From Natrarchaeobius halalkaliphilus (GTDB lineage: Archaea > Halobacteriota > Halobacteria > Halobacteriales > Natrialbaceae), in NCBI RefSeq assembly GCF_003841485.1, contig NZ_REFY01000001.1, positions 496,001 through 560,000 on the forward strand: a DNA stretch of 64,000 bases. Reading direction: 5' to 3'. Below are positions 1 to 64,000 of this stretch, piece by piece. A model generated the notes under the pieces. That model was not told the origin of the DNA and did no database searches. It saw only the letters and a list, made by a program, of their open reading frames with translations. Positions within the stretch are counted from its first letter, which is position 1, and each line of letters opens with the position of its first letter. The translations under genes and the position numbers were made by a program.

Positions 1-115
1 GTCCCCGGTTATTCCCTTTCGGGTAGCCTACAGCTGGCTGCTACACCTTGTGAGAGGCGAAAAAAGTCACCAGTTGAACAAACAGAGACTGCCATTGAGC
101 GAAACGAGACCGCTG

Positions 116-838
116 TCACAGATCTTCTTTCGAGAAAATCAACTGAGTGCTATTCGCTTCCAGCCACTCTGCGTGCTTCTTGTACTCTGGATCATGTTCT
201 GCAACCAGTGACCAGAACTCCTCCGAATGGTTTGACTCACGGAGGTGAGCGAGTTCGTGGACGACAATGTAATCAATTACGTCTTGCGGGGCCATCATTA
301 GTCGCCAATTCAATCCGAGGGTTCCCGTTGTTGAGCAACTCCCCCATTTAGTGCGTTGGTTCCGGATCTCGATCTGTTCGTATTCGACCCCCATCTCCGC
401 TGCATATTGATCGGCCCATTCCTCAAACCACTCTCGAGCCTTCCGCCGATACAGTGTTTCCAGAGCGCGTTTCACTGACGTATCTTCGACGTGGTGCTTT
501 GCCAATAGAAGTGTACCATCAGCAACGTCGGATGATGGACGCTTTTCGACTACGACTTCGTGTTGCTCCCCAAGATATGGAAACGTCTCACCCTCGTTGA
601 ACCGGCGTTCCGGAACCTGCTTCCGGTATGAATCGTACTTTCGATTCTTCTCGAGGACCCATGCCGCATTCTCTCGAAGTAGCTCTGGTGGTCGAGTCTC
701 CCCGGAATCCGGGATGACAACTGTGACTCCGTGTATGTCTACGTCTATTCGTGGCTCGGTTGCTTCGGAGCTGCAGCGGACAGTGTACTCAATGCTGTTT
801 CCCAACAGCTCAATCTCTCGAGATTCTGGGTCAGCCAT
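116..838 (-). CDS. YgjP/SprT-like zinc metallopeptidase (DUF45, M48-type)
   Basis: 240 aa. The zinc-protease motif HELAH is at residues 194-198, with a downstream acidic/His segment (ESNHSEEFW) that can supply the third ligand, and the family signature RTKWGSCS is at 162-169. This is the YgjP-like DUF45 family, which is repeatedly found at the end of type I restriction operons; its cellular substrate is not established. The start ATG at 838 overlaps the hsdR stop by 8 nt (831..838), so it is the last gene of the hsd operon and probably translated by coupling. A role in turning over or controlling the restriction complex is inference from the neighbourhood only. Confidence 0.85.
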   Translation of the reverse strand: MADPESREIELLGNSIEYTVRCSSEATEPRIDVDIHGVTVVIPDSGETRPPELLRENAAWVLEKNRKYDSYRKQVPERRFNEGETFPYLGEQHEVVVEKRPSSDVADGTLLLAKHHVEDTSVKRALETLYRRKAREWFEEWADQYAAEMGVEYEQIEIRNQRTKWGSCSTTGTLGLNWRLMMAPQDVIDYIVVHELAHLRESNHSEEFWSLVAEHDPEYKKHAEWLEANSTQLIFSKEDL

Positions 839-3821
839 GATTCTGCACGAGGTAGCCCCGAACAGTATCTACGAATTCGTCGTTAATCAGCTGACTGCAA
901 TCGTGGTTCACAACCAGTACATCCAACAGGATGTGTTCGATCTCAGAGATCGTCTGCTGGTTCGTCTTCCATCCGTTGTAATCACGATCGACCCGATCGC
1001 GGAACTGTGAAACGATTTCGCCTGCGATCGCTTCGGCGTGTTCCTCGGAATCGGTCGCGTCAGGCGTTTCCTCTGTGAGATGGGTATAGATCGCGAACTT
1101 GGCTTCCTCCATCCCTTGCTCCTCGGCTTCTTCTTCGACTCCCAATATCTCGTCTTCGACCGATTTCAGTGCTTCGACGGCTTCTGGGTCGCTTATTTCG
1201 TCTCCCTGCCAACGTTCGACTACGTCCGTGACACGCTCGCTGAGACGCTTGTAGCGCGGGTTTTGGTTCTCCCGAGGGTGCAAGTGTTCACGAGTTGCGT
1301 GGGCGATCTGAGACGCTTTCACGCCGGGGTTGTCTAATCCTTCTACGTCTTCGAGGTATTCTTCGCCGAGTTTGTACGTCGGAAAGTCTCGCTTGATCTC
1401 CCCGATTTCGACGTGATTCTCAATAATGTCGCGGGTCTTCTCGCGCATATCGTTTTCAGGGGCATCGTCGCCCGCTGTCGTGCGCTTGAACGCGACTTGA
1501 ATCCGATTGAGCCATTTGTACTGGCGGTCGATCCCCTCGCTGACGAGGCGTCCATCAGGTGCAACAGCTTCGTAGAGATTTTCGAGCCGTCGGAAGCCCT
1601 GCTTGAACTCGCGGCGTTCCGGATGCGTACTGATCCGCTCGACGGCTTCGTAGGTTGCTTCTTGGGTGTCGTCTTTCGGAATTCCATCGAAGATACCCAT
1701 GACCATCTCCACCTGGTCAACGAGGTCGTCGAACAGCTCATCCTTGTCACGGGCAGCGTAGGCTTTCGTCTCGGCGTCGTAGTCGAGTGCCTCGTCGATG
1801 TTCTCGAAGACGCCCTGGAAGTCCACGATCTCACCGTTCTCTTTGCCATCGGCAGGCCGGTTCGTTCGCGCGATCGCCTGCATGAGATTGTGGTTCTTCA
1901 GGTTCCGATCCAAATACATCGTTTTCAAAATCGGAGCATCGAAGCCCGTTAACAGCATGTTGTGGACGACCAGCAGTTTCGGTGTCGTCGTTTCGGCTTC
2001 CTCGTCGGTCTGTTTGAACGCTTTGACGATCTGATCGCGTTCTTCGGAATCTGTGTGGAACTGCTTGATCAGATCAGGATCATCGTTGGTCGCTGTGTAG
2101 AGAACTTCAACATCGTCCTCGCCACGTTTTTCGATGAGTCGCTCGCCGTACATCGCTGCTGATTCACGACTGGGTGTGACGACCATCCCCTTCCAGCTGT
2201 TTGGCGCAACGTGTTCGTCGTAGTGCTGATCGATTTCTTCGACGGCCCGATCGACTCGCGGTTCGATTTGTGCGAGTTCAATTGCAGTAACGCTTTGCCG
2301 GATCAGTTCACGTTTTTCGTCCGTCGTCTTGCCACGGAACTCGTGTTCGAACCGCTCATCAAGCCCCGCCTCGTCGATGTTCCACTCCATCTCGTGTCTG
2401 AGCGTGAAGTACACAGGGAGAATCAGGCCGTCATCAATGCCCTGTTTGACCGAGTAGCGGTGCAGATAGTCCTCGCCTTCAGGACAGAACTCGCGTAGTG
2501 TATTGCGTTTCGCCAGTTCCTTTGCATCGGATGCGTTGCGTTTTCCCTCTTGAACTGGTGTGCCGGTAAACCCGAAGTGGGAGGCCCCTTCGAGTGCACT
2601 GTCAAGCCGACTGCCAAGTCCGCCCTCCATGAATCGGTGGGCTTCGTCGGACATGACGATCGCCTCATCGTTGCCCTGTACGTCCGGATCGACGCTCTCG
2701 AATTTATGGATTGTCGTCAGAACAAGTTGGCTCTGGCCGTCCTCGATGAGTTCCTGAAGGTGATCGATGCTCTCGGCTTCCGTCCACTGCTCGAGAGTGA
2801 GGTTCGCCAGCTGGTCCCGCATCTGGCTGTTGAGCTTGTCCGTATCGACGATGATGAACACCTGTGGGTTACTGGCTACGTCGCGTGAGAGCAGGTTCTC
2901 AGCTGCGTAGAGCATCGTGAACGACTTGCCGGACCCCTGGGTGTGCCAGATCAGCCCCTTCTTGTGGATACCGTCGCGGACGCGATCGAGGATCGCATTC
3001 ACGGCGTAGTACTGCATATAGCGCGGGACGATCTTCGCGTCACCGCCAGCTCGTCGCTCGTAGAAAACGAAGTTCTTCAGCAGATCGAGGATCGTTTCGG
3101 GGTTGCACAACGCCTGTATCGCCTGCTTGTTCTCGTTGTCCTCGGCGTACTCTGGAGGTGCGTCGTTCCACGGTTCGTAGAACTCCTTCGGTGCGCCAAC
3201 GGCTCCGTAGCGCAGTTCCATCGTGTCGGCAGCGACGTTGAACAAGCCGGGGGTAAACAACCGGGGTATGTCGTCCTCGTAGGCCAAGAGATCCCTGACG
3301 GCGTCGTGCCAGTCGTTATCCTGCGTCGTCCCTTTCAGTTCCATCGTCACGATCGGAATCCCATTGACGAACAGGTTCACGTCCGGCCGGATCGTCGTGC
3401 CTCGAGAGACGGAGAACTGATTCACAGCGTGGAAAAGGTTGTTCTCGAGTACCTCGTGATCGATCAGATCGACGTAGACCGTCTCGGTTGAGCCGTCGTT
3501 GCGCTGGACCGAGAACGTCTTGCCCTTCGTGAGCAGCTGGTGGAACTCGCGGTTGCCATCCATCAGGTTCTCGGCATCGAGATCGCGTTTGAGCGAGGAA
3601 ATGAACTTCCCGACGTTATCCTCGGTAATTTCGTCGTTGAGTGAGATCACCTGTTCGGCCAGCAGGTTCCAGTAGACGACCTCGTTGCTTCGGCGATCAT
3701 AAGCGTCGTCGAGAACGTTCGCACCTCGACCACCGTCTTGACCGTGCGTTTCCCATCCGATGCCGTCGAGCCATGCGAGTAGCGATCGTTCGACTCCGGC
3801 TTCGGACGGGATGCTAACCAT
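831..3821 (-). CDS. hsdR: Type I restriction enzyme, R (motor/nuclease) subunit
   Basis: 996 aa, normal length for HsdR. The N-terminal nuclease domain shows the PD-(D/E)XK pattern with Asp147 and ELK at 161-163. The SF2 translocase follows with Walker A TQGSGKS at 294-300, a DEAH box (SDEAHR) and motif III FTGTP, then a helical C-terminal region that would dock on the methylase. It cuts DNA after ATP-driven translocation from an unmethylated recognition site. It overlaps hsdS upstream and the metallopeptidase downstream, 8 nt each. No frameshift or missing motif is seen, so the restriction arm looks functional. Confidence 0.95.
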   Translation of the reverse strand: MVSIPSEAGVERSLLAWLDGIGWETHGQDGGRGANVLDDAYDRRSNEVVYWNLLAEQVISLNDEITEDNVGKFISSLKRDLDAENLMDGNREFHQLLTKGKTFSVQRNDGSTETVYVDLIDHEVLENNLFHAVNQFSVSRGTTIRPDVNLFVNGIPIVTMELKGTTQDNDWHDAVRDLLAYEDDIPRLFTPGLFNVAADTMELRYGAVGAPKEFYEPWNDAPPEYAEDNENKQAIQALCNPETILDLLKNFVFYERRAGGDAKIVPRYMQYYAVNAILDRVRDGIHKKGLIWHTQGSGKSFTMLYAAENLLSRDVASNPQVFIIVDTDKLNSQMRDQLANLTLEQWTEAESIDHLQELIEDGQSQLVLTTIHKFESVDPDVQGNDEAIVMSDEAHRFMEGGLGSRLDSALEGASHFGFTGTPVQEGKRNASDAKELAKRNTLREFCPEGEDYLHRYSVKQGIDDGLILPVYFTLRHEMEWNIDEAGLDERFEHEFRGKTTDEKRELIRQSVTAIELAQIEPRVDRAVEEIDQHYDEHVAPNSWKGMVVTPSRESAAMYGERLIEKRGEDDVEVLYTATNDDPDLIKQFHTDSEERDQIVKAFKQTDEEAETTTPKLLVVHNMLLTGFDAPILKTMYLDRNLKNHNLMQAIARTNRPADGKENGEIVDFQGVFENIDEALDYDAETKAYAARDKDELFDDLVDQVEMVMGIFDGIPKDDTQEATYEAVERISTHPERREFKQGFRRLENLYEAVAPDGRLVSEGIDRQYKWLNRIQVAFKRTTAGDDAPENDMREKTRDIIENHVEIGEIKRDFPTYKLGEEYLEDVEGLDNPGVKASQIAHATREHLHPRENQNPRYKRLSERVTDVVERWQGDEISDPEAVEALKSVEDEILGVEEEAEEQGMEEAKFAIYTHLTEETPDATDSEEHAEAIAGEIVSQFRDRVDRDYNGWKTNQQTISEIEHILLDVLVVNHDCSQLINDEFVDTVRGYLVQNHG

Positions 3822-5205
3822 GTTGTGCGATTTCGTCGGGCACCGCTATGTTAGTGTCGGCCGTTCTTACTGTTCCCGAAAGGAGGTCTTGCATAAGACC
3901 TTGCTTGAGGCATTGGAGGCGAGTTTTATATTGATGCTCTCTATCGATTGACTCCGTTATTGAGGAAACACTCTCGACAATTCGTTGTTGTTCCTCAATT
4001 GGTGGAACAGCGACTCTCAATTTCCTAAGTGCACCGAGGTTGAAGTGTTTTTGAGCCAGTCCCGCTTGGAAGCGATCTATTTGCTTTCTTCCTGCCCGCG
4101 AATTGATCCACATTGCGGCGTAGTGTGGGTCAAGGTTATCTCCTGGCGTTGAAATTAGCAGATCGGCACAGTTTGAACCATCAAACTCAGGTGAAACTAC
4201 GCACGAAAGCCCAGGCTCTCCCGATCGAACCGTAATAACATCGCCTGCCTCTAATTGGCTATTCGAATTTTCTTCATTCGATTCTTGAGTCATATACTCA
4301 AAATCCCCATTAACGATGCCATCTCGAGAAATGTCTTTTGAGCGAAGAATGGGGACTTCTCCTGCTTCGTCATAGTACTGAGTAGGCTTGACAACGATAC
4401 CAACTGAGGAATCCGAAATCAATTCACTGTATGGTTGAACAACCCAATCTTCCGGGACTTCATCAACCCAACTACTTTTGTATTCAATATTTTCCTCTGA
4501 CCGTAACGACCCGTCCTCAAGAATCCCCCTTGAAAGCAAATCTTGCTCTGTTCCTCGTCGGACCATCTCCAATTTGTCAATGATTTCCTCGGTCTTCTCT
4601 ATCGCTTGGTCAACGGTGTAGAGGATGGTGGCGATTTTGCGCTGTTCGGGGAGTGGTGGATATGGGATTAAGAGATTACCATACTCTTGGGCATTGATGT
4701 TTGGTTGTGCACCTGTTCGCTGTATTCTGGCAACCCAGCTGTCATAGTTCGGTGAATCTGTGTATTGATAGAGAAATTCTGGATTTGCCAAATCTGTATT
4801 TATATGGTGGTTTATAAGATACCCAGCATAAACACAGTCGCCATCCTGCTGGCGATACAAGTACGTCTTCCCGACAGACGCACCACTACGAGCGAATAGA
4901 AGGTTACCTTTTTTAAGTAGATACCCATCCGCTTTCTCTTTCGACAAACTAACTTTTGTATGTGATTTCAATCGGCCACGGGTGTTAATGTCTGTTATGC
5001 GGACATAACGTGGATTTCCGGGGTCAAAATCCTCCGCTGATTCAGCGGCCCCGTAGTTTGATTCATGTATAACATCTTTGAGCCTGACTTGTTGCCAGTC
5101 CTTAGGAATTTCTCCCAGGGAAGTCTCATCAAGGCTCGACCTCACCTCATCGGATTCTATCGAAGTACCTTCCGAGATTTCGTCAAGTGTCCGCTGTTCA
5201 CTCAT
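3814..5205 (-). CDS. hsdS: Type I restriction-modification specificity subunit
   Basis: 463 aa with the classic two-repeat plan. An N-terminal target recognition domain is followed by a central conserved helix starting at the PLPEQRKIA segment; a second recognition domain is followed by a second conserved helix starting at PIEEQQRIV. Each recognition domain reads half of a bipartite DNA target; the target cannot be predicted from sequence. The recognition domains are noticeably more AT-rich than hsdM and hsdR, as is usual for domains exchanged by recombination. The ATG overlaps the hsdM stop by 8 nt. Confidence 0.93.
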   Translation of the reverse strand: MSEQRTLDEISEGTSIESDEVRSSLDETSLGEIPKDWQQVRLKDVIHESNYGAAESAEDFDPGNPRYVRITDINTRGRLKSHTKVSLSKEKADGYLLKKGNLLFARSGASVGKTYLYRQQDGDCVYAGYLINHHINTDLANPEFLYQYTDSPNYDSWVARIQRTGAQPNINAQEYGNLLIPYPPLPEQRKIATILYTVDQAIEKTEEIIDKLEMVRRGTEQDLLSRGILEDGSLRSEENIEYKSSWVDEVPEDWVVQPYSELISDSSVGIVVKPTQYYDEAGEVPILRSKDISRDGIVNGDFEYMTQESNEENSNSQLEAGDVITVRSGEPGLSCVVSPEFDGSNCADLLISTPGDNLDPHYAAMWINSRAGRKQIDRFQAGLAQKHFNLGALRKLRVAVPPIEEQQRIVESVSSITESIDREHQYKTRLQCLKQGLMQDLLSGTVRTADTNIAVPDEIAQHG

Positions 5206-6700
5206 AGTTCAATGCCTCCATATGCTGACTCATCTGAGACTCGATCGCGTCCCGCTCATCTTGCAACTCACGCAATTTTGCCAGTTCCTCCTTTACGTTG
5301 ATCTCCTCCTCGGGCTCAGTCGTATCCACGTAGAGCGCAATATTCAGGTTGTAGTCGTTCTCTTTGATCTCCTCGATCGACACCGTCCGACTCACACGCT
5401 CCTCGGTCGTCCAGTTGCGGAAGTTCTCGACGATGTGGTCGAGTCCCCCCTCGGTGAGTTCGTTCTGGTTCGATAACTCCTCGTAGAACGCTTCGTCGGC
5501 AGCGTGGATGAACTGCACCTCCCCCTCACGCTCGGCAGGCTTGTCAGTATTCAACACGAGGACAGCAGAGGGAATCGAGTTGTTTTGGAACAAATTCTCT
5601 GGCAGCCCAACGATCGCCTCGACCATATCCGCCTCCAGCATCGGCTTCCGATACCGACTTTCGTGCTTACGGAACAGCACACCGTGTGGAATGACTATCG
5701 CCGCCTTCCCGCCGTTTCCATCTTTTTCGGGCGTCTTCAACTGTTTCGCCATATGCATAATGAAGGCGAAATCACCCCGATCGGCTCGAGGCAGTTTCTC
5801 ATGCCAGTCGAACCGGTCGTACGGATCGTCCTGTAGACCGTCCTTGTCCCAATTTGCCGAGAACGGGAAGTTGGCAAGAACCCGATCGAACCGCGTGAGT
5901 TCGTTGTCGTCCTCATTGGTGAACGCTGGGTTCGAAAGCGAATCCTCGCGCTCAATGGTCCCGTTCAATCCGTGAATAGATAGGTTCATTCTGGCGATCG
6001 CCGCAATATCGGGGTTGATTTCCTGGCCAGTGAACGTCAGCTTCGCAGGATCGCCGTCTTGTTCTTCGAGGTAGTACCGTGCGGCCTCAGTTAGCATCCC
6101 GCCGGAACCGACGGTGGGATCGTGGAAGGTGTGGCCGTCCTCAAACTCATCGACGAGTCGTACGCACAGGTTGACGATGTGGGGCGGCGTGAAGAACTGC
6201 CCGCCGGACTTGCCTTCTTCCTCTGCAAAGTGGCGCACCAGGTCCATGTACGCCTCTCCGAGCATGTCCGGCGGGATGCTGTCCCGATCGAGATCGTACT
6301 TGTTGAGGTGCTCAACCAGTTTGCCGAGCCGATCGTCGTCCAGTGCGTCGGCGTCAATGTAGTCCGCGCGAAAGAGACCCTTCAGGCTGGGGTTTTCTTC
6401 GGTCAATGCCTCGAACGCTTCGTTCAGAGCTTGGTCAACGTTGTCGCTAACCGATCGGAGATCGTCCCATAGGTAGCCCTCGGGAACAACTGGAATGTCG
6501 TAGAGGTTTTGTCGGCGAGCAAAGTCCTCGCCGTATTCGTCAACGTTCTCGGCGTACTGTTTCTCGAACTCGTCAGAGATCGACTTGTAGTAGACGAGTG
6601 GCAGGATATACTCCTTGTAGTCGGTCGGGTCAACGGCGTCCCGAATTATATCAGCACACTCAAACAGGTGTGATTCCAGTTTATCCGGCGAGAGAGTCAT
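5198..6700 (-). CDS. hsdM: Type I restriction-modification N6-adenine methyltransferase subunit
   Basis: 500 aa from the ATG at 6700; an in-frame TTG two codons upstream is a weaker start. An N-terminal HsdM helical domain precedes the methylase domain, which has FFTPPHIV, SAM-binding motif I DPTVGSGGM at about 194-202 and the catalytic motif IV. Motif IV reads NFPF (about 277-280) where the family consensus is NPPF/Y, so one proline is replaced. First gene of the hsdM-hsdS-hsdR-peptidase operon; it methylates the HsdS target and is also part of the restriction complex. Promoter presumably lies in the gap 6707-6833 shared with the divergent kwaA-like gene. Confidence 0.94.
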   Translation of the reverse strand: MTLSPDKLESHLFECADIIRDAVDPTDYKEYILPLVYYKSISDEFEKQYAENVDEYGEDFARRQNLYDIPVVPEGYLWDDLRSVSDNVDQALNEAFEALTEENPSLKGLFRADYIDADALDDDRLGKLVEHLNKYDLDRDSIPPDMLGEAYMDLVRHFAEEEGKSGGQFFTPPHIVNLCVRLVDEFEDGHTFHDPTVGSGGMLTEAARYYLEEQDGDPAKLTFTGQEINPDIAAIARMNLSIHGLNGTIEREDSLSNPAFTNEDDNELTRFDRVLANFPFSANWDKDGLQDDPYDRFDWHEKLPRADRGDFAFIMHMAKQLKTPEKDGNGGKAAIVIPHGVLFRKHESRYRKPMLEADMVEAIVGLPENLFQNNSIPSAVLVLNTDKPAEREGEVQFIHAADEAFYEELSNQNELTEGGLDHIVENFRNWTTEERVSRTVSIEEIKENDYNLNIALYVDTTEPEEEINVKEELAKLRELQDERDAIESQMSQHMEALNYE

Positions 6701-6833
6701 ACCCAATCAAATTTATCCAAAGCACATAGAGTTCATGGTAATAGGCTGAGCGCCATCGACAATTTGAAACGAAAACGGATTCTGTTCGAAAACATAGATA
6801 AGAACGAATTCCGCTCATAGAGGAGATACAGGG

Positions 6834-7451
6834 ATGGTACAATTTGGATTGTTGGTCAAGCTAACACTGTTTTTGAGTTCTTATGTTCCTCTGTTCATTA
6901 TACTATCAATTGAACTCAGTTCCAGACAACCAATTATTTGGGGCGATATTGAACTCCCTCTTGTTTCAGTTGGGTTTGATATTTCGTTGGCCAGTATTAT
7001 TCTTCTTGCTTCCTCTATTCTGCTCATCCTCGTCCTAATGTTCATAATATGGCACCACAGTGGCCATCGAACAGAAGATTGGCGGTGTGACCATTTCAAA
7101 CAACGAAACGAACTCCTTTCGAGTTATCTCCTGGCTTATGTCTTCGTATTTATAGGGTTGAACTTCTCTGATTTGGGTGATTGGCTAATATTGATTTTGT
7201 TTCTCGGGATGTTAGCGGTACTCCAAATGAATTCAGAGATGCTGCATGTGAACCCAATTCTGGGATTAGGGGGGTACAGAGTGTATGAAGTAGAGAGTAA
7301 GAACCAGACGTTGTTAGTTATCTCTCGAGATGACATTAGGGAAAGTATAAAAATCCCTGAATCACAAAGGGGTGTCAAGGAACCAGAGTATCGAAATATC
7401 GAAATAATTCAGCTTGGCCCAAACACCTACATGACCTCTCACGACCAATGA
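6834..7451 (+). CDS. kwaA: KwaA-like four-helix membrane protein (Kiwa defence system)
   Basis: 205 aa. Four hydrophobic helices are evident at about 6-27, 51-73, 95-111 and 116-132, followed by a soluble tail with NPILGLGGYRVYEV at about 140-153. Kiwa is a known two-gene antiphage system in which KwaA is a four-helix membrane protein that senses infection at the envelope and KwaB is the cytoplasmic partner. Size, topology and the KwaB-like gene directly downstream (ATGA overlap at 7448-7451) fit. A GGAG ribosome-binding site lies 8 nt before the ATG. The gene is much more AT-rich than the chromosome, indicating transfer. The call depends mostly on the partner gene; I could not align it to a reference KwaA. 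Confidence 0.68.
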   Translation: MVQFGLLVKLTLFLSSYVPLFIILSIELSSRQPIIWGDIELPLVSVGFDISLASIILLASSILLILVLMFIIWHHSGHRTEDWRCDHFKQRNELLSSYLLAYVFVFIGLNFSDLGDWLILILFLGMLAVLQMNSEMLHVNPILGLGGYRVYEVESKNQTLLVISRDDIRESIKIPESQRGVKEPEYRNIEIIQLGPNTYMTSHDQ

Positions 7452-8416
7452 CTACTCAAAATGATGCGGCTGACACCCTAAAGAACGCACGTGAATTTGT
7501 CCAAGGAAACACCTCTACTGATTATTTATTAGTACACAAACGGGAAACTGGTCCGGAAATTCAAACACTGGAATTTCGAAAAACAGTCCAGAACGAACTT
7601 GAAAAGCTGTTTGCAGACGTACTTACGAGCTATATCGATAAAGTTCGTGATGGGTCGGTTGGGATCCGCAACCTGAGTGCTATAAATACAGTTACAGATG
7701 AATCGTTGATTCAGCATGCAACTATAGATGAGTTGCCAGATACTGAGTTATTCAGATCACTTACTTCGGATTCCACGTATCCAACAACAAAATACGATAA
7801 GAATGATCCACCGGACTTCCAGTTGATAAAGGTATCAGATGGGAAGAAGCACTTAATCGGTATTCAAAACCACCGATCACTCAAAACTTATGACGCCTCG
7901 AAAAGTGGCATTCCCCTACTGTATAGAGATGCGGTCTATTCCAAATTTGAGAGCGATTTACTGATAGTGCCAGAAGCACTGAATGCGATTTATTTTGAAG
8001 ATCAGCTCTTTGTGATGACTCCAAAATCTTTCGAAAAGATGTTTGAGATGCGAGACGAATATGAACAAAAAGCTGAAACAGTAATCAGCAATTTTGAGGA
8101 CTCTGGCATCCGATTTTCGAAATCCAAAATCACGGACGACTGGATGATAAACGGAGACATTCGTGTGTTGAGGAAACTATACACTGTACACGAAAATGAA
8201 ATCCCAACATACGCGACACCTGATCGTATTAAAATGGTTATTGACAAGTATGATATTGAAGTTCAATACCGGAAGAAAAATGGGTTTATTGAACTTGATA
8301 TAGAGGAGTACACGGATATATGGAAGTTACTTCGACTTCTCAATTCAGACTACGCTGAGGCAGAGCTAATTCCTGACGCGCGCTTGGAAATTGAGAGCAA
8401 ACGAATCATGGACTGA
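7448..8416 (+). CDS. kwaB: KwaB-like protein (DUF4868; Kiwa defence system)
   Basis: 322 aa, close to the roughly 315 aa of known KwaB. The order of conserved-looking blocks (an N-terminal helical part, a central segment with IVPEALNAIYFEDQLFVMTP near 175-195 and a C-terminal RKLYTVHENEIP segment) matches my memory of the DUF4868 family, where the middle block reports that a protein is a KwaB. In characterised Kiwa, KwaB associates with KwaA and binds DNA to block late phage transcription and replication. ATG overlaps the kwaA stop by 4 nt. AT-rich like its partner. Family assignment is from pattern memory, not alignment. Confidence 0.68.
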   Translation: MTTQNDAADTLKNAREFVQGNTSTDYLLVHKRETGPEIQTLEFRKTVQNELEKLFADVLTSYIDKVRDGSVGIRNLSAINTVTDESLIQHATIDELPDTELFRSLTSDSTYPTTKYDKNDPPDFQLIKVSDGKKHLIGIQNHRSLKTYDASKSGIPLLYRDAVYSKFESDLLIVPEALNAIYFEDQLFVMTPKSFEKMFEMRDEYEQKAETVISNFEDSGIRFSKSKITDDWMINGDIRVLRKLYTVHENEIPTYATPDRIKMVIDKYDIEVQYRKKNGFIELDIEEYTDIWKLLRLLNSDYAEAELIPDARLEIESKRIMD

Positions 8417-8538
8417 TTTCTTATGATACTCAGTAGGCAAGAGGTTGTTCAACTATTAGGATTCTGTGGCGAACACGATTTACACTCCTGAACCTTCCAC
8501 CCGATTATTTGTAGTTGGTATTCCAACTGCTGCCATAT

Positions 8539-9732
8539 ATGGACTCGGATGAGGTGGCGGAGTACGTTGAGCGGTCACAACAGTTGCTCGAGGCCTCTCC
8601 ACAAATGAACGAGCAGAACACCAAAGTTCGACTCGTTCAACCGCTGCTCGAACTTCTCGGATGGGATCTGTATTCAACAGAGGTTGAACTTGAGTACACG
8701 GTTCCGATGGCATCTGGAAGTACACATGTTGACTACGCCCTTCTCGTCGGTGACTCTCCGGTTGTCTTTGTCGAAGCAAAAGCGGCCAGTTCGGGCCTTA
8801 GTTCACAGCACGTCACACAGCTCAAGAGCTACATGCGACAGGAACTCGATGTAGACTGGGGTATTCTCACCAACGGGAAGGAGTTCGAGGTTCTCACAAA
8901 GGATCAGTATAGCAACGATGGAGAGGAGGTATCGGTGGTACAATTCGATCTTGACGATCTCGCCGAGAACCCGGATGTGCTGGAGTTGCTTTCAAAGGAG
9001 GCGATCCGGTCTGGGAAGGCGGATGAGATTGCTGGTCAGGTAGCGCAGACGAACGAGGCGATCCGGTATCTCAACCAGAACGAGGACGACGTAACAGAGA
9101 CAGTGAGTTCGGCAGTCGAGAGCGAACTCGGAGAAGTCCCGCTGGATTTGGACGAACAGTCTCGAGATTTCGTTCAGAATCTGGCTTCTGCGCTTCAGGA
9201 GCAACGTCAGTTCGTTAGCGAAGATCCGCCAGCTGGAACCGATGAACCACCACCGAGTCCACCAAGAGAAGAACCAGATGAGGATGGTGAACTACAGCCT
9301 CGTCAGAACAAAGTCGTCGGAACCATTACTCGTGACGAGATCGATGGTGACGAAGATGCAACAGTCGCAGTCTATGCTTCTAAAGAATCTGGTCTCACTT
9401 TTTTGAAGGAGAACGCAGCATGGGCCTTCGTCAGGGTGGGGCGAGATATGGATTACATTGCGATGTATATCACAGGCGGTGAGAGCGTAGTCAAATACTT
9501 CGCAGAGGTTGATGAGATTGTAGATCCGGAGGAAGCAGACTTAGAGCGTGATCCGTTAGATTATCTGGATAGGGATTACGTTGGGGAAGGGAAGAAAGTG
9601 ATTAAATTTCAAAATCATACGTTCTACGAACTGGAGGATCCGATACCATTTGAATCTAAGTATCCTCAATCTCGCCGTGATACGACGCTTGGTAAGCTGA
9701 GAGAGGCAGAGACAACTGACGACCTCTTTTAG
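8539..9732 (+). CDS. PD-(D/E)XK nuclease-like protein with HsdR N-terminal-type domain
   Basis: 397 aa from the ATG at 8539; an in-frame TTG at 8515 is less likely because the family-like N-terminus starts at MDSDEVAEYV. Residues 25-110 form an HSDR_N-type fold: NEQNTKVRLVQPLLELLGW, then Asp65 and E79-x-K81 as the nuclease triad. A proline/acidic linker at about 230-260 leads to a C-terminal domain of about 130 aa (AWAFVRVGRDMDYIAMYITG and following) that resembles EVE/ASCH-like modules used by some restriction enzymes to read modified bases; that last link is tentative. Lies directly after the Kiwa pair, same strand, 122 nt gap. Probably a solitary defence nuclease, unproven. Confidence 0.72.
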   Translation: MDSDEVAEYVERSQQLLEASPQMNEQNTKVRLVQPLLELLGWDLYSTEVELEYTVPMASGSTHVDYALLVGDSPVVFVEAKAASSGLSSQHVTQLKSYMRQELDVDWGILTNGKEFEVLTKDQYSNDGEEVSVVQFDLDDLAENPDVLELLSKEAIRSGKADEIAGQVAQTNEAIRYLNQNEDDVTETVSSAVESELGEVPLDLDEQSRDFVQNLASALQEQRQFVSEDPPAGTDEPPPSPPREEPDEDGELQPRQNKVVGTITRDEIDGDEDATVAVYASKESGLTFLKENAAWAFVRVGRDMDYIAMYITGGESVVKYFAEVDEIVDPEEADLERDPLDYLDRDYVGEGKKVIKFQNHTFYELEDPIPFESKYPQSRRDTTLGKLREAETTDDLF

Positions 9733-9855
9733 TCACTTAGAGAGTGGGTCTTGATTTGAGTAGCCCAGGAAATAGCGATTCTGAGTTTCACGAAGCGATC
9801 TGATCAGCGGACGATCGTTCCCTTAGGTCTGGTCGGAAAACCCTTCTGACGAGCC

Positions 9856-10332
9856 GTGAGATCCGAAGAAACTCGGAACGTGAGTGGACAGAGTCTCGGA
9901 CTCGGGAACTTTGAGAGGAATCTCAAGGCAATCCCTAACGGTTTTACCCGACAGGAGATTTGCTCTGCCATGGGAGCATCTGACTGGGCTGGACGCATGG
10001 TGGAACAACTTGAAGATGAATTTGGAACCGCTGAGAAACGTAATCTTCGGATCACAGCGTTAGTGCGTTGGTTCGCTTCTGATCCGGAATATGAGGGACT
10101 CTTTGACGGGAACAGACAAGAGGAACAACACGAATGGAGTCTGCTCACTGACGATCTACCCAGCGTTCTTCGAGAGCAACCCGGCAGCACAATCGAAGAA
10201 AGGTGGAATAACCTCATGCTCGAGTTGGAATACCAGGAGATCGTAGAAGGCGGAGTCTATCTGAATCCTTGGGAACAATTCGATAAAGAGACGTATGACC
10301 CAGATGTGACCCACGACTGGGACGGTAGTTGA
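9856..10332 (+). CDS. Hypothetical island protein
   Basis: 158 aa with GTG start (a second GTG lies at 9880). No family recognised. It contains a helical stretch at about 28-75 (FTRQEICSAMGASDW) that could be a helix-turn-helix, but the match is not strong. The C-terminus carries WNNLMLELEYQEIVEGGVYLNPW, reminiscent of small winged-helix ends. Composition is acidic and haloarchaeal, and the frame has no competing recognised gene. Same strand as the nuclease-like gene upstream, 123 nt away, so it could belong to the same defence unit. Confidence 0.6.
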   Translation: MRSEETRNVSGQSLGLGNFERNLKAIPNGFTRQEICSAMGASDWAGRMVEQLEDEFGTAEKRNLRITALVRWFASDPEYEGLFDGNRQEEQHEWSLLTDDLPSVLREQPGSTIEERWNNLMLELEYQEIVEGGVYLNPWEQFDKETYDPDVTHDWDGS

Positions 10333-10533
10333 TGAGCTGAATCCCTGCACTTCTCGAGGGACAGCTCTCGATCGGGGTGAAAAAACCTGTTCCTGAGGAT
10401 GTTCGGGGAGATTCGACTACTGTCCGATCAATCCCTTCGGACTGACCCAGAAATGCCGGTAGCAAGTCATGGGAGCCGGGAAAAGTCGCTTGCTGAAAGT
10501 ATAGAGTCCAGACTACCCATGGAGATCACTGTG

Positions 10534-10565
10534 AAGGTCCGCTGAATCGCGGACCTTGAATTTTT
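10534..10565 (+). terminator. Perfect 9-bp hairpin followed by T5
   Basis: AAGGTCCGC (10534-10542), loop TGAATC, GCGGACCTT (10549-10557), then GAA and TTTTT (10561-10565). The shape is that of an intrinsic terminator or a stable 5' leader hairpin. It ends one base before the next ATG (10567), an unusual place for either. The preceding 200 bases (10333-10533) show no gene. Confidence 0.55.
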
Positions 10566-10566
10566 C

Positions 10567-11001
10567 ATGATGGAACTAATCTCCGACGCGGCGGACCAGA
10601 TCGACCCAGTGAACGCCGACCTCGAGGTAATTGGAATTCCTGGTGGGATTGGAAAGGAGTTGGAAGACTACGCGATTGAAGGTGCCCACGTTCGGGGCGC
10701 TCGTTACATGAACACCATGTCGGGCACCGATATTGGAATCAACTCCAAGCCAAAGCGGGTCTACCTGCAACCAACGATCTGCTTGGGAGAGGGCGAGGAC
10801 GCGGAGATGGTAGACGTAATCAGTTTCGAGGAATTGTCGGCGCTTCCAGCTGAGTATAGATCGGATCTGAAGATCGACGCGGCGGCCATGACTAACAAGC
10901 TGATTGAGAAGCCCCTGGATGAGATCCTGCAAGCGGTGGGCGTTGATACCAAGGCGGCCATAAAAGGCCAATCTCAGACCGGACTGGCGGCCTTCATGTG
11001 A
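10567..11001 (+). CDS. Hypothetical virus/plasmid-like protein
   Basis: 144 aa; two adjacent in-frame ATGs (10567, 10570). Not recognised. It shows a Rossmann-like beginning (VIGIPGGIGKELEDYAIEGA) and a regular acidic composition. No ribosome-binding site precedes the start because a hairpin and T-tract run up to it, so the true start may be leaderless or further in (ATGs near residues 48-51). It opens the run of small genes at 10.5-14.1 kb that looks like haloarchaeal virus or plasmid cargo. Function unknown. Confidence 0.55.
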   Translation: MMELISDAADQIDPVNADLEVIGIPGGIGKELEDYAIEGAHVRGARYMNTMSGTDIGINSKPKRVYLQPTICLGEGEDAEMVDVISFEELSALPAEYRSDLKIDAAAMTNKLIEKPLDEILQAVGVDTKAAIKGQSQTGLAAFM

Positions 11002-11003
11002 TT

Positions 11004-11165
11004 ATGACGAACAAGAAAGGAAGATTCGCAAAGTGCTACGGTTGTAACGATCGGAAAATGTTGTACCCGGAATACAAGTTGTTCAAAGATTGGTATTGCT
11101 ATTCGTGTTACTGTGACGATAGCGTAATAAAGGAAATGGACGCTTCGGATATGACGTGGGTGTAG
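11004..11165 (+). CDS. Small zinc-finger protein (53 aa)
   Basis: Starts with ATG two bases after the preceding stop and ends at TAG 11163-11165. Two cysteine pairs, CYGC and CYSC, lie about 22 residues apart (residues 11-14 and 32-35), a typical zinc ribbon, with a basic N-terminus MTNKKGRFAKC. Such tiny CxxC proteins are abundant in haloarchaeal viruses and plasmids. Tight spacing suggests cotranscription with the gene upstream. Role unknown; nucleic-acid or protein binding is inference from the fold. Confidence 0.6.
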   Translation: MTNKKGRFAKCYGCNDRKMLYPEYKLFKDWYCYSCYCDDSVIKEMDASDMTWV

Positions 11166-11235
11166 TTTACTCACATTGTCACACCCAATTGTACCCGCGC
11201 AATCATTTATGGACAGTGCTGTGCTGGACCACACT

Positions 11236-11472
11236 ATGAATTCGCAAGAACTCACACATCTTCATGCGTTGCTGTACGAGGTGCGCGTCGAACTCGAGGA
11301 CCAGGACAAGGTACCTGCTGGGGCGTTCTCGGAATATGATTCGAAAAACGTTCGTCCGGATTACATCCACCGTCCTCAAGACGCGCACGAAGATGGGATT
11401 CGCCTATTGCTAAAGGGCATCCGACACTCAATAAAGCGCGATCCACCGCCGGAAAAGGAGATGACAATGTAA
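11236..11472 (+). CDS. UPF0058 family protein
   Basis: 78 aa from the ATG at 11236; the frame extends upstream to 11176 but the family's N-terminus starts at MNSQELTHLHALLYEV. The conserved LHALL and the later IHRPQDAHEDGI segment, with paired histidines likely to bind metal, match UPF0058, a small archaeal helical family common in haloarchaea and their viruses. No biochemical function is established. Part of the same-strand run of small genes in the island. Confidence 0.75.
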   Translation: MNSQELTHLHALLYEVRVELEDQDKVPAGAFSEYDSKNVRPDYIHRPQDAHEDGIRLLLKGIRHSIKRDPPPEKEMTM

Positions 11473-11494
11473 TATCAATCATCACGTCAATATT

Positions 11495-11674
11495 ATGACG
11501 CCCACTTTTGAGGAGGAGCTGGATCAAAGTAGCATAAGTGCCGTCGTGATAGAAAACCCATACTCGGCCAACGAGTGCGTTCTGTATCCATCAAACGCAA
11601 CGGACGAAAAACTGGAAACGATGTGGGTTCTTGCGAAGGACGGTGATTACACCTGCTTAGAAGATATGCAGTAA
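11495..11674 (+). CDS. Small haloarchaeal protein, DUF7511-like
   Basis: 59 aa, ATG at 11495 to TAA at 11674. The pattern of an N-terminal beta strand (SAVVIENPYSANECVLYP) followed by a Trp-containing strand (METMWVLA-like) and a C-terminal CLEDMQ fits the short DUF7511 proteins that I recall from haloarchaea, typically 55-70 aa. Function unknown. Follows UPF0058 by 22 nt on the same strand and is probably in the same transcript. Confidence 0.6.
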   Translation: MTPTFEEELDQSSISAVVIENPYSANECVLYPSNATDEKLETMWVLAKDGDYTCLEDMQ

Positions 11675-11700
11675 CAGAGCGACGAGCGAACTGACTATAA

Positions 11701-11865
11701 TTCCCAAACTGGGAATACCACTGGCCGATCATCAAATCGAGCCTTCGCTCCGATCAGCCAGAATCTGAAGAATCGGATCAGATAGAGTCTCAACAGCGGG
11801 AAGCGGCGGACGAACAACCCACCCCGCAGGGTGGCGGGCAGACCTTACTCGGAGAATTCCAATGA
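11701..11865 (+). pseudogene. C-terminal relic of a lost gene
   Basis: An open frame directly after a TAA (11698-11700) encodes a 54-residue peptide with a convincing protein C-terminus: FPNWEYHWPI, then an acidic Gln/Glu-rich linker, then PQGGGQTLLGEFQ and TGA. It has no ATG, GTG or TTG anywhere in frame. The TGA overlaps the ATG of the DUF4326 gene as ATGA, the arrangement of coupled operon genes. I infer a deleted upstream gene whose tail is left behind. Confidence 0.4.
11794..11809 (+). repeat. 16-nt direct repeat, copy 1
   Basis: CAGCGGGAAGCGGCGG; identical copy at 13245-13260. The copies flank the DUF4326 and transglycosylase-like genes. Copy 1 lies inside the gene relic, encoding QREAA. 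Confidence 0.6.
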
Positions 11866-12188
11866 CAACAGAGAGAGTCCACAAGTCGGAACCGCACGAT
11901 GTGTATATCGGTCGCGGTCAGAACGGTGAGACGAACATGGGCGGCGTCCCGATCGGCGTGACCGGGTGGCTGGGCAACCCTTACAAGGAGTCTCACTACG
12001 GACGCGAGAAGTGTATCGAGCTATTCGAACGCGATCTCGGTTGGATGGTCGAGGGCAACCCAGTTTTCCGGGCGAAGTTGGTGAGTCTGTACGGAAAGAC
12101 GTTGGGCTGCTACTGCTTCGATCACCAGGAGTGCCACGGTGACGTAATCGTTTCCAAGATCAACGAGCTGTACCTGGAGTCTCTATGA
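11862..12188 (+). CDS. DUF4326 domain protein
   Basis: 108 aa. Family marks are YIGRG at 15-19, GWLGNPY at 35-41 and the C-terminal metal-site-like LGCYCFDHQECHGDVI (Cys83, Cys85, Cys91, His92). DUF4326 is widespread in phages and archaeal viruses; the Cys/His cluster suggests a bound metal. The ATG overlaps the TGA of an upstream relic, and the stop overlaps the ATG of the next gene (12185), so it is translationally tied to the transglycosylase-like protein. A joint role in base modification is my inference. The exact reaction of DUF4326 is unknown to me. Confidence 0.85.
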   Translation: MTTERVHKSEPHDVYIGRGQNGETNMGGVPIGVTGWLGNPYKESHYGREKCIELFERDLGWMVEGNPVFRAKLVSLYGKTLGCYCFDHQECHGDVIVSKINELYLESL

Positions 12189-13090
12189 GTGTCCCGGCGT
12201 CGGCCCGTTACAATCCTACGGGACAGAACGTGGACGTAATCTCCACGGTCAACGGTGGCGAGGAAGCGTCGTGGGCGATCTATCGCGGTGGTGGTCTGGT
12301 CGGGATGGAAAGCGACAACACCCGGCCACCCGCCGACGTTCCGATTGATTTCGTGGACTGGCCGTTCTCGAAAGACGGTGAGCAATCGTTCGAGGACCAC
12401 CTACAGGTCGTGAAAGAGGAAAAGCCGATGTACGCGGTCGCTCCGGACGTTGAGAACGGGCGAGATGTTTCCACTGTTCTTGAGTACGCCGATCAGTTAG
12501 ACTCGCACGCGGGCGTTGTAATTGTCGTCCCCAAGGACGCGCACCCCGAGGACGTGGGTGACGATTATCGCATTGGAATTCCGTGCCAGGATCGGTTCGG
12601 CGGCGTGCCGTGGTCGATCTGGGAGTACCGGAATTGCGAACAGGTTCACCTACTCGGTGGCAGCCCGGTTCGTCACGCCGACTTCAAGCACTACGTGAAC
12701 GTCCGGTCGGTGGACACGGCGTCGATCGTGAAGGCTGCGTACCGTGGTGGATTCTGGAACGAGGGCGGTTGGCACAAAGACACTCTCGGATTCTACGGGT
12801 CGCTCGAGGCCAGCATTGATGGGATGAACCGATTCTGGAACGGTGGCGTTTCGGTGTTCGGGCAGGAGAGGGCGCGGGCGCTTCCCGCTGGTACCGAACT
12901 CCCGGAACAGGAACGCGAGGAATTGCTGACCCGTGGGGAGATCCCCGATCGGTGGTTACACATCAAGTATCCGATAGAGTTGGAAGCGATTGAAGATCAG
13001 ATTGACCCGAACGAGAATCCGTGGCCGCCAAGCGATACGTTGGGTGATGGCGATCGAGTTCCGTTTCCGGGTCGGGCAGCGTTCTACTGA
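12185..13090 (+). CDS. Transglycosylase-like protein, candidate DpdA-type 7-deazaguanine DNA transglycosylase
   Basis: 301 aa. A barrel-like series is visible: YAVAPDVENG (Asp88), VVIVVPK (111-117), the YRIGIPCQDRFGG block (128-140), CEQVHLLGGSP (151-161) and RSVDTAS (174-180, Asp177). The order of an APD motif, a strand ending in a GGS turn and an SVD-T motif parallels phage TGT-like proteins that insert preQ0-type bases into DNA, in which two aspartates are catalytic. A DpdA subfamily restricted to archaeal viruses has been described (DpdA4); whether this is a member needs alignment. It may be the family recorded as DUF6610. Coupled to DUF4326 (ATGA-type overlap). A Trp-rich C-terminal half is unexplained. 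Confidence 0.5.
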   Translation: MSVPASARYNPTGQNVDVISTVNGGEEASWAIYRGGGLVGMESDNTRPPADVPIDFVDWPFSKDGEQSFEDHLQVVKEEKPMYAVAPDVENGRDVSTVLEYADQLDSHAGVVIVVPKDAHPEDVGDDYRIGIPCQDRFGGVPWSIWEYRNCEQVHLLGGSPVRHADFKHYVNVRSVDTASIVKAAYRGGFWNEGGWHKDTLGFYGSLEASIDGMNRFWNGGVSVFGQERARALPAGTELPEQEREELLTRGEIPDRWLHIKYPIELEAIEDQIDPNENPWPPSDTLGDGDRVPFPGRAAFY

Positions 13091-13399
13091 TACCTATCTT
13101 CACCCACCCCCACCCCCTATATATACCGTTGTCCATCACTTAGGGTGAAGCCAGTGTGGGAGGTCTGAAACGAACACTCATTTTAGATGTTGGTGGGGAT
13201 CTGAACACAGTCCAATAACGAATTGTGGAGCAGTTACTTTGGATCAGCGGGAAGCGGCGGCGTCCATGGTTGCGGGGCCTTCCCGCTGAGAACAACCCTG
13301 CGTAAGAGACGATAATAACAGTAGTTGGTAGTTCGGTTTCTTTATTTAGAGTTGACTGTGAAACTCGCGTTCAGTATAGGGCAAGTCGTGACCGATGCT
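13091..13399. other. Intergenic stretch with inverted repeat
   Basis: No gene seen. It has a C-rich tract, a TATATATA box around 13119-13127 with no obvious ORF behind it, and an 11-bp perfect inverted repeat at 13244-13289 described separately. Confidence 0.6.
13244..13289. repeat. 11-bp inverted repeat containing 16-nt direct repeat copy 2
   Basis: TCAGCGGGAAG (13244-13254) pairs perfectly with CTTCCCGCTGA (13279-13289) around a 24-nt spacer. The left arm is part of the second copy (13245-13260) of the repeat first seen at 11794. May be a transcription end for the DUF4326/transglycosylase pair or the trace of a recombination event. Confidence 0.5.
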
Positions 13400-13573
13400 T
13401 TACGCAGACTGTAGGTGTCCGTCAGCAAACATCAGTACCGCAAAGACTGCTAGTGCGATGAATAGTGATAGTCCCCCACCATAGTTAGTTCCGAAGGTAC
13501 GTCCCACGATAAAGCCAGTAAGAGATGAAATCAGGCACATCACAAAGAGGCGTTTGTCGGGGGGATTGCCCAT
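13400..13573 (-). CDS. Small two-helix membrane protein (57 aa)
   Basis: ATG at 13573 and TAA at 13400-13402. The peptide has a short charged N-terminus (MGNPPDKR) and two hydrophobic segments, about 9-23 and 35-49, split by a Gly-rich turn (GTNYGGG). It is read on the strand opposite to its neighbours. No family recognised; small double-helix proteins like this are frequent in haloarchaeal proviruses and can be holin-like or accessory, but nothing here decides. Confidence 0.45.
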   Translation of the reverse strand: MGNPPDKRLFVMCLISSLTGFIVGRTFGTNYGGGLSLFIALAVFAVLMFADGHLQSA

Positions 13574-13702
13574 ACGCTAATGTTGATTTAGCTAACTATA
13601 TACCTTCTCCAATTCGTTCAGTAAGCACACGTAGTTAACGAATCATCCGACTCAGTTTCAGGGGCGGTTCTGAATAAAAAATCGTGCTGCTATCTACTGA
13701 TA

Positions 13703-13858
13703 ATGGAAACCGCATGGAGAGTCGAGGAAACCTGTCCTCGATGTGATGACGACAGCGATGTATGGGTGTTCGAAAAAGACGAAGGAGCGAAGGTGAAGAA
13801 GTGTTATACCTGCCACTCGTGCGGTTGTGAGTGGTCAGAGATGGTGGAACGTAGCTAA
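13703..13858 (+). CDS. Small zinc-ribbon protein (51 aa)
   Basis: ATG at 13703 to TAA at 13858. Cysteines form CPRC (11-14) and CYTCHSCGC (34-42), a zinc ribbon with an extra CxC. A basic stretch (AKVKK) precedes the second knuckle. It is a second such mini-protein in the island after 11004-11165. Followed 34 nt later by the KOW-like protein on the same strand. Virus/plasmid-type accessory gene of unknown role. Confidence 0.55.
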   Translation: METAWRVEETCPRCDDDSDVWVFEKDEGAKVKKCYTCHSCGCEWSEMVERS

Positions 13859-13892
13859 CTAAAAAGGAGCGGCTTCATTTAGTAGATACCAG

Positions 13893-14120
13893 ATGCCCCA
13901 ATTCACGGAAGGCGACCGCGTTCGCGTTGATATACCGGACGAGCTGGACCCCGATCACGATCGGTATCACGGTCGGCATGGGAAGGTTGTCGAGATAATG
14001 GAAGACGATGCAGGAGACGAGACCGGGAATGATCAGGATTCGTTCTTATTACAGGTTGAATTTGATTCTGGCGAGACGATGGGTTTTCGAGGCCACGACT
14101 TACGGCCCCCATTGGAATAA
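13893..14120 (+). CDS. Small haloarchaeal SH3/KOW-like protein
   Basis: 75 aa. An N-terminal FTEGDRVRVDIP strand, a DPDHDRYHGRHGKVVEI turn and a C-terminal DSGETMGFRGHDLRPP give the outline of a small beta-barrel similar to the KOW/eL21-type domain, which often binds RNA. Closely related short proteins are common in haloarchaea, usually as stand-alone genes near mobile DNA. The central DDAGDETGNDQDS loop is highly acidic. Function unknown. Confidence 0.7.
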   Translation: MPQFTEGDRVRVDIPDELDPDHDRYHGRHGKVVEIMEDDAGDETGNDQDSFLLQVEFDSGETMGFRGHDLRPPLE

Positions 14121-14466
14121 CGAGTTGAACTGATTACTTCCTTTTCTGCATTTTGCCAGCAATATTTGCACTGAGTTCGAAATGGTGATCCCGGACCAGG
14201 GGACCCGCCAAGAACATTCGACCAGAAGACACAACTCGAGTCGAGCCTTCCCATAATTTGACTCATGCTGTGAGCAAATACGTTCTGGTTTTAATGACTG
14301 ATCGGCTAAATACGGCCGATCTGATGGAATGTGGCAGGAATGGCTCTGTTCCCGCTGTTCATAATTTCCAAATTCAGGGACAGTAATTTCTTGTTTTTAA
14401 ATAAGGTAGTATGTATATGAAAAACGGATATAGGGTTTGGATCGATAGGTGCAAGCTAAAAATCAG
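14121..14466. other. Intergenic, AT-rich, one inverted repeat
   Basis: No gene supported. A 7-bp inverted repeat GATCGGC (14300-14306) / GCCGATC (14315-14321) may end transcription of the 13.7-14.1 kb genes or the regulator at 14467. The stretch 14390-14460 is AT-rich. Confidence 0.5.
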
Positions 14467-14835
14467 TTACAACTGAGAAAGGAATGGCACCAGATTGCTC
14501 AGTTTCTCCGTCGGTTCTACAACTGTCCGTTCTTGGTCATAGTTCACGATTCCTTCCTCAGCCAGTTTTGGGATGTGGATGTGATATAGCGAGATGAAAA
14601 CTTGCTCAATCTGTTCTTTGTCTCCCTCAGTTATTTCCACACCTTGTTCTTTTTCGATGATTTCATTCCGAAGATCACGAATGGTCAATACCCCATCAGA
14701 GGCTACCAAAAGTTCAATGACAATACGACGGTGACGATGGGAGAGAAGATCAAAGACCGTATCTGGAGATATGTTTTCTATCGACTCAAACATTTCTTCC
14801 GAGGATTGCGTACTCCTCCGTGTATCATCACTCAT
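14467..14835 (-). CDS. Winged-helix regulator, DUF7344-like
   Basis: 122 aa. The block ISPDTVFDLLSHRHRRIVIELL at about 22-43 is typical of the DUF7344 haloarchaeal winged-helix proteins; a recognition-helix region follows (LTIRDLRNEIIEKE), then a segment with LYHIHIPKLAEEGIVNYD, which is the wing. Members are single-domain transcription regulators of mostly unknown targets. Stands 66 nt from another regulator on the same strand at the right end of the island and may control island genes (inference). Confidence 0.8.
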   Translation of the reverse strand: MSDDTRRSTQSSEEMFESIENISPDTVFDLLSHRHRRIVIELLVASDGVLTIRDLRNEIIEKEQGVEITEGDKEQIEQVFISLYHIHIPKLAEEGIVNYDQERTVVEPTEKLSNLVPFLSQL

Positions 14836-14901
14836 TATCTTTATTAATGCTGTTACACGGATGAATATCGTGCCTGCCTTGGAAGACTTTTAAATATTGA
14901 C

Positions 14902-15561
14902 TTATATATCGGCTGGTACATCTTGAGTTGAGAGCGTGGACTCAATTATCTTCCCAGTACCGCGTCGGAGTAGTTCTGAGAGGGATTGGTGAGATATATC
15001 GAGTTTTTCTGCGAGTTCGCGGGCTGAAATCTCACGTGGCACTTCGTAGTACCCATGTTCCTGTGCAGCTACGAGGGCATTATGTTGGGCAGGGGTCAAT
15101 TCGCCAAACGAGACTCGAGGGCTTCCCGGCTCGGTAAGATCCAGTAATTCGAACGAATGGTCCTGTTCAGTCAGCCTTTTACGGAATCTGTCGAATTGAT
15201 CTCGTGAGACAAACCGAATTCGCAGCTGCCACCCATGAGCTGTGGCTTCGGCGTGTAAGATTGATCCTTGTTGGTCGATGTATTTGTTCACTCGCTCCTC
15301 AACGTCGTCGGCCCATTCGAGGTGATAGTATTTCTCCTCCTCAAACGATGTTGTCTCAACGATTCGTCTAATAGATGGATCGTTCGACAGGGCCTCATCA
15401 GCGGTATCAAAATTATTGCTGGCAACCCAGAGGCATGGCATTGTCCACTTCGTGCTGTGAGCAGCGATACGCTCGGCTTCGACCTTCATCTCTGGTTCAT
15501 CCGTGAACGCCTGTGTGAGAGCAACAGCGTCGTGTTCAAGTTCGAAGGTCGCAATCAGCAT
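14902..15561 (-). CDS. Bacterioopsin-activator-type HTH regulator (HTH-10 family)
   Basis: 219 aa. An N-terminal sensory-like region of about 150 aa is followed by the HTH-10 domain: LTPAQHNALVAAQEHGYYEVPRE at about 155-177 and SARELAEKLDISHQSLSELLRRG at about 179-201. This arrangement is the standard Bat-like regulator of haloarchaea. No ligand domain is recognised in the N-terminus. Last CDS of the island before the tRNA scar; target genes unknown. Confidence 0.9.
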   Translation of the reverse strand: MLIATFELEHDAVALTQAFTDEPEMKVEAERIAAHSTKWTMPCLWVASNNFDTADEALSNDPSIRRIVETTSFEEEKYYHLEWADDVEERVNKYIDQQGSILHAEATAHGWQLRIRFVSRDQFDRFRKRLTEQDHSFELLDLTEPGSPRVSFGELTPAQHNALVAAQEHGYYEVPREISARELAEKLDISHQSLSELLRRGTGKIIESTLSTQDVPADI

Positions 15562-15910
15562 ACGAATAGAACGGACCCCAAGGGGAAAACCGACGGGTTC
15601 AGTCGGATACGTATAATGTTAGGTTAGACCAGATTTGATCGATCGATTTGTGGACTATTTTTCTCAGCTCATTTAGGGGATTCCGAGTGAATGAAAAACA
15701 ACTGCCGTGCTACATACAGCCTCTGTACTCGCCATCACATATAGGCCGGTCACAACTATTTCAGAACAACCTGTCACCACAGCCAGGCAGGTGGGTTTTA
15801 TATACTGTCAGTCCTTCCTATATTACGACGCGGTCGAAAAATTCCCTGAAGACGGCTGTGGTCCGGGTACAGCCCTCCTACTATGGGTTGCGAGGAACGA
15901 AGTTACTCGC

Positions 15911-15954
15911 GGCTTGCGGAGCCAGGGACCGGAGTTCAAATCTCCGTCAGGACG
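15911..15954 (+). other. 3' fragment of tRNA-Arg(GCG), putative attachment-site scar
   Basis: Anticodon loop TTGCGGA (anticodon GCG) with its 3' stem, variable region, a perfect T-arm (CGGAG, loop TTCAAAT, CTCCG) and the 3' acceptor strand TCAGGAC plus discriminator G are all present. The bases 5' of position 15911 do not give a D-arm or a matching acceptor strand, so the gene is truncated and not functional. A 44-bp tRNA 3' end is the usual crossover sequence of archaeal tyrosine integrases. This marks the right border of the island occupying 1-15910; the intact tRNA should lie to the left, outside the window. Confidence 0.75.
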
Positions 15955-16012
15955 CTCACTCCTCGCGAGTGCTTCACGATGTTCAGCACTCGCTTCGTCG
16001 TTCGGTCCTGAC
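15946..16012. repeat. Nested inverted repeats just after the tRNA fragment
   Basis: Outer arms GTCAGGAC (15946-15953, the tRNA acceptor strand) and GTCCTGAC (16005-16012); inner arms GCGAGTGCT (15965-15973) and AGCACTCGC (15985-15993) with an 11-nt loop. All are perfect matches. Confidence 0.65.
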
Positions 16013-16060
16013 GTGCCCAACGCTCACTTCGTTCGCGTTGGACTCCGTCAGAACGGTTCT

Positions 16061-16102
16061 GTCGACACAAATTCGCGAGCGTAGCGAGCGACTCGTGTCG
16101 AC
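16061..16102. repeat. Inverted repeat GTCGACAC/GTGTCGAC
   Basis: Eight-base perfect arms at 16061-16068 and 16095-16102 flank a partly self-complementary spacer (gcgagcg tagcgagc). Could be a terminator-like or recombination-associated structure beside the island border. Confidence 0.5.
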
Positions 16103-16338
16103 GAAACTCCCTCGGGGATTTGAGCAGACCAGTGGCAGCCCGGGAACGGCACAACGCGCCGCATGCCCGAACCGTCCTGGTGTGGTCACACTCCCGTCGG
16201 GACTCCCCGTTACGAGCGCGTATTCCTCCGCCTCGAGTCTCCGTTCTTCGGTTTCCTCTCGAGCGGAGGTTCGATCGTCAACGTGTTCGCCTCGAGTGTG
16301 ACGGACGGCGACCAGCCGCGGAGATGGCGTCTCGGCGA

Positions 16339-17190
16339 TCAGCGGTTTCGAGATTCCCAATAGGTCTCGAGAAACGGTCTGACCTGTCCGGTGACAGCCG
16401 ACCGGAGCGCCGCCATCTCGACGGAGTCGTTCCCGAGAAACAGTCGATCGTGCTCCCGCCGGACGATCTCCTCGAGAACGAGTTCGACGAGCGTATCGGC
16501 AGTAACGGACCGATGTCGATCTGTACGGGTTTGTGCGAGTGACTCGAGTCGCCGTCGGGTCGCGTGCGTCGTCGCCAGCGCTGACGCGGACTGCTCGAGC
16601 GGCGGTGGTTCCGCGGCCTCCCGAAACGAGGGATGGGTGAGTGTCGCACGGCCGCCTCGCTTGTTCCGGATGACGACACCCTCTGCGGGGCCGTCGTACC
16701 AGTTCGACCGCGGGACGGTGTACGAATCGGGGTCGAAGTCCCGGGCGCGGCGTTCGCGCTCGACGGCGTTTACGGGCCGGAGGCCGATCCGTTCGAAGAT
16801 CTGGTCCGCGATATCCGGGGGGTAGAACGCGTTCGTCCGGGCCGACCGGACGTCGAAGCCGAGAAACGATGGCAATCGGTCCCACTCGTACTCGATCGCG
16901 TGTTTGTGCGTCGCTTCGCCGAAGAAAACGACCGCCTCTACGTCCTCGATCGCGGTTCGAAGCTGGTCCCGGCGGAGGTTCGCCCGAACGTGTCGAACCG
17001 CGTGTTGATACGGTTCGGGTACAGCCCCCGGGTCCTCGTACCAGCGGTTTCGGTCACCAAACCGAATAAGGCCGGACTGCTGGAGGCGAAATCGGAGGGG
17101 TGCTCCGTCGATTTTCTCGAGGAGCCAGAGGTGTCCCTCCTCGAAGAGCTCGGGCGTTTCCGAAGCGGGCGGAACAGCGGGATAGTTCAA
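16339..17190 (-). CDS. RNA ligase family protein (haloarchaeal)
   Basis: 283 aa from a TTG at 17190 giving MNYPAVPPASETPELFEEGH; the open frame runs much further upstream but only overlaps the next gene antisense-free region and lacks conserved sequence. The adenylation motif KIDG (LLEKIDGAPLRF, about residues 27-38) contains the lysine that would take AMP, and EGVVIRNK further on matches motif IV of the ligase/nucleotidyltransferase superfamily. Haloarchaeal members of about 280 aa are annotated as RNA ligases; role in RNA repair is inferred. First chromosomal gene right of the island. Confidence 0.82.
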   Translation of the reverse strand: MNYPAVPPASETPELFEEGHLWLLEKIDGAPLRFRLQQSGLIRFGDRNRWYEDPGAVPEPYQHAVRHVRANLRRDQLRTAIEDVEAVVFFGEATHKHAIEYEWDRLPSFLGFDVRSARTNAFYPPDIADQIFERIGLRPVNAVERERRARDFDPDSYTVPRSNWYDGPAEGVVIRNKRGGRATLTHPSFREAAEPPPLEQSASALATTHATRRRLESLAQTRTDRHRSVTADTLVELVLEEIVRREHDRLFLGNDSVEMAALRSAVTGQVRPFLETYWESRNR

Positions 17191-17320
17191 GACGTATCGA
17201 CTACGATCGCAGTCGCATTTACCTCTTGTTCCGCGGTGGCGCTCTGAGTGAGCGATCCGTAGGATAGAGCGGTGGACCGGGGGCCATATTCGTGCGGTCG
17301 AACGATGGACGGAAATCCGC

Positions 17321-18736
17321 TCACTCGAGGCTGCCGGCGAGTACTTTCGCCGCGACGAGGACGGGATCCCACGTGCTGTTGAACGGCGGAGCGTACGCCA
17401 GATCGTAGTTCTCGAGATCCGAGACGGTTGCCCCTTCCTGCAGCGCCGCAACGATCGCGTGACTCCGGTGGACCGCGCCTTCGCCGTACTCGCTGACGAG
17501 ACTCGCGCCGAGAACGCGGCCGGACTCCCGATCGGCGGACAGCGTGATCGTGACGGTGCCGCCCTCGGGGTAGTAGCCGGCGCGCGATTTCGCGGTGACG
17601 GTTTCGGTGAGCGGATCGAATCCGGCGTCTCGAGCGGTGTCGTGGTCCAGAACCCCCGTTCGAGCGGCCTCGATATCGAAGGCTTTGACCGCCGCCGTTC
17701 CGGCGATGTCGCCACCCTCGGTCGGCGTTCCGGTCACGGTCTGTCCGACCGCGCGACCGTGGCGATTGGCGGTCAGCGCGAGGGGAACGTACGCCGGATC
17801 GCCCGTCACGACGTGTGTCGCCTCGGCGCAGTCGCCCGCCGCGTAGACGTCGGAGACGTTCGTCTCGCGGAACGCGTCGGTTTCGATCGCCCCCGTTTCA
17901 CCGAGTTCGATACCGGCGTCCGCAGCCAGGGCCGTCCGGGGTCGAACGCCGGTTCCGAGCAGGGCCATCTCGACCGGGACCCGATCCTCCTCGGTGACGA
18001 CGGCGTCGACGCTCGGTCCACCGGTGACCTCTCGGACCTCCGCCTCGAGGCGAAGGTCGACGCCCTGTTCTCGGAGGTGGTCCGCAACCGCTTCACTGGT
18101 CGGGCCGCTGAATCCCTTCAGAACCCGATCGCTCCGCTGGAAGAGGGTGACTTCGAACTCGTTCGCAGCCAGCGCTTCGGCCATCTCGATTCCGATGTAG
18201 CCGCCGCCGACGACCGCGACGGGGCCGTTACACTCCTCGAGATACCGACACGCTGGCCCGCGGTCGGGTTGTTGGAGGGACTCGCCGTCGCGCGCTCTCG
18301 CGACGTACTCGCGGAGTTCCTTCCCGTCGCTCATCGATCCGAGCGTGTAGACGCCCTCTCGATCGGTTCCGTCGATCGGGGGGACGACGGCGCTCGCTCC
18401 CGTCGCGATCAGGAGGTGGTCGTACGACTGGACGGTCGAGCCCGAGTCGGCGTCGGCCGTGACCGTCCCGTCGTCGGGATCGATGTCGACGACGTCGTGT
18501 CCCGTTCGAAGGTCGATATCGCGCTCCTCGCGGAACTCCTCGGGCGTCACCGAGACGAGGGACTCGAGCGACTGGATCTCGCCTTTGACGTAGTAGGGGA
18601 GCCCGCAGGCACCGTAGGAAACCCACTGGCCGCGTTCGAAGACGACGACCTCGAGGTCCGGATCGTCGCGTTTTGCCTTGCTCGCCGCGGACATCCCCGC
18701 CGCGTCGCCGCCGACGACCACGAACGTCTCGGTCAT
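17321..18736 (-). CDS. CoA-disulfide reductase-like NAD(P)H flavoprotein
   Basis: 471 aa from the ATG at 18736 (MTETFVVVGGDAAGMSAAS). FAD-binding GGDAAG at the N-terminus, the SYGACGLPYY active-site segment with the single redox cysteine near residue 43, an NAD(P)H-binding VVGGGYIGIEMAE in the middle, and a second FAD motif VYAAGDCAEA. This is the coenzyme A-disulfide reductase/NADH oxidase branch of the pyridine nucleotide-disulfide reductases. Haloarchaea use gamma-glutamylcysteine as major thiol, so the disulfide substrate may differ. Monocistronic; 85 nt from uvrB. Confidence 0.9.
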   Translation of the reverse strand: MTETFVVVGGDAAGMSAASKAKRDDPDLEVVVFERGQWVSYGACGLPYYVKGEIQSLESLVSVTPEEFREERDIDLRTGHDVVDIDPDDGTVTADADSGSTVQSYDHLLIATGASAVVPPIDGTDREGVYTLGSMSDGKELREYVARARDGESLQQPDRGPACRYLEECNGPVAVVGGGYIGIEMAEALAANEFEVTLFQRSDRVLKGFSGPTSEAVADHLREQGVDLRLEAEVREVTGGPSVDAVVTEEDRVPVEMALLGTGVRPRTALAADAGIELGETGAIETDAFRETNVSDVYAAGDCAEATHVVTGDPAYVPLALTANRHGRAVGQTVTGTPTEGGDIAGTAAVKAFDIEAARTGVLDHDTARDAGFDPLTETVTAKSRAGYYPEGGTVTITLSADRESGRVLGASLVSEYGEGAVHRSHAIVAALQEGATVSDLENYDLAYAPPFNSTWDPVLVAAKVLAGSLE

Positions 18737-18821
18737 GGCGTCACTGTCGGCTGGAAACGCCTTAGTACGTCTGGTACGGGTCGGTGGAAGGGCGAAGCCG
18801 GGACGGCGACGCTGGCCGCGT

Positions 18822-20876
18822 TCAAAACTCCTCGGCCGGCGGAGCGACTCCCTCGTCCCCGCCGTCGAGTTCGAACTCCTCGCGAACCTCGCGGATCCGA
18901 TCGCGGATGTCCGCGGCGAGTTCGAACTCGAGGTTGCCCGCTGCCTCCTCCATCCGGGTTTCGAGCTCCGAAACGTATCGAGCGGCCTCGTCGTCGTCCT
19001 CGAGCGAGCGACCCGAGACGGACGACGTGTCCGTTTTCGAGCCGGGAAGGTTGGCCTCGCTGACGTCCTTGTCGATCGTGGTCGGTTCGAAGCCGTGTTC
19101 GTCGTTGTACTCCCGTTGAATCTCGCGCCGCCGTCGGGTTTCGTCGATCGCGGACTCCATCGCGTTCGAGACGTCGTCGGCGTAGAGGACGACCTCGCCG
19201 TTGACGTTGCGCGCGGCCCGTCCCATCGTCTGGACCAGCGTCGTCTCGCTTCGCAGGAAGCCCTCCTGGTCGGCGTCCAGAATCGCGACGAGCGAGACCT
19301 CGGGGATGTCAAGCCCCTCCCGAAGGAGGTTGATCCCGACGAGCACGTCGAACTCACCGAGGCGGAGTCCGCGGACGAGTTCGTGGCGCTCTAGCGTGTC
19401 GGTTTCGTCGTGCATGTACTCGACGGCGACGCCGGATTCCTCGAGATACTCGGTCAGATCCTCGGCCATCCGTTTCGTCAGCGTCGTGACGAGGATCCGC
19501 TCGTCGCGGTCGACGCGGTCGTCGATGCGGTCCAGCAGATCGTCGATCTGTCCGCTCGCCGGAGAGATTTCGACCGCCGGATCGACCAGGTGCGTCGGTC
19601 GAACGATCTGTTCGGCGATGTGGGACGAGTGCTCGCGCTCGTAGTCTCCCGGCGTTGCGCTCACGTAGAGCGTCCGGTCCGTCTCCTCCTGGAACTCCTC
19701 GAACGTCAGCGGGCGGTTGTCGTAGGCCGTCGGCAGTCGAAACCCGTTTTCGACCAGCGAATCCTTTCTGGATTTGTCGCCCGCGTACTGGCCGCGTATC
19801 TGGGGAAGCGTCTGGTGGGACTCGTCGATGACGGTCAGGAAGTCCTCGGGGAAGTAATCCAACAGCGTGTACGGCGCGTCGCCGGAGTCGCGATCCGAGA
19901 GGTAGACGGAGTAGTTCTCGATGCCCGAGCAATAGCCCGTTTCGGCCATCATCTCGAGATCGAACGTCGTCCGTTCGTCGATGCGCTGGGCGGCGATCAT
20001 GTCCCCCTGGCGCTCGAAGTAGCTGATTCGGGAGTCGAGATCGTCGCGGATCTCGTCCATCGCACGCTCGAGTTTCGCCTCCGGAATCGAGTAGTGCTCC
20101 GCCGGGTGGATCAGGACGGCTCGCTGTTCGCCCTTGGTTTCGCCCTCGAGGGGGTCGACTTTGACCATCCGATCGATCTCGTCGCCCCAGAGTTCGACGC
20201 GGACGGCGTAGCGGCCGTACATCGGATAGATTTCGACCGTGTCGCCCCTGACGCGGAACGTTCCCTGCGTGAAGTCGACGTCGTTTCGTTCGTAGTTCAG
20301 ATCGACCAGGCGTCCGAGCAGGTCGTCGCGGCCGACCGCCTCACCGACCTCGAGACGCAGGGACATATCGACGTAGTTGCGCGGATCACCGAGGCCGTAG
20401 ATGGCCGACACCGACGCGACGACGATGACGTCCTCGCGGGTCAAAAGCGAGCGCGTCGCGGAGTGGCGCAGACGATCGATCTCGTCGTTGATCGAGGCGT
20501 CCTTGTCGATGTAGGTGTCGGTCTGTTCGACGTACGCCTCGGGCTGGTAGTAGTCGTAGTACGAGACGAAGTACTCGACGGCGTTCTCCGGGAAGAGGTT
20601 CCGAAACTCCTCGTAGAGCTGGGCCGCGAGCGTCTTGTTGTGAGCGATGACCAGCGTCGGCTTCTGGACCTCCTCGATCAGCCAGGAGACGGTGTTGGTC
20701 TTGCCCGAGCCGGTGACGCCGAGGAGCGTCTGCTCGGTTTCGGCCGAATGAAACCCGTCCGCCAGCTCGTCGATCGCGGTCGGCTGATCCCCTGCCGGGT
20801 CGAACGGCGCGTCGACCTCGAAGGGATGATCGACGTCGGGACGGTCCGGCTGGAGCGGGCCTCGAGTGTCGGTCAC
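18822..20876 (-). CDS. uvrB: Excinuclease ABC subunit B
   Basis: 684 aa from the GTG at 20876 ([19 protein letters not shown]), chosen because family members start with this S/TD-GPL-PDRPDVD pattern; GTGs up to 20915 are in frame upstream. Walker A GVTGSGKT, the Tyr-rich beta-hairpin [11 protein letters not shown] that opens damaged DNA, helicase motif [19 protein letters not shown] and a C-terminal UVR domain ([20 protein letters not shown]) are all present. It verifies damage handed over by UvrA and recruits UvrC in nucleotide excision repair. Complete and ordinary. Confidence 0.97.
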
Positions 20877-21461
20877 GGTTGTCCGCGGTATGGGCCCCAC
20901 GTACTTCACGGACACGCTTGTCCGTTGGAGGGGAATCGAGAACCAGCTATGGTTACGTCAGAACCGTCTCAGCAACAAACCGAACGTCGGTTCATAAATA
21001 CCAATTATACAGGCATACTATAATAGTGATTTATTATCACCAGAAGGGGGAGGCCATAATTATGGACTTGGTGACAGATCGAAACCGGGACGGATTAGAT
21101 CAAGGAGTATTAGTGCATAGAGTTTGATTATTGGAGAGAATAATGCCAAAAGAACCATATCTATTAAAATAGTGAGTTATTAGCGACAGAATCGAATTCA
21201 GGACCGTACTGGTGGAAAATGATCAACTACGATGGCCGGGTAAACAATCACTATTAAATACCAATTTCCATATGAGTTTGGCAAGTAGGTTGTTAAGCCA
21301 TATGTATTGAGGGAGACAGGTATTGCCGCCGAACTGCTCGGCATGAATTACACCCATACATCCGTAAACGGGCAGATACGGCCGGAGAACGTGTCGTAGC
21401 CGCGAATAATCGCTGGTGACGACCTCGAGAAGCGAACGATCGTTCAGTATCGTCGAACGCC
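20877..21461. other. AT-rich intergenic region
   Basis: 585 bases with no supported gene. From about 20990 to 21320 it is strikingly AT-rich for this genome. A 12-nt direct repeat TAAATACCAATT occurs at 20995-21006 and 21255-21266, and GTGATTTATTATCAC forms a short palindrome near 21029. Could be a degenerated insertion or a regulatory region. Confidence 0.6.
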
Positions 21462-22226
21462 TCAGGCGTGCTCGAGCGTGAGTTCGATGACGTTCGCGAT
21501 ACCCAGTACCGTCTCGGGGAGGTCCGTTTCGAAGCGCTCGCCTTGCATTCGGTGCGTCGGTCCGGCGACGCTGATGGAGCCGATCACCGCTCCGGAGCCC
21601 GAGAGAATGGGTGCGGCGACGCTCCGTAAGCCGTTCAGACGCTCCTCGTCGTCGTAGGCGATCTTTCGCTCCCGGATCAACTCGAGTTCTTCCGCGAGAG
21701 TCCGGGGATCGGTGATCGTGTTCGCGTTGACGGCGGTGAGCCCGTGTCGGTCGATGATCTCGTCCTGTCGGTCATCGGGGAGAAACGCCAGGACGGCCTT
21801 TCCGAGGGCCGTACAGTGAATCGGTACTCGATCACCGATGCGGGTATCGATCCGGGCAGCTTCCGATCCGCGGCTCCGGTAGAGAAAGACGCCGCGGCCG
21901 TGTTCCTCGGTCAGGAGCGCGGAGATCTCGCCCGTTTTTTCGGCCAGGTGATCGACCTCGGGCCGGGCGACCTGATACAGTTCGTGCTGGTTGCGCGCGG
22001 TTTCGCTGATCTGGAGGAACTTCAGTCCCGTCCGGTACTCGCCGTCCTCGCGGACGACGTACTCGGTTCGTTCTAACGTCCGCAAGTGGTTGTGAACGGT
22101 GCTCTTCGGTAACTCGACCGCTCTCGCCAGTTCGGAGACGCCCGCCCCGTCGAGTTCGGTCAGCGTTTCGACGATGCCGAACGCTCGAGCGACGGCCTGT
22201 ATCTCGCCCCTGTCGTGTTTTGCCAT
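21462..22226 (-). CDS. IclR family transcription regulator
   Basis: 254 aa from the ATG at 22226 (MAKHDRGEIQAVARAFGIVE). N-terminal winged helix at about 7-65 with LPKSTVHNHLRTLERTEYV, then the IclR effector-binding domain (TALGKAVLAFLPD; YDDEERLNGLRSVAAPIL; VIGSISVAGPTHRM). These regulators bind small organic acids or heterocycle intermediates. Position next to the hydantoinase and molybdenum-hydroxylase genes suggests it controls them; no operator was identified with confidence. Confidence 0.93.
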   Translation of the reverse strand: MAKHDRGEIQAVARAFGIVETLTELDGAGVSELARAVELPKSTVHNHLRTLERTEYVVREDGEYRTGLKFLQISETARNQHELYQVARPEVDHLAEKTGEISALLTEEHGRGVFLYRSRGSEAARIDTRIGDRVPIHCTALGKAVLAFLPDDRQDEIIDRHGLTAVNANTITDPRTLAEELELIRERKIAYDDEERLNGLRSVAAPILSGSGAVIGSISVAGPTHRMQGERFETDLPETVLGIANVIELTLEHA

Positions 22227-22328
22227 ACCATAACGATGGATTCGATCGCCATAAGTGTTCAGCATCGTGGAACGGAAGGTATGAATGGAGGTCCGACCGG
22301 ACGAATCGACGGACGCCGAGAAAGACGG

Positions 22329-22946
22329 TCAGCGGGGATCGGGATCGGTGCCGTCGGACTCGAGGCGATCCAGACGCGCTCGATCGGCGACCGTATCGAC
22401 GTCCCGGTGAATTCCGGGATCGTCGACGGCGACGCGGCGAACGTCTGCGGCGTCGAACAACGCCCGTCCGCCGGTGTCGCCCGACAGCTCGAGCAACTCC
22501 GCAAAGCAGGTCCCGTCGAAGAGCACCGGATTGCCCCGTTTCCCGTCGAACGACGGAACGACGACCTCGCCGCCGTCCGATCGGTAGGTCTCGACGACCC
22601 GCGTCACGGTTTCCGGGTCGACGCGGGGCATATCACCCGGCAGGAAGATCGCGGCGTCGGCGTCACGCTCGCGGGCCGCTCGCGTGCCGGCGCGGACCGA
22701 CGCGCTCTGGCCCTCCGCGAAGTCCGGGTTCGAGACGGTCTCCTCGACGTCGGCCGAAACCGCCTGCCCGACGGTCCGGGCGTCGTGGCCGAGGACCGCG
22801 ATCGTGTACTCGACCGCCGGGACCGCGAGCGTTCGAGCGGCGTGGCGGACGACCGGCTCGCCGTCGACCGTCGCGAGCAGCTTGTTTCCGTCCTCGAATC
22901 GCGTACCGAGACCGCCCGCCAGCACGATTCCGACGATCTCACCCAT
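22329..22946 (-). CDS. MocA-like molybdenum cofactor cytidylyltransferase
   Basis: 205 aa from the ATG at 22946, preferred over a GTG two codons upstream because it puts the nucleotide-binding VLAGGLGTRF at residues 8-17 where MobA/MocA proteins have it. FLPGDMPRVDPETV carries the metal-binding aspartate. Such enzymes attach CMP (or GMP) to molybdopterin; the CMP form is what xanthine-oxidase-type hydroxylases need, and genes for one lie 1.6 kb away. It follows the hydantoinase with a 3-nt gap or overlap, so it is likely in the same operon. Confidence 0.85.
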   Translation of the reverse strand: MGEIVGIVLAGGLGTRFEDGNKLLATVDGEPVVRHAARTLAVPAVEYTIAVLGHDARTVGQAVSADVEETVSNPDFAEGQSASVRAGTRAARERDADAAIFLPGDMPRVDPETVTRVVETYRSDGGEVVVPSFDGKRGNPVLFDGTCFAELLELSGDTGGRALFDAADVRRVAVDDPGIHRDVDTVADRARLDRLESDGTDPDPR

Positions 22947-22948
22947 CG

Positions 22949-24379
22949 TCACTCGAGGGAAACACCCTCGGGACCGCGCGGGAGGTAGTTCCGGCCGCCC
23001 GGTTCGGCACGCAGTTCTCCGTCCTCGACGACGACCTCGCCGCCGACGATGGTGTGGGTGGGTAGTCCGGTCAGTTCCTCGCCGTGGAACGTCGAGTAGC
23101 CGGGCTCCATCGTGTGATAGAAGTCGTCGTCGACGACCGTGCTTTTGTCCAGGTCGACGATGACCATGTCGGCGTCGGAGCCCTCAACGAGGGCGCCCTT
23201 TCGCGGGTAGAGCCCCCAGCGTTTGGCGTTGTTTTCCGAACAGACTTCGACCAGCCGCTCCACGCTGATGCGGTTTTCGTTGACGCCTTCGCTCATCATC
23301 ACGGGGAGGAAGTACTCGATTCCGTTGTTGTCGCCGGGGATCGCGTCCCAGATGTCGCCGTGCTTGCCCGTATCCTTCTCTTTGAACTCGATCTTGTGCG
23401 GACAGTGATCGGTTCCGACGTAGTCGACGACGCCGGTTCGGAGTCCCTCCCAGAGGCGTTTGGTGCTTTCCTCGCCCCGAAGGGGCGGCGAGATCTTGCC
23501 CCAGACGCCGAGGTCTTCCCGTTCGTTCGTGTGACTGAGAAAGGCGGGAAGCGTCTCTGCGTGGAGGTTGACACCCCGATCTTGAAACCGCTCGCAGATG
23601 TCGACGCCCTCGCCCGTGCTCATGTGGACGATGTACGCTCTCGAGTCCGTGTACTCTGTCAGCCGACCGATCTGTTCGATCTGCATCGCCTCGCAGATGT
23701 TCGGTGCCGACTCGCTCCAGGCCTTGAGGTCGTTTCGACCCTCCGCTTTGAGTTCCTTGCGTCGCTCGATCGCGAGGTCCTCGTTCTCGGCGTGGAACAT
23801 GACGACGCCGTTTGGAATATCCGAAACCGTGTCCAACACCCTGTAGACGCCGCCCGCATCGGAGTGATCGATACCGAGTTCGGGCGATGCATTTTTATAC
23901 CAGTTGAAGAAGATCTTGTACGAGCGGATCCCCTCGGCGGCGAGGTCTTCGATCTCCTCGACGTGGTGGTCCTGATGGACGATCGCGTGGTAGGCGAAGT
24001 CGATGTAGGAGTTCTCTTCACCCGCGCGCTTGAAGAACTCCATATCCGGCAGATACGGTTCCTTCTGGAGGAGGAAGTTGACGACGGTCGTTACGCCGCC
24101 GTGGATGGCACCCCTCGTTTCGGTCTCGAAATCGTGCTCGAGGCCCTCGTGGTAGTCGAACTCGTAACGCGAGAGGCCCCAGTGGACGTGCGGATCGATG
24201 AAGCCGGGGATCAGATAGTTCCCCTCGGCATCGATCTCGTGATCCGCTTCGGGGAGGTTCGATTCGGTACCGACGCCGACGATGGTTCCGTCGTTCGCCG
24301 CGACGCCGCCGCTGATCGTTCCTGCCGGCGTGACGACCCGTGCGTTGGTCACTCGGAGGTCTACAGTCGATTCGACCAT
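22949..24379 (-). CDS. Dihydropyrimidinase/hydantoinase-type cyclic amidohydrolase
   Basis: 476 aa from the ATG at 24379 (MVESTVDLRVTNARVV). Binuclear metal site residues are visible: DPHVH (His64, His66), Lys155 in SYKIF (the carbamylated lysine), His195 in FHAENED, His251 in VHMSTGEG and Asp323 in GTDHCPH. It hydrolyses cyclic amide rings such as dihydropyrimidines, hydantoins or allantoin; the sequence does not tell which. Neighbouring molybdenum hydroxylase and nucleobase permease genes support a heterocycle pathway. Confidence 0.88.
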   Translation of the reverse strand: MVESTVDLRVTNARVVTPAGTISGGVAANDGTIVGVGTESNLPEADHEIDAEGNYLIPGFIDPHVHWGLSRYEFDYHEGLEHDFETETRGAIHGGVTTVVNFLLQKEPYLPDMEFFKRAGEENSYIDFAYHAIVHQDHHVEEIEDLAAEGIRSYKIFFNWYKNASPELGIDHSDAGGVYRVLDTVSDIPNGVVMFHAENEDLAIERRKELKAEGRNDLKAWSESAPNICEAMQIEQIGRLTEYTDSRAYIVHMSTGEGVDICERFQDRGVNLHAETLPAFLSHTNEREDLGVWGKISPPLRGEESTKRLWEGLRTGVVDYVGTDHCPHKIEFKEKDTGKHGDIWDAIPGDNNGIEYFLPVMMSEGVNENRISVERLVEVCSENNAKRWGLYPRKGALVEGSDADMVIVDLDKSTVVDDDFYHTMEPGYSTFHGEELTGLPTHTIVGGEVVVEDGELRAEPGGRNYLPRGPEGVSLE

Positions 24380-24549
24380 ACGTCCCCACTCTCGGCTATC
24401 TACTTGAGTGTACCCCGTCTGGCGTCCGACCCTCGAAGCCGTAGCCGTCATCGACCACCGGGAACGCCGAGCGCTGACGGTCGATCCAGTTCGCGCACCG
24501 GACGCGGCACAACGTTTATGTCTCACTCGAGAGACGTACTACGTGTTCC

Positions 24550-25074
24550 ATGAGTACGGATAGCACAGGGGAGTACGACGGTCCAGTAACCGAAGAGATC
24601 ACCGTGACCGTCAACGGCCGGGCCGTCACCGCGACGGTCGAACCGCGGCTCAAGCTCTCCGATTTTCTCCGGGACGTCTGCGGTCTCCACGGCGTTCGCG
24701 TCGGCTGTGAACACGGCGTCTGTGGTGCCTGTACCGTCCAGCAGGACGACCGAACGGTAAAGAGCTGTCTCTCGTATGCGGTTCAGGCGGACGGAGCGGC
24801 GATCGAGACGGTCGAGGGGCTCGACGACGACGGCTCTCTCCACCCGATACAGGAGGCCTTTCACGAGACTCACGCGCTTCAGTGTGGGTTCTGTACGAGC
24901 GGGTTCGTCATGGCGACGAAGGAGCTGTTAGAGGAGAACCCGGACCCCACCCGTGAGGAGATCCAGACGGGACTGGCCGGCAACATCTGTCGGTGTACGG
25001 GCTATCAGAACATCTACGATGCGGTCGAACGCGCCGGTGAGAAGCTGACCGCCGAGACGGGATCGGAGGAGTAA
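24550..25074 (+). CDS. Molybdenum hydroxylase, 2Fe-2S small subunit (CoxS/XdhC-like)
   Basis: 174 aa. Plant-ferredoxin-type cluster cysteines in GCEHGVCGACTV (about 54-65) and a downstream SC, then the second cluster in CGFCTSGF and GNICRCTGYQN. It passes electrons from the molybdenum centre to FAD in xanthine-dehydrogenase/CO-dehydrogenase/aldehyde-oxidase enzymes. It starts divergently from the hydantoinase gene with a 170-nt gap and ends 2 nt before the large subunit, so the two are cotranscribed. Confidence 0.95.
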   Translation: MSTDSTGEYDGPVTEEITVTVNGRAVTATVEPRLKLSDFLRDVCGLHGVRVGCEHGVCGACTVQQDDRTVKSCLSYAVQADGAAIETVEGLDDDGSLHPIQEAFHETHALQCGFCTSGFVMATKELLEENPDPTREEIQTGLAGNICRCTGYQNIYDAVERAGEKLTAETGSEE

Positions 25075-25076
25075 CG

Positions 25077-27572
25077 ATGTCCAGATCACAACCGCCCGAG
25101 ACCGGCGTTGACGCGGACGCCGAATCGATCGACGCGGGGACGGAATCGTTCACCGGAACGGGCCTTCCCCGGGTCGAGGATCATCGGATTCTGACCGGCG
25201 AAGCCGAGTACGTCCACGATATCACGCCGGACCGGTGTCTGCACATGGCGCTCGTCCGCAGCATGCACGCCCACGCGGATATCGTCTCGATCGACACCAG
25301 CGACGCCGAAGCCCATCCGGAGTGCGAACTGGTCATCACTGCCGACGATATCGAAGCCGAGTACAACCCGATGCCGACGGGCATCCCGAAGGTCGAAACC
25401 GACGGCGGCGACGTCCGACGTCTCGAGGAGTGGTCGCTCGCGGGTGAGACGGCCAGATTCGTGGGCGAACCCGTCGCCGCCGTGGTCGCGACGAACCGCT
25501 ACGTCGCCGAGGACGCCGCCGATCTGGTCGACGTCGAGTACGACCCGAAGCCTGCGGTCGCGGACGGGCTGGCCGCCCGCGAGGACGAGGTCGTCGTCCA
25601 CGAGTCCGTCGGGACGAACGTCGTCGACGGCGAGCGGATCGCGTTCGGTGATCCCGACGCCGCTTTCGAGGACGCAGACCACGTCGTCACCGGAGAGTAC
25701 TCCTGGGGTCGCATTTCGGGCGTGCCACTCGAGACCGCGGGCGTCGTCGCGTCGTACGACGAGGAGACCGACAGCTTCGACATCGACTGTAACATCCAGT
25801 TGCACACGCTCGTCGACGACACGATCTACGAGACCCTTGGCTACGACGCGGACGACGTCCGAGTGAGCGTCCCGGCCGATGTCGGGGGGAGCTACGGCAC
25901 GAAGATCGCCATCCACCGCTATTGCTGTCTGGCCGCGATGGCGAGCAAGGAACTCGAGCGCCCGGTGAAGTTCGTCGAAGACCGGATCGAGAACCTCCAG
26001 GGTGGTGACGTCCACTGCTCCGATCGAGAGTACGAGGTCCGAATGGCCGTCGACGACGACGGCACGATGCGCGGCCTCGACGTCTGGTTCGTCGACGACT
26101 TCGGGGCCTTCCCGCGGTACCCGGTCAATCAGGTCCTGAAGCCGCTGTCGGTGCTCACCAACTCCTACGAGATCGACGACGTCGTCTACGAGTACGAACT
26201 CGCGTTGACGAACAAGACCTCCCAGACCGCCTACCGCGGGTTCGGAGTCGATCCACACATCTACGCCCTCGAGATGATCGTCGACGAAGCGGCCCGCGAG
26301 ATCGGAATGGATCCAACGGAGTTCCGACGACGCAATCTGATCGAGCCCGAGCAGATGCCCTACACCCTGCCCTCGAAGAACGTCTACGACTCCGGGGATT
26401 ACCCCGCGACGCTCGACCGAATCGAGGAGATCATCGACGACGAACGCGACGGCGGCCTGCTCGATCCCGCCGTCGTCGAGGCCAAACGCGAGCAAGGAAA
26501 GTACCGGGGCGTCCAGCCGAGCGTCATCATCGAACCGGGCGTCAGCGGCTCCGACTGGACCGACCGACAGCGATCCGACCGCGACGAACTCGAGGACCGA
26601 TCCCGAGGCGAGGTCGAAGAGCTCCCCGAGCACCTGCGCGCCGAACTCCGCCCGGACGGGACCGTCCGGGCGTTCCTGGCGACCGACTCGTCGGGGCAGG
26701 GCCACCAGACGCTCGTCTCGCAACTGCTCGCCGACGAACTCGAGATCCTCCCGAGCGACATCGACGTCGACTACCTCGACAGCGTCGACGCGCCGACGGA
26801 GTACGGAAGCGCCGCATCGCGGATGGCGGTCATGCTCTCGGGGGCGACGGTCGGCGTTGCGAGACGGCTGATCGACCGCGCCGAGGAACTCGCAGCCGAA
26901 AGCTGGGAGTGTGCGACCGACGACGTCACCTACCGCGACGGCGTCGTCGAGCGAGTCGACACCGGGGAGACGCGTTCGCTCGCGGAGCTGGCCGAACTCG
27001 ACGCCGGGCGCGACGAGCGACTCACGTCGGTGAGCTACGACTACGACCACCCCGCAACCGACCGCGCGGAGTTCGACGAAGCGTTCACGAAGAAGTATCC
27101 GGTGTATCCGACGGCCGCATTCGGAGCGAACGCCCCCATCGTCGAGGTCGACGTCGAGACCGGCGAGGTCGAGATTCTAACGTTTCACACCGTCCGCGAC
27201 TGCGGAACGATGCTCAACCCGACGATCGTCGAGGGACAGGCCCACGGCGGCATCGCACAGGGGATCGGCGCGGCCCTGCTCGAGGAGTTCGGGTACGAAG
27301 ACGACGGCCAGCCCCAGGCGATAACCCTGTTCGATTACCTGTTGCCCTCGATCGAAACCATCCCGGAGATCGAGATGGAACACACCGTGACGCCGTCGCC
27401 CTACACGGAGACCGGTGCCAAAGGCGTCGGAGAGGGCGGCATGATCGACGCGCCCGCGAGCATCGCCACCTCGATCAACGCGGCGCTCGAGCCGCTGGGA
27501 CTCGACGAACCCGCGGACCGAATCCCCGTCGCGCCGGACCACCTCCTGAGACAGGTTCGAGACCGAGAGTAA
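25077..27572 (+). CDS. Molybdenum hydroxylase, large molybdopterin-binding subunit (CoxL/XdhA-like)
   Basis: 831 aa. TGLPRVEDHRILTGEAEYVHD at the N-terminus, the pterin-binding QTAYRGFGVDPH, a glycine-rich TDSSGQGHQT segment, and the catalytic-glutamate region GAKGVGEGGMIDAP near the C-terminus are present. It lacks the AYxCSFR loop of true aerobic CO dehydrogenase, so CO is unlikely; a purine, aldehyde or other heterocycle is more plausible. A low-complexity charged insertion (about residues 480-510) is unusual. Follows the small subunit by 2 nt. Confidence 0.93.
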   Translation: MSRSQPPETGVDADAESIDAGTESFTGTGLPRVEDHRILTGEAEYVHDITPDRCLHMALVRSMHAHADIVSIDTSDAEAHPECELVITADDIEAEYNPMPTGIPKVETDGGDVRRLEEWSLAGETARFVGEPVAAVVATNRYVAEDAADLVDVEYDPKPAVADGLAAREDEVVVHESVGTNVVDGERIAFGDPDAAFEDADHVVTGEYSWGRISGVPLETAGVVASYDEETDSFDIDCNIQLHTLVDDTIYETLGYDADDVRVSVPADVGGSYGTKIAIHRYCCLAAMASKELERPVKFVEDRIENLQGGDVHCSDREYEVRMAVDDDGTMRGLDVWFVDDFGAFPRYPVNQVLKPLSVLTNSYEIDDVVYEYELALTNKTSQTAYRGFGVDPHIYALEMIVDEAAREIGMDPTEFRRRNLIEPEQMPYTLPSKNVYDSGDYPATLDRIEEIIDDERDGGLLDPAVVEAKREQGKYRGVQPSVIIEPGVSGSDWTDRQRSDRDELEDRSRGEVEELPEHLRAELRPDGTVRAFLATDSSGQGHQTLVSQLLADELEILPSDIDVDYLDSVDAPTEYGSAASRMAVMLSGATVGVARRLIDRAEELAAESWECATDDVTYRDGVVERVDTGETRSLAELAELDAGRDERLTSVSYDYDHPATDRAEFDEAFTKKYPVYPTAAFGANAPIVEVDVETGEVEILTFHTVRDCGTMLNPTIVEGQAHGGIAQGIGAALLEEFGYEDDGQPQAITLFDYLLPSIETIPEIEMEHTVTPSPYTETGAKGVGEGGMIDAPASIATSINAALEPLGLDEPADRIPVAPDHLLRQVRDRE

Positions 27573-27652
27573 CCGAGCGTTCGCTCGAGTCGGTCCTGAC
27601 ATCTTCTGCTATACAAAAACGGCACCGCGACCGCGAAACTCCAACCGCCAGC

Positions 27653-28177
27653 TCACGCCGCTTCTTCCAGGTCGGTGTCGACGTCCTCGAGGACCTCCTG
27701 CGGTGCGGTCTCGAGTTTCGACTCGGCACCCTCGCCGGACTCGACGGCGGCTTGCATGTCAGCGAAGTACTTCTTGACCAGTCGGTTCGTCACGCTCTGT
27801 AGCGCCCGCCCGCCGAGACTGACGATCGTTCCCGAGACGTCCGCGTTCGCCTGCCAGGCGACGGTCGTCCCGCCATCGTCTCTCCCGATCATCTCCATCG
27901 TCGCGGTCAGCTCGAACTCGTTTCGCGGCGCGTTCCCCTCGGCTTTCAGCTCCAGTAACTCCGGGTGTTCGAGCCGCGTGACGATCGCATCGACGTTGAA
28001 CTCCGGTTTGACGCTCCCGACGCCGACCGCCAGCACGGCCGTTATCTCGTGGGGGGACTCGAGGACCATTTCCGTACAGCCCGGCGCACACTCCGCGAGG
28101 ACGTCCGGATCGGTAAAGTACGGCCAGAGTTCTTCTCTCGACTGTTCCATCTCGTTTTCGCCGCTAAATTCTAACAT
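27653..28177 (-). CDS. CoxG-like SRPBCC protein
   Basis: 174 aa. MLEFSGENEMEQSREELWPYFTDPDVLAECAPGC is the characteristic beginning of the CoxG family, and the SRPBCC fold is completed by the GGRALQSVTNRLVKKYFADMQ helix. CoxG-type proteins help mature or anchor molybdenum hydroxylases at the membrane. Convergent with the large subunit gene and 6 nt downstream of the FAD subunit gene, with which it forms an operon. The acidic C-terminal tail is a haloarchaeal elaboration. Confidence 0.9.
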   Translation of the reverse strand: MLEFSGENEMEQSREELWPYFTDPDVLAECAPGCTEMVLESPHEITAVLAVGVGSVKPEFNVDAIVTRLEHPELLELKAEGNAPRNEFELTATMEMIGRDDGGTTVAWQANADVSGTIVSLGGRALQSVTNRLVKKYFADMQAAVESGEGAESKLETAPQEVLEDVDTDLEEAA

Positions 28178-28183
28178 AGTGAT

Positions 28184-29086
28184 CTAGACACCATCCGCGG
28201 TGTGTACTGCGCGTTGGTACGACGTTTCGAGCGACCGGCGTGCGTACTCGCCGGCCACGTTCTCTTTGTACTCCCGGTCGGCGTGCATCTCCCCTTCGGG
28301 CATCACCGCCGCAGTGACGAGTTCGGCCACCTCATCGAGTCCCGACTCGGTCATCGGCTCCCCCTCGAGGACGGCTTCGGCGTCTTCGACGCGAAGCGGC
28401 ACGTCGGCGGCGTTGGCCAGCGCGATGCGGACGTCCTCGACGATCGGATCGGCGGCGGTCGGATCGTCGACGCGTAACGCCGTGGCAGCGCTGACGGTCG
28501 GCCAGGTCTGGGCCGCTCGCTTCAGTTCGAGAAACGCCATCCCCGTTCGTTCAGGCGGGAACGGGTCGGTCTGGATCGAGACGGACTCGATCAGTTCATC
28601 CTCGCGGAGTTCGGTGAACATGTACGCGATGAAGTACTCCTCGGCCGGGACGTCGCGCCGGCCCTCGAGCGACCGCAGGTGGAGGCTGCCGTCGAGGGCG
28701 ATCAGGGCCGCGGGATAGTTGCCAGCGGGGTCCGCCTCACCGATGCTGCCGCCGAGCGTCCCCTGATTGCGCACCGACGGGCCGGCGATCTGCTCGGCGG
28801 CCTCGGGAACCATCGGGAGAACGGAGGCGAGACGATCAGAACGTTCGAGCGTCCGGTGGCGCGTCATCGCGCCGATTCGGACGACGCCGTCGGTCACGTC
28901 GATACCGGCCAGTTCGTCCACGCCGTTCAGATCGATCAGGTGATCCGGCGTCGCGAGTCGGTTGGCCATCACGATCCCGAGCGATTGGTTCCCGGCGAGC
29001 AACTCCGCCTCCTCGAGCTCCGCGAGTAACTCGAGGACGTCCTCGACGGTGTCGGGTCGGTGGTGGGTAAACGGCGCGGGCTTCAT
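28184..29086 (-). CDS. Molybdenum hydroxylase, FAD-binding middle subunit (CoxM-like)
   Basis: 300 aa. MKPAPFTHHRPDTVEDVLELL start, the FAD-binding LLAGNQSLGIVMANR (consensus AGGQSL; here Asn replaces the second Gly) and the second FAD motif NQGTLGGSIGEADPAGNYPA are seen. It completes the three-subunit enzyme with the genes at 24550 and 25077, although it is on the opposite strand and separated by 600 nt. It carries electrons from the iron-sulfur subunit to the final acceptor. Confidence 0.93.
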   Translation of the reverse strand: MKPAPFTHHRPDTVEDVLELLAELEEAELLAGNQSLGIVMANRLATPDHLIDLNGVDELAGIDVTDGVVRIGAMTRHRTLERSDRLASVLPMVPEAAEQIAGPSVRNQGTLGGSIGEADPAGNYPAALIALDGSLHLRSLEGRRDVPAEEYFIAYMFTELREDELIESVSIQTDPFPPERTGMAFLELKRAAQTWPTVSAATALRVDDPTAADPIVEDVRIALANAADVPLRVEDAEAVLEGEPMTESGLDEVAELVTAAVMPEGEMHADREYKENVAGEYARRSLETSYQRAVHTADGV

Positions 29087-29414
29087 GGAGTATCGGAGCG
29101 GTGAAACGGCGGTTCGACGGGGGGCAGTCGACGTGCGACCCTGGAACGATACTGGGGAGTGATACGGGTGATCATGTGACGTTCACACAGACACTGTAAG
29201 GTTTTTCCAACCGTACTAATAAGTGTTGTTCAATATAAATAATCAGACATTTTGGAAGTGGTGTGGATACGTCCAGTTCACAGGCGGTACGAGGCGGATG
29301 CCCCGACCCTTGAGGTCGGGGAGGAAGCCGACACTTGATGAGACAAACCACGTTACAATGGCTGACCGACTCCCCCAACGTATAAGTAACATAGACGGTA
29401 TATGTGAAAACACA

Positions 29415-30632
29415 GTGGAATACCGTCGCACCGCCGTCATCAAGCTCGACACTCCTGAAGGAGCCGACGGCTCCCTTCGAGAGACTGTCGAGCAGTTCAA
29501 ACACTGCGCCAACACCGCCAGCGAGTGGTGCTGGCACGGCGACGACGGCTACCACGTCACCTCAAAAGCCAAAGCCGAACGCGCCCTCTACGACCGACTC
29601 CGCGACGAAACCGACCTCACCGCGAACCTCGTCCAGAAAGGCATTCGCAGAGCGGTTGAAGCCGTCAAAAGCGGAGTCGAACGCCTCAAACGTGGTGAGA
29701 ACACGTCGCAACCGCACTTCTCAGCAGACAGCGCGGTGTACGACAAGCGGAGTGCGACGTTCCACCGCGACCACGTTTCTCTTTCGACCGTAGACGGGCG
29801 CGTTGAGTGCGACTATATCCTTCCCGACAACTCAGAGACACCGCCGACCAAGTACGTCTCCGACGAGGACTTCGAGTTTCGGATGGCCCACCTCCAGTAC
29901 CGCGACGGCAACTGGTACCTCCACGCCTCAATGCGGAAAGTCGAAGCAAACGATGAATCGCCTGAATCCAAATCCAAGCACAGAACAGTCCTTGGTGTGG
30001 ATTTAGGCGTCAACAACCTCGCCGTTGCATCGACGGGTCGATTTTGGTCGGCAGACGAGTTCAACCACTGGCGTCGAGAGTACGAGAAACGCCGTGGATC
30101 GCTCCAGCAGTGTGGCTCTCGCCAGACCCACAAAAACATCGAGAGCGTTGGGCGGAAAGAATATGGACGCTTCGAGATCCACCTACACACGGTAGCGAAC
30201 GAGCTCATCAAGGAGGCCGTCGAGAACGATTGTTCGCACATCGTGTTTGAGGACTTGACCTACATTCGGGAGAACATTCCCGAGGCGACGTGGCAACACG
30301 TCTGGGCGTTCCGACGCCTCTACGAGTACGTCGAATACAAAGCCGAGGAACACGGTGTCGAAGCCGTACAGGTTGACCCGCGCAACACGTCGAAGCGGTG
30401 CTCGACGTGTGGGTTTACCCACGACGCCAATCGGTCGGGTGAATCGTTCGAGTGTCAGAAGTGCGGGTATGAGAACCACGCCGACTACAACGCCTCGAAG
30501 AACATCGGTTTGCAGTATCTCCGTCGCAGGCAAAACGCAGGCGATGGAGGCGCACCCGTAGATGTGCGCTTGAATCGCGGGACGCTGAACGTGAGCGGGG
30601 AGTACGTACCCCCTGCCTCTACTGAGGCATAG
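29415..30632 (+). CDS. tnpB: TnpB RNA-guided endonuclease (transposon accessory protein)
   Basis: 405 aa from the GTG at 29415 (MEYRRTAVIKLD); the open frame extends upstream, including an ATG at 29358, but into the left-end hairpin side. RuvC residues are intact: Asp196 in GVDLGVNN, Glu279 in VFEDLTYIREN and Asp357 in HADYNASKN. The zinc knuckle CSTC...CQKC is at 329-350. TnpB proteins cut DNA guided by an RNA made from the element's right end. All catalytic residues suggest an active nuclease. Confidence 0.9.
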   Translation: MEYRRTAVIKLDTPEGADGSLRETVEQFKHCANTASEWCWHGDDGYHVTSKAKAERALYDRLRDETDLTANLVQKGIRRAVEAVKSGVERLKRGENTSQPHFSADSAVYDKRSATFHRDHVSLSTVDGRVECDYILPDNSETPPTKYVSDEDFEFRMAHLQYRDGNWYLHASMRKVEANDESPESKSKHRTVLGVDLGVNNLAVASTGRFWSADEFNHWRREYEKRRGSLQQCGSRQTHKNIESVGRKEYGRFEIHLHTVANELIKEAVENDCSHIVFEDLTYIRENIPEATWQHVWAFRRLYEYVEYKAEEHGVEAVQVDPRNTSKRCSTCGFTHDANRSGESFECQKCGYENHADYNASKNIGLQYLRRRQNAGDGGAPVDVRLNRGTLNVSGEYVPPASTEA

Positions 30633-30676
30633 AACGGGAGTCCACGCGAAAGCCTCGGGGCTTGACCCCGAGGCGA
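30560..30676 (+). ncRNA. Probable omega RNA (TnpB guide) scaffold
   Basis: In tnpB elements the guide RNA is transcribed from the 3' end of tnpB through the right-end hairpin, and the guide is the flanking DNA. Here the region contains the stem GCCTCGGGG-CTTGA-CCCCGAGGC (30652-30674) preceded by GCGAAA. The guide would start near 30677-30690. The 5' end is not defined by sequence. Confidence 0.4.
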
Positions 30677-30716
30677 TTTACGTAAGTTTAAGACACCGGC
30701 TACGTATGGTGTCTCT

Positions 30717-31475
30717 ATGCTCGACGGCTACGAGATGTACGACCTGACGCAGCCGTGGTCACAGGATACACCAGCATGGCCCACCTACGACAATCCCAAG
30801 GTGTGGTACGAAAAGAGCCTCGATACGGAGAAAGTCAACGGGCAGAAGATCGAGTTCATGAACCACACCGGAACTCACCTCGACGGCGAAAAGCACTTCG
30901 TCGCACACGGGCGGGACATCGAACAGGTGGGTCTGGACGAACTCGTCGGTGACGCCGTCGTCGCGGATATCTCCGAGAAGGTAGGTGATTACGACGTCTA
31001 CACGAGCGAGATGATCGAGGAGGTCTGTGACGTTCGCGAGGGGGATATCCTCTTTATCCACACGGGATATCAGGAGTACGCCTGGCACGAAGAGAACGCG
31101 GATCCCCACCGGTTTTTCTGCAAACATCCGGGGCCGAACGCGGAGTTCGCTGAGTGGTGTCTGGAGATGGACATCAACTACCTGATCCTCGACTGTGGGA
31201 GCGCAGACCACCCGATGAACACGGTCATCCGCGACATCCGTCCGGAACTCGCAGCGGAGGCCAGAGACCACTTCGGCGTCGACGATCTGGACGAGATCTT
31301 CCCGCCGGAAGGCTATCAGCTGATGCACACCGAACTCTTCCCGGAGGGAATCATCCACGTCGAAAACGGCCAGGTTCCCGAAGAACTGCTCAACGAGCGC
31401 GTCCAGATCGGGACCTTCCCGTGGCGGTTCCGCGGCGGTGAATCCAGCGTCTGTCGGTGCGTCGCGTTCGCGTAG
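30717..31475 (+). CDS. Cyclase family protein (kynurenine-formamidase-like metal hydrolase)
   Basis: 252 aa. The family motif HxGTHxDxxxH appears as HTGTHLDGEKHF (about residues 51-62) and a second conserved region as LDCGSADHPMNT. This Mn/Zn hydrolase family includes arylformamidases and isatin hydrolases, which open or deformylate ring-derived products. Standing beside the hydantoinase and molybdenum hydroxylase, it may take a further ring-cleavage step; the substrate is unknown. Begins 84 nt after tnpB. Confidence 0.87.
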   Translation: MLDGYEMYDLTQPWSQDTPAWPTYDNPKVWYEKSLDTEKVNGQKIEFMNHTGTHLDGEKHFVAHGRDIEQVGLDELVGDAVVADISEKVGDYDVYTSEMIEEVCDVREGDILFIHTGYQEYAWHEENADPHRFFCKHPGPNAEFAEWCLEMDINYLILDCGSADHPMNTVIRDIRPELAAEARDHFGVDDLDEIFPPEGYQLMHTELFPEGIIHVENGQVPEELLNERVQIGTFPWRFRGGESSVCRCVAFA

Positions 31476-31583
31476 CGGCTTCGGTTGGCACGCGGTCTCC
31501 GCCGCTCGAGATCCGTTCGAAAGCGATCCGCTCGAGATCCGACCGTCGTCACGGTCGAGAAGATCCGAGCGGGATCCTCGCGA

Positions 31584-32009
31584 CTATCGAACGATGAGGA
31601 CCGGGACCGGCGACCGACGAGCGATCTTCTCCGCGACGCTCCCGAGTAGAACGCGAGCGACGCCGTCTCGACCGTGGCTGCCGATGACGACCATGTCGTA
31701 ATCACCCTCCTCAGCCCGCTTGACGATCAGTCGGTCCGGCCGTCCTCGACCGCGTTCGGTTTCGATGGACGCCCCGAGTTTCTCACCCCGCTCGCGAGCG
31801 GACTCGAGTACCGCCGTCGAATGCTGGAGTTCGGGTTCGTCGTCGGGAACGTCGCCGGTCATGCCGGAGAACGTCCCGAGATCGCCCTGTCCCGCCTCGA
31901 CGACGTGTAAGACGGTGATCGCGGCGTCGGGAAACGTTTCGATCGCGTACTCGAGTGCGTCGTCGGATCGCTTGGAGCCGTCAACTGGAACCAGAATGCG
32001 CGTTGGCAT
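31584..32009 (-). CDS. Universal stress protein (UspA family)
   Basis: 141 aa, single domain. Starts TRILVPVDGSKRSDDALEYA and ends with the ATP-binding signature GSHGRDGVARVLLGSVAEKIARR (G-2x-G-9x-GS type). Family members bind ATP and act in stress adaptation; haloarchaea have many copies. Convergent with the cyclase gene and upstream of a hydrolase on the same strand, no obvious operon. Confidence 0.93.
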   Translation of the reverse strand: MPTRILVPVDGSKRSDDALEYAIETFPDAAITVLHVVEAGQGDLGTFSGMTGDVPDDEPELQHSTAVLESARERGEKLGASIETERGRGRPDRLIVKRAEEGDYDMVVIGSHGRDGVARVLLGSVAEKIARRSPVPVLIVR

Positions 32010-32161
32010 GCTCGGACGTTCGTGCCCGAGACCGATAGTGCTTTGTCAACAGGAGACACGACAGTCCCGAATCGAACGAGGTCGTTCGACGCGGACAGTT
32101 CGGTCTCCGGAACGGAACGGAACGTACCGGCGGTCCTCGAACTCCCGCTCGCGCGCCGCGT

Positions 32162-34051
32162 TCACCGCGGTTGGACGGGCAGTTCGACGTGCGTCGCGTA
32201 CTCGGCGTCGTGATGGACGGTGTTGGTCGCGACCTGGGACTCGCGGTCGCCGTAGAGCGGACCGCCGGTGTTGTGGTTGACGTCGTACCGCGGGTAGTTC
32301 GACGAAGAGATGTCGAGACGGACGCGGTGACCCGCCCTGAACACGTTCGCCGTCGGATACGGCTCCATCTCGAACTCGTAGATCGCCCCCGGCTCGAGAA
32401 AGTCGGGCTCGTCGCGATAGCCACGGAACCTCCCCCGACAGATCGAATCGGAGATGTTGATCGCAGCGCCGTTCGGAAACTCCTCGCTGGGCGGGTGCTC
32501 GTCGATCAGTTTCGCGGTGAAGTCTGTATCCGTCGCGTCGGTCGAGCCGTACACTCGAACCCGGATCGGACCCGCGATTGCTAGATCTTCCTCGAGCGGC
32601 TGCGTTCGGTAGACGAGCACGTCGGTTCGTTCCTCGAGCGGCCCGTAGGGTTCATCGGCACCCAGCGTATCGGGACGGGTTCGCTGATCGAAGCCGCCTC
32701 GGCCGGTGATGTCCTCCATTTTGCGCTCGCTCAGGGGATACTCGAGGATCGGCTCGTCGCGCTGTTCGTAGGTGATGTACGACGAGCAGTTGCCGCCGAT
32801 CGTCGGAACGGGATCCCGGGGATCGAACCGGTAGGTCGTCGACGACCCCTCGACGGTCGGTTCGTCCGTCGAGAGACGGCCGTCCTCGTGGACGTAATAG
32901 GTCCGACGCTCGGTTTCCGCCAGCGGCCACTCCTCGCTCGAGCGCCACTCCCCGCCGTGAAAGAGTCGCCCGTCCCGAGTCCGCGAGCCGTCGCCGGTCC
33001 CCATCTGGAAGTACTGAACCGGCGGCTGGTCGTTCCAGGTATCCTCCCCCCTGAGATAGTGATCGAAGAATCGGAGCCGTGTCTCCTGATAATCGCGAAG
33101 GGCCTGCTCTCCGAACTCGAGTTCGCCGGAGTAGGACTTGTTCCAGGAGGGCAGCGGGTAGGTGTTCCAGCCGTGGGTCCAGGGTCCCATCAGCAGGTAG
33201 TGATCGCTCTCTTTACGCTCGGCAAGCGCCTCGAAGTTGTCGCAGGTCGCCTTCGTGTACGAATCGTACCATGCGCCCGAGTAGACCGTCGGAACGTCCG
33301 CCATCTCGTCGTAGTAGGCCGCGAAGTTGACACCGGGTTCCTGCCAGAGTTCGTCGTTCGCCCCACCCCGGGTCATGATATCGAACGCCCACTCCTCGTA
33401 GTCGGGGATGTGCCGAAGCGGCGACTGTCCCGGCAGAACGGGGCCGTTCTCGAGTACGGCCCGAACGTCGACGTTGGCGAGTCGCTGCTGGACGTCGGTA
33501 TCTTCAAGCGCACGCTGTGCGAAGCCGCCACCCAGGGTGAGCGCCCAGCACAGCCAGCGGAGTTCGAAGGCCCCGTTGTGTCGGAACGTCGCCTCCCGTC
33601 CGTTCGCCGCCCCCTGGTTGACGAACATCGCCTCGAGGTGTGGCGGATCCTGCGTCGCGAGTGCGGTCTGAACCCACGCGCCGTAGGAGGTGCCGAACGT
33701 TCCGACCTGTCCGTCACAGTACTCCTGACCGGCGAGCCACTCGACCGTGTCGTAGCCGTCCTCGGGTTCGTCGACGAAAATGTAGTACTCGCCGCCGCTG
33801 TCGAACCGTCCGCGACAATCCTGGATCGCGACGACGTACCCTCGTTTTGCGTACCACTGCCCGTGACGTTCCATTCGTCCGCGTTTACCGTACGGCGTCC
33901 GGTCGAGTAGCGCAGGTCTGGGTTCGTCGATCGGTTCCCCGGTTTCCGGATCGGCCGGACGGTACACGTCCGTCGCGAGTTCGATACCGTCGCGGGTTTC
34001 GACCGATACGTCTAGCTCAGCCGTGACTGCGTACGCCGGGTGTGAGACCAT
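32162..34051 (-). CDS. CocE/NonD family serine hydrolase (X-Pro dipeptidyl-peptidase-like)
   Basis: 629 aa. The N-terminal alpha/beta-hydrolase core shows YVVAIQDCRGRFDSGG and the nucleophile elbow GTFGTSYGAW (Ser near residue 120), with a helical cap and a C-terminal jelly-roll domain (RVRVYGSTDATDTDFTAKL). Members hydrolyse esters or amides such as cocaine, glutaryl-7-ACA or Xaa-Pro peptides; the natural substrate cannot be inferred. Placed between a stress protein and the NCS2 permease, divergent from the latter; it could process an imported compound. Confidence 0.9.
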   Translation of the reverse strand: MVSHPAYAVTAELDVSVETRDGIELATDVYRPADPETGEPIDEPRPALLDRTPYGKRGRMERHGQWYAKRGYVVAIQDCRGRFDSGGEYYIFVDEPEDGYDTVEWLAGQEYCDGQVGTFGTSYGAWVQTALATQDPPHLEAMFVNQGAANGREATFRHNGAFELRWLCWALTLGGGFAQRALEDTDVQQRLANVDVRAVLENGPVLPGQSPLRHIPDYEEWAFDIMTRGGANDELWQEPGVNFAAYYDEMADVPTVYSGAWYDSYTKATCDNFEALAERKESDHYLLMGPWTHGWNTYPLPSWNKSYSGELEFGEQALRDYQETRLRFFDHYLRGEDTWNDQPPVQYFQMGTGDGSRTRDGRLFHGGEWRSSEEWPLAETERRTYYVHEDGRLSTDEPTVEGSSTTYRFDPRDPVPTIGGNCSSYITYEQRDEPILEYPLSERKMEDITGRGGFDQRTRPDTLGADEPYGPLEERTDVLVYRTQPLEEDLAIAGPIRVRVYGSTDATDTDFTAKLIDEHPPSEEFPNGAAINISDSICRGRFRGYRDEPDFLEPGAIYEFEMEPYPTANVFRAGHRVRLDISSSNYPRYDVNHNTGGPLYGDRESQVATNTVHHDAEYATHVELPVQPR

Positions 34052-34159
34052 TACGCCTACCCATGTAGTCGAAGCCCAAGAGTGTATTCCCCGGGTGAGG
34101 CCCGGACACCGTATAGTCAGCCAAGATCACAGTCGAATTAGCCGTACAGTGGCGGTATC

Positions 34160-34166
34160 TTTATAT
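34160..34166 (+). promoter_or_regulatory. TATA box of the NCS2 permease gene
   Basis: TTTATAT lies 75 nt before the ATG at 34235, preceded by a purine-rich/GC segment as for a BRE. Transcription would start near 34190, leaving a short leader with a GGAGG ribosome-binding site about 8 nt before the ATG. Confidence 0.5.
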
Positions 34167-34234
34167 GTTCTCGCTTAGGTTTTGTTCGTAGACCTGTGTG
34201 GGTGTGAACACCCGACACGGTTGGAGGCGGACAC

Positions 34235-35821
34235 ATGACTGATACAAACGAACCCACGGACGAGCTCAGGACGGACGGCGGTGACGTCTCCCGGGAGGAG
34301 GCGTCGTTCGTCGAGTACGGTATCGAAGACAAACCACCGCTCGGTGAGTCGGTGTTCCTCGGCATACAGCACTACCTCACGATGATCGGCGCGACAGTCG
34401 CGATCCCGCTGATTCTCGCCGGTCTCATGGAGATGCCCGCCGCGGAGACCGCACGACTCGTCGGGACGTTCTTCGTCGTGTCGGGTGTTGCAACCCTGGC
34501 ACAGACGACGATCGGAAACCGCTATCCGATCGTCCAGGGCGGAACGTTCGCGCTGCTTGCACCGGCGATCGCGATCATCCTCGCACACGGCGGTCCCTGG
34601 GAGACGACGATCCTCGAGTTACAGGGAGCGATCATCGCGGCCGCACTGATCCAGGTCGTCCTCGGCTACTCCGGCCTGTTGGGCAAACTCAAATACTACC
34701 TCTCGCCGGTCGTGATCGCGCCGGTGATCGTCCTGATCGGTCTCTCGCTGGTCGACGTCGGTGAGGTCACGCAAGTCGGACAGAACTGGTGGCTGCTCGG
34801 GCTGACGTTGCTGTTGATCATCCTGTTCTCGCAGTACCTCGATCAGTACAGCCGGTATGCGAAGCTGTTCCCGGTTCTCCTCGGGATCGCAACCGCCTGG
34901 ATCGTCGCCGGGATACTCACTGCGTTGGGAATCTACACGCAACAGTCACACGTCGCCGAGGACGGAAGCAGCCTCGGATATATCGACACCTCGCTGGTTG
35001 CCGAAGCACCGCTCGTACAACCGATCATGCCGTTCCAGTGGGGTATCCCCGAGTTCACGCTCGCGTTCGCGATCGGGATTTTCGCCGGCGTCGTCGCCTC
35101 GATGGTCGAAAGCATCGGTGACTACTACGCCGTTGCTCGCATCTCCGGGCTCGGCGGGCCGAGTGAGAAACGAATCAACCATGGAATCGGGATGGAAGGT
35201 CTCGGAAACATCTTCGCCGGCGTCATGGGAACCGGAAACGGCTCGACCTCCTACGGTGAAAACATCGGTGCGATCGGCATCACCGGCGTCGCGTCGCGAT
35301 ACGTCGTCCAGATCGGTGCCATCGTGATGCTCATCGTCGGGTTCCTCGGTCCGTTCGGCGCGCTCATCGTCTCGATCCCGAGTCCGATCGTCGGCGCGCT
35401 GTACATCGCCATGTTCGGCCAGATCGCCGCCGTCGGTCTGTCGAACCTGAAGTTCGTCGACCTCGACGCCTCGCGGAACGTCTTCATCATCGGTATCGCG
35501 CTGTTCCTCGGGCTCGCGTTGCCGAACTACTTCGCCAACTTCGGAAGTCCAGGGGACTTCCAGGCGGTGGCGGAAGGAGCAGCAGTTATCGGGCCCGTAC
35601 TCGGCCAGCAGGTCGTCTCCGATACGATCTTCGTCATCGGCTCGACGACGATGGCCGTCGGTGGACTGATCGCGTTCATCCTCGACAACACCGTCAGCGG
35701 CACGCGCGAAGAACGCGGCCTCGCACAGTGGGAAGAACTCTCCGAGGACGAATCGGAGTTCCAGACTGTCTTCGAACGGATGGGATCCGACGAACCAACG
35801 GCGGTCGATCGGGCCGACTGA
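34235..35821 (+). CDS. Uracil-xanthine permease (NCS2 family)
   Basis: 528 aa with about 12-14 hydrophobic helices. N-terminal signature ESVFLGIQHYLTMIGATVAIP, the QGGTFALLAPA segment and the transport signature GVVASMVESIGDYYAVARISG with ETG/NGSTSYGENIGAI following belong to NCS2/UraA transporters. Carries uracil, xanthine or urate by proton or sodium symport. An acidic cytoplasmic N-terminus of about 35 aa is haloarchaeal. With the neighbouring molybdenum hydroxylase and hydantoinase it points to nucleobase use. Confidence 0.93.
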   Translation: MTDTNEPTDELRTDGGDVSREEASFVEYGIEDKPPLGESVFLGIQHYLTMIGATVAIPLILAGLMEMPAAETARLVGTFFVVSGVATLAQTTIGNRYPIVQGGTFALLAPAIAIILAHGGPWETTILELQGAIIAAALIQVVLGYSGLLGKLKYYLSPVVIAPVIVLIGLSLVDVGEVTQVGQNWWLLGLTLLLIILFSQYLDQYSRYAKLFPVLLGIATAWIVAGILTALGIYTQQSHVAEDGSSLGYIDTSLVAEAPLVQPIMPFQWGIPEFTLAFAIGIFAGVVASMVESIGDYYAVARISGLGGPSEKRINHGIGMEGLGNIFAGVMGTGNGSTSYGENIGAIGITGVASRYVVQIGAIVMLIVGFLGPFGALIVSIPSPIVGALYIAMFGQIAAVGLSNLKFVDLDASRNVFIIGIALFLGLALPNYFANFGSPGDFQAVAEGAAVIGPVLGQQVVSDTIFVIGSTTMAVGGLIAFILDNTVSGTREERGLAQWEELSEDESEFQTVFERMGSDEPTAVDRAD

Positions 35822-35890
35822 TCGACACCGCTTCGCGTTCGTCGCGTTCGCGGGGAAACGTTCAAGGAACCGCCGCACGCAGTGCCACCA

Positions 35891-36340
35891 ATGCCGAGCA
35901 GACGCGGACTCGAGCTCGACCGGGGTGAACGGCTCTACTACCGTGGCGGGCTTCGCAAAGGCGGCGAAATCGCCGTCACCGACGCTCGAGTTCTCGTCCG
36001 AGACGACGACGAACTGACGAGCGTTCCGTACACGAACGTCAGCGAGGTCGCGACCGAATCGTTCAACTGGTTTCTCTCGCTTCTCAGCGGTGCACTCGTC
36101 CTGTTCGGTCTCTACTCGATCCCCGAAAACGCGCTACTCGGCGGGACATTCGCCGCGTTTGGTCTCTGGAGTATTTACCGCTCCTACCGCCACCGCGACC
36201 GGGTCCGAATCCACACCCACAGTCAGCCAAAGCCGGTCGAGGTCTTCCCGGAAAACGTCGACACCCTCTACGACGAACTCGAGCCGGCGATCGAAGCCGC
36301 CAGAGCCGAACGCGGACGAGAGACGGCCGAATCGCAGTGA
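35891..36340 (+). CDS. Small PH-like membrane protein
   Basis: 149 aa from the ATG at 35891; another ATG lies three codons upstream. An N-terminal strand-rich part (LELDRGERLYYRGGLRKGGEIAVTDARVLV) looks like the start of a bacterial PH-type domain, interrupted by a two-helix membrane hairpin (about 58-95), followed by VRIHTHSQPKPVEVFPENVDTLYDELEPAI, which fits the remainder. Function unknown; comparable haloarchaeal proteins are common. Follows the permease by 69 nt. Confidence 0.72.
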   Translation: MPSRRGLELDRGERLYYRGGLRKGGEIAVTDARVLVRDDDELTSVPYTNVSEVATESFNWFLSLLSGALVLFGLYSIPENALLGGTFAAFGLWSIYRSYRHRDRVRIHTHSQPKPVEVFPENVDTLYDELEPAIEAARAERGRETAESQ

Positions 36341-36455
36341 CTGTCGAAGACGTTTGAACGGATATGTTGGCGAGTTCGTCCGGTAGTTCGCTCCCCTGTG
36401 AGAGCCGCCGGACACGAAGGTTTTTCTCCCGACGCACCAATCACTGCGATATCGT

Positions 36456-37649
36456 ATGAGTCACGACGGCCGAATTCTCGAGGGAGTAAACGTGGTCGAT
36501 CTGACGACGTTCGTCACCGGCGGTTTCTGTTCGTTGATGCTCGCAAACCAGGGTGCCGACGTCGTCAAAGTCGAACGGCCCGGTATGGGTGACGACAACC
36601 GTCACTCGGGACCCCCGTTTATCGACGGCGAATCGCCGTACTTCTGGACGGTCAACTACGGCAAGAAAAGCGTCGAACTCGATCTAAAAAGCGAAACCGG
36701 CCGCAAAGCGCTGTACGACCTCGCGGGCGAAGCCGACGTCTTCTTGCAGAACTACCGTCCCGGTACCGCAGCGCGTCTCGAAGTCGACGAGGAGACGATC
36801 CGGTCGTACAACGACGATATCGTCTACTGTGCGATTTCTGCGTTCGGCCAGACCGGTCCCTGGCGCGAGCGGCCGGGCTACGACCTCATGATCCAGGGAA
36901 TGAGCGGAATCATGAGCATCACCGGCGAGGACGACGGCCGCCCCGTGAAGGTCGGACTCCCGACGACCGACCTCATTACCGGAATGTGGGCCGCATTCGG
37001 CATCTCGAACGCGCTGTACCGACGCGAACTGACCGGCGAAGGCGAGTACATCGATCTCGGTATGCTCGACGCCGCGCTCCCGTGGCTGACGAAACAGGCG
37101 GGCAAAGTCTTCGCCGGCGAATCCCCCTCGAGAATGGGGACGAAAGATCCCGTTCTGGCACCGTATCAGACGTTCGAAACCGCTGACGGGTACCTCAACG
37201 TCGCCTGTCTCAACCAGAAGCTCTGGCGCGGCCTCTGTGAGGCGATCGATCGACCCGAACTCGCGGACGACGACCGTTTCGAGACCAACGGCGACCGCGT
37301 CGAACACATGGACGAACTCGAGGCCGAACTCGAGTCGACGTTCCGCGACCGGACCACCGACGAATGGATGACCACGCTCGTCGACGAGGCCGGGATTCCG
37401 GCGGGTCCGGTCGCTGATGTCGAAGACGCGCTGTACAACGAACAGACCGAGGCTCGAGACGCGGTGACGACGATCGAGGACCCCGACCGGGGAACGATTC
37501 CGGTTATCGAACATCCGCTGAACTACGACCGAGCAGAGAGCGGCTTCGAGTCACCGCCGCCGAGACTCGGTGAACACACCCGGAGCGTCTTCGAAGCGCT
37601 CGGGTACGACGAGGACGAACTCGAGGCGCTCGAAGCGATGTCGGAGTGA
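36456..37649 (+). CDS. CaiB/BaiF (family III) CoA transferase
   Basis: 397 aa. LEGVNVVDLTTFVTGGFCSLMLANQGADVVKVERPG, the VQNYRPG-like LQNYRPGTAARL, FGQTGPW, and YIDLGMLDAAL carrying the catalytic aspartate are all class III CoA-transferase marks. Moves CoA between carboxylic acids, for example at the start of an organic-acid breakdown route. The catabolic context is compatible but the acid is unknown. Its stop overlaps the beginning of a spurious upstream extension of the next gene. Confidence 0.92.
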   Translation: MSHDGRILEGVNVVDLTTFVTGGFCSLMLANQGADVVKVERPGMGDDNRHSGPPFIDGESPYFWTVNYGKKSVELDLKSETGRKALYDLAGEADVFLQNYRPGTAARLEVDEETIRSYNDDIVYCAISAFGQTGPWRERPGYDLMIQGMSGIMSITGEDDGRPVKVGLPTTDLITGMWAAFGISNALYRRELTGEGEYIDLGMLDAALPWLTKQAGKVFAGESPSRMGTKDPVLAPYQTFETADGYLNVACLNQKLWRGLCEAIDRPELADDDRFETNGDRVEHMDELEAELESTFRDRTTDEWMTTLVDEAGIPAGPVADVEDALYNEQTEARDAVTTIEDPDRGTIPVIEHPLNYDRAESGFESPPPRLGEHTRSVFEALGYDEDELEALEAMSE

Positions 37650-37885
37650 CCGGTGAGCGGCTTTTGGCTACTCGCCGCCTGCTGTGGCTCCGTGAGGCAG
37701 AGACGTTCTATTTCAACGGCACACCGGACAGTCGCTACCGCGGAGAACAGCACCATCAGGGAAAAGATCCTACCAGTATAACATTCATAGTGGATTTTCG
37801 ATGTAAGCCGTTAGAAATATCTGGAAAAACAGCTATATTGCTATCGGCAATCTTATTTATTCCACCATATATAGTACAATATAAG

Positions 37886-39085
37886 ATGGTAGAAGGCCAG
37901 CGGAAAACTCGACGAAAGTGGCTCAGCCTGTGCGGTGGAACAGTAACTGGAGCAACAATACTTTCCGGCTGTGCGGACGAAGACGAGCAAGACAGGAAGC
38001 CCACAGATCACGACGACGGGACGGATACCGGCGATCCACGCTCCGCCGGAGACTGGCCCATGTTTGGCGCTGACCTCCAGAACACCGGCTATCAACCCGA
38101 CGCAGATGGCCCAACTGACGACGTCACTGTTCGATGGACGCTCGAGGGTGGGGAACAGTTCAACGCCAGCCCTGTTGTCGCGGACGGTACAGTCTACGCC
38201 GGTTGCTGGGATGAAACGCTGTATGCGGTCGATGCTGCAACAGGCGAAATAGAATGGGAACAAGAAAACCTCGGTCTCATTTCTTCTTCACCAACAGTCG
38301 TTAATGAGACAGTATATCTTTCCACCTCATCAAATGATATATATGCGTTTGCGGTAAATAATGGAGAAATACGATGGAAAGAGGAGTTCGATAGAACGAC
38401 GAAAAATCCAATTCCAGTTGATAGGACAGTGTATGCACTTGACCCAGGGAGATTAGTGAGCACTGTGGGAAGTTCTGGGGAGACAACAGTTGTTCTCGAT
38501 GATCTCGGCGGTGCACCAGAAGCGCCTGCAATCGATGATGATGTGTTATATATAGGAGGAAACGATTCGGCCAGATTCTATGATCTTGAGTCATTCGAAT
38601 TAACATGGGAATTTAAAAACCCAAATAGTGAACGAATGTCCGATCGACCACCCGCGATTGCTGAGAATGTTGCCTATATTTCCGGATCAGATTCTAAGGT
38701 GTACGCTATTGATGTCAAGAACAAAGAACAAAAATGGACATACGAACTAAATGAGCGAACACCATCTGGCCCCTCCGTGGCTGATGGTGTAGTTTACTTC
38801 GGAAGTTGGAATAATTACTTATATGCTATTGATGCTGAGACGAGTGAAAAGGAATGGAAATATGATTGTGGTACAATCTTGGCTGAGAAACCAACAGTAA
38901 CTGCGGAAACGGTCTACATGACTGGTGGTGATACAGTATATGCTGTTGATATCAGTACTGGAGAAGAAGAGTGGTCCTTCACCACTGAAAACAATGAAAC
39001 AATTACCGGAAGTCCTGTTGTCACTGATGATGCTCTCTACATACCTTCACGCAACAATCACCTGTACGCATTAGAAGAATTATGA
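37886..39085 (+). CDS. PQQ-binding-like beta-propeller lipoprotein
   Basis: 399 aa from the ATG at 37886; the frame extends to 37646 but without a signal sequence. The N-terminus has a twin-arginine-like TRRKWLSL and a lipobox LSGC (Cys near 31), so it should be exported folded and anchored to lipid. Repeats of about 40 aa with the pattern W-A-V-D--TG-W--- (for example LYAVDAATGEIEWE, VYAVDISTGEEEWS) form a WD/PQQ propeller. Far more AT-rich than the flanking genes, with ATA and AAT codons, which suggests recent transfer. Ligand unknown. AT-rich leader with TATA-like TTTATT near 37855. Confidence 0.9.
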   Translation: MVEGQRKTRRKWLSLCGGTVTGATILSGCADEDEQDRKPTDHDDGTDTGDPRSAGDWPMFGADLQNTGYQPDADGPTDDVTVRWTLEGGEQFNASPVVADGTVYAGCWDETLYAVDAATGEIEWEQENLGLISSSPTVVNETVYLSTSSNDIYAFAVNNGEIRWKEEFDRTTKNPIPVDRTVYALDPGRLVSTVGSSGETTVVLDDLGGAPEAPAIDDDVLYIGGNDSARFYDLESFELTWEFKNPNSERMSDRPPAIAENVAYISGSDSKVYAIDVKNKEQKWTYELNERTPSGPSVADGVVYFGSWNNYLYAIDAETSEKEWKYDCGTILAEKPTVTAETVYMTGGDTVYAVDISTGEEEWSFTTENNETITGSPVVTDDALYIPSRNNHLYALEEL

Positions 39086-39114
39086 TTTAGTGTTTACTGA
39101 ATTATTTATGGTTT

Positions 39115-42100
39115 TTATATATCAGGTCCTGCCTCGGGCCATCCCTCCGACTCTTCTGCCCAATCACCGGTCCGATCACCGACGCCGAGCCCTTTCGGTG
39201 GAACGACCACGATCACGATCGTCCGAGACTCGAACGAGATGGGTCTCGTCGAACCGAGATGGTTACCCTCGAGGAAAACATCACCATTCTCACGGACGTA
39301 ATTCTCACCCTGAATCGTCGACGGATCGCCCGCGTTCGACGCGAGTTCGAATCGAGCGTACTCACCTTTGACCTCGACGTCCCAGACGTTCGTCGTGGCG
39401 ACCCATCCACCCGGCAAAGGAACGATCGGAAGCCCAGCAGGAATTCGATTCGGAGAAAGGTTGAACTCGCCGTCTTCGTTGAGGATCCCGCTCTCGTTGT
39501 TCCGTAACCAATCGTGCTCGAGATCGGTCTCGTCGATCGTTTCGTTCAGTCGGTGAGAGACGACCTCCTCTGCTCGGTCCTCGAGTTCGCCTCGAACGCT
39601 CTCGTTCAGATAATTTACATAGTTTGGGTCAAACCCATCAACAACGGTCTGATTCACAGCTTCAGTTAGCGCATAGTTGACGCTCGCGCCGGCGTGCTGT
39701 TTGAACACCTCGTCGCTCGCGTACGAGTGTTCGCCGTGATTATCGGGATCGATCTCTTCGCGTACGTGCCGTTCGACGTACTCGACGCCATCCCCGCTCC
39801 CCAGCATCGCGGCCTGCTGGCCCGGCGTTCCGTCTCCGATACCGTCGATCCCTTCGTTGACGAGTGTTGCAACTCGATCATCATCGAGTTCAAGATCATA
39901 CTCAAGGTCGTTTAAGTTCTCAACGGTCTTATCATCGATTCCGTCGATCGATTGTCGGACAGCGTCTTCGAGATCTTCATAGACTTGATCGTCATCAACG
40001 ATTTTTTCGTCTTCCTCCTCGAGCAACAGATCAGCTAACCTCGCGGCCTCGAGAAGTTCTCCGGCCATACGTAGCGTCAGCACCTCATCATCAGCGTCGG
40101 TCACCCAGTTGAGAATCTCCCCGAAAAGACCGGCGTCGACCTCGTTGTACGGAATCGCGAACCAGTTGTTGTTCCGCGCGACCATCGGCGTGTGATTGCC
40201 ATCAGCAGTTGCAGGAACCTGTTCTGCGTCGACCGCCTCGAGCGAGAGGTACGTCGGGGAGCCGACCGGCGTCAACTCGAGTTCGTCGCTGTACGGTGAG
40301 TCGATCTCCGCGTGCTGATAGTCGACGCCACCGCCGGCGACTTCGCGAGAGAAGTCAGTCAGTCCCTCGAGGACGTCGTCGGCGGTTTCGGTGAGATCGA
40401 GTTCGAGGTCGATGCGCTCTCGGAGTTCGTTCTGGACGAACTGGGTCGCATCGCTGGTCGTCTCGATCTGGGCCTTGACGTTCTCGACGTAGGTCTGGCG
40501 GGCCTCGATTCGGGCCTTGTCGGCTGCGGTCGGATACCGATCGGGTACACGGTGATAGACGAGCTGGTCGTCGACCTCGTCGTTCAGCTCACCGAACGGA
40601 TCGCCGGTGAGGAGTTCTCCGTCATCGAAGGTGATCTCGTCTGCGTCCGCCTGTAGTTGCGTACGGACGTAGTAGAGATCGAGCGCGATAGCGGTCGCGA
40701 TCAGTTCGTTGGGAGCGCTCGCCTCGAGCGTTGTGCGGTCGCCATCAGCGACTACGAGTTGGTCCCGGAGATCGCCTTCGCTCTCGATCTCCCCGGGGGC
40801 GGTGATCTGGTCCTCGAGTTGTGCTTCGATATCGCCGCCGGGATCGATCCCGAGGAGATGCCGTGCGCTCTCGTCCGGAAACGCCGCGTAATTCTCGAGT
40901 GTGACGTTCTCGGCTAACTGATCGCCCCAGCCGTCGCCGTCAGCGTCGAAAAAGCCATCGGGCAAGCTGTGTGGCCATTCGTCGGCAGTCGAGTCGTCGT
41001 ATCCTCCGTCGATCCCCCTGTAGTCGATCGCGTCTCTGTCGGGGTGCCATGCGGTCACCTGAATCTCGGTTTCGTACTCCGACGCGGACCGGCGAGTTCT
41101 CGTCACCGGGGAGCTGACGTTTTCCGGGCCGCGATAGCTCCATCGAAGATCTCGTTCGTGTTCCTTAGAAACCGTAACGGTAGCCGTGTGGTAGGTCGTC
41201 TCCCGGTCGGCCGTATCGGGATCACCGTCATCGACCGACACGTCGACGGTTGTCGTCGTATCCAGATCGTTTGCCGTTCTCGTCCAGTTGCTCGAGTCGG
41301 TGAGTCCGGAGGGACGGCCGCTTCTCGGATAGCGCGTTCGATCGACGACGCGCTCGAGGGAGGCTTCGGTGTCGACGCTGTGGACGTCGTCGATCGCGTC
41401 GTGAATATCCAGCTCCGCGAGCGTCTGTGCGTAGGCGAGGTTGGCGAACTCGTCGACGGATATCGTCCGCTCGGCACCCATTCCGGCCTCCGCGCCTGCG
41501 GCCGTGCCGGCCGCTTCCATCACGTCCATCGTGTCGACCGGTTCGTCCAGATTGGCGTTCTGGTCCCCATAAAGATACTCGAGACCCGAACAGAACGCTT
41601 CGGCGTCTGCGACCGGTGGTTCGTCGCCAGTCTGTCCCTCGTAGAGCTCTTCGGCGTCCTGTGCGGCGAGACACCCCCACGCGTTTCGCATCACGGTATC
41701 GCTGTGTGGGTCACTCGCGCCAAAGACGGATTCCTGGAGCGTGAAAACGGCGTCGTTTGCGAGTACTTCGGAGTGGCGGTTCGCGATCACTTCCGAGACG
41801 GGGGCACCGCCCCACTGGGCGGTTCCACGCGCCCAACCGAGCGGATAGATCCGTGCCGCATAGTGCTGGCCGAATCCCTCGAGACTGGTGGGATCGTCCA
41901 ATCCGCCCTCGACGACGTCCATGTTCAACTGCTGTTCGTACTCGCGAGTCGCCTGATGAAGAACGAAGACGTTCGTTCCGACCGTGACCGTCACGTCGTC
42001 GATCCGGTGGACGACCTCGCGGCCGTCCCGTTCGATCGACATCCGGACGTTCTGGATGGTTACTTCGAGTTGTCCCGGTTCGAGGTCGTTTTCCGGGTCG

Positions 42101-42657
42101 ATTCCCGGACGAAGTTCGACACGATCGATCGCGTCGGTGGCCGACGCGGTGGTCTCTTCGAGCGGGGCCACGGTGACGTTCGTCGTCGTCCGGCCACGGA
42201 ACTCGCCGTCGAGCTGATCGAGGTCGGTTTCGACCGCGGCGTAGATCCGCAGTTTCACGTAGCGTTCGAACGCGCGGTCCGGGTCGACGTCGTAGCTCTC
42301 GTCATCGTACTCGTTCGGTAGTTCGTCGATCCAGCCGGAGTCGCGGCGATCGTCGACGTCCGCGATTGCAGCCCCCCACGGGTGTCTCCCATCGGGTACC
42401 ATCAGCGGTTCTTGTGTCGCGCTCTCGGTGGCGTCAGCGACCGCGCCTTGGACGATCGTTTGCGTCGTCGCGGCGGTTCGGTCCATCGCGAGCGACGTAT
42501 CGACCGTCGGTTCCGGCGGAACCCTCGAGTCGAGAAGGGCGACGAACGTAACGCTCGTCACGAGCAAGAGAACGCCGATGATGGCGAAGGGGATACGCGC
42601 TCGGTCGTCGAGCGAAACCGATACCGTCGACGGTCGTGGTTCGGTTCGGTTCGTCAT
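39115..42657 (-). CDS. Large membrane-anchored protein of pilus-type operon (DUF7286-like)
   Basis: 1180 aa from the ATG at 42657, which overlaps the preceding stop (ATGA). One N-terminal transmembrane helix (IPFAIIGVLLLVTSVTFVALL, about 26-46) is followed by a very long acidic extracytoplasmic domain rich in Asp, Glu, Thr and a second hydrophobic end segment near the C-terminus (SFESRTIVIVVVPPKG). I recall this family as DUF7286, found only in haloarchaea next to the secretion ATPase. Could be a TadG-like or adhesin-like component. Last gene of the operon. Confidence 0.82.
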   Translation of the reverse strand: MTNRTEPRPSTVSVSLDDRARIPFAIIGVLLLVTSVTFVALLDSRVPPEPTVDTSLAMDRTAATTQTIVQGAVADATESATQEPLMVPDGRHPWGAAIADVDDRRDSGWIDELPNEYDDESYDVDPDRAFERYVKLRIYAAVETDLDQLDGEFRGRTTTNVTVAPLEETTASATDAIDRVELRPGIDPENDLEPGQLEVTIQNVRMSIERDGREVVHRIDDVTVTVGTNVFVLHQATREYEQQLNMDVVEGGLDDPTSLEGFGQHYAARIYPLGWARGTAQWGGAPVSEVIANRHSEVLANDAVFTLQESVFGASDPHSDTVMRNAWGCLAAQDAEELYEGQTGDEPPVADAEAFCSGLEYLYGDQNANLDEPVDTMDVMEAAGTAAGAEAGMGAERTISVDEFANLAYAQTLAELDIHDAIDDVHSVDTEASLERVVDRTRYPRSGRPSGLTDSSNWTRTANDLDTTTTVDVSVDDGDPDTADRETTYHTATVTVSKEHERDLRWSYRGPENVSSPVTRTRRSASEYETEIQVTAWHPDRDAIDYRGIDGGYDDSTADEWPHSLPDGFFDADGDGWGDQLAENVTLENYAAFPDESARHLLGIDPGGDIEAQLEDQITAPGEIESEGDLRDQLVVADGDRTTLEASAPNELIATAIALDLYYVRTQLQADADEITFDDGELLTGDPFGELNDEVDDQLVYHRVPDRYPTAADKARIEARQTYVENVKAQIETTSDATQFVQNELRERIDLELDLTETADDVLEGLTDFSREVAGGGVDYQHAEIDSPYSDELELTPVGSPTYLSLEAVDAEQVPATADGNHTPMVARNNNWFAIPYNEVDAGLFGEILNWVTDADDEVLTLRMAGELLEAARLADLLLEEEDEKIVDDDQVYEDLEDAVRQSIDGIDDKTVENLNDLEYDLELDDDRVATLVNEGIDGIGDGTPGQQAAMLGSGDGVEYVERHVREEIDPDNHGEHSYASDEVFKQHAGASVNYALTEAVNQTVVDGFDPNYVNYLNESVRGELEDRAEEVVSHRLNETIDETDLEHDWLRNNESGILNEDGEFNLSPNRIPAGLPIVPLPGGWVATTNVWDVEVKGEYARFELASNAGDPSTIQGENYVRENGDVFLEGNHLGSTRPISFESRTIVIVVVPPKGLGVGDRTGDWAEESEGWPEAGPDI

Positions 42658-43712
42658 TCGTCCCACACCCGAACGGTGATGAGTACTTCGTCCGTCGCGA
42701 CGCTCGAACGCACCAGATCGTCGACGGCGCTCGTGACGGGTTCCTCGTCGGCGGGATACTCCGCCTCGAGTTCGGATTCGATCTCGGCAATTTCGGGTTC
42801 GAACGTCTCCTCGAGATCCGCTGCGATCGTTTCCGTGAGGTTCGCTGCCAGTTTCTCGTTTGCACCAGCGATGTCGACGGCCGTTCTGTTGAGTTCGTTG
42901 TGTTCGAGATCGCGGTCGAGATCGAGGATCGACTCAAATCGCAGATACTCATAGCGAGTCAGATCGCGCTCGAGGTCGGAGCCCTGAAGCGCGACCGTCG
43001 TCGATTCGTGCGGGAAGTATCCGTCGAGAATAGCGTCTGCGATCGGTTCTGCCGTTCGCTCGAAGCTTCCGTTTTCGGCGTCGTACGTGCCCTCGAGATC
43101 GTCGTCGGAAACGGATGGAAAGCCACTCGAAACGGAGAAGGTGACGGTACTGACATCCGCGCTCGCGGGTGGCCGGTCGCCGGCCGTGGACTCGCCACGG
43201 ATCGACGCGGAGGGGTATGGTTCCCAGCGCGCGAGGAGGTGAACGTCGTCGTTCGCACCCGCGAGTTCGCTTCTGACGTTGGCATCGACGGCGTCTCGAA
43301 ACTCGAGACCGGCGTGTGAGAGGGGCTCCCCGTCGAGACTGACGTTCGAGAGCGCTGCGGCGGCGAGCAACTGAGCCAGTGAACCGTGTTCGACACGGTC
43401 GTAGCGACCGTCGTCGTAGGCAGCGTCATCGAAGACGCCGGTATCGTCTCGACGTTCGACCGACCGAACCGAGTATTCGATCGTCGTCGTCGAGGTCGCG
43501 ATCGTCTGTGCGGTCTCGTCTGCGATCGTGGGGTCGTGAACAGCGCGCTCGTCGGCGAGAAACACGGCGAGTACCGCGATCGAGGCGGTGATCAAGAGCA
43601 AACAGAGCGAGACGTCGACGACGGTACTGATCCCGCGGTCGTTCGATCGCTGGAGACGACATCGATCGGGAGCGCTGACCGTCATCTCCCTCGTCAGTCT
43701 CGAGTCCGTCAT
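42654..43712 (-). CDS. Pseudopilin-like membrane protein (DUF7284-like)
   Basis: 352 aa from the ATG at 43712, coupled to the preceding stop by ATGA. Short N-terminal charged leader, then DRGISTVVDVSLCLLLITASIAVLAVFL (about 26-53), a single hydrophobic helix in the position and with the acidic residue expected of a TadE/prepilin-type N-terminus, then a long acidic domain. No cleavage site can be proven. Fits a minor pilin or TadE/F-like subunit of this operon. Confidence 0.8.
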   Translation of the reverse strand: MTDSRLTREMTVSAPDRCRLQRSNDRGISTVVDVSLCLLLITASIAVLAVFLADERAVHDPTIADETAQTIATSTTTIEYSVRSVERRDDTGVFDDAAYDDGRYDRVEHGSLAQLLAAAALSNVSLDGEPLSHAGLEFRDAVDANVRSELAGANDDVHLLARWEPYPSASIRGESTAGDRPPASADVSTVTFSVSSGFPSVSDDDLEGTYDAENGSFERTAEPIADAILDGYFPHESTTVALQGSDLERDLTRYEYLRFESILDLDRDLEHNELNRTAVDIAGANEKLAANLTETIAADLEETFEPEIAEIESELEAEYPADEEPVTSAVDDLVRSSVATDEVLITVRVWDE

Positions 43713-44200
43713 CCCTTCCAAACCTCCACGTGAAGCGTACCGCCACGAACATCGCCCGCCGGCGCAGGCTCTACGTGGACGCCGATCGACCGGCTCGCAC
43801 TCGCGGTGTCGTCCGGACGATCGATCTCCGAGGCGTCGTACTGGACGCCGATCGATCGGTCGACGAAGACGCTATCGACCGTGAGCGACCGACCGTCGTC
43901 CGTCACCGTCGTAACCGTGATGAAGGCGGTGTATCCCTCCGGGAGTCGAACACCCTGATGAAGCTCGCTCCGATCACGGGTTTCCCGGTAGACGCCGTCG
44001 GTCCCGACGCTGTTCCAGACTTGTTCGAGGGTGGCGTCCGCAGGATCACGATCAGTACCGCCGGGGTAGATGTCGGCAAGGACTCCGGCGTAGAGGACGA
44101 TGCCGGAACAGACGAGTGCGATCGCGACGAGCGCGGCGATGGGTTCGGTCTGAGCCCTACTGCGGACCGACGACTTACTGTGCAACGACGAGTGTAACAT
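43709..44200 (-). CDS. Pseudopilin-like membrane protein (DUF7285-like)
   Basis: 163 aa from the ATG at 44200. The N-terminus SVRSRAQTEPIAALVAIALVCSGIVLYAGVL has the basic leader, the Q-T-E-P mark with Glu near +5 and the hydrophobic helix typical of archaeal type IV pilins, which are cleaved by a prepilin peptidase before such a helix. The mature domain is small (about 120 aa). Overlaps the upstream gene by 26 nt. Likely a pilin or minor pilin. Confidence 0.8.
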   Translation of the reverse strand: MLHSSLHSKSSVRSRAQTEPIAALVAIALVCSGIVLYAGVLADIYPGGTDRDPADATLEQVWNSVGTDGVYRETRDRSELHQGVRLPEGYTAFITVTTVTDDGRSLTVDSVFVDRSIGVQYDASEIDRPDDTASASRSIGVHVEPAPAGDVRGGTLHVEVWKG

Positions 44201-45113
44201 GGTACTCCCCCGTTTCAGGGTCGATTTCGATCTGTGGCGTTTCGGCTGCGAATTCGTCAGGATCCCGTATTTCGCGACCGTCACAGAGGGTCACCGGATC
44301 GCGGTACGCGGTGATATCCTCGGCTGAACAGGTCCGGTCGTCGTCGATGGTCACGTCGACGTCGATCGGCAACCGGAGTGCATCGGCTCCAGCGAACTCG
44401 AGGACGTCCGAATCGGCTCGGTGCTGGAACGTGGTCGTCGCGTCGTACTCGACTTCACCCGGGCCACCGTGTGAAACGCCACGGGCGGAGAGAACCGCGT
44501 CGTCGCCACCGTCCCCGTCGTAATCGAAGCGGACGGCTGTCGCGTGATGTGCACTCGGCGGTTCGTGGTCCTCCCAGTCACCGAGTACGTCCGTCACTTC
44601 GGCGGTGATTCGCGGCTGTGGCGTTGCCTCGTCGGGAGGGACACGAACGTTGCGAACGATCAGGCGCTCGCCAGCGGGATGCCACTCGCCGTCGGTGTCC
44701 GCGCGAGAGTCGGCGATCCGCGCTAGGAACTCGGCAGTTCCATCGACGTCGGTTCGGTCCAGCTCCGACTCGAACTCGTCGTGAAAGGGAGTTCCGCCGG
44801 TGACGTTCTCGAGGCGTTCGTCGTCGGTAACCAACACGACGCTTCCGAACGCGATACTCGAGTGAGCGTCGCCGTGATCGTTGCGGAGGACAACGGTTTT
44901 CCCCTCCTGGAGGCGAATTTCGTCCGCCTCGTACTGGTGGACGACGCTGGCACTGTAGGGACTCCCAGCGACCCTGTCGATCGCGTTCGCCGCCGCGTTG
45001 GCGTCGGGCGGCGGGCCGGTCGGGAGTCCGAGGACGACGCCGGCGATGACGATGCTTGCCGCGGAGACGCCGATCCAGACGTACCAGGCGTCGGCGGGCG
45101 CTTCCAGATCCAT
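44175..45113 (-). CDS. Membrane-anchored protein of pilus-type operon (DUF7283-like)
   Basis: 312 aa. N-terminal anchor WYVWIGVSAASIVIAGVVLGLP (about 10-31) and a large acidic outer domain with few cysteines (two near the C-terminus, possibly a disulfide). Recalled as DUF7283, always beside the F protein and ATPase in haloarchaea. Separated from the F protein by 60 nt; overlaps the next gene by 26 nt. Confidence 0.8.
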   Translation of the reverse strand: MDLEAPADAWYVWIGVSAASIVIAGVVLGLPTGPPPDANAAANAIDRVAGSPYSASVVHQYEADEIRLQEGKTVVLRNDHGDAHSSIAFGSVVLVTDDERLENVTGGTPFHDEFESELDRTDVDGTAEFLARIADSRADTDGEWHPAGERLIVRNVRVPPDEATPQPRITAEVTDVLGDWEDHEPPSAHHATAVRFDYDGDGGDDAVLSARGVSHGGPGEVEYDATTTFQHRADSDVLEFAGADALRLPIDVDVTIDDDRTCSAEDITAYRDPVTLCDGREIRDPDEFAAETPQIEIDPETGEYHVTLVVAQ

Positions 45114-45173
45114 GCCGTCGGTTGCCTCGTGATCGTATTTAAACAGTGACCGGTCACTATTTCGCTCGAGCGA

Positions 45174-46880
45174 TCAACTAATCGTTCCGACGAGAGCGAT
45201 CGTGAGCACGTAGAGCGTCATACTCGAGAGGAGCGCTCGGCCGACGTGGTAGCCACAGAGCGCTCGATCGAGTCCGTGTCGAAGCGCGATCGACAGCGGC
45301 GTCAAGATGAAACACAACGTCACGATGTAGATCCCGATGACGATGCCGAGTTCGTCGTGTGGCAACGCCGTCGTGTCGGTGATCGCGAGTAGGTCGCCGG
45401 TCATCATCCCCGCCAGCCCGACGGTCGATCCGGCGACGAGCGGGCCGAAGTACGCAGCTGTACTGTCGAGCGTGTCCGTCACCGAAGCGAGTTCCCGCTT
45501 CGTCGCAGCTTCGACCTCCTCGAGTTCCTCTATGTGATCGGCCATCCCGACGATCGCTCGACCCGCCGGCCGCCCTTCGTTTGCGGCGATCGCCAACAGC
45601 GCCGCTGTCCCGCGCGCTCGAGCGCTGGGAACGTCACTGAGCGCTCCGTACTCCCCGAGAAAGGCTTGCTCGACACTCAGGGACAGCCGTCGCTGGAGGC
45701 CTGCTGCGTCAGTAAAGGCCGCGCCGGTCTCGCCGGGGACGCGGTCGGCCGCGAGTTCGATAGCTGACTCGACGGATTCGCCCTCTGAAACCTGTCGACC
45801 GACGAGGTAGAGGGCGTCTGTGAGGTGAGTTTCGACGGCTCGAACGGAGTGGCGGATCTCGAGGATCGGACGATAGACGGCGAGAAGTCCGCAGCCGAGT
45901 CCGACGCCGGCGGCTGCGAGAGGAGCCAGAGACGCGAGACCGAACGTAGCGACCAACGCGTACGTAACGATACCGGCTCCGACACCCCACAGACCGCGCG
46001 TCCACAGACGATCCGGAAGGCCCGGGTGATCTCGGCCCACGGTCGGCGGTGGAAACGCGACCGGTCGACGAACGAGCAACCGAAAGCTCGCTGCGACGAG
46101 GACGACGGGCAACACGAGGTTGTAAACGGCGACGAACAGCCAGATGTCGACCGAAAATCCCGCCATCGGGACCGCAGGAACGAGTGCAACGAGAGCGAGC
46201 GGAAGCATGACGCCGAACGCAAAGAGTGCGGTCGACGGGCCGCGAATCGCTGATGTAAACTCCGCCATTCGGTTTCGGGTACCATCGAGGATCGCAGCGA
46301 GCGAGCGATCGAGCGTTCGACCGCGCTCGACGGTCGGTGCATCCTGTGCCGTCGCGAGGAGGTGGGCCGACCGCCGTAGCGCCGGGAACTCGTCGGACCA
46401 CTCGTCAGCGAACGTCAGGAGACCGGATCGTGGCGTTCCCATCGACCGGTCGACGTGTGCAGCGAGACTCATCGCGAGCGGACCGCGACCGGTCTCGGCG
46501 GCGAACCGAACCGCACTCTCGAGTGACGGCTGAATCTGCATCCGAAGGACCGCTCTGCCGATGAGGTTCGGCGTGTCACCGAGCGCCTCGGTTCGTTCGA
46601 GCGCGGCGAGGAGCTGGGGAAGCGAGTGAATGCCGTGAACGACACTGAGCGAGACCAGTGCTACGAGCGCGAACACGACGAACCGAGAAAGAGGCGTGAG
46701 GAACAACGGCATCAACAGAGCGGCAGCGACGACACCGCCACCGTACCCCGCTCGAATCACCGTCTCGGAATCGACGGCAGCGCCTATGAACGCCACCGAA
46801 TCGTCGAGCTCCTCGCTCGGTTCGACGCTCCATGGATACAGCGATGCGAGCGCTCGAGCGAGCCGCGATGAGAGATTCAT
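45174..46880 (-). CDS. TadC-like type II secretion F domain platform protein
   Basis: 568 aa. It contains two T2SS-F domains in tandem, each with paired membrane helices; the second includes SLSVEQAFLGEYGALSDVPSARARGTAALLAIAANEGRP and the helices LVAGSTVGLAGMMTGDLLAI and LGIVIGIYIVTLCFILTPLSIAL. Such proteins sit in the membrane and couple the ATPase to pilin assembly. The gene begins 7 nt after the ATPase gene ends. Confidence 0.87.
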   Translation of the reverse strand: MNLSSRLARALASLYPWSVEPSEELDDSVAFIGAAVDSETVIRAGYGGGVVAAALLMPLFLTPLSRFVVFALVALVSLSVVHGIHSLPQLLAALERTEALGDTPNLIGRAVLRMQIQPSLESAVRFAAETGRGPLAMSLAAHVDRSMGTPRSGLLTFADEWSDEFPALRRSAHLLATAQDAPTVERGRTLDRSLAAILDGTRNRMAEFTSAIRGPSTALFAFGVMLPLALVALVPAVPMAGFSVDIWLFVAVYNLVLPVVLVAASFRLLVRRPVAFPPPTVGRDHPGLPDRLWTRGLWGVGAGIVTYALVATFGLASLAPLAAAGVGLGCGLLAVYRPILEIRHSVRAVETHLTDALYLVGRQVSEGESVESAIELAADRVPGETGAAFTDAAGLQRRLSLSVEQAFLGEYGALSDVPSARARGTAALLAIAANEGRPAGRAIVGMADHIEELEEVEAATKRELASVTDTLDSTAAYFGPLVAGSTVGLAGMMTGDLLAITDTTALPHDELGIVIGIYIVTLCFILTPLSIALRHGLDRALCGYHVGRALLSSMTLYVLTIALVGTIS

Positions 46881-46887
46881 GTGGTAC

Positions 46888-48819
46888 TCACGGTCGGAGA
46901 GCGTACGCCGCGGCGACTTCCTGTGGGCTCGTCCGCCCGTCCTCCACCAGCGTCTCGAGTCGCTCCGTCCGCCCGGAGAGAACTCGTCGAACGTCGGCGT
47001 ACGTCTCGGTAGGTTCGGTCAGTCGATCGACGAGAGGGCTCTCACCCCGATCGATTCGCCCGGTCGACTCGGCTCGCGTTCCGTCGAGGTCGAACAGAGG
47101 TTCGAACCGGATTTCGTCACCGGAAAGCACCTCCTCGATCCGGGAGAGCCGTCTGGTCCGTCCCGTCGGTGTTCGATACGACTGAACGGTGGCGACGAAG
47201 TCGGTCGCCGCAAAGGAGGAGGGTTCGACCGCGAGATCCGAGACGACGCGTTCGTAGACGTCGTCCGCACCGTCGCCGTGGATCGTCCCAAGAACGGCGT
47301 TGGCGTTCGCACCGACGCGCATCGCCTCGTAGAGGACGCGCGCTTCCTCGCCGCGAATCTCTCCGACGACGAGTGCACCGTCCCCGAGTCGAAGGGCCGT
47401 CTTGAGCGAGTCCGCCGGGGATATTTCCGGTCCGTCTCCGGTTCCCGTTCGAAGGGCCTGGACGTCTCGGTCGACCGACTGGAGCGACTCGACCGGTAAC
47501 TCCGGCGTATCCTCGATGACAACCGTTCGAGTTCCCGGCGACAGTTCGTACAGCAACGTTCCAAGTAACGTGGTTTTCCCCGATCCCCGGGTTCCGGCGA
47601 TGAGACCGGCCGCGTTTCGCTCGACGGCGACCGAGAGGAACGCAGCGGCCGCTGCGGACATCGTCCCGTTCGCGACGAGGGCGGGGAGCGTAAACGTCTC
47701 GTCGGCTCGCTCCCGAAACGCGAACGCGATCCCGTCCGCAACGGGGTCGGTCACACCCGCGATCCGGATCCCCGTTCCGATCTCGAGGGCTGCGGTCGCG
47801 TCCACCGTCGGCGCGGCTCGAGAGAAGGCCCGTCCGCTCGTCCGCCGAACGCGAGAGGCCAGTGCTTCGGCACCCGTCGGTGTCAGGTGGACGTTCGTCG
47901 CAGCCGATCGTCCGTCGACGACGACTCGGATCGGATTGTGAGAAACCGGCGAGGTCGCGTAGACGTCGGTGATCCGTGGATCCGCGAACAGATCCTCGAG
48001 AACGCCGTATCCACCGGTATGTTTCGTGAGGATCGCTGTCAGACGCGGATCGATCGCGCCGTCGCTGACGTGTTCGATCGCCCTCGATGCGGCCCGATCT
48101 CCTTCGACGACGCCGTCCGCGATCGCCTCGTATCCCTCGAGAAGGAGGCCGCGTTCGTCCGGTCCAAGCGAGAGGTCGACGGCATCGAGTGCGTACAACG
48201 GAACGCTCGTTGGACGCTCGTAGATGCGAGCCACACTTCCCGTCTCGAGTTCGGTGACGTCGAGAAGTGTCGCTCCGTCGGGGATCGACTTCTCGAGATG
48301 GGAATCGGTGATCTCGAGACCGATGGTGGGTCGCAAAGCGGTGTCGTACCCGTCGATCTGACGGCCCCGGTCGGTAAGTCCGGATTCCAGACCCACGTCA
48401 GCGATCGGTCCGACGCGGTTCCGAAGTTCGGCGGCGACCGCCAGCGGATCGCGTTCGACGGTATCCGCGAGTCGGTCGTCACGACCGTCGAGTAGTTCGA
48501 CGAACCGACCGGCAGCCGACAGTAACCCGATCGCTCGATCACCATACCGATACTCGAGGCCGTTCGTTCGAACGCGGAGACCGCAGGCATCCCGTGTCGC
48601 CAGCCGACGGATAGCCGTCCGACGACACGCCTCCGACACCGAAAGGTCGCCGTCGGCATCGCAGTCGCTCGCCTCGAGAATCAGGACGTCGTCCTCGAAC
48701 GTGGCGCGACAGGAACAGGGATCCGTCGACGCCGAACGGAAGCGATCGACGGCGAACACGTCCTCGAGACGGAGCGCGTCGACGAGCGAGCGCAGCGAGA
48801 CGCCGTGGTCCGTGGACAT
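46888..48819 (-). CDS. Type II/IV secretion ATPase (TadA/GspE-like)
   Basis: 643 aa from the ATG at 48819 (MSTDHGVSLRSLVDALRLED). The first 270 residues form a haloarchaea-specific domain with a Cys cluster (DPCSCRA). Then the secretion ATPase core with the N-domain HKHTGGYGVLEDLFADPRITDVYA-like region, Walker A AGTRGSGKT (409-417), the Asp-box VIEDTPELP and Walker B ALVVGEIRGEEA with HGDG His box. It powers pilus extension or protein export with the F protein. Cys motif may bind a metal. Confidence 0.92.
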   Translation of the reverse strand: MSTDHGVSLRSLVDALRLEDVFAVDRFRSASTDPCSCRATFEDDVLILEASDCDADGDLSVSEACRRTAIRRLATRDACGLRVRTNGLEYRYGDRAIGLLSAAGRFVELLDGRDDRLADTVERDPLAVAAELRNRVGPIADVGLESGLTDRGRQIDGYDTALRPTIGLEITDSHLEKSIPDGATLLDVTELETGSVARIYERPTSVPLYALDAVDLSLGPDERGLLLEGYEAIADGVVEGDRAASRAIEHVSDGAIDPRLTAILTKHTGGYGVLEDLFADPRITDVYATSPVSHNPIRVVVDGRSAATNVHLTPTGAEALASRVRRTSGRAFSRAAPTVDATAALEIGTGIRIAGVTDPVADGIAFAFRERADETFTLPALVANGTMSAAAAAFLSVAVERNAAGLIAGTRGSGKTTLLGTLLYELSPGTRTVVIEDTPELPVESLQSVDRDVQALRTGTGDGPEISPADSLKTALRLGDGALVVGEIRGEEARVLYEAMRVGANANAVLGTIHGDGADDVYERVVSDLAVEPSSFAATDFVATVQSYRTPTGRTRRLSRIEEVLSGDEIRFEPLFDLDGTRAESTGRIDRGESPLVDRLTEPTETYADVRRVLSGRTERLETLVEDGRTSPQEVAAAYALRP

Positions 48820-48905
48820 GGCGATCGTAGCTTCCCGATCGTATATAAACTCGGACACGGGTCATCGGTCTATCAGCGATAAATACGGATCCGATCATCG
48901 GTCGC

Positions 48906-49370
48906 TCAGGAGCGAGTCGCGACGACGACACGCTCTCCCGCAGGATCGGTGTCGAGGTAGAACAGGAGCGACACCTCGTTTCCGGTTCCGGTCAGTTCGA
49001 GCGAGCGATTTTCCGCCGCCGTCGCGTAGACGATCGGTGCATCGATGCCGATCGTCCGCGGACTCGAGTCCTCGAGCGACACCGTGACGACACTCGTGTG
49101 GTCGCTCGTCCGTTCGATTTCGAAGCGTGCCACCGGTGTGGTCGTCATCGAATCGTCGGGCAGGGAAACGGTGACGAATCGTTGCGGCGGTGGCTGTCCG
49201 TCCGGTGGTAGCTCCTCGTGCTCGATGAGCGAGACGGCGGCTCGTTCGATTGCACCGACGTCGCCATCGACCTGACGGTCGCTCTGGACGGTCGCACCGT
49301 GTTCGATCGCGGGCACCGAAAGCGCGACCAGTGCGACCGTAAGCAAGACCGCGAGAACGTAGCGTATCAT
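48906..49370 (-). CDS. Small membrane-anchored accessory protein (DUF7311-like)
   Basis: 154 aa. MIRYVLAVLLTVALVALSVPAIEHGA is a signal-anchor; the following 120 residues are a beta-rich acidic domain (RFVTVSLPDDSM; RTIGIDAPIVYAT). No catalytic motif. It lies between the coiled-coil protein and the ATPase and overlaps the former's stop by 4 nt. Possibly a pilus assembly accessory. Confidence 0.77.
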   Translation of the reverse strand: MIRYVLAVLLTVALVALSVPAIEHGATVQSDRQVDGDVGAIERAAVSLIEHEELPPDGQPPPQRFVTVSLPDDSMTTTPVARFEIERTSDHTSVVTVSLEDSSPRTIGIDAPIVYATAAENRSLELTGTGNEVSLLFYLDTDPAGERVVVATRS

Positions 49371-50152
49371 CGAAACGGAGCGAGTAGGGATCCGAGCAGC
49401 CCGCCCGAGCCGGAGGTGGCAGTCGACTGTGCGGACGTGTTCGACCCGTCGTCTGCGGTCGGATTTTCGGTCGACGAAAACCGTCGATCGACGAGGTGCT
49501 GGTCGGCAGCGTCAGTCGTCCGCTCGCGGATGTCGGGATCGGTCTCCGTGAGGCAGCCACCAGTTTCGCGAGTATCGAGTTCGGCCTGGAGTTCGTCGAT
49601 GACGTCCTCGGGTGCTTTCGTACCGCGTTCCCGGAACCTGCGTTTCCCAGACTGTTCGTCGAGAGCGGACGATCGCTTGGGATCCGGACCGTCCTCGGCC
49701 TCTGACCCGACGCTAGCCTCCGGGTTTCGAGCCACGGTACCATCCTCGAGTCGATTCTCGAGAGCGTCGAGTCGCGTCTCGAGCCGATCGACGACCGCGA
49801 GCGCCGTCGTTGCCTCCCGTTCGACATCGTCGTTGACGGCGTCGATACGGCCGACGAATCCGGCAACTGCGTCCATCCGCCCTTCGACGTCCGCGAGACG
49901 CCCTTCGTGGGAATCGAGTCGCGACTCGAGACGCTCGAGGTCGTCGATAATCGTGGCACGATCGGCCAGTTCGTCCGCCTCGAAGTCGCCGTCGATGACC
50001 GTCCGCTCGAGCGCAGAGAGTCGCTGTTCGATCCGGTCGGTATCGGTCACACGGTCACTGGCTTCGCGTTGGTATTTAAACTCACGTCCGGTGTTCTCGA
50101 GGGCACGCCAGTCGACCCGGGCCAAACTGTCAGTGACGATCGGCTCGCTCAT
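49367..50152 (-). CDS. Coiled-coil accessory protein (DUF7310-like)
   Basis: 261 aa from the ATG at 50152. Residues about 35-135 are heptad-rich (LSALERTVIDGDFEADEL, LERLESRLDSHEGRLADVEGRMDAV, LETRLDALENRLEDG), a long parallel-type coiled coil, then a disordered acidic linker and a C-terminal glycine motif SGSGGLLGSLLAPFR that may dock to membrane or partner. No transmembrane helix. Overlaps the HerA-like gene by 23 nt. Confidence 0.8.
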   Translation of the reverse strand: MSEPIVTDSLARVDWRALENTGREFKYQREASDRVTDTDRIEQRLSALERTVIDGDFEADELADRATIIDDLERLESRLDSHEGRLADVEGRMDAVAGFVGRIDAVNDDVEREATTALAVVDRLETRLDALENRLEDGTVARNPEASVGSEAEDGPDPKRSSALDEQSGKRRFRERGTKAPEDVIDELQAELDTRETGGCLTETDPDIRERTTDAADQHLVDRRFSSTENPTADDGSNTSAQSTATSGSGGLLGSLLAPFR

Positions 50153-51203
50153 CGGTGATCGAGACGGCGCTTGCGGACGGACTGTCACCGCCGTGTGGTG
50201 TCTCTCGGTTTCGGATTCGCCCCGCGTGGACGGTTTCGGTGGCATCGTCGACGACGAGTACCTCACCTGGCGCGGTCGGCATACGTTCGTCCAGCGAAGA
50301 TCTCAGATACGTCGGCTGAGCACGTTCGAGCGCCTCGAGGTCCGCTCGAGACGTCAGCCGGTGTGAGAGCAAGAGATCCGTCTGAGAGATCGCGACGGAC
50401 GGAACCGCACTCGGTCGCTGGGTTGCCAGAACGAGACTGACACCCGGCGCTCGACCGCGGGTGAGGATCCGGCGGAGCGCGGGATCTGCGACACCGGTAA
50501 AAAACGTGTGTGCCTCGTCGAGCAAGAGCCACGGTAGTCGTTGAACTCGACCAGTTACGCGTGCTCGGTATAGATCCTCAGCGATAGCGCGACAGACGGC
50601 GTTCATCGGTGCCGAATCGAGACCGGAAACGTCGACGATCGTGACATCACCGCCGGCGAGATCGTCGGCCGAGACACCCGCGTCGTCGAAGACCCCCCAC
50701 GAGCGAGCGAGTTCGAGGTGATTGATCGCCGCCCGTCTATCGGTTCCTGGCGCGTCGCTCGCGTCGACGTGTGTGCACATTCCCTCGATCGTCGCCGCCT
50801 CCTGTGCGGCTCGCCAGACCAGTCCACCAGCACCACTCTCCGGGGAAAGACCGAGAAGCTCACACCACGACCGTGGATCGAGAGACGTCGGCGTGACTGC
50901 GGGCGATTCGAGGACGGAGGCCGAAACGGTCGTCTCCCCGGCCGACTCGGCAAGGGTTGCGAACACGCCCATCGGATCGATAACGACCGGAGAAACGCCG
51001 GGCGCACGCGACAGCTCCTCCGCGACGACGCCGAGCGTGAACGACTTTCCGTAGCCGCGCTTACCGACGATCAACACCGCGTGAGGCCCATCGAGATCGA
51101 CGTGAAGCATCGCGCCCCTGCTTCCATCGAGTGCCCGGTAGTAGCCGAGGTGCCCGCTCAACCCTGCCTCGAGATCACCGTCGCGTCCGAGTACGAACGT
51201 CAC
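50130..51203 (-). CDS. HerA/VirB4-like ATPase of the pilus-type operon (DUF87-like)
   Basis: 357 aa from the GTG at 51203. A GTG at 51230 is in frame but lies inside the promoter palindrome, so the downstream start is preferred and would be leaderless. Walker A GKRGYGKS at 47-54, Walker B LPWLLLDEAHTFF, an arginine-finger-like RGRAPGVSLVLATQRPSAV segment: the HerA-FtsK family layout. In this locus it may act like an assembly or localisation factor (TadZ-like placement) but a DNA-translocating role cannot be excluded. Confidence 0.85.
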   Translation of the reverse strand: MTFVLGRDGDLEAGLSGHLGYYRALDGSRGAMLHVDLDGPHAVLIVGKRGYGKSFTLGVVAEELSRAPGVSPVVIDPMGVFATLAESAGETTVSASVLESPAVTPTSLDPRSWCELLGLSPESGAGGLVWRAAQEAATIEGMCTHVDASDAPGTDRRAAINHLELARSWGVFDDAGVSADDLAGGDVTIVDVSGLDSAPMNAVCRAIAEDLYRARVTGRVQRLPWLLLDEAHTFFTGVADPALRRILTRGRAPGVSLVLATQRPSAVPSVAISQTDLLLSHRLTSRADLEALERAQPTYLRSSLDERMPTAPGEVLVVDDATETVHAGRIRNRETPHGGDSPSASAVSITDERADRH

Positions 51204-51228
51204 GTCCTCACGTTCGCTTCGTGTTCTC

Positions 51229-51256
51229 ACTTAAAGTTCCGCTCGAACGTTTAAGT
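51229..51256. promoter_or_regulatory. Palindromic divergent promoter
   Basis: ACTTAAA (51229-51235) and TTTAAGT (51250-51256) are inverted copies with further matching GTTC/GAAC inside. Read outward, each arm is a TATA-like element about 25-30 bases from a start codon: GTG 51203 on the minus strand and ATG 51280 on the plus strand. Both transcripts would be leaderless. Confidence 0.6.
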
Positions 51257-51279
51257 ACGAAAACGGGACCAAAGCGGGT

Positions 51280-51777
51280 ATGGATTCACAAGACCAACGG
51301 ACCGAACGGCCGTCCGAACGAACGACGTATCGACACCGTTCGCTCGAGTCGGACGATCGGGCGATCGAAGGGCTACCGATCAGACTCGTAATCGCGCTGG
51401 TCGTCGGCGTCGCCGCGCTCTCGATCATGTTGAACATGCTCGGCGGCGTCGGTGAGTTCGGTGAGACCGAAGTCACCATCGAGTGGGAAGACGATCACGT
51501 CCTCGAGGAAAGTCAACTCGCGAGTACGCTCTCGTTTTCGATCGTCGACGACGAGGGGAACGACGTCGACGGTTCGACGGTGATCGTCACCGCCGGTTCG
51601 GCACAGCTCGACGATCCGGTCTACGTCGATGGAGGCGGCGAGATCACGATCCCGGACCATGCCGGTCTCAGACAGGATCAAAACACCGGAACGCTCGAGG
51701 TCGAAATCGTCCCGCCGAACGACAGCAACTACGTCGACGAGCAATCGAACCCCGAGATCGTACTCGTCAACAGCTGA
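51280..51777 (+). CDS. Pilin-like membrane protein (DUF7382-like)
   Basis: 165 aa. A hydrophilic leader of 28 residues precedes DRAIEGLPIRLVIALVVGVAALSIMLNML (about 26-54), where the RAIEGLP then helix looks like a prepilin-type segment or a signal anchor; the remainder is a beta-sandwich-like domain (ETEVTIEWEDDHV, DVDGSTVIVTAGSA, TGTLEVEIVP). Recalled as DUF7382 in haloarchaea. Starts from the divergent promoter, so expression is likely tied to the pilus operon. Confidence 0.8.
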   Translation: MDSQDQRTERPSERTTYRHRSLESDDRAIEGLPIRLVIALVVGVAALSIMLNMLGGVGEFGETEVTIEWEDDHVLEESQLASTLSFSIVDDEGNDVDGSTVIVTAGSAQLDDPVYVDGGGEITIPDHAGLRQDQNTGTLEVEIVPPNDSNYVDEQSNPEIVLVNS

Positions 51778-51796
51778 TCCGGGACGGGATCCGAGC

Positions 51797-53050
51797 ATGA
51801 TCGAGGTCACCACCGAAATCATCGTCGGCGTCGCGTTCGGACTCGTGGTCGCCATCGGCCCTGCAATCGCCGTCGGTACTCTCGGAGCGGCGGGTGCGTA
51901 CCTGGGTCGAGGGCTCTCTCGGCCGGAAAGCGTCGCAATCGCGCTTTCGCTCGCAGTCGGAAACGGATACGCAATCGGGGTGGTCGGCCCCCAGATTATC
52001 GACGTTCGAACGCAGACGCCGCGACTCCTCGTGGCGACCGCCATCGTTGCCCTCCTCGCGATGTACGCGAACAGCCTGGGAGCGCGCATCGCATCCGAGC
52101 TTCCGATCGGATCGTCGTTTCCGCTGGTTCGAAATAGAAGTCTCTCGCCCGAGTCGCTCGAAAGCGTCGACGCCAGCGGGCAGGTTACGATCCAGTCGAC
52201 GGGTGACGTCCGTGATATCGAGGGGTATCCGCCGCTCTCACCCAGGGTGCGACACGTTCTCGAGCAGGGATCGTGGCGGGTTCCCGCAGATCTGTCGCTG
52301 CCGGAACTCGAACGGAGACTCGAACAGCGGCTTCGAACCACGGAGAACCTGGCGGCGGTTTCAGTGTCGATCGACGGCACCGGTCGAGCGACGATCGCGG
52401 CCGCACCGCCCGCATCCGAGGTCGCCAGTCGGGTTCCGGACGGATGGCGTGCCGTCTCAGTTCCGGCACTGGTTCCGTCGGGAGCGGTTCCTGGTGAAGA
52501 GATCGTCGTGTATACACGCGATGGAGCGGTAACGGGCAGCCTCCTCGAGACGAACGACGGAGACAGGATCGGCCGAGTAAACGACGGAACGATCGGTGGG
52601 GAGAAGTGCGTTACCGTCGCCGTTCCGATCGCAGACGCCGAGTCGGTGCTTCGTACCGATCGCTGTCGTCTCGGTGTGCGTCCACAGCGAGCGAGCGAGA
52701 CGGTCGAGGCGCTCGCCCTCCTCGAGCGAGCCGACTGCTCGATCGGACGGGTCACGGGAGGCGAACTTACCGCGATTTTGGAGGACGACCACGAACGCGC
52801 CGATGTGTGGCCGATCGTTGCCGACTCGAGTGAATCGAGAGAGGTCGATACGGAACGTCCGCGTCAGTGGGTCGTCGAGCCGGCCATCGCTGATCTCGCT
52901 ACGGACGACGACGTGTTCGTCGTTGCTGAATCGCTCACGGTAGACCGGATCCGCGAGGGGAACGAATCGACAGCCTCCTCGGCCTCGAGTATCAGCGATC
53001 GAGAGATAGAATCGACGATACCACCGGCGGAACCGGAGGGAAATCGGTGA
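51797..53050 (+). CDS. Membrane protein with TrkA-C-like domains, first of a pair
   Basis: 417 aa. Three N-terminal membrane helices (about 7-30, 45-66, 76-98) followed by a 300-aa cytoplasmic part with an RCK-C/TrkA-C look (PGEEIVVYTRDGAVTGSLLETNDGDRIG; CVTVAVPIADAESVL). Haloarchaeal relatives are annotated as potassium transporter TrkA-like. The TrkA-C fold binds a nucleotide-like ligand; no pore-loop is visible. The stop overlaps the GTG start of its paralog. Confidence 0.78.
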   Translation: MIEVTTEIIVGVAFGLVVAIGPAIAVGTLGAAGAYLGRGLSRPESVAIALSLAVGNGYAIGVVGPQIIDVRTQTPRLLVATAIVALLAMYANSLGARIASELPIGSSFPLVRNRSLSPESLESVDASGQVTIQSTGDVRDIEGYPPLSPRVRHVLEQGSWRVPADLSLPELERRLEQRLRTTENLAAVSVSIDGTGRATIAAAPPASEVASRVPDGWRAVSVPALVPSGAVPGEEIVVYTRDGAVTGSLLETNDGDRIGRVNDGTIGGEKCVTVAVPIADAESVLRTDRCRLGVRPQRASETVEALALLERADCSIGRVTGGELTAILEDDHERADVWPIVADSSESREVDTERPRQWVVEPAIADLATDDDVFVVAESLTVDRIREGNESTASSASSISDREIESTIPPAEPEGNR

Positions 53051-54195
53051 TCGCGACCGCGACTCAGGTGGTCGTTACCGAGTGGACCGTGACCGCCCTT
53101 CTCAACGTCTTCGGGTTCGGGTTGCTCGCGAGCGTCGCGGGCGCCACCATCGCGTTCGGCTATCGACGGTACAGCACTCGTCCGGCACCTCTCGGTGTCG
53201 GAATACTCATCGGGATCGGCGTCGTTGGCGTCTGGCTCAACGGCGTTGGCCTCCAGCAGACCACGGTTATCGACGAAACGCCGCTGTTTCACCACGCCAC
53301 CGCGACGTACTTCCTCGGCGCGTTCGTCGTCGGCGCGGTCGGTGCCGACGGCGGACGGCGGATCGGAGACGCCCTGGCCCGTGACGTCTTCGAGATCCGG
53401 TGCGTGGTCGGTTCGAACGAACGCCTCACGTTCGCCCGGTCGGCCCGCCTTTCGATCGCCGTCGACCTCCCCGGAACAGTCGGGGATCTGGCAGGCTATC
53501 CGCCCGTCGACGAGGCAGTCAAACAGTCGATCGCCGGCGAAACCGTCCTGTTTCCTCACGACCTTTCGGACACGGTGCTGGAGTCGCGTCTCGAGCGCCA
53601 TATCGAACGCGAGTACGACGTCGACTACGCCCGAGTGACACTCGAAACGAACGGGACGGTCGAACACGTTCTCGTCGGACGCCGGCCGGCGGGGATCGGA
53701 TCGACCGTTCCGCCGGGATCAGTTGCAGTTTGTGTTCGGGCCGATCCGCCGGGACGTGCGAGCGCGGGCGATCCGATCGAGCTGTGGTCTACCGAGAAGG
53801 GATCGACCAGTCTCCGTGGGACCGGAACGCTCCGAGCGACGACGGACGAGAGTGTGACGGTTTCACTCGAGGAGGACGTGGCCGGCGAGCTCGATGTAGA
53901 GACTCGATACCGACTCGTAATCCGTCCGACAGCGTCGAGCCAGGTCTACGAACTCGCCTCGGTGCTTCGGGCGACAGACGAGACGATCGTCTCCGTCAGT
54001 GTGACGGTGAACGGACCGCTCGAGACAGAGTTCGTCGGCTGGCTTCCGGGAACCGTGCTTGTACTCCACAGAGACGGTGAGGTGATCCCGTTCCCCAGAG
54101 ACAGAGTCACACTCGAGGCGAGTGACGAGCTGTACGTGCTCGGAACGCCGTCCGAACTGCGTCTTCTCGAGGAAACCGAAAAGAGCGCGTCGTAA
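53047..54195 (+). CDS. Membrane protein with TrkA-C-like domains, second of a pair
   Basis: 382 aa with a GTG start in a GTGA overlap with the previous gene. Again three N-terminal helices, then a cytoplasmic part ending in a clear TrkA-C domain (VLHRDGEVIPFPRDRVTLEASDELYVLGTPSELRLLEE). Likely forms a complex with 51797-53050. Function, possibly cation channel or ligand-gated regulator, is inferred from fold. Confidence 0.8.
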   Translation: MIATATQVVVTEWTVTALLNVFGFGLLASVAGATIAFGYRRYSTRPAPLGVGILIGIGVVGVWLNGVGLQQTTVIDETPLFHHATATYFLGAFVVGAVGADGGRRIGDALARDVFEIRCVVGSNERLTFARSARLSIAVDLPGTVGDLAGYPPVDEAVKQSIAGETVLFPHDLSDTVLESRLERHIEREYDVDYARVTLETNGTVEHVLVGRRPAGIGSTVPPGSVAVCVRADPPGRASAGDPIELWSTEKGSTSLRGTGTLRATTDESVTVSLEEDVAGELDVETRYRLVIRPTASSQVYELASVLRATDETIVSVSVTVNGPLETEFVGWLPGTVLVLHRDGEVIPFPRDRVTLEASDELYVLGTPSELRLLEETEKSAS

Positions 54196-54212
54196 TCCAC
54201 CGCCAGGACCGT

Positions 54213-54488
54213 TCAGGTATCGACGTACTGTTTTTCCCACTCTCGCCGTTCTTCGATCGCCTGTCGGCCACGTTCGCTGATGGCATAGTAGTTCGTTCGT
54301 CGGTCGAGTTCACCCTTCTCGACGAAGGCTTTGTTGACGAGCGTATCGAGGTTCGGATAGAGCCGTCCGTGGTTGATATCCGTACTGTAGTACGTCTCGA
54401 TTTCCCCTTTTACGTCCTGTCCCGACGGTTGATCGGCTCCTGCGATAACGTACAGGAGATCACGCTGGAATCCGGTCAGATCGTCCAT
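54213..54488 (-). CDS. PadR family transcription regulator
   Basis: 91 aa, single winged helix. FQRDLLYVIAGADQPSGQDVKGEIETYY and HGRLYPNLDTLVNKAFVEKGELDRRTNYYAISERGRQ are the standard PadR layout (recognition helix HGRLYPNLDTLV). A short member typical of haloarchaea. Convergent with the TrkA-C gene (17 nt). Target unknown. Confidence 0.94.
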   Translation of the reverse strand: MDDLTGFQRDLLYVIAGADQPSGQDVKGEIETYYSTDINHGRLYPNLDTLVNKAFVEKGELDRRTNYYAISERGRQAIEERREWEKQYVDT

Positions 54489-54701
54489 TTTTCACACAGG
54501 AAAGCACATCACCGGATCGACTATTTGTTATCTATCGCGTATCAGACGGCCCTCGAGTGTTTTAGGGAAGCTACTACGGGCTGAGACTCACAGATCGTCG
54601 ACACGTGAGTCGGGACACGAGGTTGCGTCGCTACTACTCGCGTGATTGTCTGAAAAATGGTATTCGAATTTGTAGACCGCTACCGAACGTGAGGTGCCGT
54701 G

Positions 54702-54896
54702 TTACAGGCGGGTGACGTTGGTGGCGCGGGGGCCCTTGGGGGCCTGTTCGATGTCGAATTCGATGTCTGTGCCTTCTTCGAGGTCCGGACCGCCAACGTC
54801 TTCCATGTGGAAGAATACGTCGTCGTCCGCGTCGTCCGTCGAAATGAAACCGTAACCGCCTGTGTCGTTGAAGAAATCAACGTTTCCTTTCGCCAT
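54702..54896 (-). CDS. cspA: Cold-shock domain protein
   Basis: 64 aa from the ATG at 54896. RNP1 is GGYGFIST and RNP2-like DVFFHM, in a five-stranded OB-fold of ordinary length. Binds single-stranded nucleic acid and helps RNA unwinding at low temperature. The open frame extends upstream but the family start is MAKGNVDFFN. The promoter has a short perfect inverted repeat overlapping the TATA element (54925-54940). Confidence 0.96.
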   Translation of the reverse strand: MAKGNVDFFNDTGGYGFISTDDADDDVFFHMEDVGGPDLEEGTDIEFDIEQAPKGPRATNVTRL

Positions 54897-55357
54897 TGCA
54901 ACTAAACACATCCCCGTCACACGTATAACAGTTGTGTTATCAATTTTCCATCGAATCACCGATAGTTCGTCGATAAACCGACGAACATTCGGTAATGGGG
55001 GGCATAATGAGACGGAAGAGGCACCTTTCAGAGTGGAGTCCTGAAGTGGAGGAATACGTCGAGGAACGCCCTGGAAGCCACGTTTCTCTTCGGAAGGAGT
55101 CCAGGGACCGAAAGCCAGACCCCTCGTATCGACCGTTCCCGCCGGTGTCGAGGGAAGCATCGAGCATCCCTCCAAAACCGACTGTCCGTCCAAAACGAGT
55201 GCCATGGCGGTGGTCGCTCCGGAATCGGACATCGGGTCGAGCCGTCTCCGACCGGTTCGTTCGGTTCGTGTAGTCGGCCTCACTCGAGGTTCTCGAGAGA
55301 ATACTGGTAGCGGGGCAAGATAGTATCGTTTAGGTGGTCTCGAGCACAGCCGTCGGT
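54897..55357. other. Intergenic region around the cspA promoter
   Basis: 461 bases. Near 54925-54940 lies ATAACA-GTTG-TGTTAT, a perfect 6-bp inverted repeat around the cspA TATA position, a candidate operator. A 92-codon plus-strand frame at 54995-55273 has no recognisable family and unusual composition; I do not call it. Confidence 0.5.
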
Positions 55358-56074
55358 ATGGATAACCGACACGGAGCGCCGACGATCCCACAGGTCGCGT
55401 TGATCGGGCTGTTCGTCGCGTCACTCGTCACGGCACAGCTAACCGCCTCGAAGGTACTCGCGTTCGAACTTCCCGTGTCACTCCCGATTACGGGTGCCGA
55501 ACTGATGCTACCGGGGGCGGCGCTCGCCTACGCGCTGACGTTTCTCGCAAGCGACTGTTACACCGAGTTGTACGGCAAGCGCGCGGCACAGATCGTCGTC
55601 AACGTCGCGTTCGCGTTGAACTTCGTGGTCCTCGCGCTCGTCTGGTCGACGATCGCCGCACCCGCCGCCGAAGCGAGCGTGGATCCCGACGCCTTCTCGA
55701 CGGCGCTCGGCGCGTCGACGAACGTCGTTCTGGGGAGTCTGCTCGCATACCTCGTCAGTCAGAACTGGGACGTCTGGTTGTTTCACTGGATCCGCGACCG
55801 AACGGGTACAGAGAAGCTCTGGCTGCGAAATCTCGTCTCAACCGGAACGAGTCAGGCGATCGACACCGTCATCTTCGTCTCGATCGCGTTCGCGATCGCA
55901 CCCGCTGTTCTCGACGTCGGCGTCGTGTTGCCACTCGAGGCCATCCTCGCGTTGATCATCGGCCAGTACCTGCTGAAGCTCGCGATCGCGGTGCTCGACA
56001 CACCCGTTGTCTACGCTATCGTCGCGTTCGTTCGCGCTCGGACGGACGACGGGGGGCGACCGACGAAGGCGTAG
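55358..56074 (+). CDS. Queuosine-precursor transporter family protein (YhhQ/VUT, DUF165)
   Basis: 238 aa from the ATG at 55358. Six hydrophobic helices, with VALIGLFVASLVTAQLTASKV in the first, ASDCYTELYGKRAAQIVVN, and WLRNLVSTGTSQAIDTVIF, which are the family marks. In bacteria YhhQ imports preQ0/preQ1. In haloarchaea preQ0 feeds archaeosine in tRNA; it could also feed a DNA transglycosylase if the candidate at 12185 is one. Divergent from cspA. Confidence 0.9.
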   Translation: MDNRHGAPTIPQVALIGLFVASLVTAQLTASKVLAFELPVSLPITGAELMLPGAALAYALTFLASDCYTELYGKRAAQIVVNVAFALNFVVLALVWSTIAAPAAEASVDPDAFSTALGASTNVVLGSLLAYLVSQNWDVWLFHWIRDRTGTEKLWLRNLVSTGTSQAIDTVIFVSIAFAIAPAVLDVGVVLPLEAILALIIGQYLLKLAIAVLDTPVVYAIVAFVRARTDDGGRPTKA

Positions 56075-56119
56075 TTGCCAAAGAGACGAGGTTTTCCGTT
56101 CCGATCGCCATCGCAGTGT

Positions 56120-57217
56120 ATGGACGAACGCATCCGCGAGCACGCCGACGTGCTGGTCGACTGGAGCGCCCGCGTCGAGGCGGGTGACGACGTCGTGCTC
56201 TCGATCGGTCCCGGCGCACACGACCTCGGAGTCGCCGTCGCTGAAACGTTGGGCGCACGCGGTGCGAACCTGCACGTGACGTACAGCTCCGGAGAGATCT
56301 CGCGCGCGTACCTCCACGCGCACGACGAGGAGTTCGACACAACCTCGAGTCACGAACTCGCGTTGCTCGAGGAGACGGACGTCTTCCTGTCGCTGGGTGG
56401 CGGCCGAAATACGAGCGCGATGGCGGACGTTCCGTCCCGGACGCGTCAATCGTACTCTGGCGCGCGAACGGACGTTCGCGAGGCGCGCATGGAGACGCGC
56501 TGGGTCTCGACGATTCATCCGACGCGGTCGCTGGCACAGCAAGCCGGCATGGCCTACGAGGAGTATCAGGAGTTCGCCTACGACGCGATACTTCGCGACT
56601 GGGAATCGCTGGCCGCAGAGATGGAGCGGATGAAGACGCTGCTCGACGAGGGTTCGACGGTTCGGCTGGTCTCGAGCGACACCGACCTCACCATGCGAAT
56701 CGGCGGGCGAAGTGCGGTCAACAGCGCGGCTTCCGTCGCCTACGACTCGCATAACCTCCCGAGCGGCGAGGTCTTCACTGCGCCGACGGCTACCGAAGGC
56801 GAGGTGACGTTCGACGTGCCGATGACGGTCCGGGGCGAGTCGGTCAGGAACGTCACGCTCGCGTTCGAAGACGGCAGCGTCGTCGACCACAGCGCAGAGC
56901 AGGGTGAAGACGTCATCACGGAGGTCCTCGAGACCGACGACGGCGCGCGTAGACTGGGGGAACTCGGCGTCGGGATGAACCGCGGTATCGATCGCTACAC
57001 GGACAACATTCTCTTCGACGAGAAGATGGGGGAAACTGTGCACCTCGCGCTCGGGCGAGCCTACGACGCCTGTCTTCCCGAGGGAGAGTCGGGCAACGAC
57101 TCGGCCGTCCACGTCGACCTGATCACCGACGTTAGCGAGGACTCGCGTCTCGAGATCGACGGCGAGGTCGCCCAGCGAAACGGTCGGTTCCGGTGGGAAG
57201 ACGACTTCGACGGCTAA
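56120..57217 (+). CDS. Leucyl aminopeptidase-like metallopeptidase (M29)
   Basis: 365 aa from the ATG at 56120. An N-terminal Rossmann-like domain (ADVLVDWSARVEAGDDVVLSI) and a C-terminal M29 catalytic part with LPSGEVFTAPTATEGEVTFDVP, the glutamate-bearing GELGVGMNRGIDRYTDNILFDEKMGETVHLALGRAY, metal ligands expected at Glu, His and Asp in these blocks. Cleaves N-terminal residues from peptides. Ordinary, next to the transporter gene without apparent link. Confidence 0.92.
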   Translation: MDERIREHADVLVDWSARVEAGDDVVLSIGPGAHDLGVAVAETLGARGANLHVTYSSGEISRAYLHAHDEEFDTTSSHELALLEETDVFLSLGGGRNTSAMADVPSRTRQSYSGARTDVREARMETRWVSTIHPTRSLAQQAGMAYEEYQEFAYDAILRDWESLAAEMERMKTLLDEGSTVRLVSSDTDLTMRIGGRSAVNSAASVAYDSHNLPSGEVFTAPTATEGEVTFDVPMTVRGESVRNVTLAFEDGSVVDHSAEQGEDVITEVLETDDGARRLGELGVGMNRGIDRYTDNILFDEKMGETVHLALGRAYDACLPEGESGNDSAVHVDLITDVSEDSRLEIDGEVAQRNGRFRWEDDFDG

Positions 57218-57635
57218 CCGATGGGAAGAACGCACATTTCGAGGGGGGACTCGTCTCCGGTCGATCTGGACGATCCGTTCACAGACCGAGGTGAAGGAGT
57301 CGAATCGCGTCAGTAGGAGCGACCTACCACACCGTAGCTGGTCGTTGTGACGCGAGCGAACGGACCGACGTCCGAGAAATGACTGCATAATTATGTGTGT
57401 CCCGGCCACCATATCGAGTACCGCCCTGACCGGTGGCGGCCAGTAACCGGCAGGGGACGCTCGCTCGGCGTCCCATTCCCCGTTTCCACAGTGTCTGCCC
57501 GCCGTGCCGGAGGCGGAATATATCCGGCCCCATTCCCCTATTTATCGGACCACGAGCGGTCCAGAGGATCCGAAAACGCCGACGGTCGAGGACAGCCACC
57601 GTGACGCTCTCGAGGCTCGAGTACCAACGTCGACC
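57218..57635. other. Intergenic region upstream of DUF309 gene
   Basis: 418 bases; short open frames only, none convincing. A TATATC-like box near 57519 and a CCTATTTATCGG element near 57537 (TATTTAT) may drive the DUF309 gene. Confidence 0.45.
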
Positions 57636-58250
57636 ATGCGCGATCAGCTACGGGCCGGCGTCGCCATCTACAACGACGGGTTCTATCACGCCGCTCACGA
57701 CGCCTGGGAAGAGCGGTGGCTCGACCTCGAGGCGGGGACCGACGACGAGCGCCTGCTCCACGGATTGATTCAGTTCACCGCCGCGGTTTTTCACGCTCGA
57801 AACCGTAACTGGGAGGGTGCCGTCGGACTGGCCGAGAGCGCCTGCGAGTATCTGGCCGAGTTGCCGGATGGGTACCGAGATCTGTGGCTCCCGCCGGTCC
57901 GATCGTTCCTCGAGACGCTGGCCACCGATCCGGACGTGATCGAACGGCGAGAGCCGCCAGCGATCGACCACGACGGCGATACGCCGACGCTCACCGACCT
58001 CGGTTTGGAGGCGACGGCGATCGCCGCGGTCGTCCTCGCCGAGGAACTCGGGTACGGCGACGAACCGCTCGAGCACGCACTGACCTACGCGCGGCGGGAT
58101 CTCGAGGACGGAATCGACGACAGTCGATTCATCTCGCTCCTGTTCGAGTTCGTCCGCGAGGACGATCATCGGGGGATCGTCTATCAGCGTCTCACAGAAC
58201 ACGTCGATCGACGTCGATCCCGGGAAGAAGACGTCGACGGGCTGTTTTGA
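57636..58250 (+). CDS. DUF309 family protein
   Basis: 204 aa from the ATG at 57636. The motif FYHAAHDAWEERW at about 17-29 is the DUF309 signature (YHxAHDxWExxW), with His and Glu residues likely to bind a metal, and LLHGLIQFTAAVFHARNRNWEGA follows. A conserved archaeal/bacterial helical family of unknown biochemical activity. The C-terminus is extended by about 60 acidic residues. Confidence 0.88.
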   Translation: MRDQLRAGVAIYNDGFYHAAHDAWEERWLDLEAGTDDERLLHGLIQFTAAVFHARNRNWEGAVGLAESACEYLAELPDGYRDLWLPPVRSFLETLATDPDVIERREPPAIDHDGDTPTLTDLGLEATAIAAVVLAEELGYGDEPLEHALTYARRDLEDGIDDSRFISLLFEFVREDDHRGIVYQRLTEHVDRRRSREEDVDGLF

Positions 58251-58389
58251 TTGAGTCGGTCCGAAGGCCCGTCTCGACCGAGCCAGGCGTCGGCCGAACG
58301 AGCAGAAGGGGTTATTTTCCCTTCCCCGATTTCAAGAGTACACAGAGCAAGGCCCGGACGTATCTATCTGGTGATCCACAGGGAACGAT

Positions 58390-58833
58390 ATGCCCCAGCC
58401 GTACCGCGGACGTCCTCCGTCTGTATCACGGTTCACCCTTTCGGGAGGGCGAGTTGCGGTACGCATTCCACGGGACGGCACACACTTTTCGAAACTCGAG
58501 AACGGGTATCCGCTGTCCGAGGAGTTTCTGGACCACCTGGCGAAAGACGGCGTCGATGCGATCGTTATCGACGACGGTGAACGGAGCTACGTCTTCGACC
58601 TCTATACGTATCGACAGGGAAACCGGATCGGGCACGAGCCGTATCCGATGAAACGAGTTGCATCCCTGGACGACGCCACGGTCGGTCTGAGTGCGGGTGA
58701 AACCAGCTTGACCGGTTCTGACTCCGACTGGGAGTGGGTGACCGATACCGATCTCCGCCCACCGTTCGATCAATCAGACGCGTCCTCGAGTTCGGTCACC
58801 CACGAGTCACCGGACGAACCCGGGGCCGAGTAG
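58390..58833 (+). CDS. Hypothetical haloarchaeal protein
   Basis: 147 aa. A strand-rich N-terminus (SGGRVAVRIPRDGTHFSKLENGYPLSEEFLDHLAKDGVDAIVIDDGERSYVFDLYTYRQG) looks like a small folded domain; the tail is Ser/Asp/Glu-rich and probably disordered. No family recognised with confidence. Isolated gene between DUF309 and azf. Confidence 0.65.
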   Translation: MPQPYRGRPPSVSRFTLSGGRVAVRIPRDGTHFSKLENGYPLSEEFLDHLAKDGVDAIVIDDGERSYVFDLYTYRQGNRIGHEPYPMKRVASLDDATVGLSAGETSLTGSDSDWEWVTDTDLRPPFDQSDASSSSVTHESPDEPGAE

Positions 58834-58919
58834 AGTTCGATCGAGGTTCCAGCGACCGACCCGAAGTCAGCTCGAGTGATCCAGCCTGCACCGCCACGCA
58901 CTCGGTTCGGTACGATCGC

Positions 58920-59663
58920 TCAATCGTGTTCCGCCGAGTTATCCCGTGGCTGATAGTCGAGGACGTCTCGAGCGCGGTCGATCGAGTAGTACTTGCGGTC
59001 GTTGTCGGAGATGCCGTAGACGATTTCGTAGCCGTACTCCGCCCGGATACACCGATCGAAAAGGTGTGCGCAGTCGCGATAGGAGAGCCACATCGCCTGT
59101 CCGCGCTCGTAGTCGATCGGGGGATGATCCTCGGTGAGGTTGCCGATCCGAATGCAGACGACCGAGAGACCGCGTTCGTCGTGGTAGTACCGACCGAGCG
59201 TCTCGCCCGCAGCCTTCGAGACGCCGTAGAGGTTTCCCGGTCGAGGGAGCTCGGTTCCGTCGAGCAGGTAGTCGTCGTGTGTGCGGTACATGTCGGGCGT
59301 TCGGTCGTCGGTTTCGTAGGCCCCGACGGCGTGGTTCGAAGAGGCGAAGGCGACCTTCTCGACACCGGCGTCGACGGCGGCCTCGAAAACCGTCTGCGTG
59401 CCGTCGATGTTGTTCGTCAGAACGCTGTCCCACGGCGCTTCCGGTCGCGGATCGCCGGCCAGGTGGATCACGACGTCGATGCCGTCCATCGCCGCACGAA
59501 CCGCGTCCCCGTCTGTAATGTCAGCGACGACGAACTCACCCGGCTGTTCCCCCGTCGGTGGGTCGCGATCTACCAAACGCCACTCGTGTTCGTCCGCGAG
59601 GTCGCCAAGGATCGCATCCCCGACGCGTCCCGCAGCCCCCGTAAGCAGGACCGACTGTGCCAT
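58920..59663 (-). CDS. azf: NAD-dependent glucose-6-phosphate dehydrogenase Azf
   Basis: 247 aa. Rossmann motif TGAAGRVGDAIL (GxxGxxG) near residue 8, ASSNHAVGAYET, and the short-chain active site pair in NLYGVSKAAGE (Tyr-x3-Lys, about 145-149). DYERGQAMWLSYRDCAHLF and EIVYGISDNDRKYYS match the haloarchaeal Azf family, which oxidises glucose 6-phosphate with NAD in the oxidative pentose phosphate route. Length fits. Monocistronic. Confidence 0.85.
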   Translation of the reverse strand: MAQSVLLTGAAGRVGDAILGDLADEHEWRLVDRDPPTGEQPGEFVVADITDGDAVRAAMDGIDVVIHLAGDPRPEAPWDSVLTNNIDGTQTVFEAAVDAGVEKVAFASSNHAVGAYETDDRTPDMYRTHDDYLLDGTELPRPGNLYGVSKAAGETLGRYYHDERGLSVVCIRIGNLTEDHPPIDYERGQAMWLSYRDCAHLFDRCIRAEYGYEIVYGISDNDRKYYSIDRARDVLDYQPRDNSAEHD

Positions 59664-59746
59664 TCGTTCGACCCGAGGGATAGCGTCGATAAGTAACGTA
59701 CGGTTCGGATCGGAACCACCTTCCCGATCGCACTCGAGTTACCGGT

Positions 59747-60127
59747 ATGGCCGATGACACTCGAGTATCCGACGACGAGACGCCGACGGACGCCGAAGCC
59801 GCCTGCTTCGAGGCCGGGATCAAGTTCGGGTCGCTCTATCACCAGTTCGCCGGCACGCCGCTCTCGCTCGAGAGCGCATCCAGCCTCGCTCGAGCGATGG
59901 AAGAATCGATCGAGAACCAGCCACACTGTTCCGACGTGACGGTCGAGATCCGCACGGACGAACTGGACGACGCGCTGGCGGCGGCGAGCGCCGAGTACAC
60001 CGAACTGACGGGGCGCTTTCTCGAGGTCGAGATCGTCGTCGACTACGAGGGCCGTACGGTCGTGACGAAAATGGCGATGGAAGACGGCTATCCGCTGATG
60101 CGACTCGAGGCCGTTCGAAACCGATAA
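59747..60127 (+). CDS. mptD: Archaeal dihydroneopterin aldolase MptD
   Basis: 126 aa. CFEAGIKFGSLYHQFAGTPLS is the core of the archaeal MptD family, and VTVEIRTDELDDALAAASAEYTELTGRFLEVEIVVDYEGR completes the fold; MptD is unrelated to bacterial FolB. Converts dihydroneopterin to 6-hydroxymethyl-dihydropterin for folate or methanopterin-type cofactors. About 25 acidic residues form an N-terminal leader. No operon partner. Confidence 0.9.
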   Translation: MADDTRVSDDETPTDAEAACFEAGIKFGSLYHQFAGTPLSLESASSLARAMEESIENQPHCSDVTVEIRTDELDDALAAASAEYTELTGRFLEVEIVVDYEGRTVVTKMAMEDGYPLMRLEAVRNR

Positions 60128-60254
60128 CGAGACAGTCGGCCGTATTCGACTTTCGGAACCTCGTCGTAGTTTCGGCGGTGGCGTCCCCCTGAAGTCGGTT
60201 TTCACTTTCGCTTTCGGGCGACCTTTTAACCCCGATCGCCGCGAACGGACTGAC

Positions 60255-60683
60255 ATGAGCCAGGCGACCTTCGGTGACGACGAACTGTTCGGTGAGGCGG
60301 CAAACGAGATGCGTGAAGACGTCGAGTCCTCGCTTTCTGCCGGCTGGGAAGCTCTTCCAGCGGCCGACGATATCTGGGAGAGCGACGCTGACAACGTCCT
60401 TGGCGTCCTCAACGGCCTCAACGCGGTACTCGACGTCGGGGACGCGGAGGACCACCTTCGCGATGCGAAAAAGTGGTTCACGATGGGACAGCGAGCCGAG
60501 GCGTTCGACGACGCCGACGATCTCGAGGCGGAGATCGGCGATCTCGAGGACGCGATCGACGACATCACCGCGGCGGGCGACCAGGTCGGCGAACTCACCT
60601 CGACGATCCCGACGCTACGCGGAACGCTCGAGGACGCCGGGGCCGAGGACTCGAGTGTGGACGACGACGACGCAGACGACTAA
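60255..60683 (+). CDS. DUF5790 family protein
   Basis: 142 aa. Starts MSQATFGDDELFGEAANEMREDVESSL and continues as a helical, highly acidic protein with KKWFTMGQRAEAFDDADDL and a long heptad-like helix at about 95-125; typical haloarchaea-specific DUF5790. No enzymatic motif. Possibly a structural or regulatory helical bundle. Translated shortly after a TATA-like TTTTAA (60222-60227), about 28 nt before the start. Confidence 0.85.
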   Translation: MSQATFGDDELFGEAANEMREDVESSLSAGWEALPAADDIWESDADNVLGVLNGLNAVLDVGDAEDHLRDAKKWFTMGQRAEAFDDADDLEAEIGDLEDAIDDITAAGDQVGELTSTIPTLRGTLEDAGAEDSSVDDDDADD

Positions 60684-60708
60684 GTACAGTGTCGCTCGCG
60701 CGGACAGA

Positions 60709-61446
60709 CTACCGCTCGTCGGGCCGCGAAAGGTCTCGTTCCGCGACCGCCTCGAGCAATCGTGCGAGCGCTTTGCCGGCTCGCTCGAGCAGTTCGTCCC
60801 CGAGTGACGCCGTTCCGTCGCCCGGATCCCCGACGACACCGTTTTCCGTAAACTCCGCCGAATCGTAGGCCAGATTCGCACGGCTTACCCACTCGCCCCA
60901 GCCATCGGCCGCGCCGTCTCGTGCCGCTTCGATCCGATCCTCGCGGACGAGGTCCGGTTCGCAGTGACGCAAGAGCGCCGTCTCGAGGGGGCCGCCGTGG
61001 CCCATCCGACTCGAGTGGGTGCCGACGGCCTCGAACCAGGTGAACGGGACCGCGTAGGCGTCTCCGTCGCGTGAGAGGGTCGTACCAACCTCCCGCAGGG
61101 CGTCGACGTTTCCGCCGTGACCGTTGACAATGACGACCCGATCGAAGCCGTGGTGTGCGAGGCTCTCGATCGACTCGCGGACGTAGCTCCGAAACGTCTC
61201 GGGCGAGACCCACATCGTCCCCGAAAACTGTCGGTGTTCAGCCGCGATTCCGACGGGGATCGCCGGAGCCCGCACGACCGCTCGATCGAAACGGTCGACT
61301 CCAGCATCCGCGACCGCACGGGCGGTCAGGACGTCCGTTCCGAGCGGCGCGTGGGGTCCGTGTTGCTCCGTGCTACCGACCGGAAGCACGGCGAGATCGG
61401 TCTCGAGTTCCTGGACATCCGTCCAGGTCGCCTCGGTGAGATCCAT
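60709..61446 (-). CDS. Creatininase family amidohydrolase
   Basis: 245 aa. Metal motifs LPVGSTEQHGPHAPLGTD (about 21-38), NGHGGNVDAL (about 108-117) and the GHGGPLETALL segment define the creatininase fold. In archaea this family includes ArfB, which removes a formyl group in riboflavin/F420 synthesis, as well as creatinine hydrolases; sequence alone does not choose, though ArfB-like function is plausible because haloarchaea make F420. Convergent with the DUF5790 gene. Confidence 0.88.
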   Translation of the reverse strand: MDLTEATWTDVQELETDLAVLPVGSTEQHGPHAPLGTDVLTARAVADAGVDRFDRAVVRAPAIPVGIAAEHRQFSGTMWVSPETFRSYVRESIESLAHHGFDRVVIVNGHGGNVDALREVGTTLSRDGDAYAVPFTWFEAVGTHSSRMGHGGPLETALLRHCEPDLVREDRIEAARDGAADGWGEWVSRANLAYDSAEFTENGVVGDPGDGTASLGDELLERAGKALARLLEAVAERDLSRPDER

Positions 61447-61575
61447 GCCAGACTACTTCCGCCCCGCCGACATGAACCCGTCGGTAAGTGCGAATCCAGC
61501 GAGATGGACGGCGTTCCCGGATTCGCGGCGCATGCAGGGTCAATGCGTTTCCGGTCGTGTAGCCAATCGACCGAT

Positions 61576-61920
61576 ATGAGCGACGACGACCGCGAACGGG
61601 GCGTGGGCCTCGGAGACGTTCGTGACGCACTCGAGCGCCGGGAGTACCCCGTCAGTCAGGCCGAGTTGCTCGAGGACCACGGGGACGAGGTGATCGAAAC
61701 TGGCGAGAAAACAACGACGCTCGCGGAGTTACTCGAGCCGCTGAACGAAGACGAATACGAATCGTTCGAGGCGGTCGAAACGGCGATCATGAACATGGTC
61801 GGAGACGAAGCGATCGGGCGCAAGAACTACAGCGACCGCACGCCGCCCGCATCGGGGGAGGAACGCCAGGACGAAGGTGCACCCGGTCAGGACGGACAGC
61901 GAGAACAGGAGTCGTTCTAA
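61576..61920 (+). CDS. DUF5789 family protein
   Basis: 114 aa from the ATG at 61576. LGDVRDALERREYPVSQAELLEDHGDEVIE and the EYESFEAVETAIMNMVGDEAIGRKNYSDRTPP segment fit the DUF5789 haloarchaeal family, a small helical protein of unknown function. The last 25 residues are a Gln/Glu-rich disordered tail. Divergent from the creatininase-family gene (130 nt). Confidence 0.85.
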   Translation: MSDDDRERGVGLGDVRDALERREYPVSQAELLEDHGDEVIETGEKTTTLAELLEPLNEDEYESFEAVETAIMNMVGDEAIGRKNYSDRTPPASGEERQDEGAPGQDGQREQESF

Positions 61921-62002
61921 CCCTCGGACGGATCGTTGTACCGTTTTACGGCGATCGCTCGGACGTGAAAGCGATCACCGAGAAAAACCATAACAGACCG
62001 TA

Positions 62003-63976
62003 TCAATCGTCATCGAGGTCGACGTCCGTTCGAGCCTGGCGTCGCTGTGCCCGTTCGATAAATTCCTGAGGCAGTTCGTCGATCTCGCCGGCTTGAACTC
62101 CCCAGAGGTGTGAGTAGAGGCCACCGCTTTCGAGTAACTCCCGGTGCGTCCCCCGTTCGACGATGCGCCCGTCCTCGAGGACGAGGATCAGATCCGCGTC
62201 CTTGATGGTCGACAGGCGGTGAGCGATGGCGAACGTGGTACGGTCTGCAGTCAAGTGGTCGATCGATCGCTGGATGAGCATCTCCGTCTCGGTATCGACG
62301 TCGCTGGTCGCCTCGTCCAGAACGAGCACGTCGGGATCTTTGAGGACGGCGCGGGCGATGGCGACGCGCTGGCGCTGACCGCCGGAGAGTTTGACGCCGC
62401 GTTCGCCGACCATCGTGTCGTAGCCGTCGGGGAGGTTCCGGATGAACTCATGAGCCTCCGCGGCTTTCGCCGCCTCGATTATCTCCTCGCGACTCGCCTC
62501 GAACGTGCCGTAGGTGATGTTCTCCTCTACGGTTCCGTAGAAGAGAAACGAGTCCTGACCGACGTAGCCCATCGACCGGCGGAGACTCGAGAGCGAGGCC
62601 TCGCGGACGTCGCGATCGTCGATCCGAATCGAACCCTCGTCGACGTCGTAGAGTCGCAACAGGAGTTTGAGGACGGTCGACTTTCCGGCACCCGTCGGTC
62701 CGACGAGGGCAACGGTGTCGCCGCCGTCGACCTCGAAGGAGACGTCGTCGATAATTCGGTTTGCGCGTTGGGTCTCCTGGCTCACCGAACCGTCCGTCTC
62801 GTCGTAACTGAAGCTTACGCTCTCGTACTCGACGCGACCGTCGGTGATCTCGAGATCCTCGGCGTTCGCGTCGCGCTCGATCCGACCCCGTTCGTCCATC
62901 AGCCCGAAGATCCGCTCGCTCGAGGCCGCCGCACGCTGGTACATATTGATGACCTGTCCGAACTGCGCCATCGGCCAGACCAGCTGCTGGGTGTAGAGGA
63001 TGAACGCGACGAACGTTCCGGTCTGGAGCGTACCGGTAAACGGCCCCGGACCGCTCTCCGTGAAGACCCAGTACCCTCCGACGACGAACGTGAGTACGAA
63101 GCCGATCCCCGACAGTAACTGGAGGCCGGGAAAGAACCGGATTCGCAGTCGGATCGCTCCCCAGTTCGTATCGTAGTACTTCCGCGAGACGTCCTCGACG
63201 CGACCCGACTCGAACTCCTCCGTGTTCGAGGACTTGATGACGCCGATTCCGCCGAGGTTGTTCTCGAGTCTGGAGTTGACTTTGCCGACCGACGAGCGCA
63301 CCGCCGCGTACTTGGGCTGGATCTTCTTGACGAACACGTAGGTGAAAACGCCGATCAGCGGTACGGGTGCCAGCGAGATGAGCGCAAGCTGGGGGTTGAG
63401 CCAGAACAACAGGAGCGTGATTCCGACGACCATCACGACCAGACGGGTCGCTGAATTCAGCCCATCGTTGAGGAATCGCTCAAGCTGGTTGACGTCGTTC
63501 GAAAGCACCGACATCATCTCCCCGGTCTGTTTGTTCGCGAAGAACTCCATGTCCAGGCGTTGCATCTTGTCGTAGGTCGCTGTCCGGACGTCGTGTTGTA
63601 CGTCCTGAGAGAATGCGTTGAATCCCCAATTGCGCAGCCAGTGAAAGAGTGCACCGAGCACGAAGGACCCGGCGATAACGACCGCGACGAACCAGAACTG
63701 TCCCGACGCCGTCGTCGGAAGCCACGCCTCGGGCAGAACGACGAGCGGAACCTGCTCGTGGAACACCGCGTCACCGAACACCGCATCGATGGCGACGGCG
63801 AGCAGCAACGCCGGGAGCAGATCGAGCGCACGGGCGAGGATACTCGAGCCGAAGCCGACGGCCATCGAGAACCAGTAGGGACGACCGTACTCGAAAAGCA
63901 GCCGACGCATCGGGCTCTCGACGTGTTCGCGTTGCTCCTCGAAGGGGTCGTCTTTGTCCCAGTCGACCGCGTCCAT
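62003..63976 (-). CDS. ABC exporter, fused permease and ATPase (MsbA/BmrA type)
   Basis: 657 aa. Six membrane helices in the first 330 residues, then Walker A GPTGAGKST, signature LSGGQRQR, Walker B VLVLDEATSDVD and the His switch AHRLSTIK. It exports lipids, drugs or peptides as a dimer. ATG at 63976 is within sight, but the frame stays open to the window edge (TDPESDAMDAVDW), so a slightly longer N-terminus beyond the window is possible. C-terminal tail ERAQRRQARTDVDLDDD is charged. Confidence 0.93.
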   Translation of the reverse strand: MDAVDWDKDDPFEEQREHVESPMRRLLFEYGRPYWFSMAVGFGSSILARALDLLPALLLAVAIDAVFGDAVFHEQVPLVVLPEAWLPTTASGQFWFVAVVIAGSFVLGALFHWLRNWGFNAFSQDVQHDVRTATYDKMQRLDMEFFANKQTGEMMSVLSNDVNQLERFLNDGLNSATRLVVMVVGITLLLFWLNPQLALISLAPVPLIGVFTYVFVKKIQPKYAAVRSSVGKVNSRLENNLGGIGVIKSSNTEEFESGRVEDVSRKYYDTNWGAIRLRIRFFPGLQLLSGIGFVLTFVVGGYWVFTESGPGPFTGTLQTGTFVAFILYTQQLVWPMAQFGQVINMYQRAAASSERIFGLMDERGRIERDANAEDLEITDGRVEYESVSFSYDETDGSVSQETQRANRIIDDVSFEVDGGDTVALVGPTGAGKSTVLKLLLRLYDVDEGSIRIDDRDVREASLSSLRRSMGYVGQDSFLFYGTVEENITYGTFEASREEIIEAAKAAEAHEFIRNLPDGYDTMVGERGVKLSGGQRQRVAIARAVLKDPDVLVLDEATSDVDTETEMLIQRSIDHLTADRTTFAIAHRLSTIKDADLILVLEDGRIVERGTHRELLESGGLYSHLWGVQAGEIDELPQEFIERAQRRQARTDVDLDDD

Positions 63977-64000
63977 CGCGTCCGACTCCGGGTCGGTCGA

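Follow-up and report, generated by a model that had tools for sequence, protein, structure and literature searches.

Two overlapping genes of Natrarchaeobius halalkaliphilus raise the question of whether they encode an enzyme that exchanges bases in DNA, and whether their products act together. The genes lie at positions 11862-13090 of the window, the whole 64,000-nucleotide stretch that was analyzed (contig NZ_REFY01000001.1, forward-strand positions 496,001 to 560,000). An earlier note, made from the letters of this DNA, had read them as a coupled DNA base-modification module consisting of a DUF4326 gene and a transglycosylase-like gene. With a probability of roughly 70%, we infer that the second gene encodes a divergent DNA guanine transglycosylase, a member of the superfamily of tRNA-guanine transglycosylases (TGT) and DpdA that exchanges bases in DNA.

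The gene pair and its surroundings

Both open reading frames were recovered at the positions given in the earlier note, including their 4-nt overlap, in which the ATG start of the DUF6610 frame and the TGA stop of the DUF4326 frame share the letters ATGA. The features of the locus were as follows:

Within 831-8413, minus strand: HsdR, HsdS and HsdM type I restriction-modification genes, upstream of the gene pair
10567..11001, plus strand: family-B DNA polymerase (PolB) stub, the C-terminal 143 of 854 residues of an HF2-type viral PolB
11176..11472, plus strand: UPF0058 small protein, located after the PolB stub and before DUF4326 (PF01893, E 7.8e-11)
11862..12188, plus strand: DUF4326 protein of 108 aa (Pfam PF14216, E 5.6e-15)
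12185..13090, plus strand: DUF6610 protein of 301 aa, a predicted TGT/DpdA-type transglycosylase (Pfam PF20314, E 8.1e-61)

The Hsd genes adjoin a plus-strand pair consisting of a 205-aa membrane-like ORF and KwaB (Kiwa), and an HSDR_N protein was also present upstream of the gene pair. The 831-8413 region is a defence island. The PolB stub aligned with residues 711-853 of HF2 PolB at 42% identity (tblastn, E 5e-24) and matched the phrog_262 DNA polymerase (E 6.7e-10), and there was no other PolB match within the window. In the DUF6610 tree, the window copy fell in a PolB-linked viral clade. We therefore read it as a provirus remnant, a viral gene stranded in the defence island beside the PolB stub. 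No DNA-level similarity to phages was detected for window positions 9000-12200, so that the case for a provirus origin is made by protein matches; a search for attachment-site markers (tRNA, Rfam elements) found none. What this adds for the window itself is modest: a viral gene stranded in a defence island, its reading frame (12185-13090) still intact.

The 108-aa protein scored 56.2 bits against a DUF4326 cut-off of 25, and conservation analysis showed that it retains GNP, C83-x-C85 and C91-H92-G-D94. Its predicted structure (pLDDT 91.5) had no PDB match below E 4, and RapZ and a NADAR protein gave its highest VIA score, a Z of 3.0, so that no confident fold match emerged. The Cys/His cluster, which the earlier note had called metal-site-like, looks instead like a DUF488-type C...CH motif. 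Published proposals make DUF4326 a relative of the rhodanese-phosphatases with ADP-ribose derivatives as substrates, and predict that its domains connect NAD+/ADP-ribose systems to DNA modification (PMC9503650, PMC7824862). This predicted link, together with the 4-nt gene overlap, would suit a single module in which DUF4326 supplies or tailors the modified base. Such a module is nevertheless highly improbable: the DNA of the virus HVTV-1 is modified without any DUF4326 gene, none of 49 DUF6610 records contained DUF4326, and 391 haloarchaeal genomes included 20 with DUF4326 as opposed to 140 with DUF6610. Where a genome had both, they lay on different contigs in every case but the window's own genome (G000) among the matches listed. 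DUF4326 was accordingly rejected as a conserved partner of DUF6610, given its absence from the 49 records and its genomic separation among the matches listed; the coupling read from the overlap did not hold up, and DUF4326 most likely travels as a passenger independent of DUF6610.

Family, predicted fold and catalytic positions of the 301-aa protein

The 301-aa protein belongs to DUF6610 (PF20314), which it matched over profile positions 1-198 of 198 with 205.6 bits against a curated cut-off of 27. Among PHROG profiles at E<=1, only phrog_16059 (E 8.3e-89) and phrog_23010 matched, and phage DpdA1 (phrog_887) did not. The Pfam TGT family (PF01702) likewise gave no match at E<=1, and the protein is not filed as a member of it. 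A search of the PDB with the sequence itself returned nothing, as did profile searches with A1 and A3, and BLASTP against CAjan DpdA gave no meaningful match. The C-terminal zinc site of tRNA-type TGTs (C-x-C-x2-C...H) is missing from the 301-aa sequence, as it is from CAjan DpdA.

By tblastn, Hafunaviridae (HF1/HF2-type haloviruses) contain full-length homologues that are 42-44% identical across 95% of the length, and there are weaker ones in the Druskaviridae HCTV-1, HCTV-5, HCTV-16, HVTV-1 and HVTV-2. Scanning viral contigs with the single sequence yielded nothing; an IMG/VR profile search with an alignment as query yielded 52 further loci. The 140 haloarchaeal genomes with DUF6610, about a third of those sampled, represented 54 of 86 genera and carried up to 6 copies each. 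The literature searched contained no mention of DUF6610 or PF20314.

Ten positions were near-invariant over 94 homologous ORFs: D58, P81, D88, P116, H155, L157, G158, G159, P161 and D177. D177 was kept in 93 of the sequences, D88, H155, L157 and G158 in 92 each, and D58 in 91. The motifs singled out by the earlier note, D88 in APDVENG, D177 in SVDTAS and the HLLGGSP turn (residues 155-161), are all present in the protein, and their near-invariance argues against chance. Both of its aspartates are thus conserved; a third, D58, at the general-acid position, had been omitted.

An AlphaFold model built with a 40-sequence alignment had a mean pLDDT of 80.3, exceeding 90 over most of residues 31-220, and a pTM of 0.75. 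It showed a (beta/alpha)8 barrel, with eight strands alternating with helices in order; the structure prediction proposed in the earlier note thus gave a TGT-like barrel. A Foldseek search of the PDB ranked tRNA-guanine transglycosylase 2z1v first (E 8.3e-5), and TGTs made up most of the top rows. Comparing the model with a viral library returned HCTV-1 gp64 (E 6e-13) as well as queuine tRNA-ribosyltransferases of phages, among them the Mufasa8 enzyme. VIA gave a Z of 12.4-12.8 over 219 residues for TGT, with PdxJ and class II aldolases tying on Z, so that what the fold by itself establishes is a TIM barrel, not specifically a TGT. These ties are one reason to consider that the barrel acts on some other substrate (a nucleotide, sugar phosphate or tRNA) and resembles TGT merely as a TIM barrel.

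The register and spacing of the motifs, which match those of TGT, speak against such a different substrate. In the model, D58 and D177 close strands 56-58 and 173-177, respectively; D88 comes after strand 83-85 and HLLGGSP after strand 154-157. The host arcTGT has D93 (TDSGSFQ), D128 (VDIPTPP), H227-P234 (HLFGAGHP) and D249 (FDSAA), which we take, from the established TGT mechanism, to belong to strands 3, 4, 7 and 8, respectively. The matched positions were D58/D93, D88/D128, HLLGGSP/HLFGAGHP and D177/D249. By position in the model, D177 would be the equivalent of the nucleophile, D88 the base-recognition Asp after strand 4, and D58, which closes strand 3, the predicted general acid/base. The DSG-x-F flank of TGT is loosely kept in DUF6610 as D-x-x-F/W.

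Profile comparison pointed in the same direction. With hhalign, DUF6610 aligned to a TGT+DpdA profile with a score of 29.8 (P 0.005), pairing VHILGGSP...VDTAS with VHLFGAGHP...FDSAA across strands 7-8. In the hhalign alignments, the DUF6610 turn fell against HLFGAGHP/HAFG, and D177 in the stretch that holds the catalytic Asp. The controls scored 16.6 (best of 150 column shuffles), 12.8 (reversed profile) and 15.7 (TrpA, a TIM barrel, near the shuffles), and global mode produced no alignment. In absolute terms the significance was weak (P 0.005-0.1, probability <=7%), a modest value that would also suit another substrate; the TrpA control argues the other way, and we regard the signal as absolutely weak but specific. 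The 301-aa protein very probably belongs to the TGT superfamily.

If it is indeed a DNA guanine transglycosylase, D177 would attack C1' of the target deoxyguanosine with release of guanine, and a 7-deazaguanine base would bind where D88 and the HLLGGSP turn mark the pocket before being joined to the sugar, with D58 acting as general acid/base in the exchange. The host genome encodes QueC and arcTGT, and preQ0 genes were absent among the island ORFs examined. Because the island has no preQ0 genes of its own, the incoming base for the window enzyme would be preQ0 from the host archaeosine pathway. In viruses, the exchanged base would protect the DNA from host restriction.

Gene neighbourhoods of DUF6610 relatives

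Genome context is the strongest evidence for a link between DUF6610 and 7-deazaguanine. HVTV-1 gp69 and HCTV-1 gp64 are DUF6610 proteins by Pfam (E 2.7e-56 and 6.9e-61, respectively), and in both viruses the gene begins 1-2 nt after FolE, within a QueE/QueD/QueC/QueF cluster. HVTV-1 DNA contains dPreQ1 at ~30% of G; in 2019 no viral DpdA was recognised, and modification of this DNA by a host DpdA was the authors' proposal (PMC6884629). By sequence and gene position, gp69 is a virus-encoded candidate for dPreQ1 insertion and would fill the missing-DpdA gap in HVTV-1.

Similar arrangements were found elsewhere. In Mycobacterium phage Funsized, the order is ParB-DUF6610 (overlapping QueF), QueF, DpdA, QueC, QueD, QueE and FolE. 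The annotation of Funsized gene 1 (L120, 1-1299) is solely that of a ParB-like nuclease, and we found its C-terminal DUF6610 domain. Record L073 has the order DUF6610, ParB-like gene, YhhQ-type transporter (Vut_1) and QueF; record L060 has three overlapping genes, GNAT, QueF and DUF6610, at 5091-6516; and on a chromosome (G289, locus L005) QueF overlaps DUF6610. In keeping with these contexts, the barrel and the catalytic residues in register, the transglycosylase guess of the earlier note is supported.

The usual partner of DpdA is the ParB-like DpdB (PMC6392294, PMC12839542), and in Mufasa8, phiFN37 and Finch a ParB-like gene lies beside canonical DpdA. Given its ParB-like and que neighbours, DUF6610 occupies the place otherwise held by DpdA. 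A different role could be envisaged, in which DUF6610 is a TGT-fold partner, like ParB-type DpdB or eukaryotic QTRT2, that targets or activates a separate transglycosylase, either a viral DpdA or the host arcTGT/DpdA. The Funsized operon, which encodes the ParB-DUF6610 fusion as well as a canonical DpdA (matched by phrog_887), is consistent with this, as is the host DpdA proposed for HVTV-1 DNA in 2019 (PMC6884629). We consider a partner role unlikely, since the three aspartates and HxLGGSP are near-invariant, as expected of a catalyst, and since Que-bearing DUF6610 records other than Funsized were without canonical phrog_887 DpdA (HVTV-1, HCTV-1, L060, L073 and L080, where virus contigs may be fragments). 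In record L080, a viral contig, two DUF6610-like genes lie ~5 kb apart, at 11275-12036 (minus strand) and 5875-6660 (plus strand); the second is very divergent (Pfam E 0.004), and QueC is found elsewhere in the record.

In the tree, preQ-linked DUF6610 members were scattered, a pattern that an ancestral 7-deazaguanine chemistry would produce. Most viral DUF6610 records had neither QueF nor QueC, which would fit a barrel with another substrate. That several phylogenetically separate lineages place DUF6610 directly beside preQ0/preQ1 enzymes argues to the contrary, and we think another substrate quite improbable. Base exchange in DNA remains the preferred reading.

The extent of such exchange may differ among branches. 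The HF1/HF2-type viruses, the clade nearest to the window copy, had no QueF or QueC. In 49 kb of HF2 (L268, 28000-77000), 47 of the 64 6-mer palindromes were absent and their total was 0.08 of expectation (12-fold avoidance), compared with 0.40 of expectation (2.5-fold avoidance) over 74 kb of HVTV-1 (L041/L267). Palindrome avoidance has also been reported previously (PMC7230728). GATC was absent from the stretches of both viruses analyzed, so palindrome avoidance does not preclude modification. These counts nevertheless make it unlikely that HF2 DNA is heavily protected, and modification in the branch of HF2 and the window copy could be sparse, conditional or absent. The literature searched gave no clear answer on the resistance of HF1/HF2 DNA to restriction enzymes.

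Other members of the family were joined to further enzymes. GNAT-DUF6610 fusions occurred on viral contigs (L083, 5245-6516; L092, 5572-6645), along with a fusion in the reverse order (L087, 5602-6927) and a GNAT-DUF6610-C5 cytosine methylase fusion (L069, 5404-7893). The GNAT-QueF-DUF6610 genes of L060 are a candidate for an operon that makes an acylated preQ1 base in DNA, and this operon and the GNAT fusions lead us to predict N-acylated preQ1 in DNA. We suggest, tentatively, that DUF6610 is an unrecognised branch of DNA transglycosylases extending beyond archaeal viruses, some of which may take part in making an undescribed DNA base, in which preQ1 is first placed in the DNA and its aminomethyl group is N-acylated afterwards. 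The haloarchaeal chromosomal and plasmid copies are ~333 aa long, with a Cys-rich C-terminus and common neighbourhoods. One protein family recurred within a few kb of DUF6610 at 7 of 12 sampled haloarchaeal loci, and the member tested matched the ArdC N-terminal domain. At haloarchaeal loci L142-L151, the recurrent neighbours were an ArdC-like anti-restriction protein, a SWIM zinc-finger protein and DUF6166.

Comparison with known systems

HVTV-1 gp69 and HCTV-1 gp64 (Druskaviridae, phrog_23010) share the DUF6610 motifs and archaeal tailed-virus origin of the window protein; they differ in length (386-387 aa, with a ~110-residue N-terminal extension), are ~25% identical to it, and sit inside a full preQ0-QueF operon, whereas the window copy does not. 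HF2 NP_542551 and its Hafunaviridae orthologues (phrog_16059) belong to the same clade as the window copy and adjoin viral PolB. The HF2 gene is part of a whole virus, whereas in the window only a PolB stub precedes the DUF6610 gene, which comes after DUF4326.

Phage DpdA (CAjan/9g, phrog_887) and the TGT of archaea and bacteria (PF01702) have in common with DUF6610 the TIM barrel, the aspartates of strands 3, 4 and 8, and an H-x-x-G turn after strand 7. Phage DpdA also has a ParB-like neighbour and a preQ0 operon context, as in DUF6610 relatives. DUF6610 differs from both in having no direct sequence-family match to them, D-x-x-F/W in place of DSG, and no tRNA-type zinc site. BRC systems combine GNAT and TGT components (PMC12839542), and GNAT is likewise fused or adjacent to DUF6610 in L069, L083, L092, L087 and L060; these cases are on virus contigs, unlike BRC, and are likened to it by the pairing of GNAT with a TGT-like protein.

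The analysis offers a testable function for an uncharacterised family found in haloarchaeal genomes and HF1/HF2-type haloviruses, and it names gp69 as a viral candidate for the dPreQ1 enzyme of HVTV-1, a question left from 2019. Fusions with GNAT, ParB and methylase domains suggest that there are more such DNA bases, some of which may be undescribed; we did not find a description of these fusions or of the wider distribution of DUF6610. Judged by its gene context, HVTV-1 gp69 is probably the DpdA4 of Cui et al. 2023. DUF6610 would then be of a known kind, the DNA transglycosylases, and probably the published DpdA4 branch.
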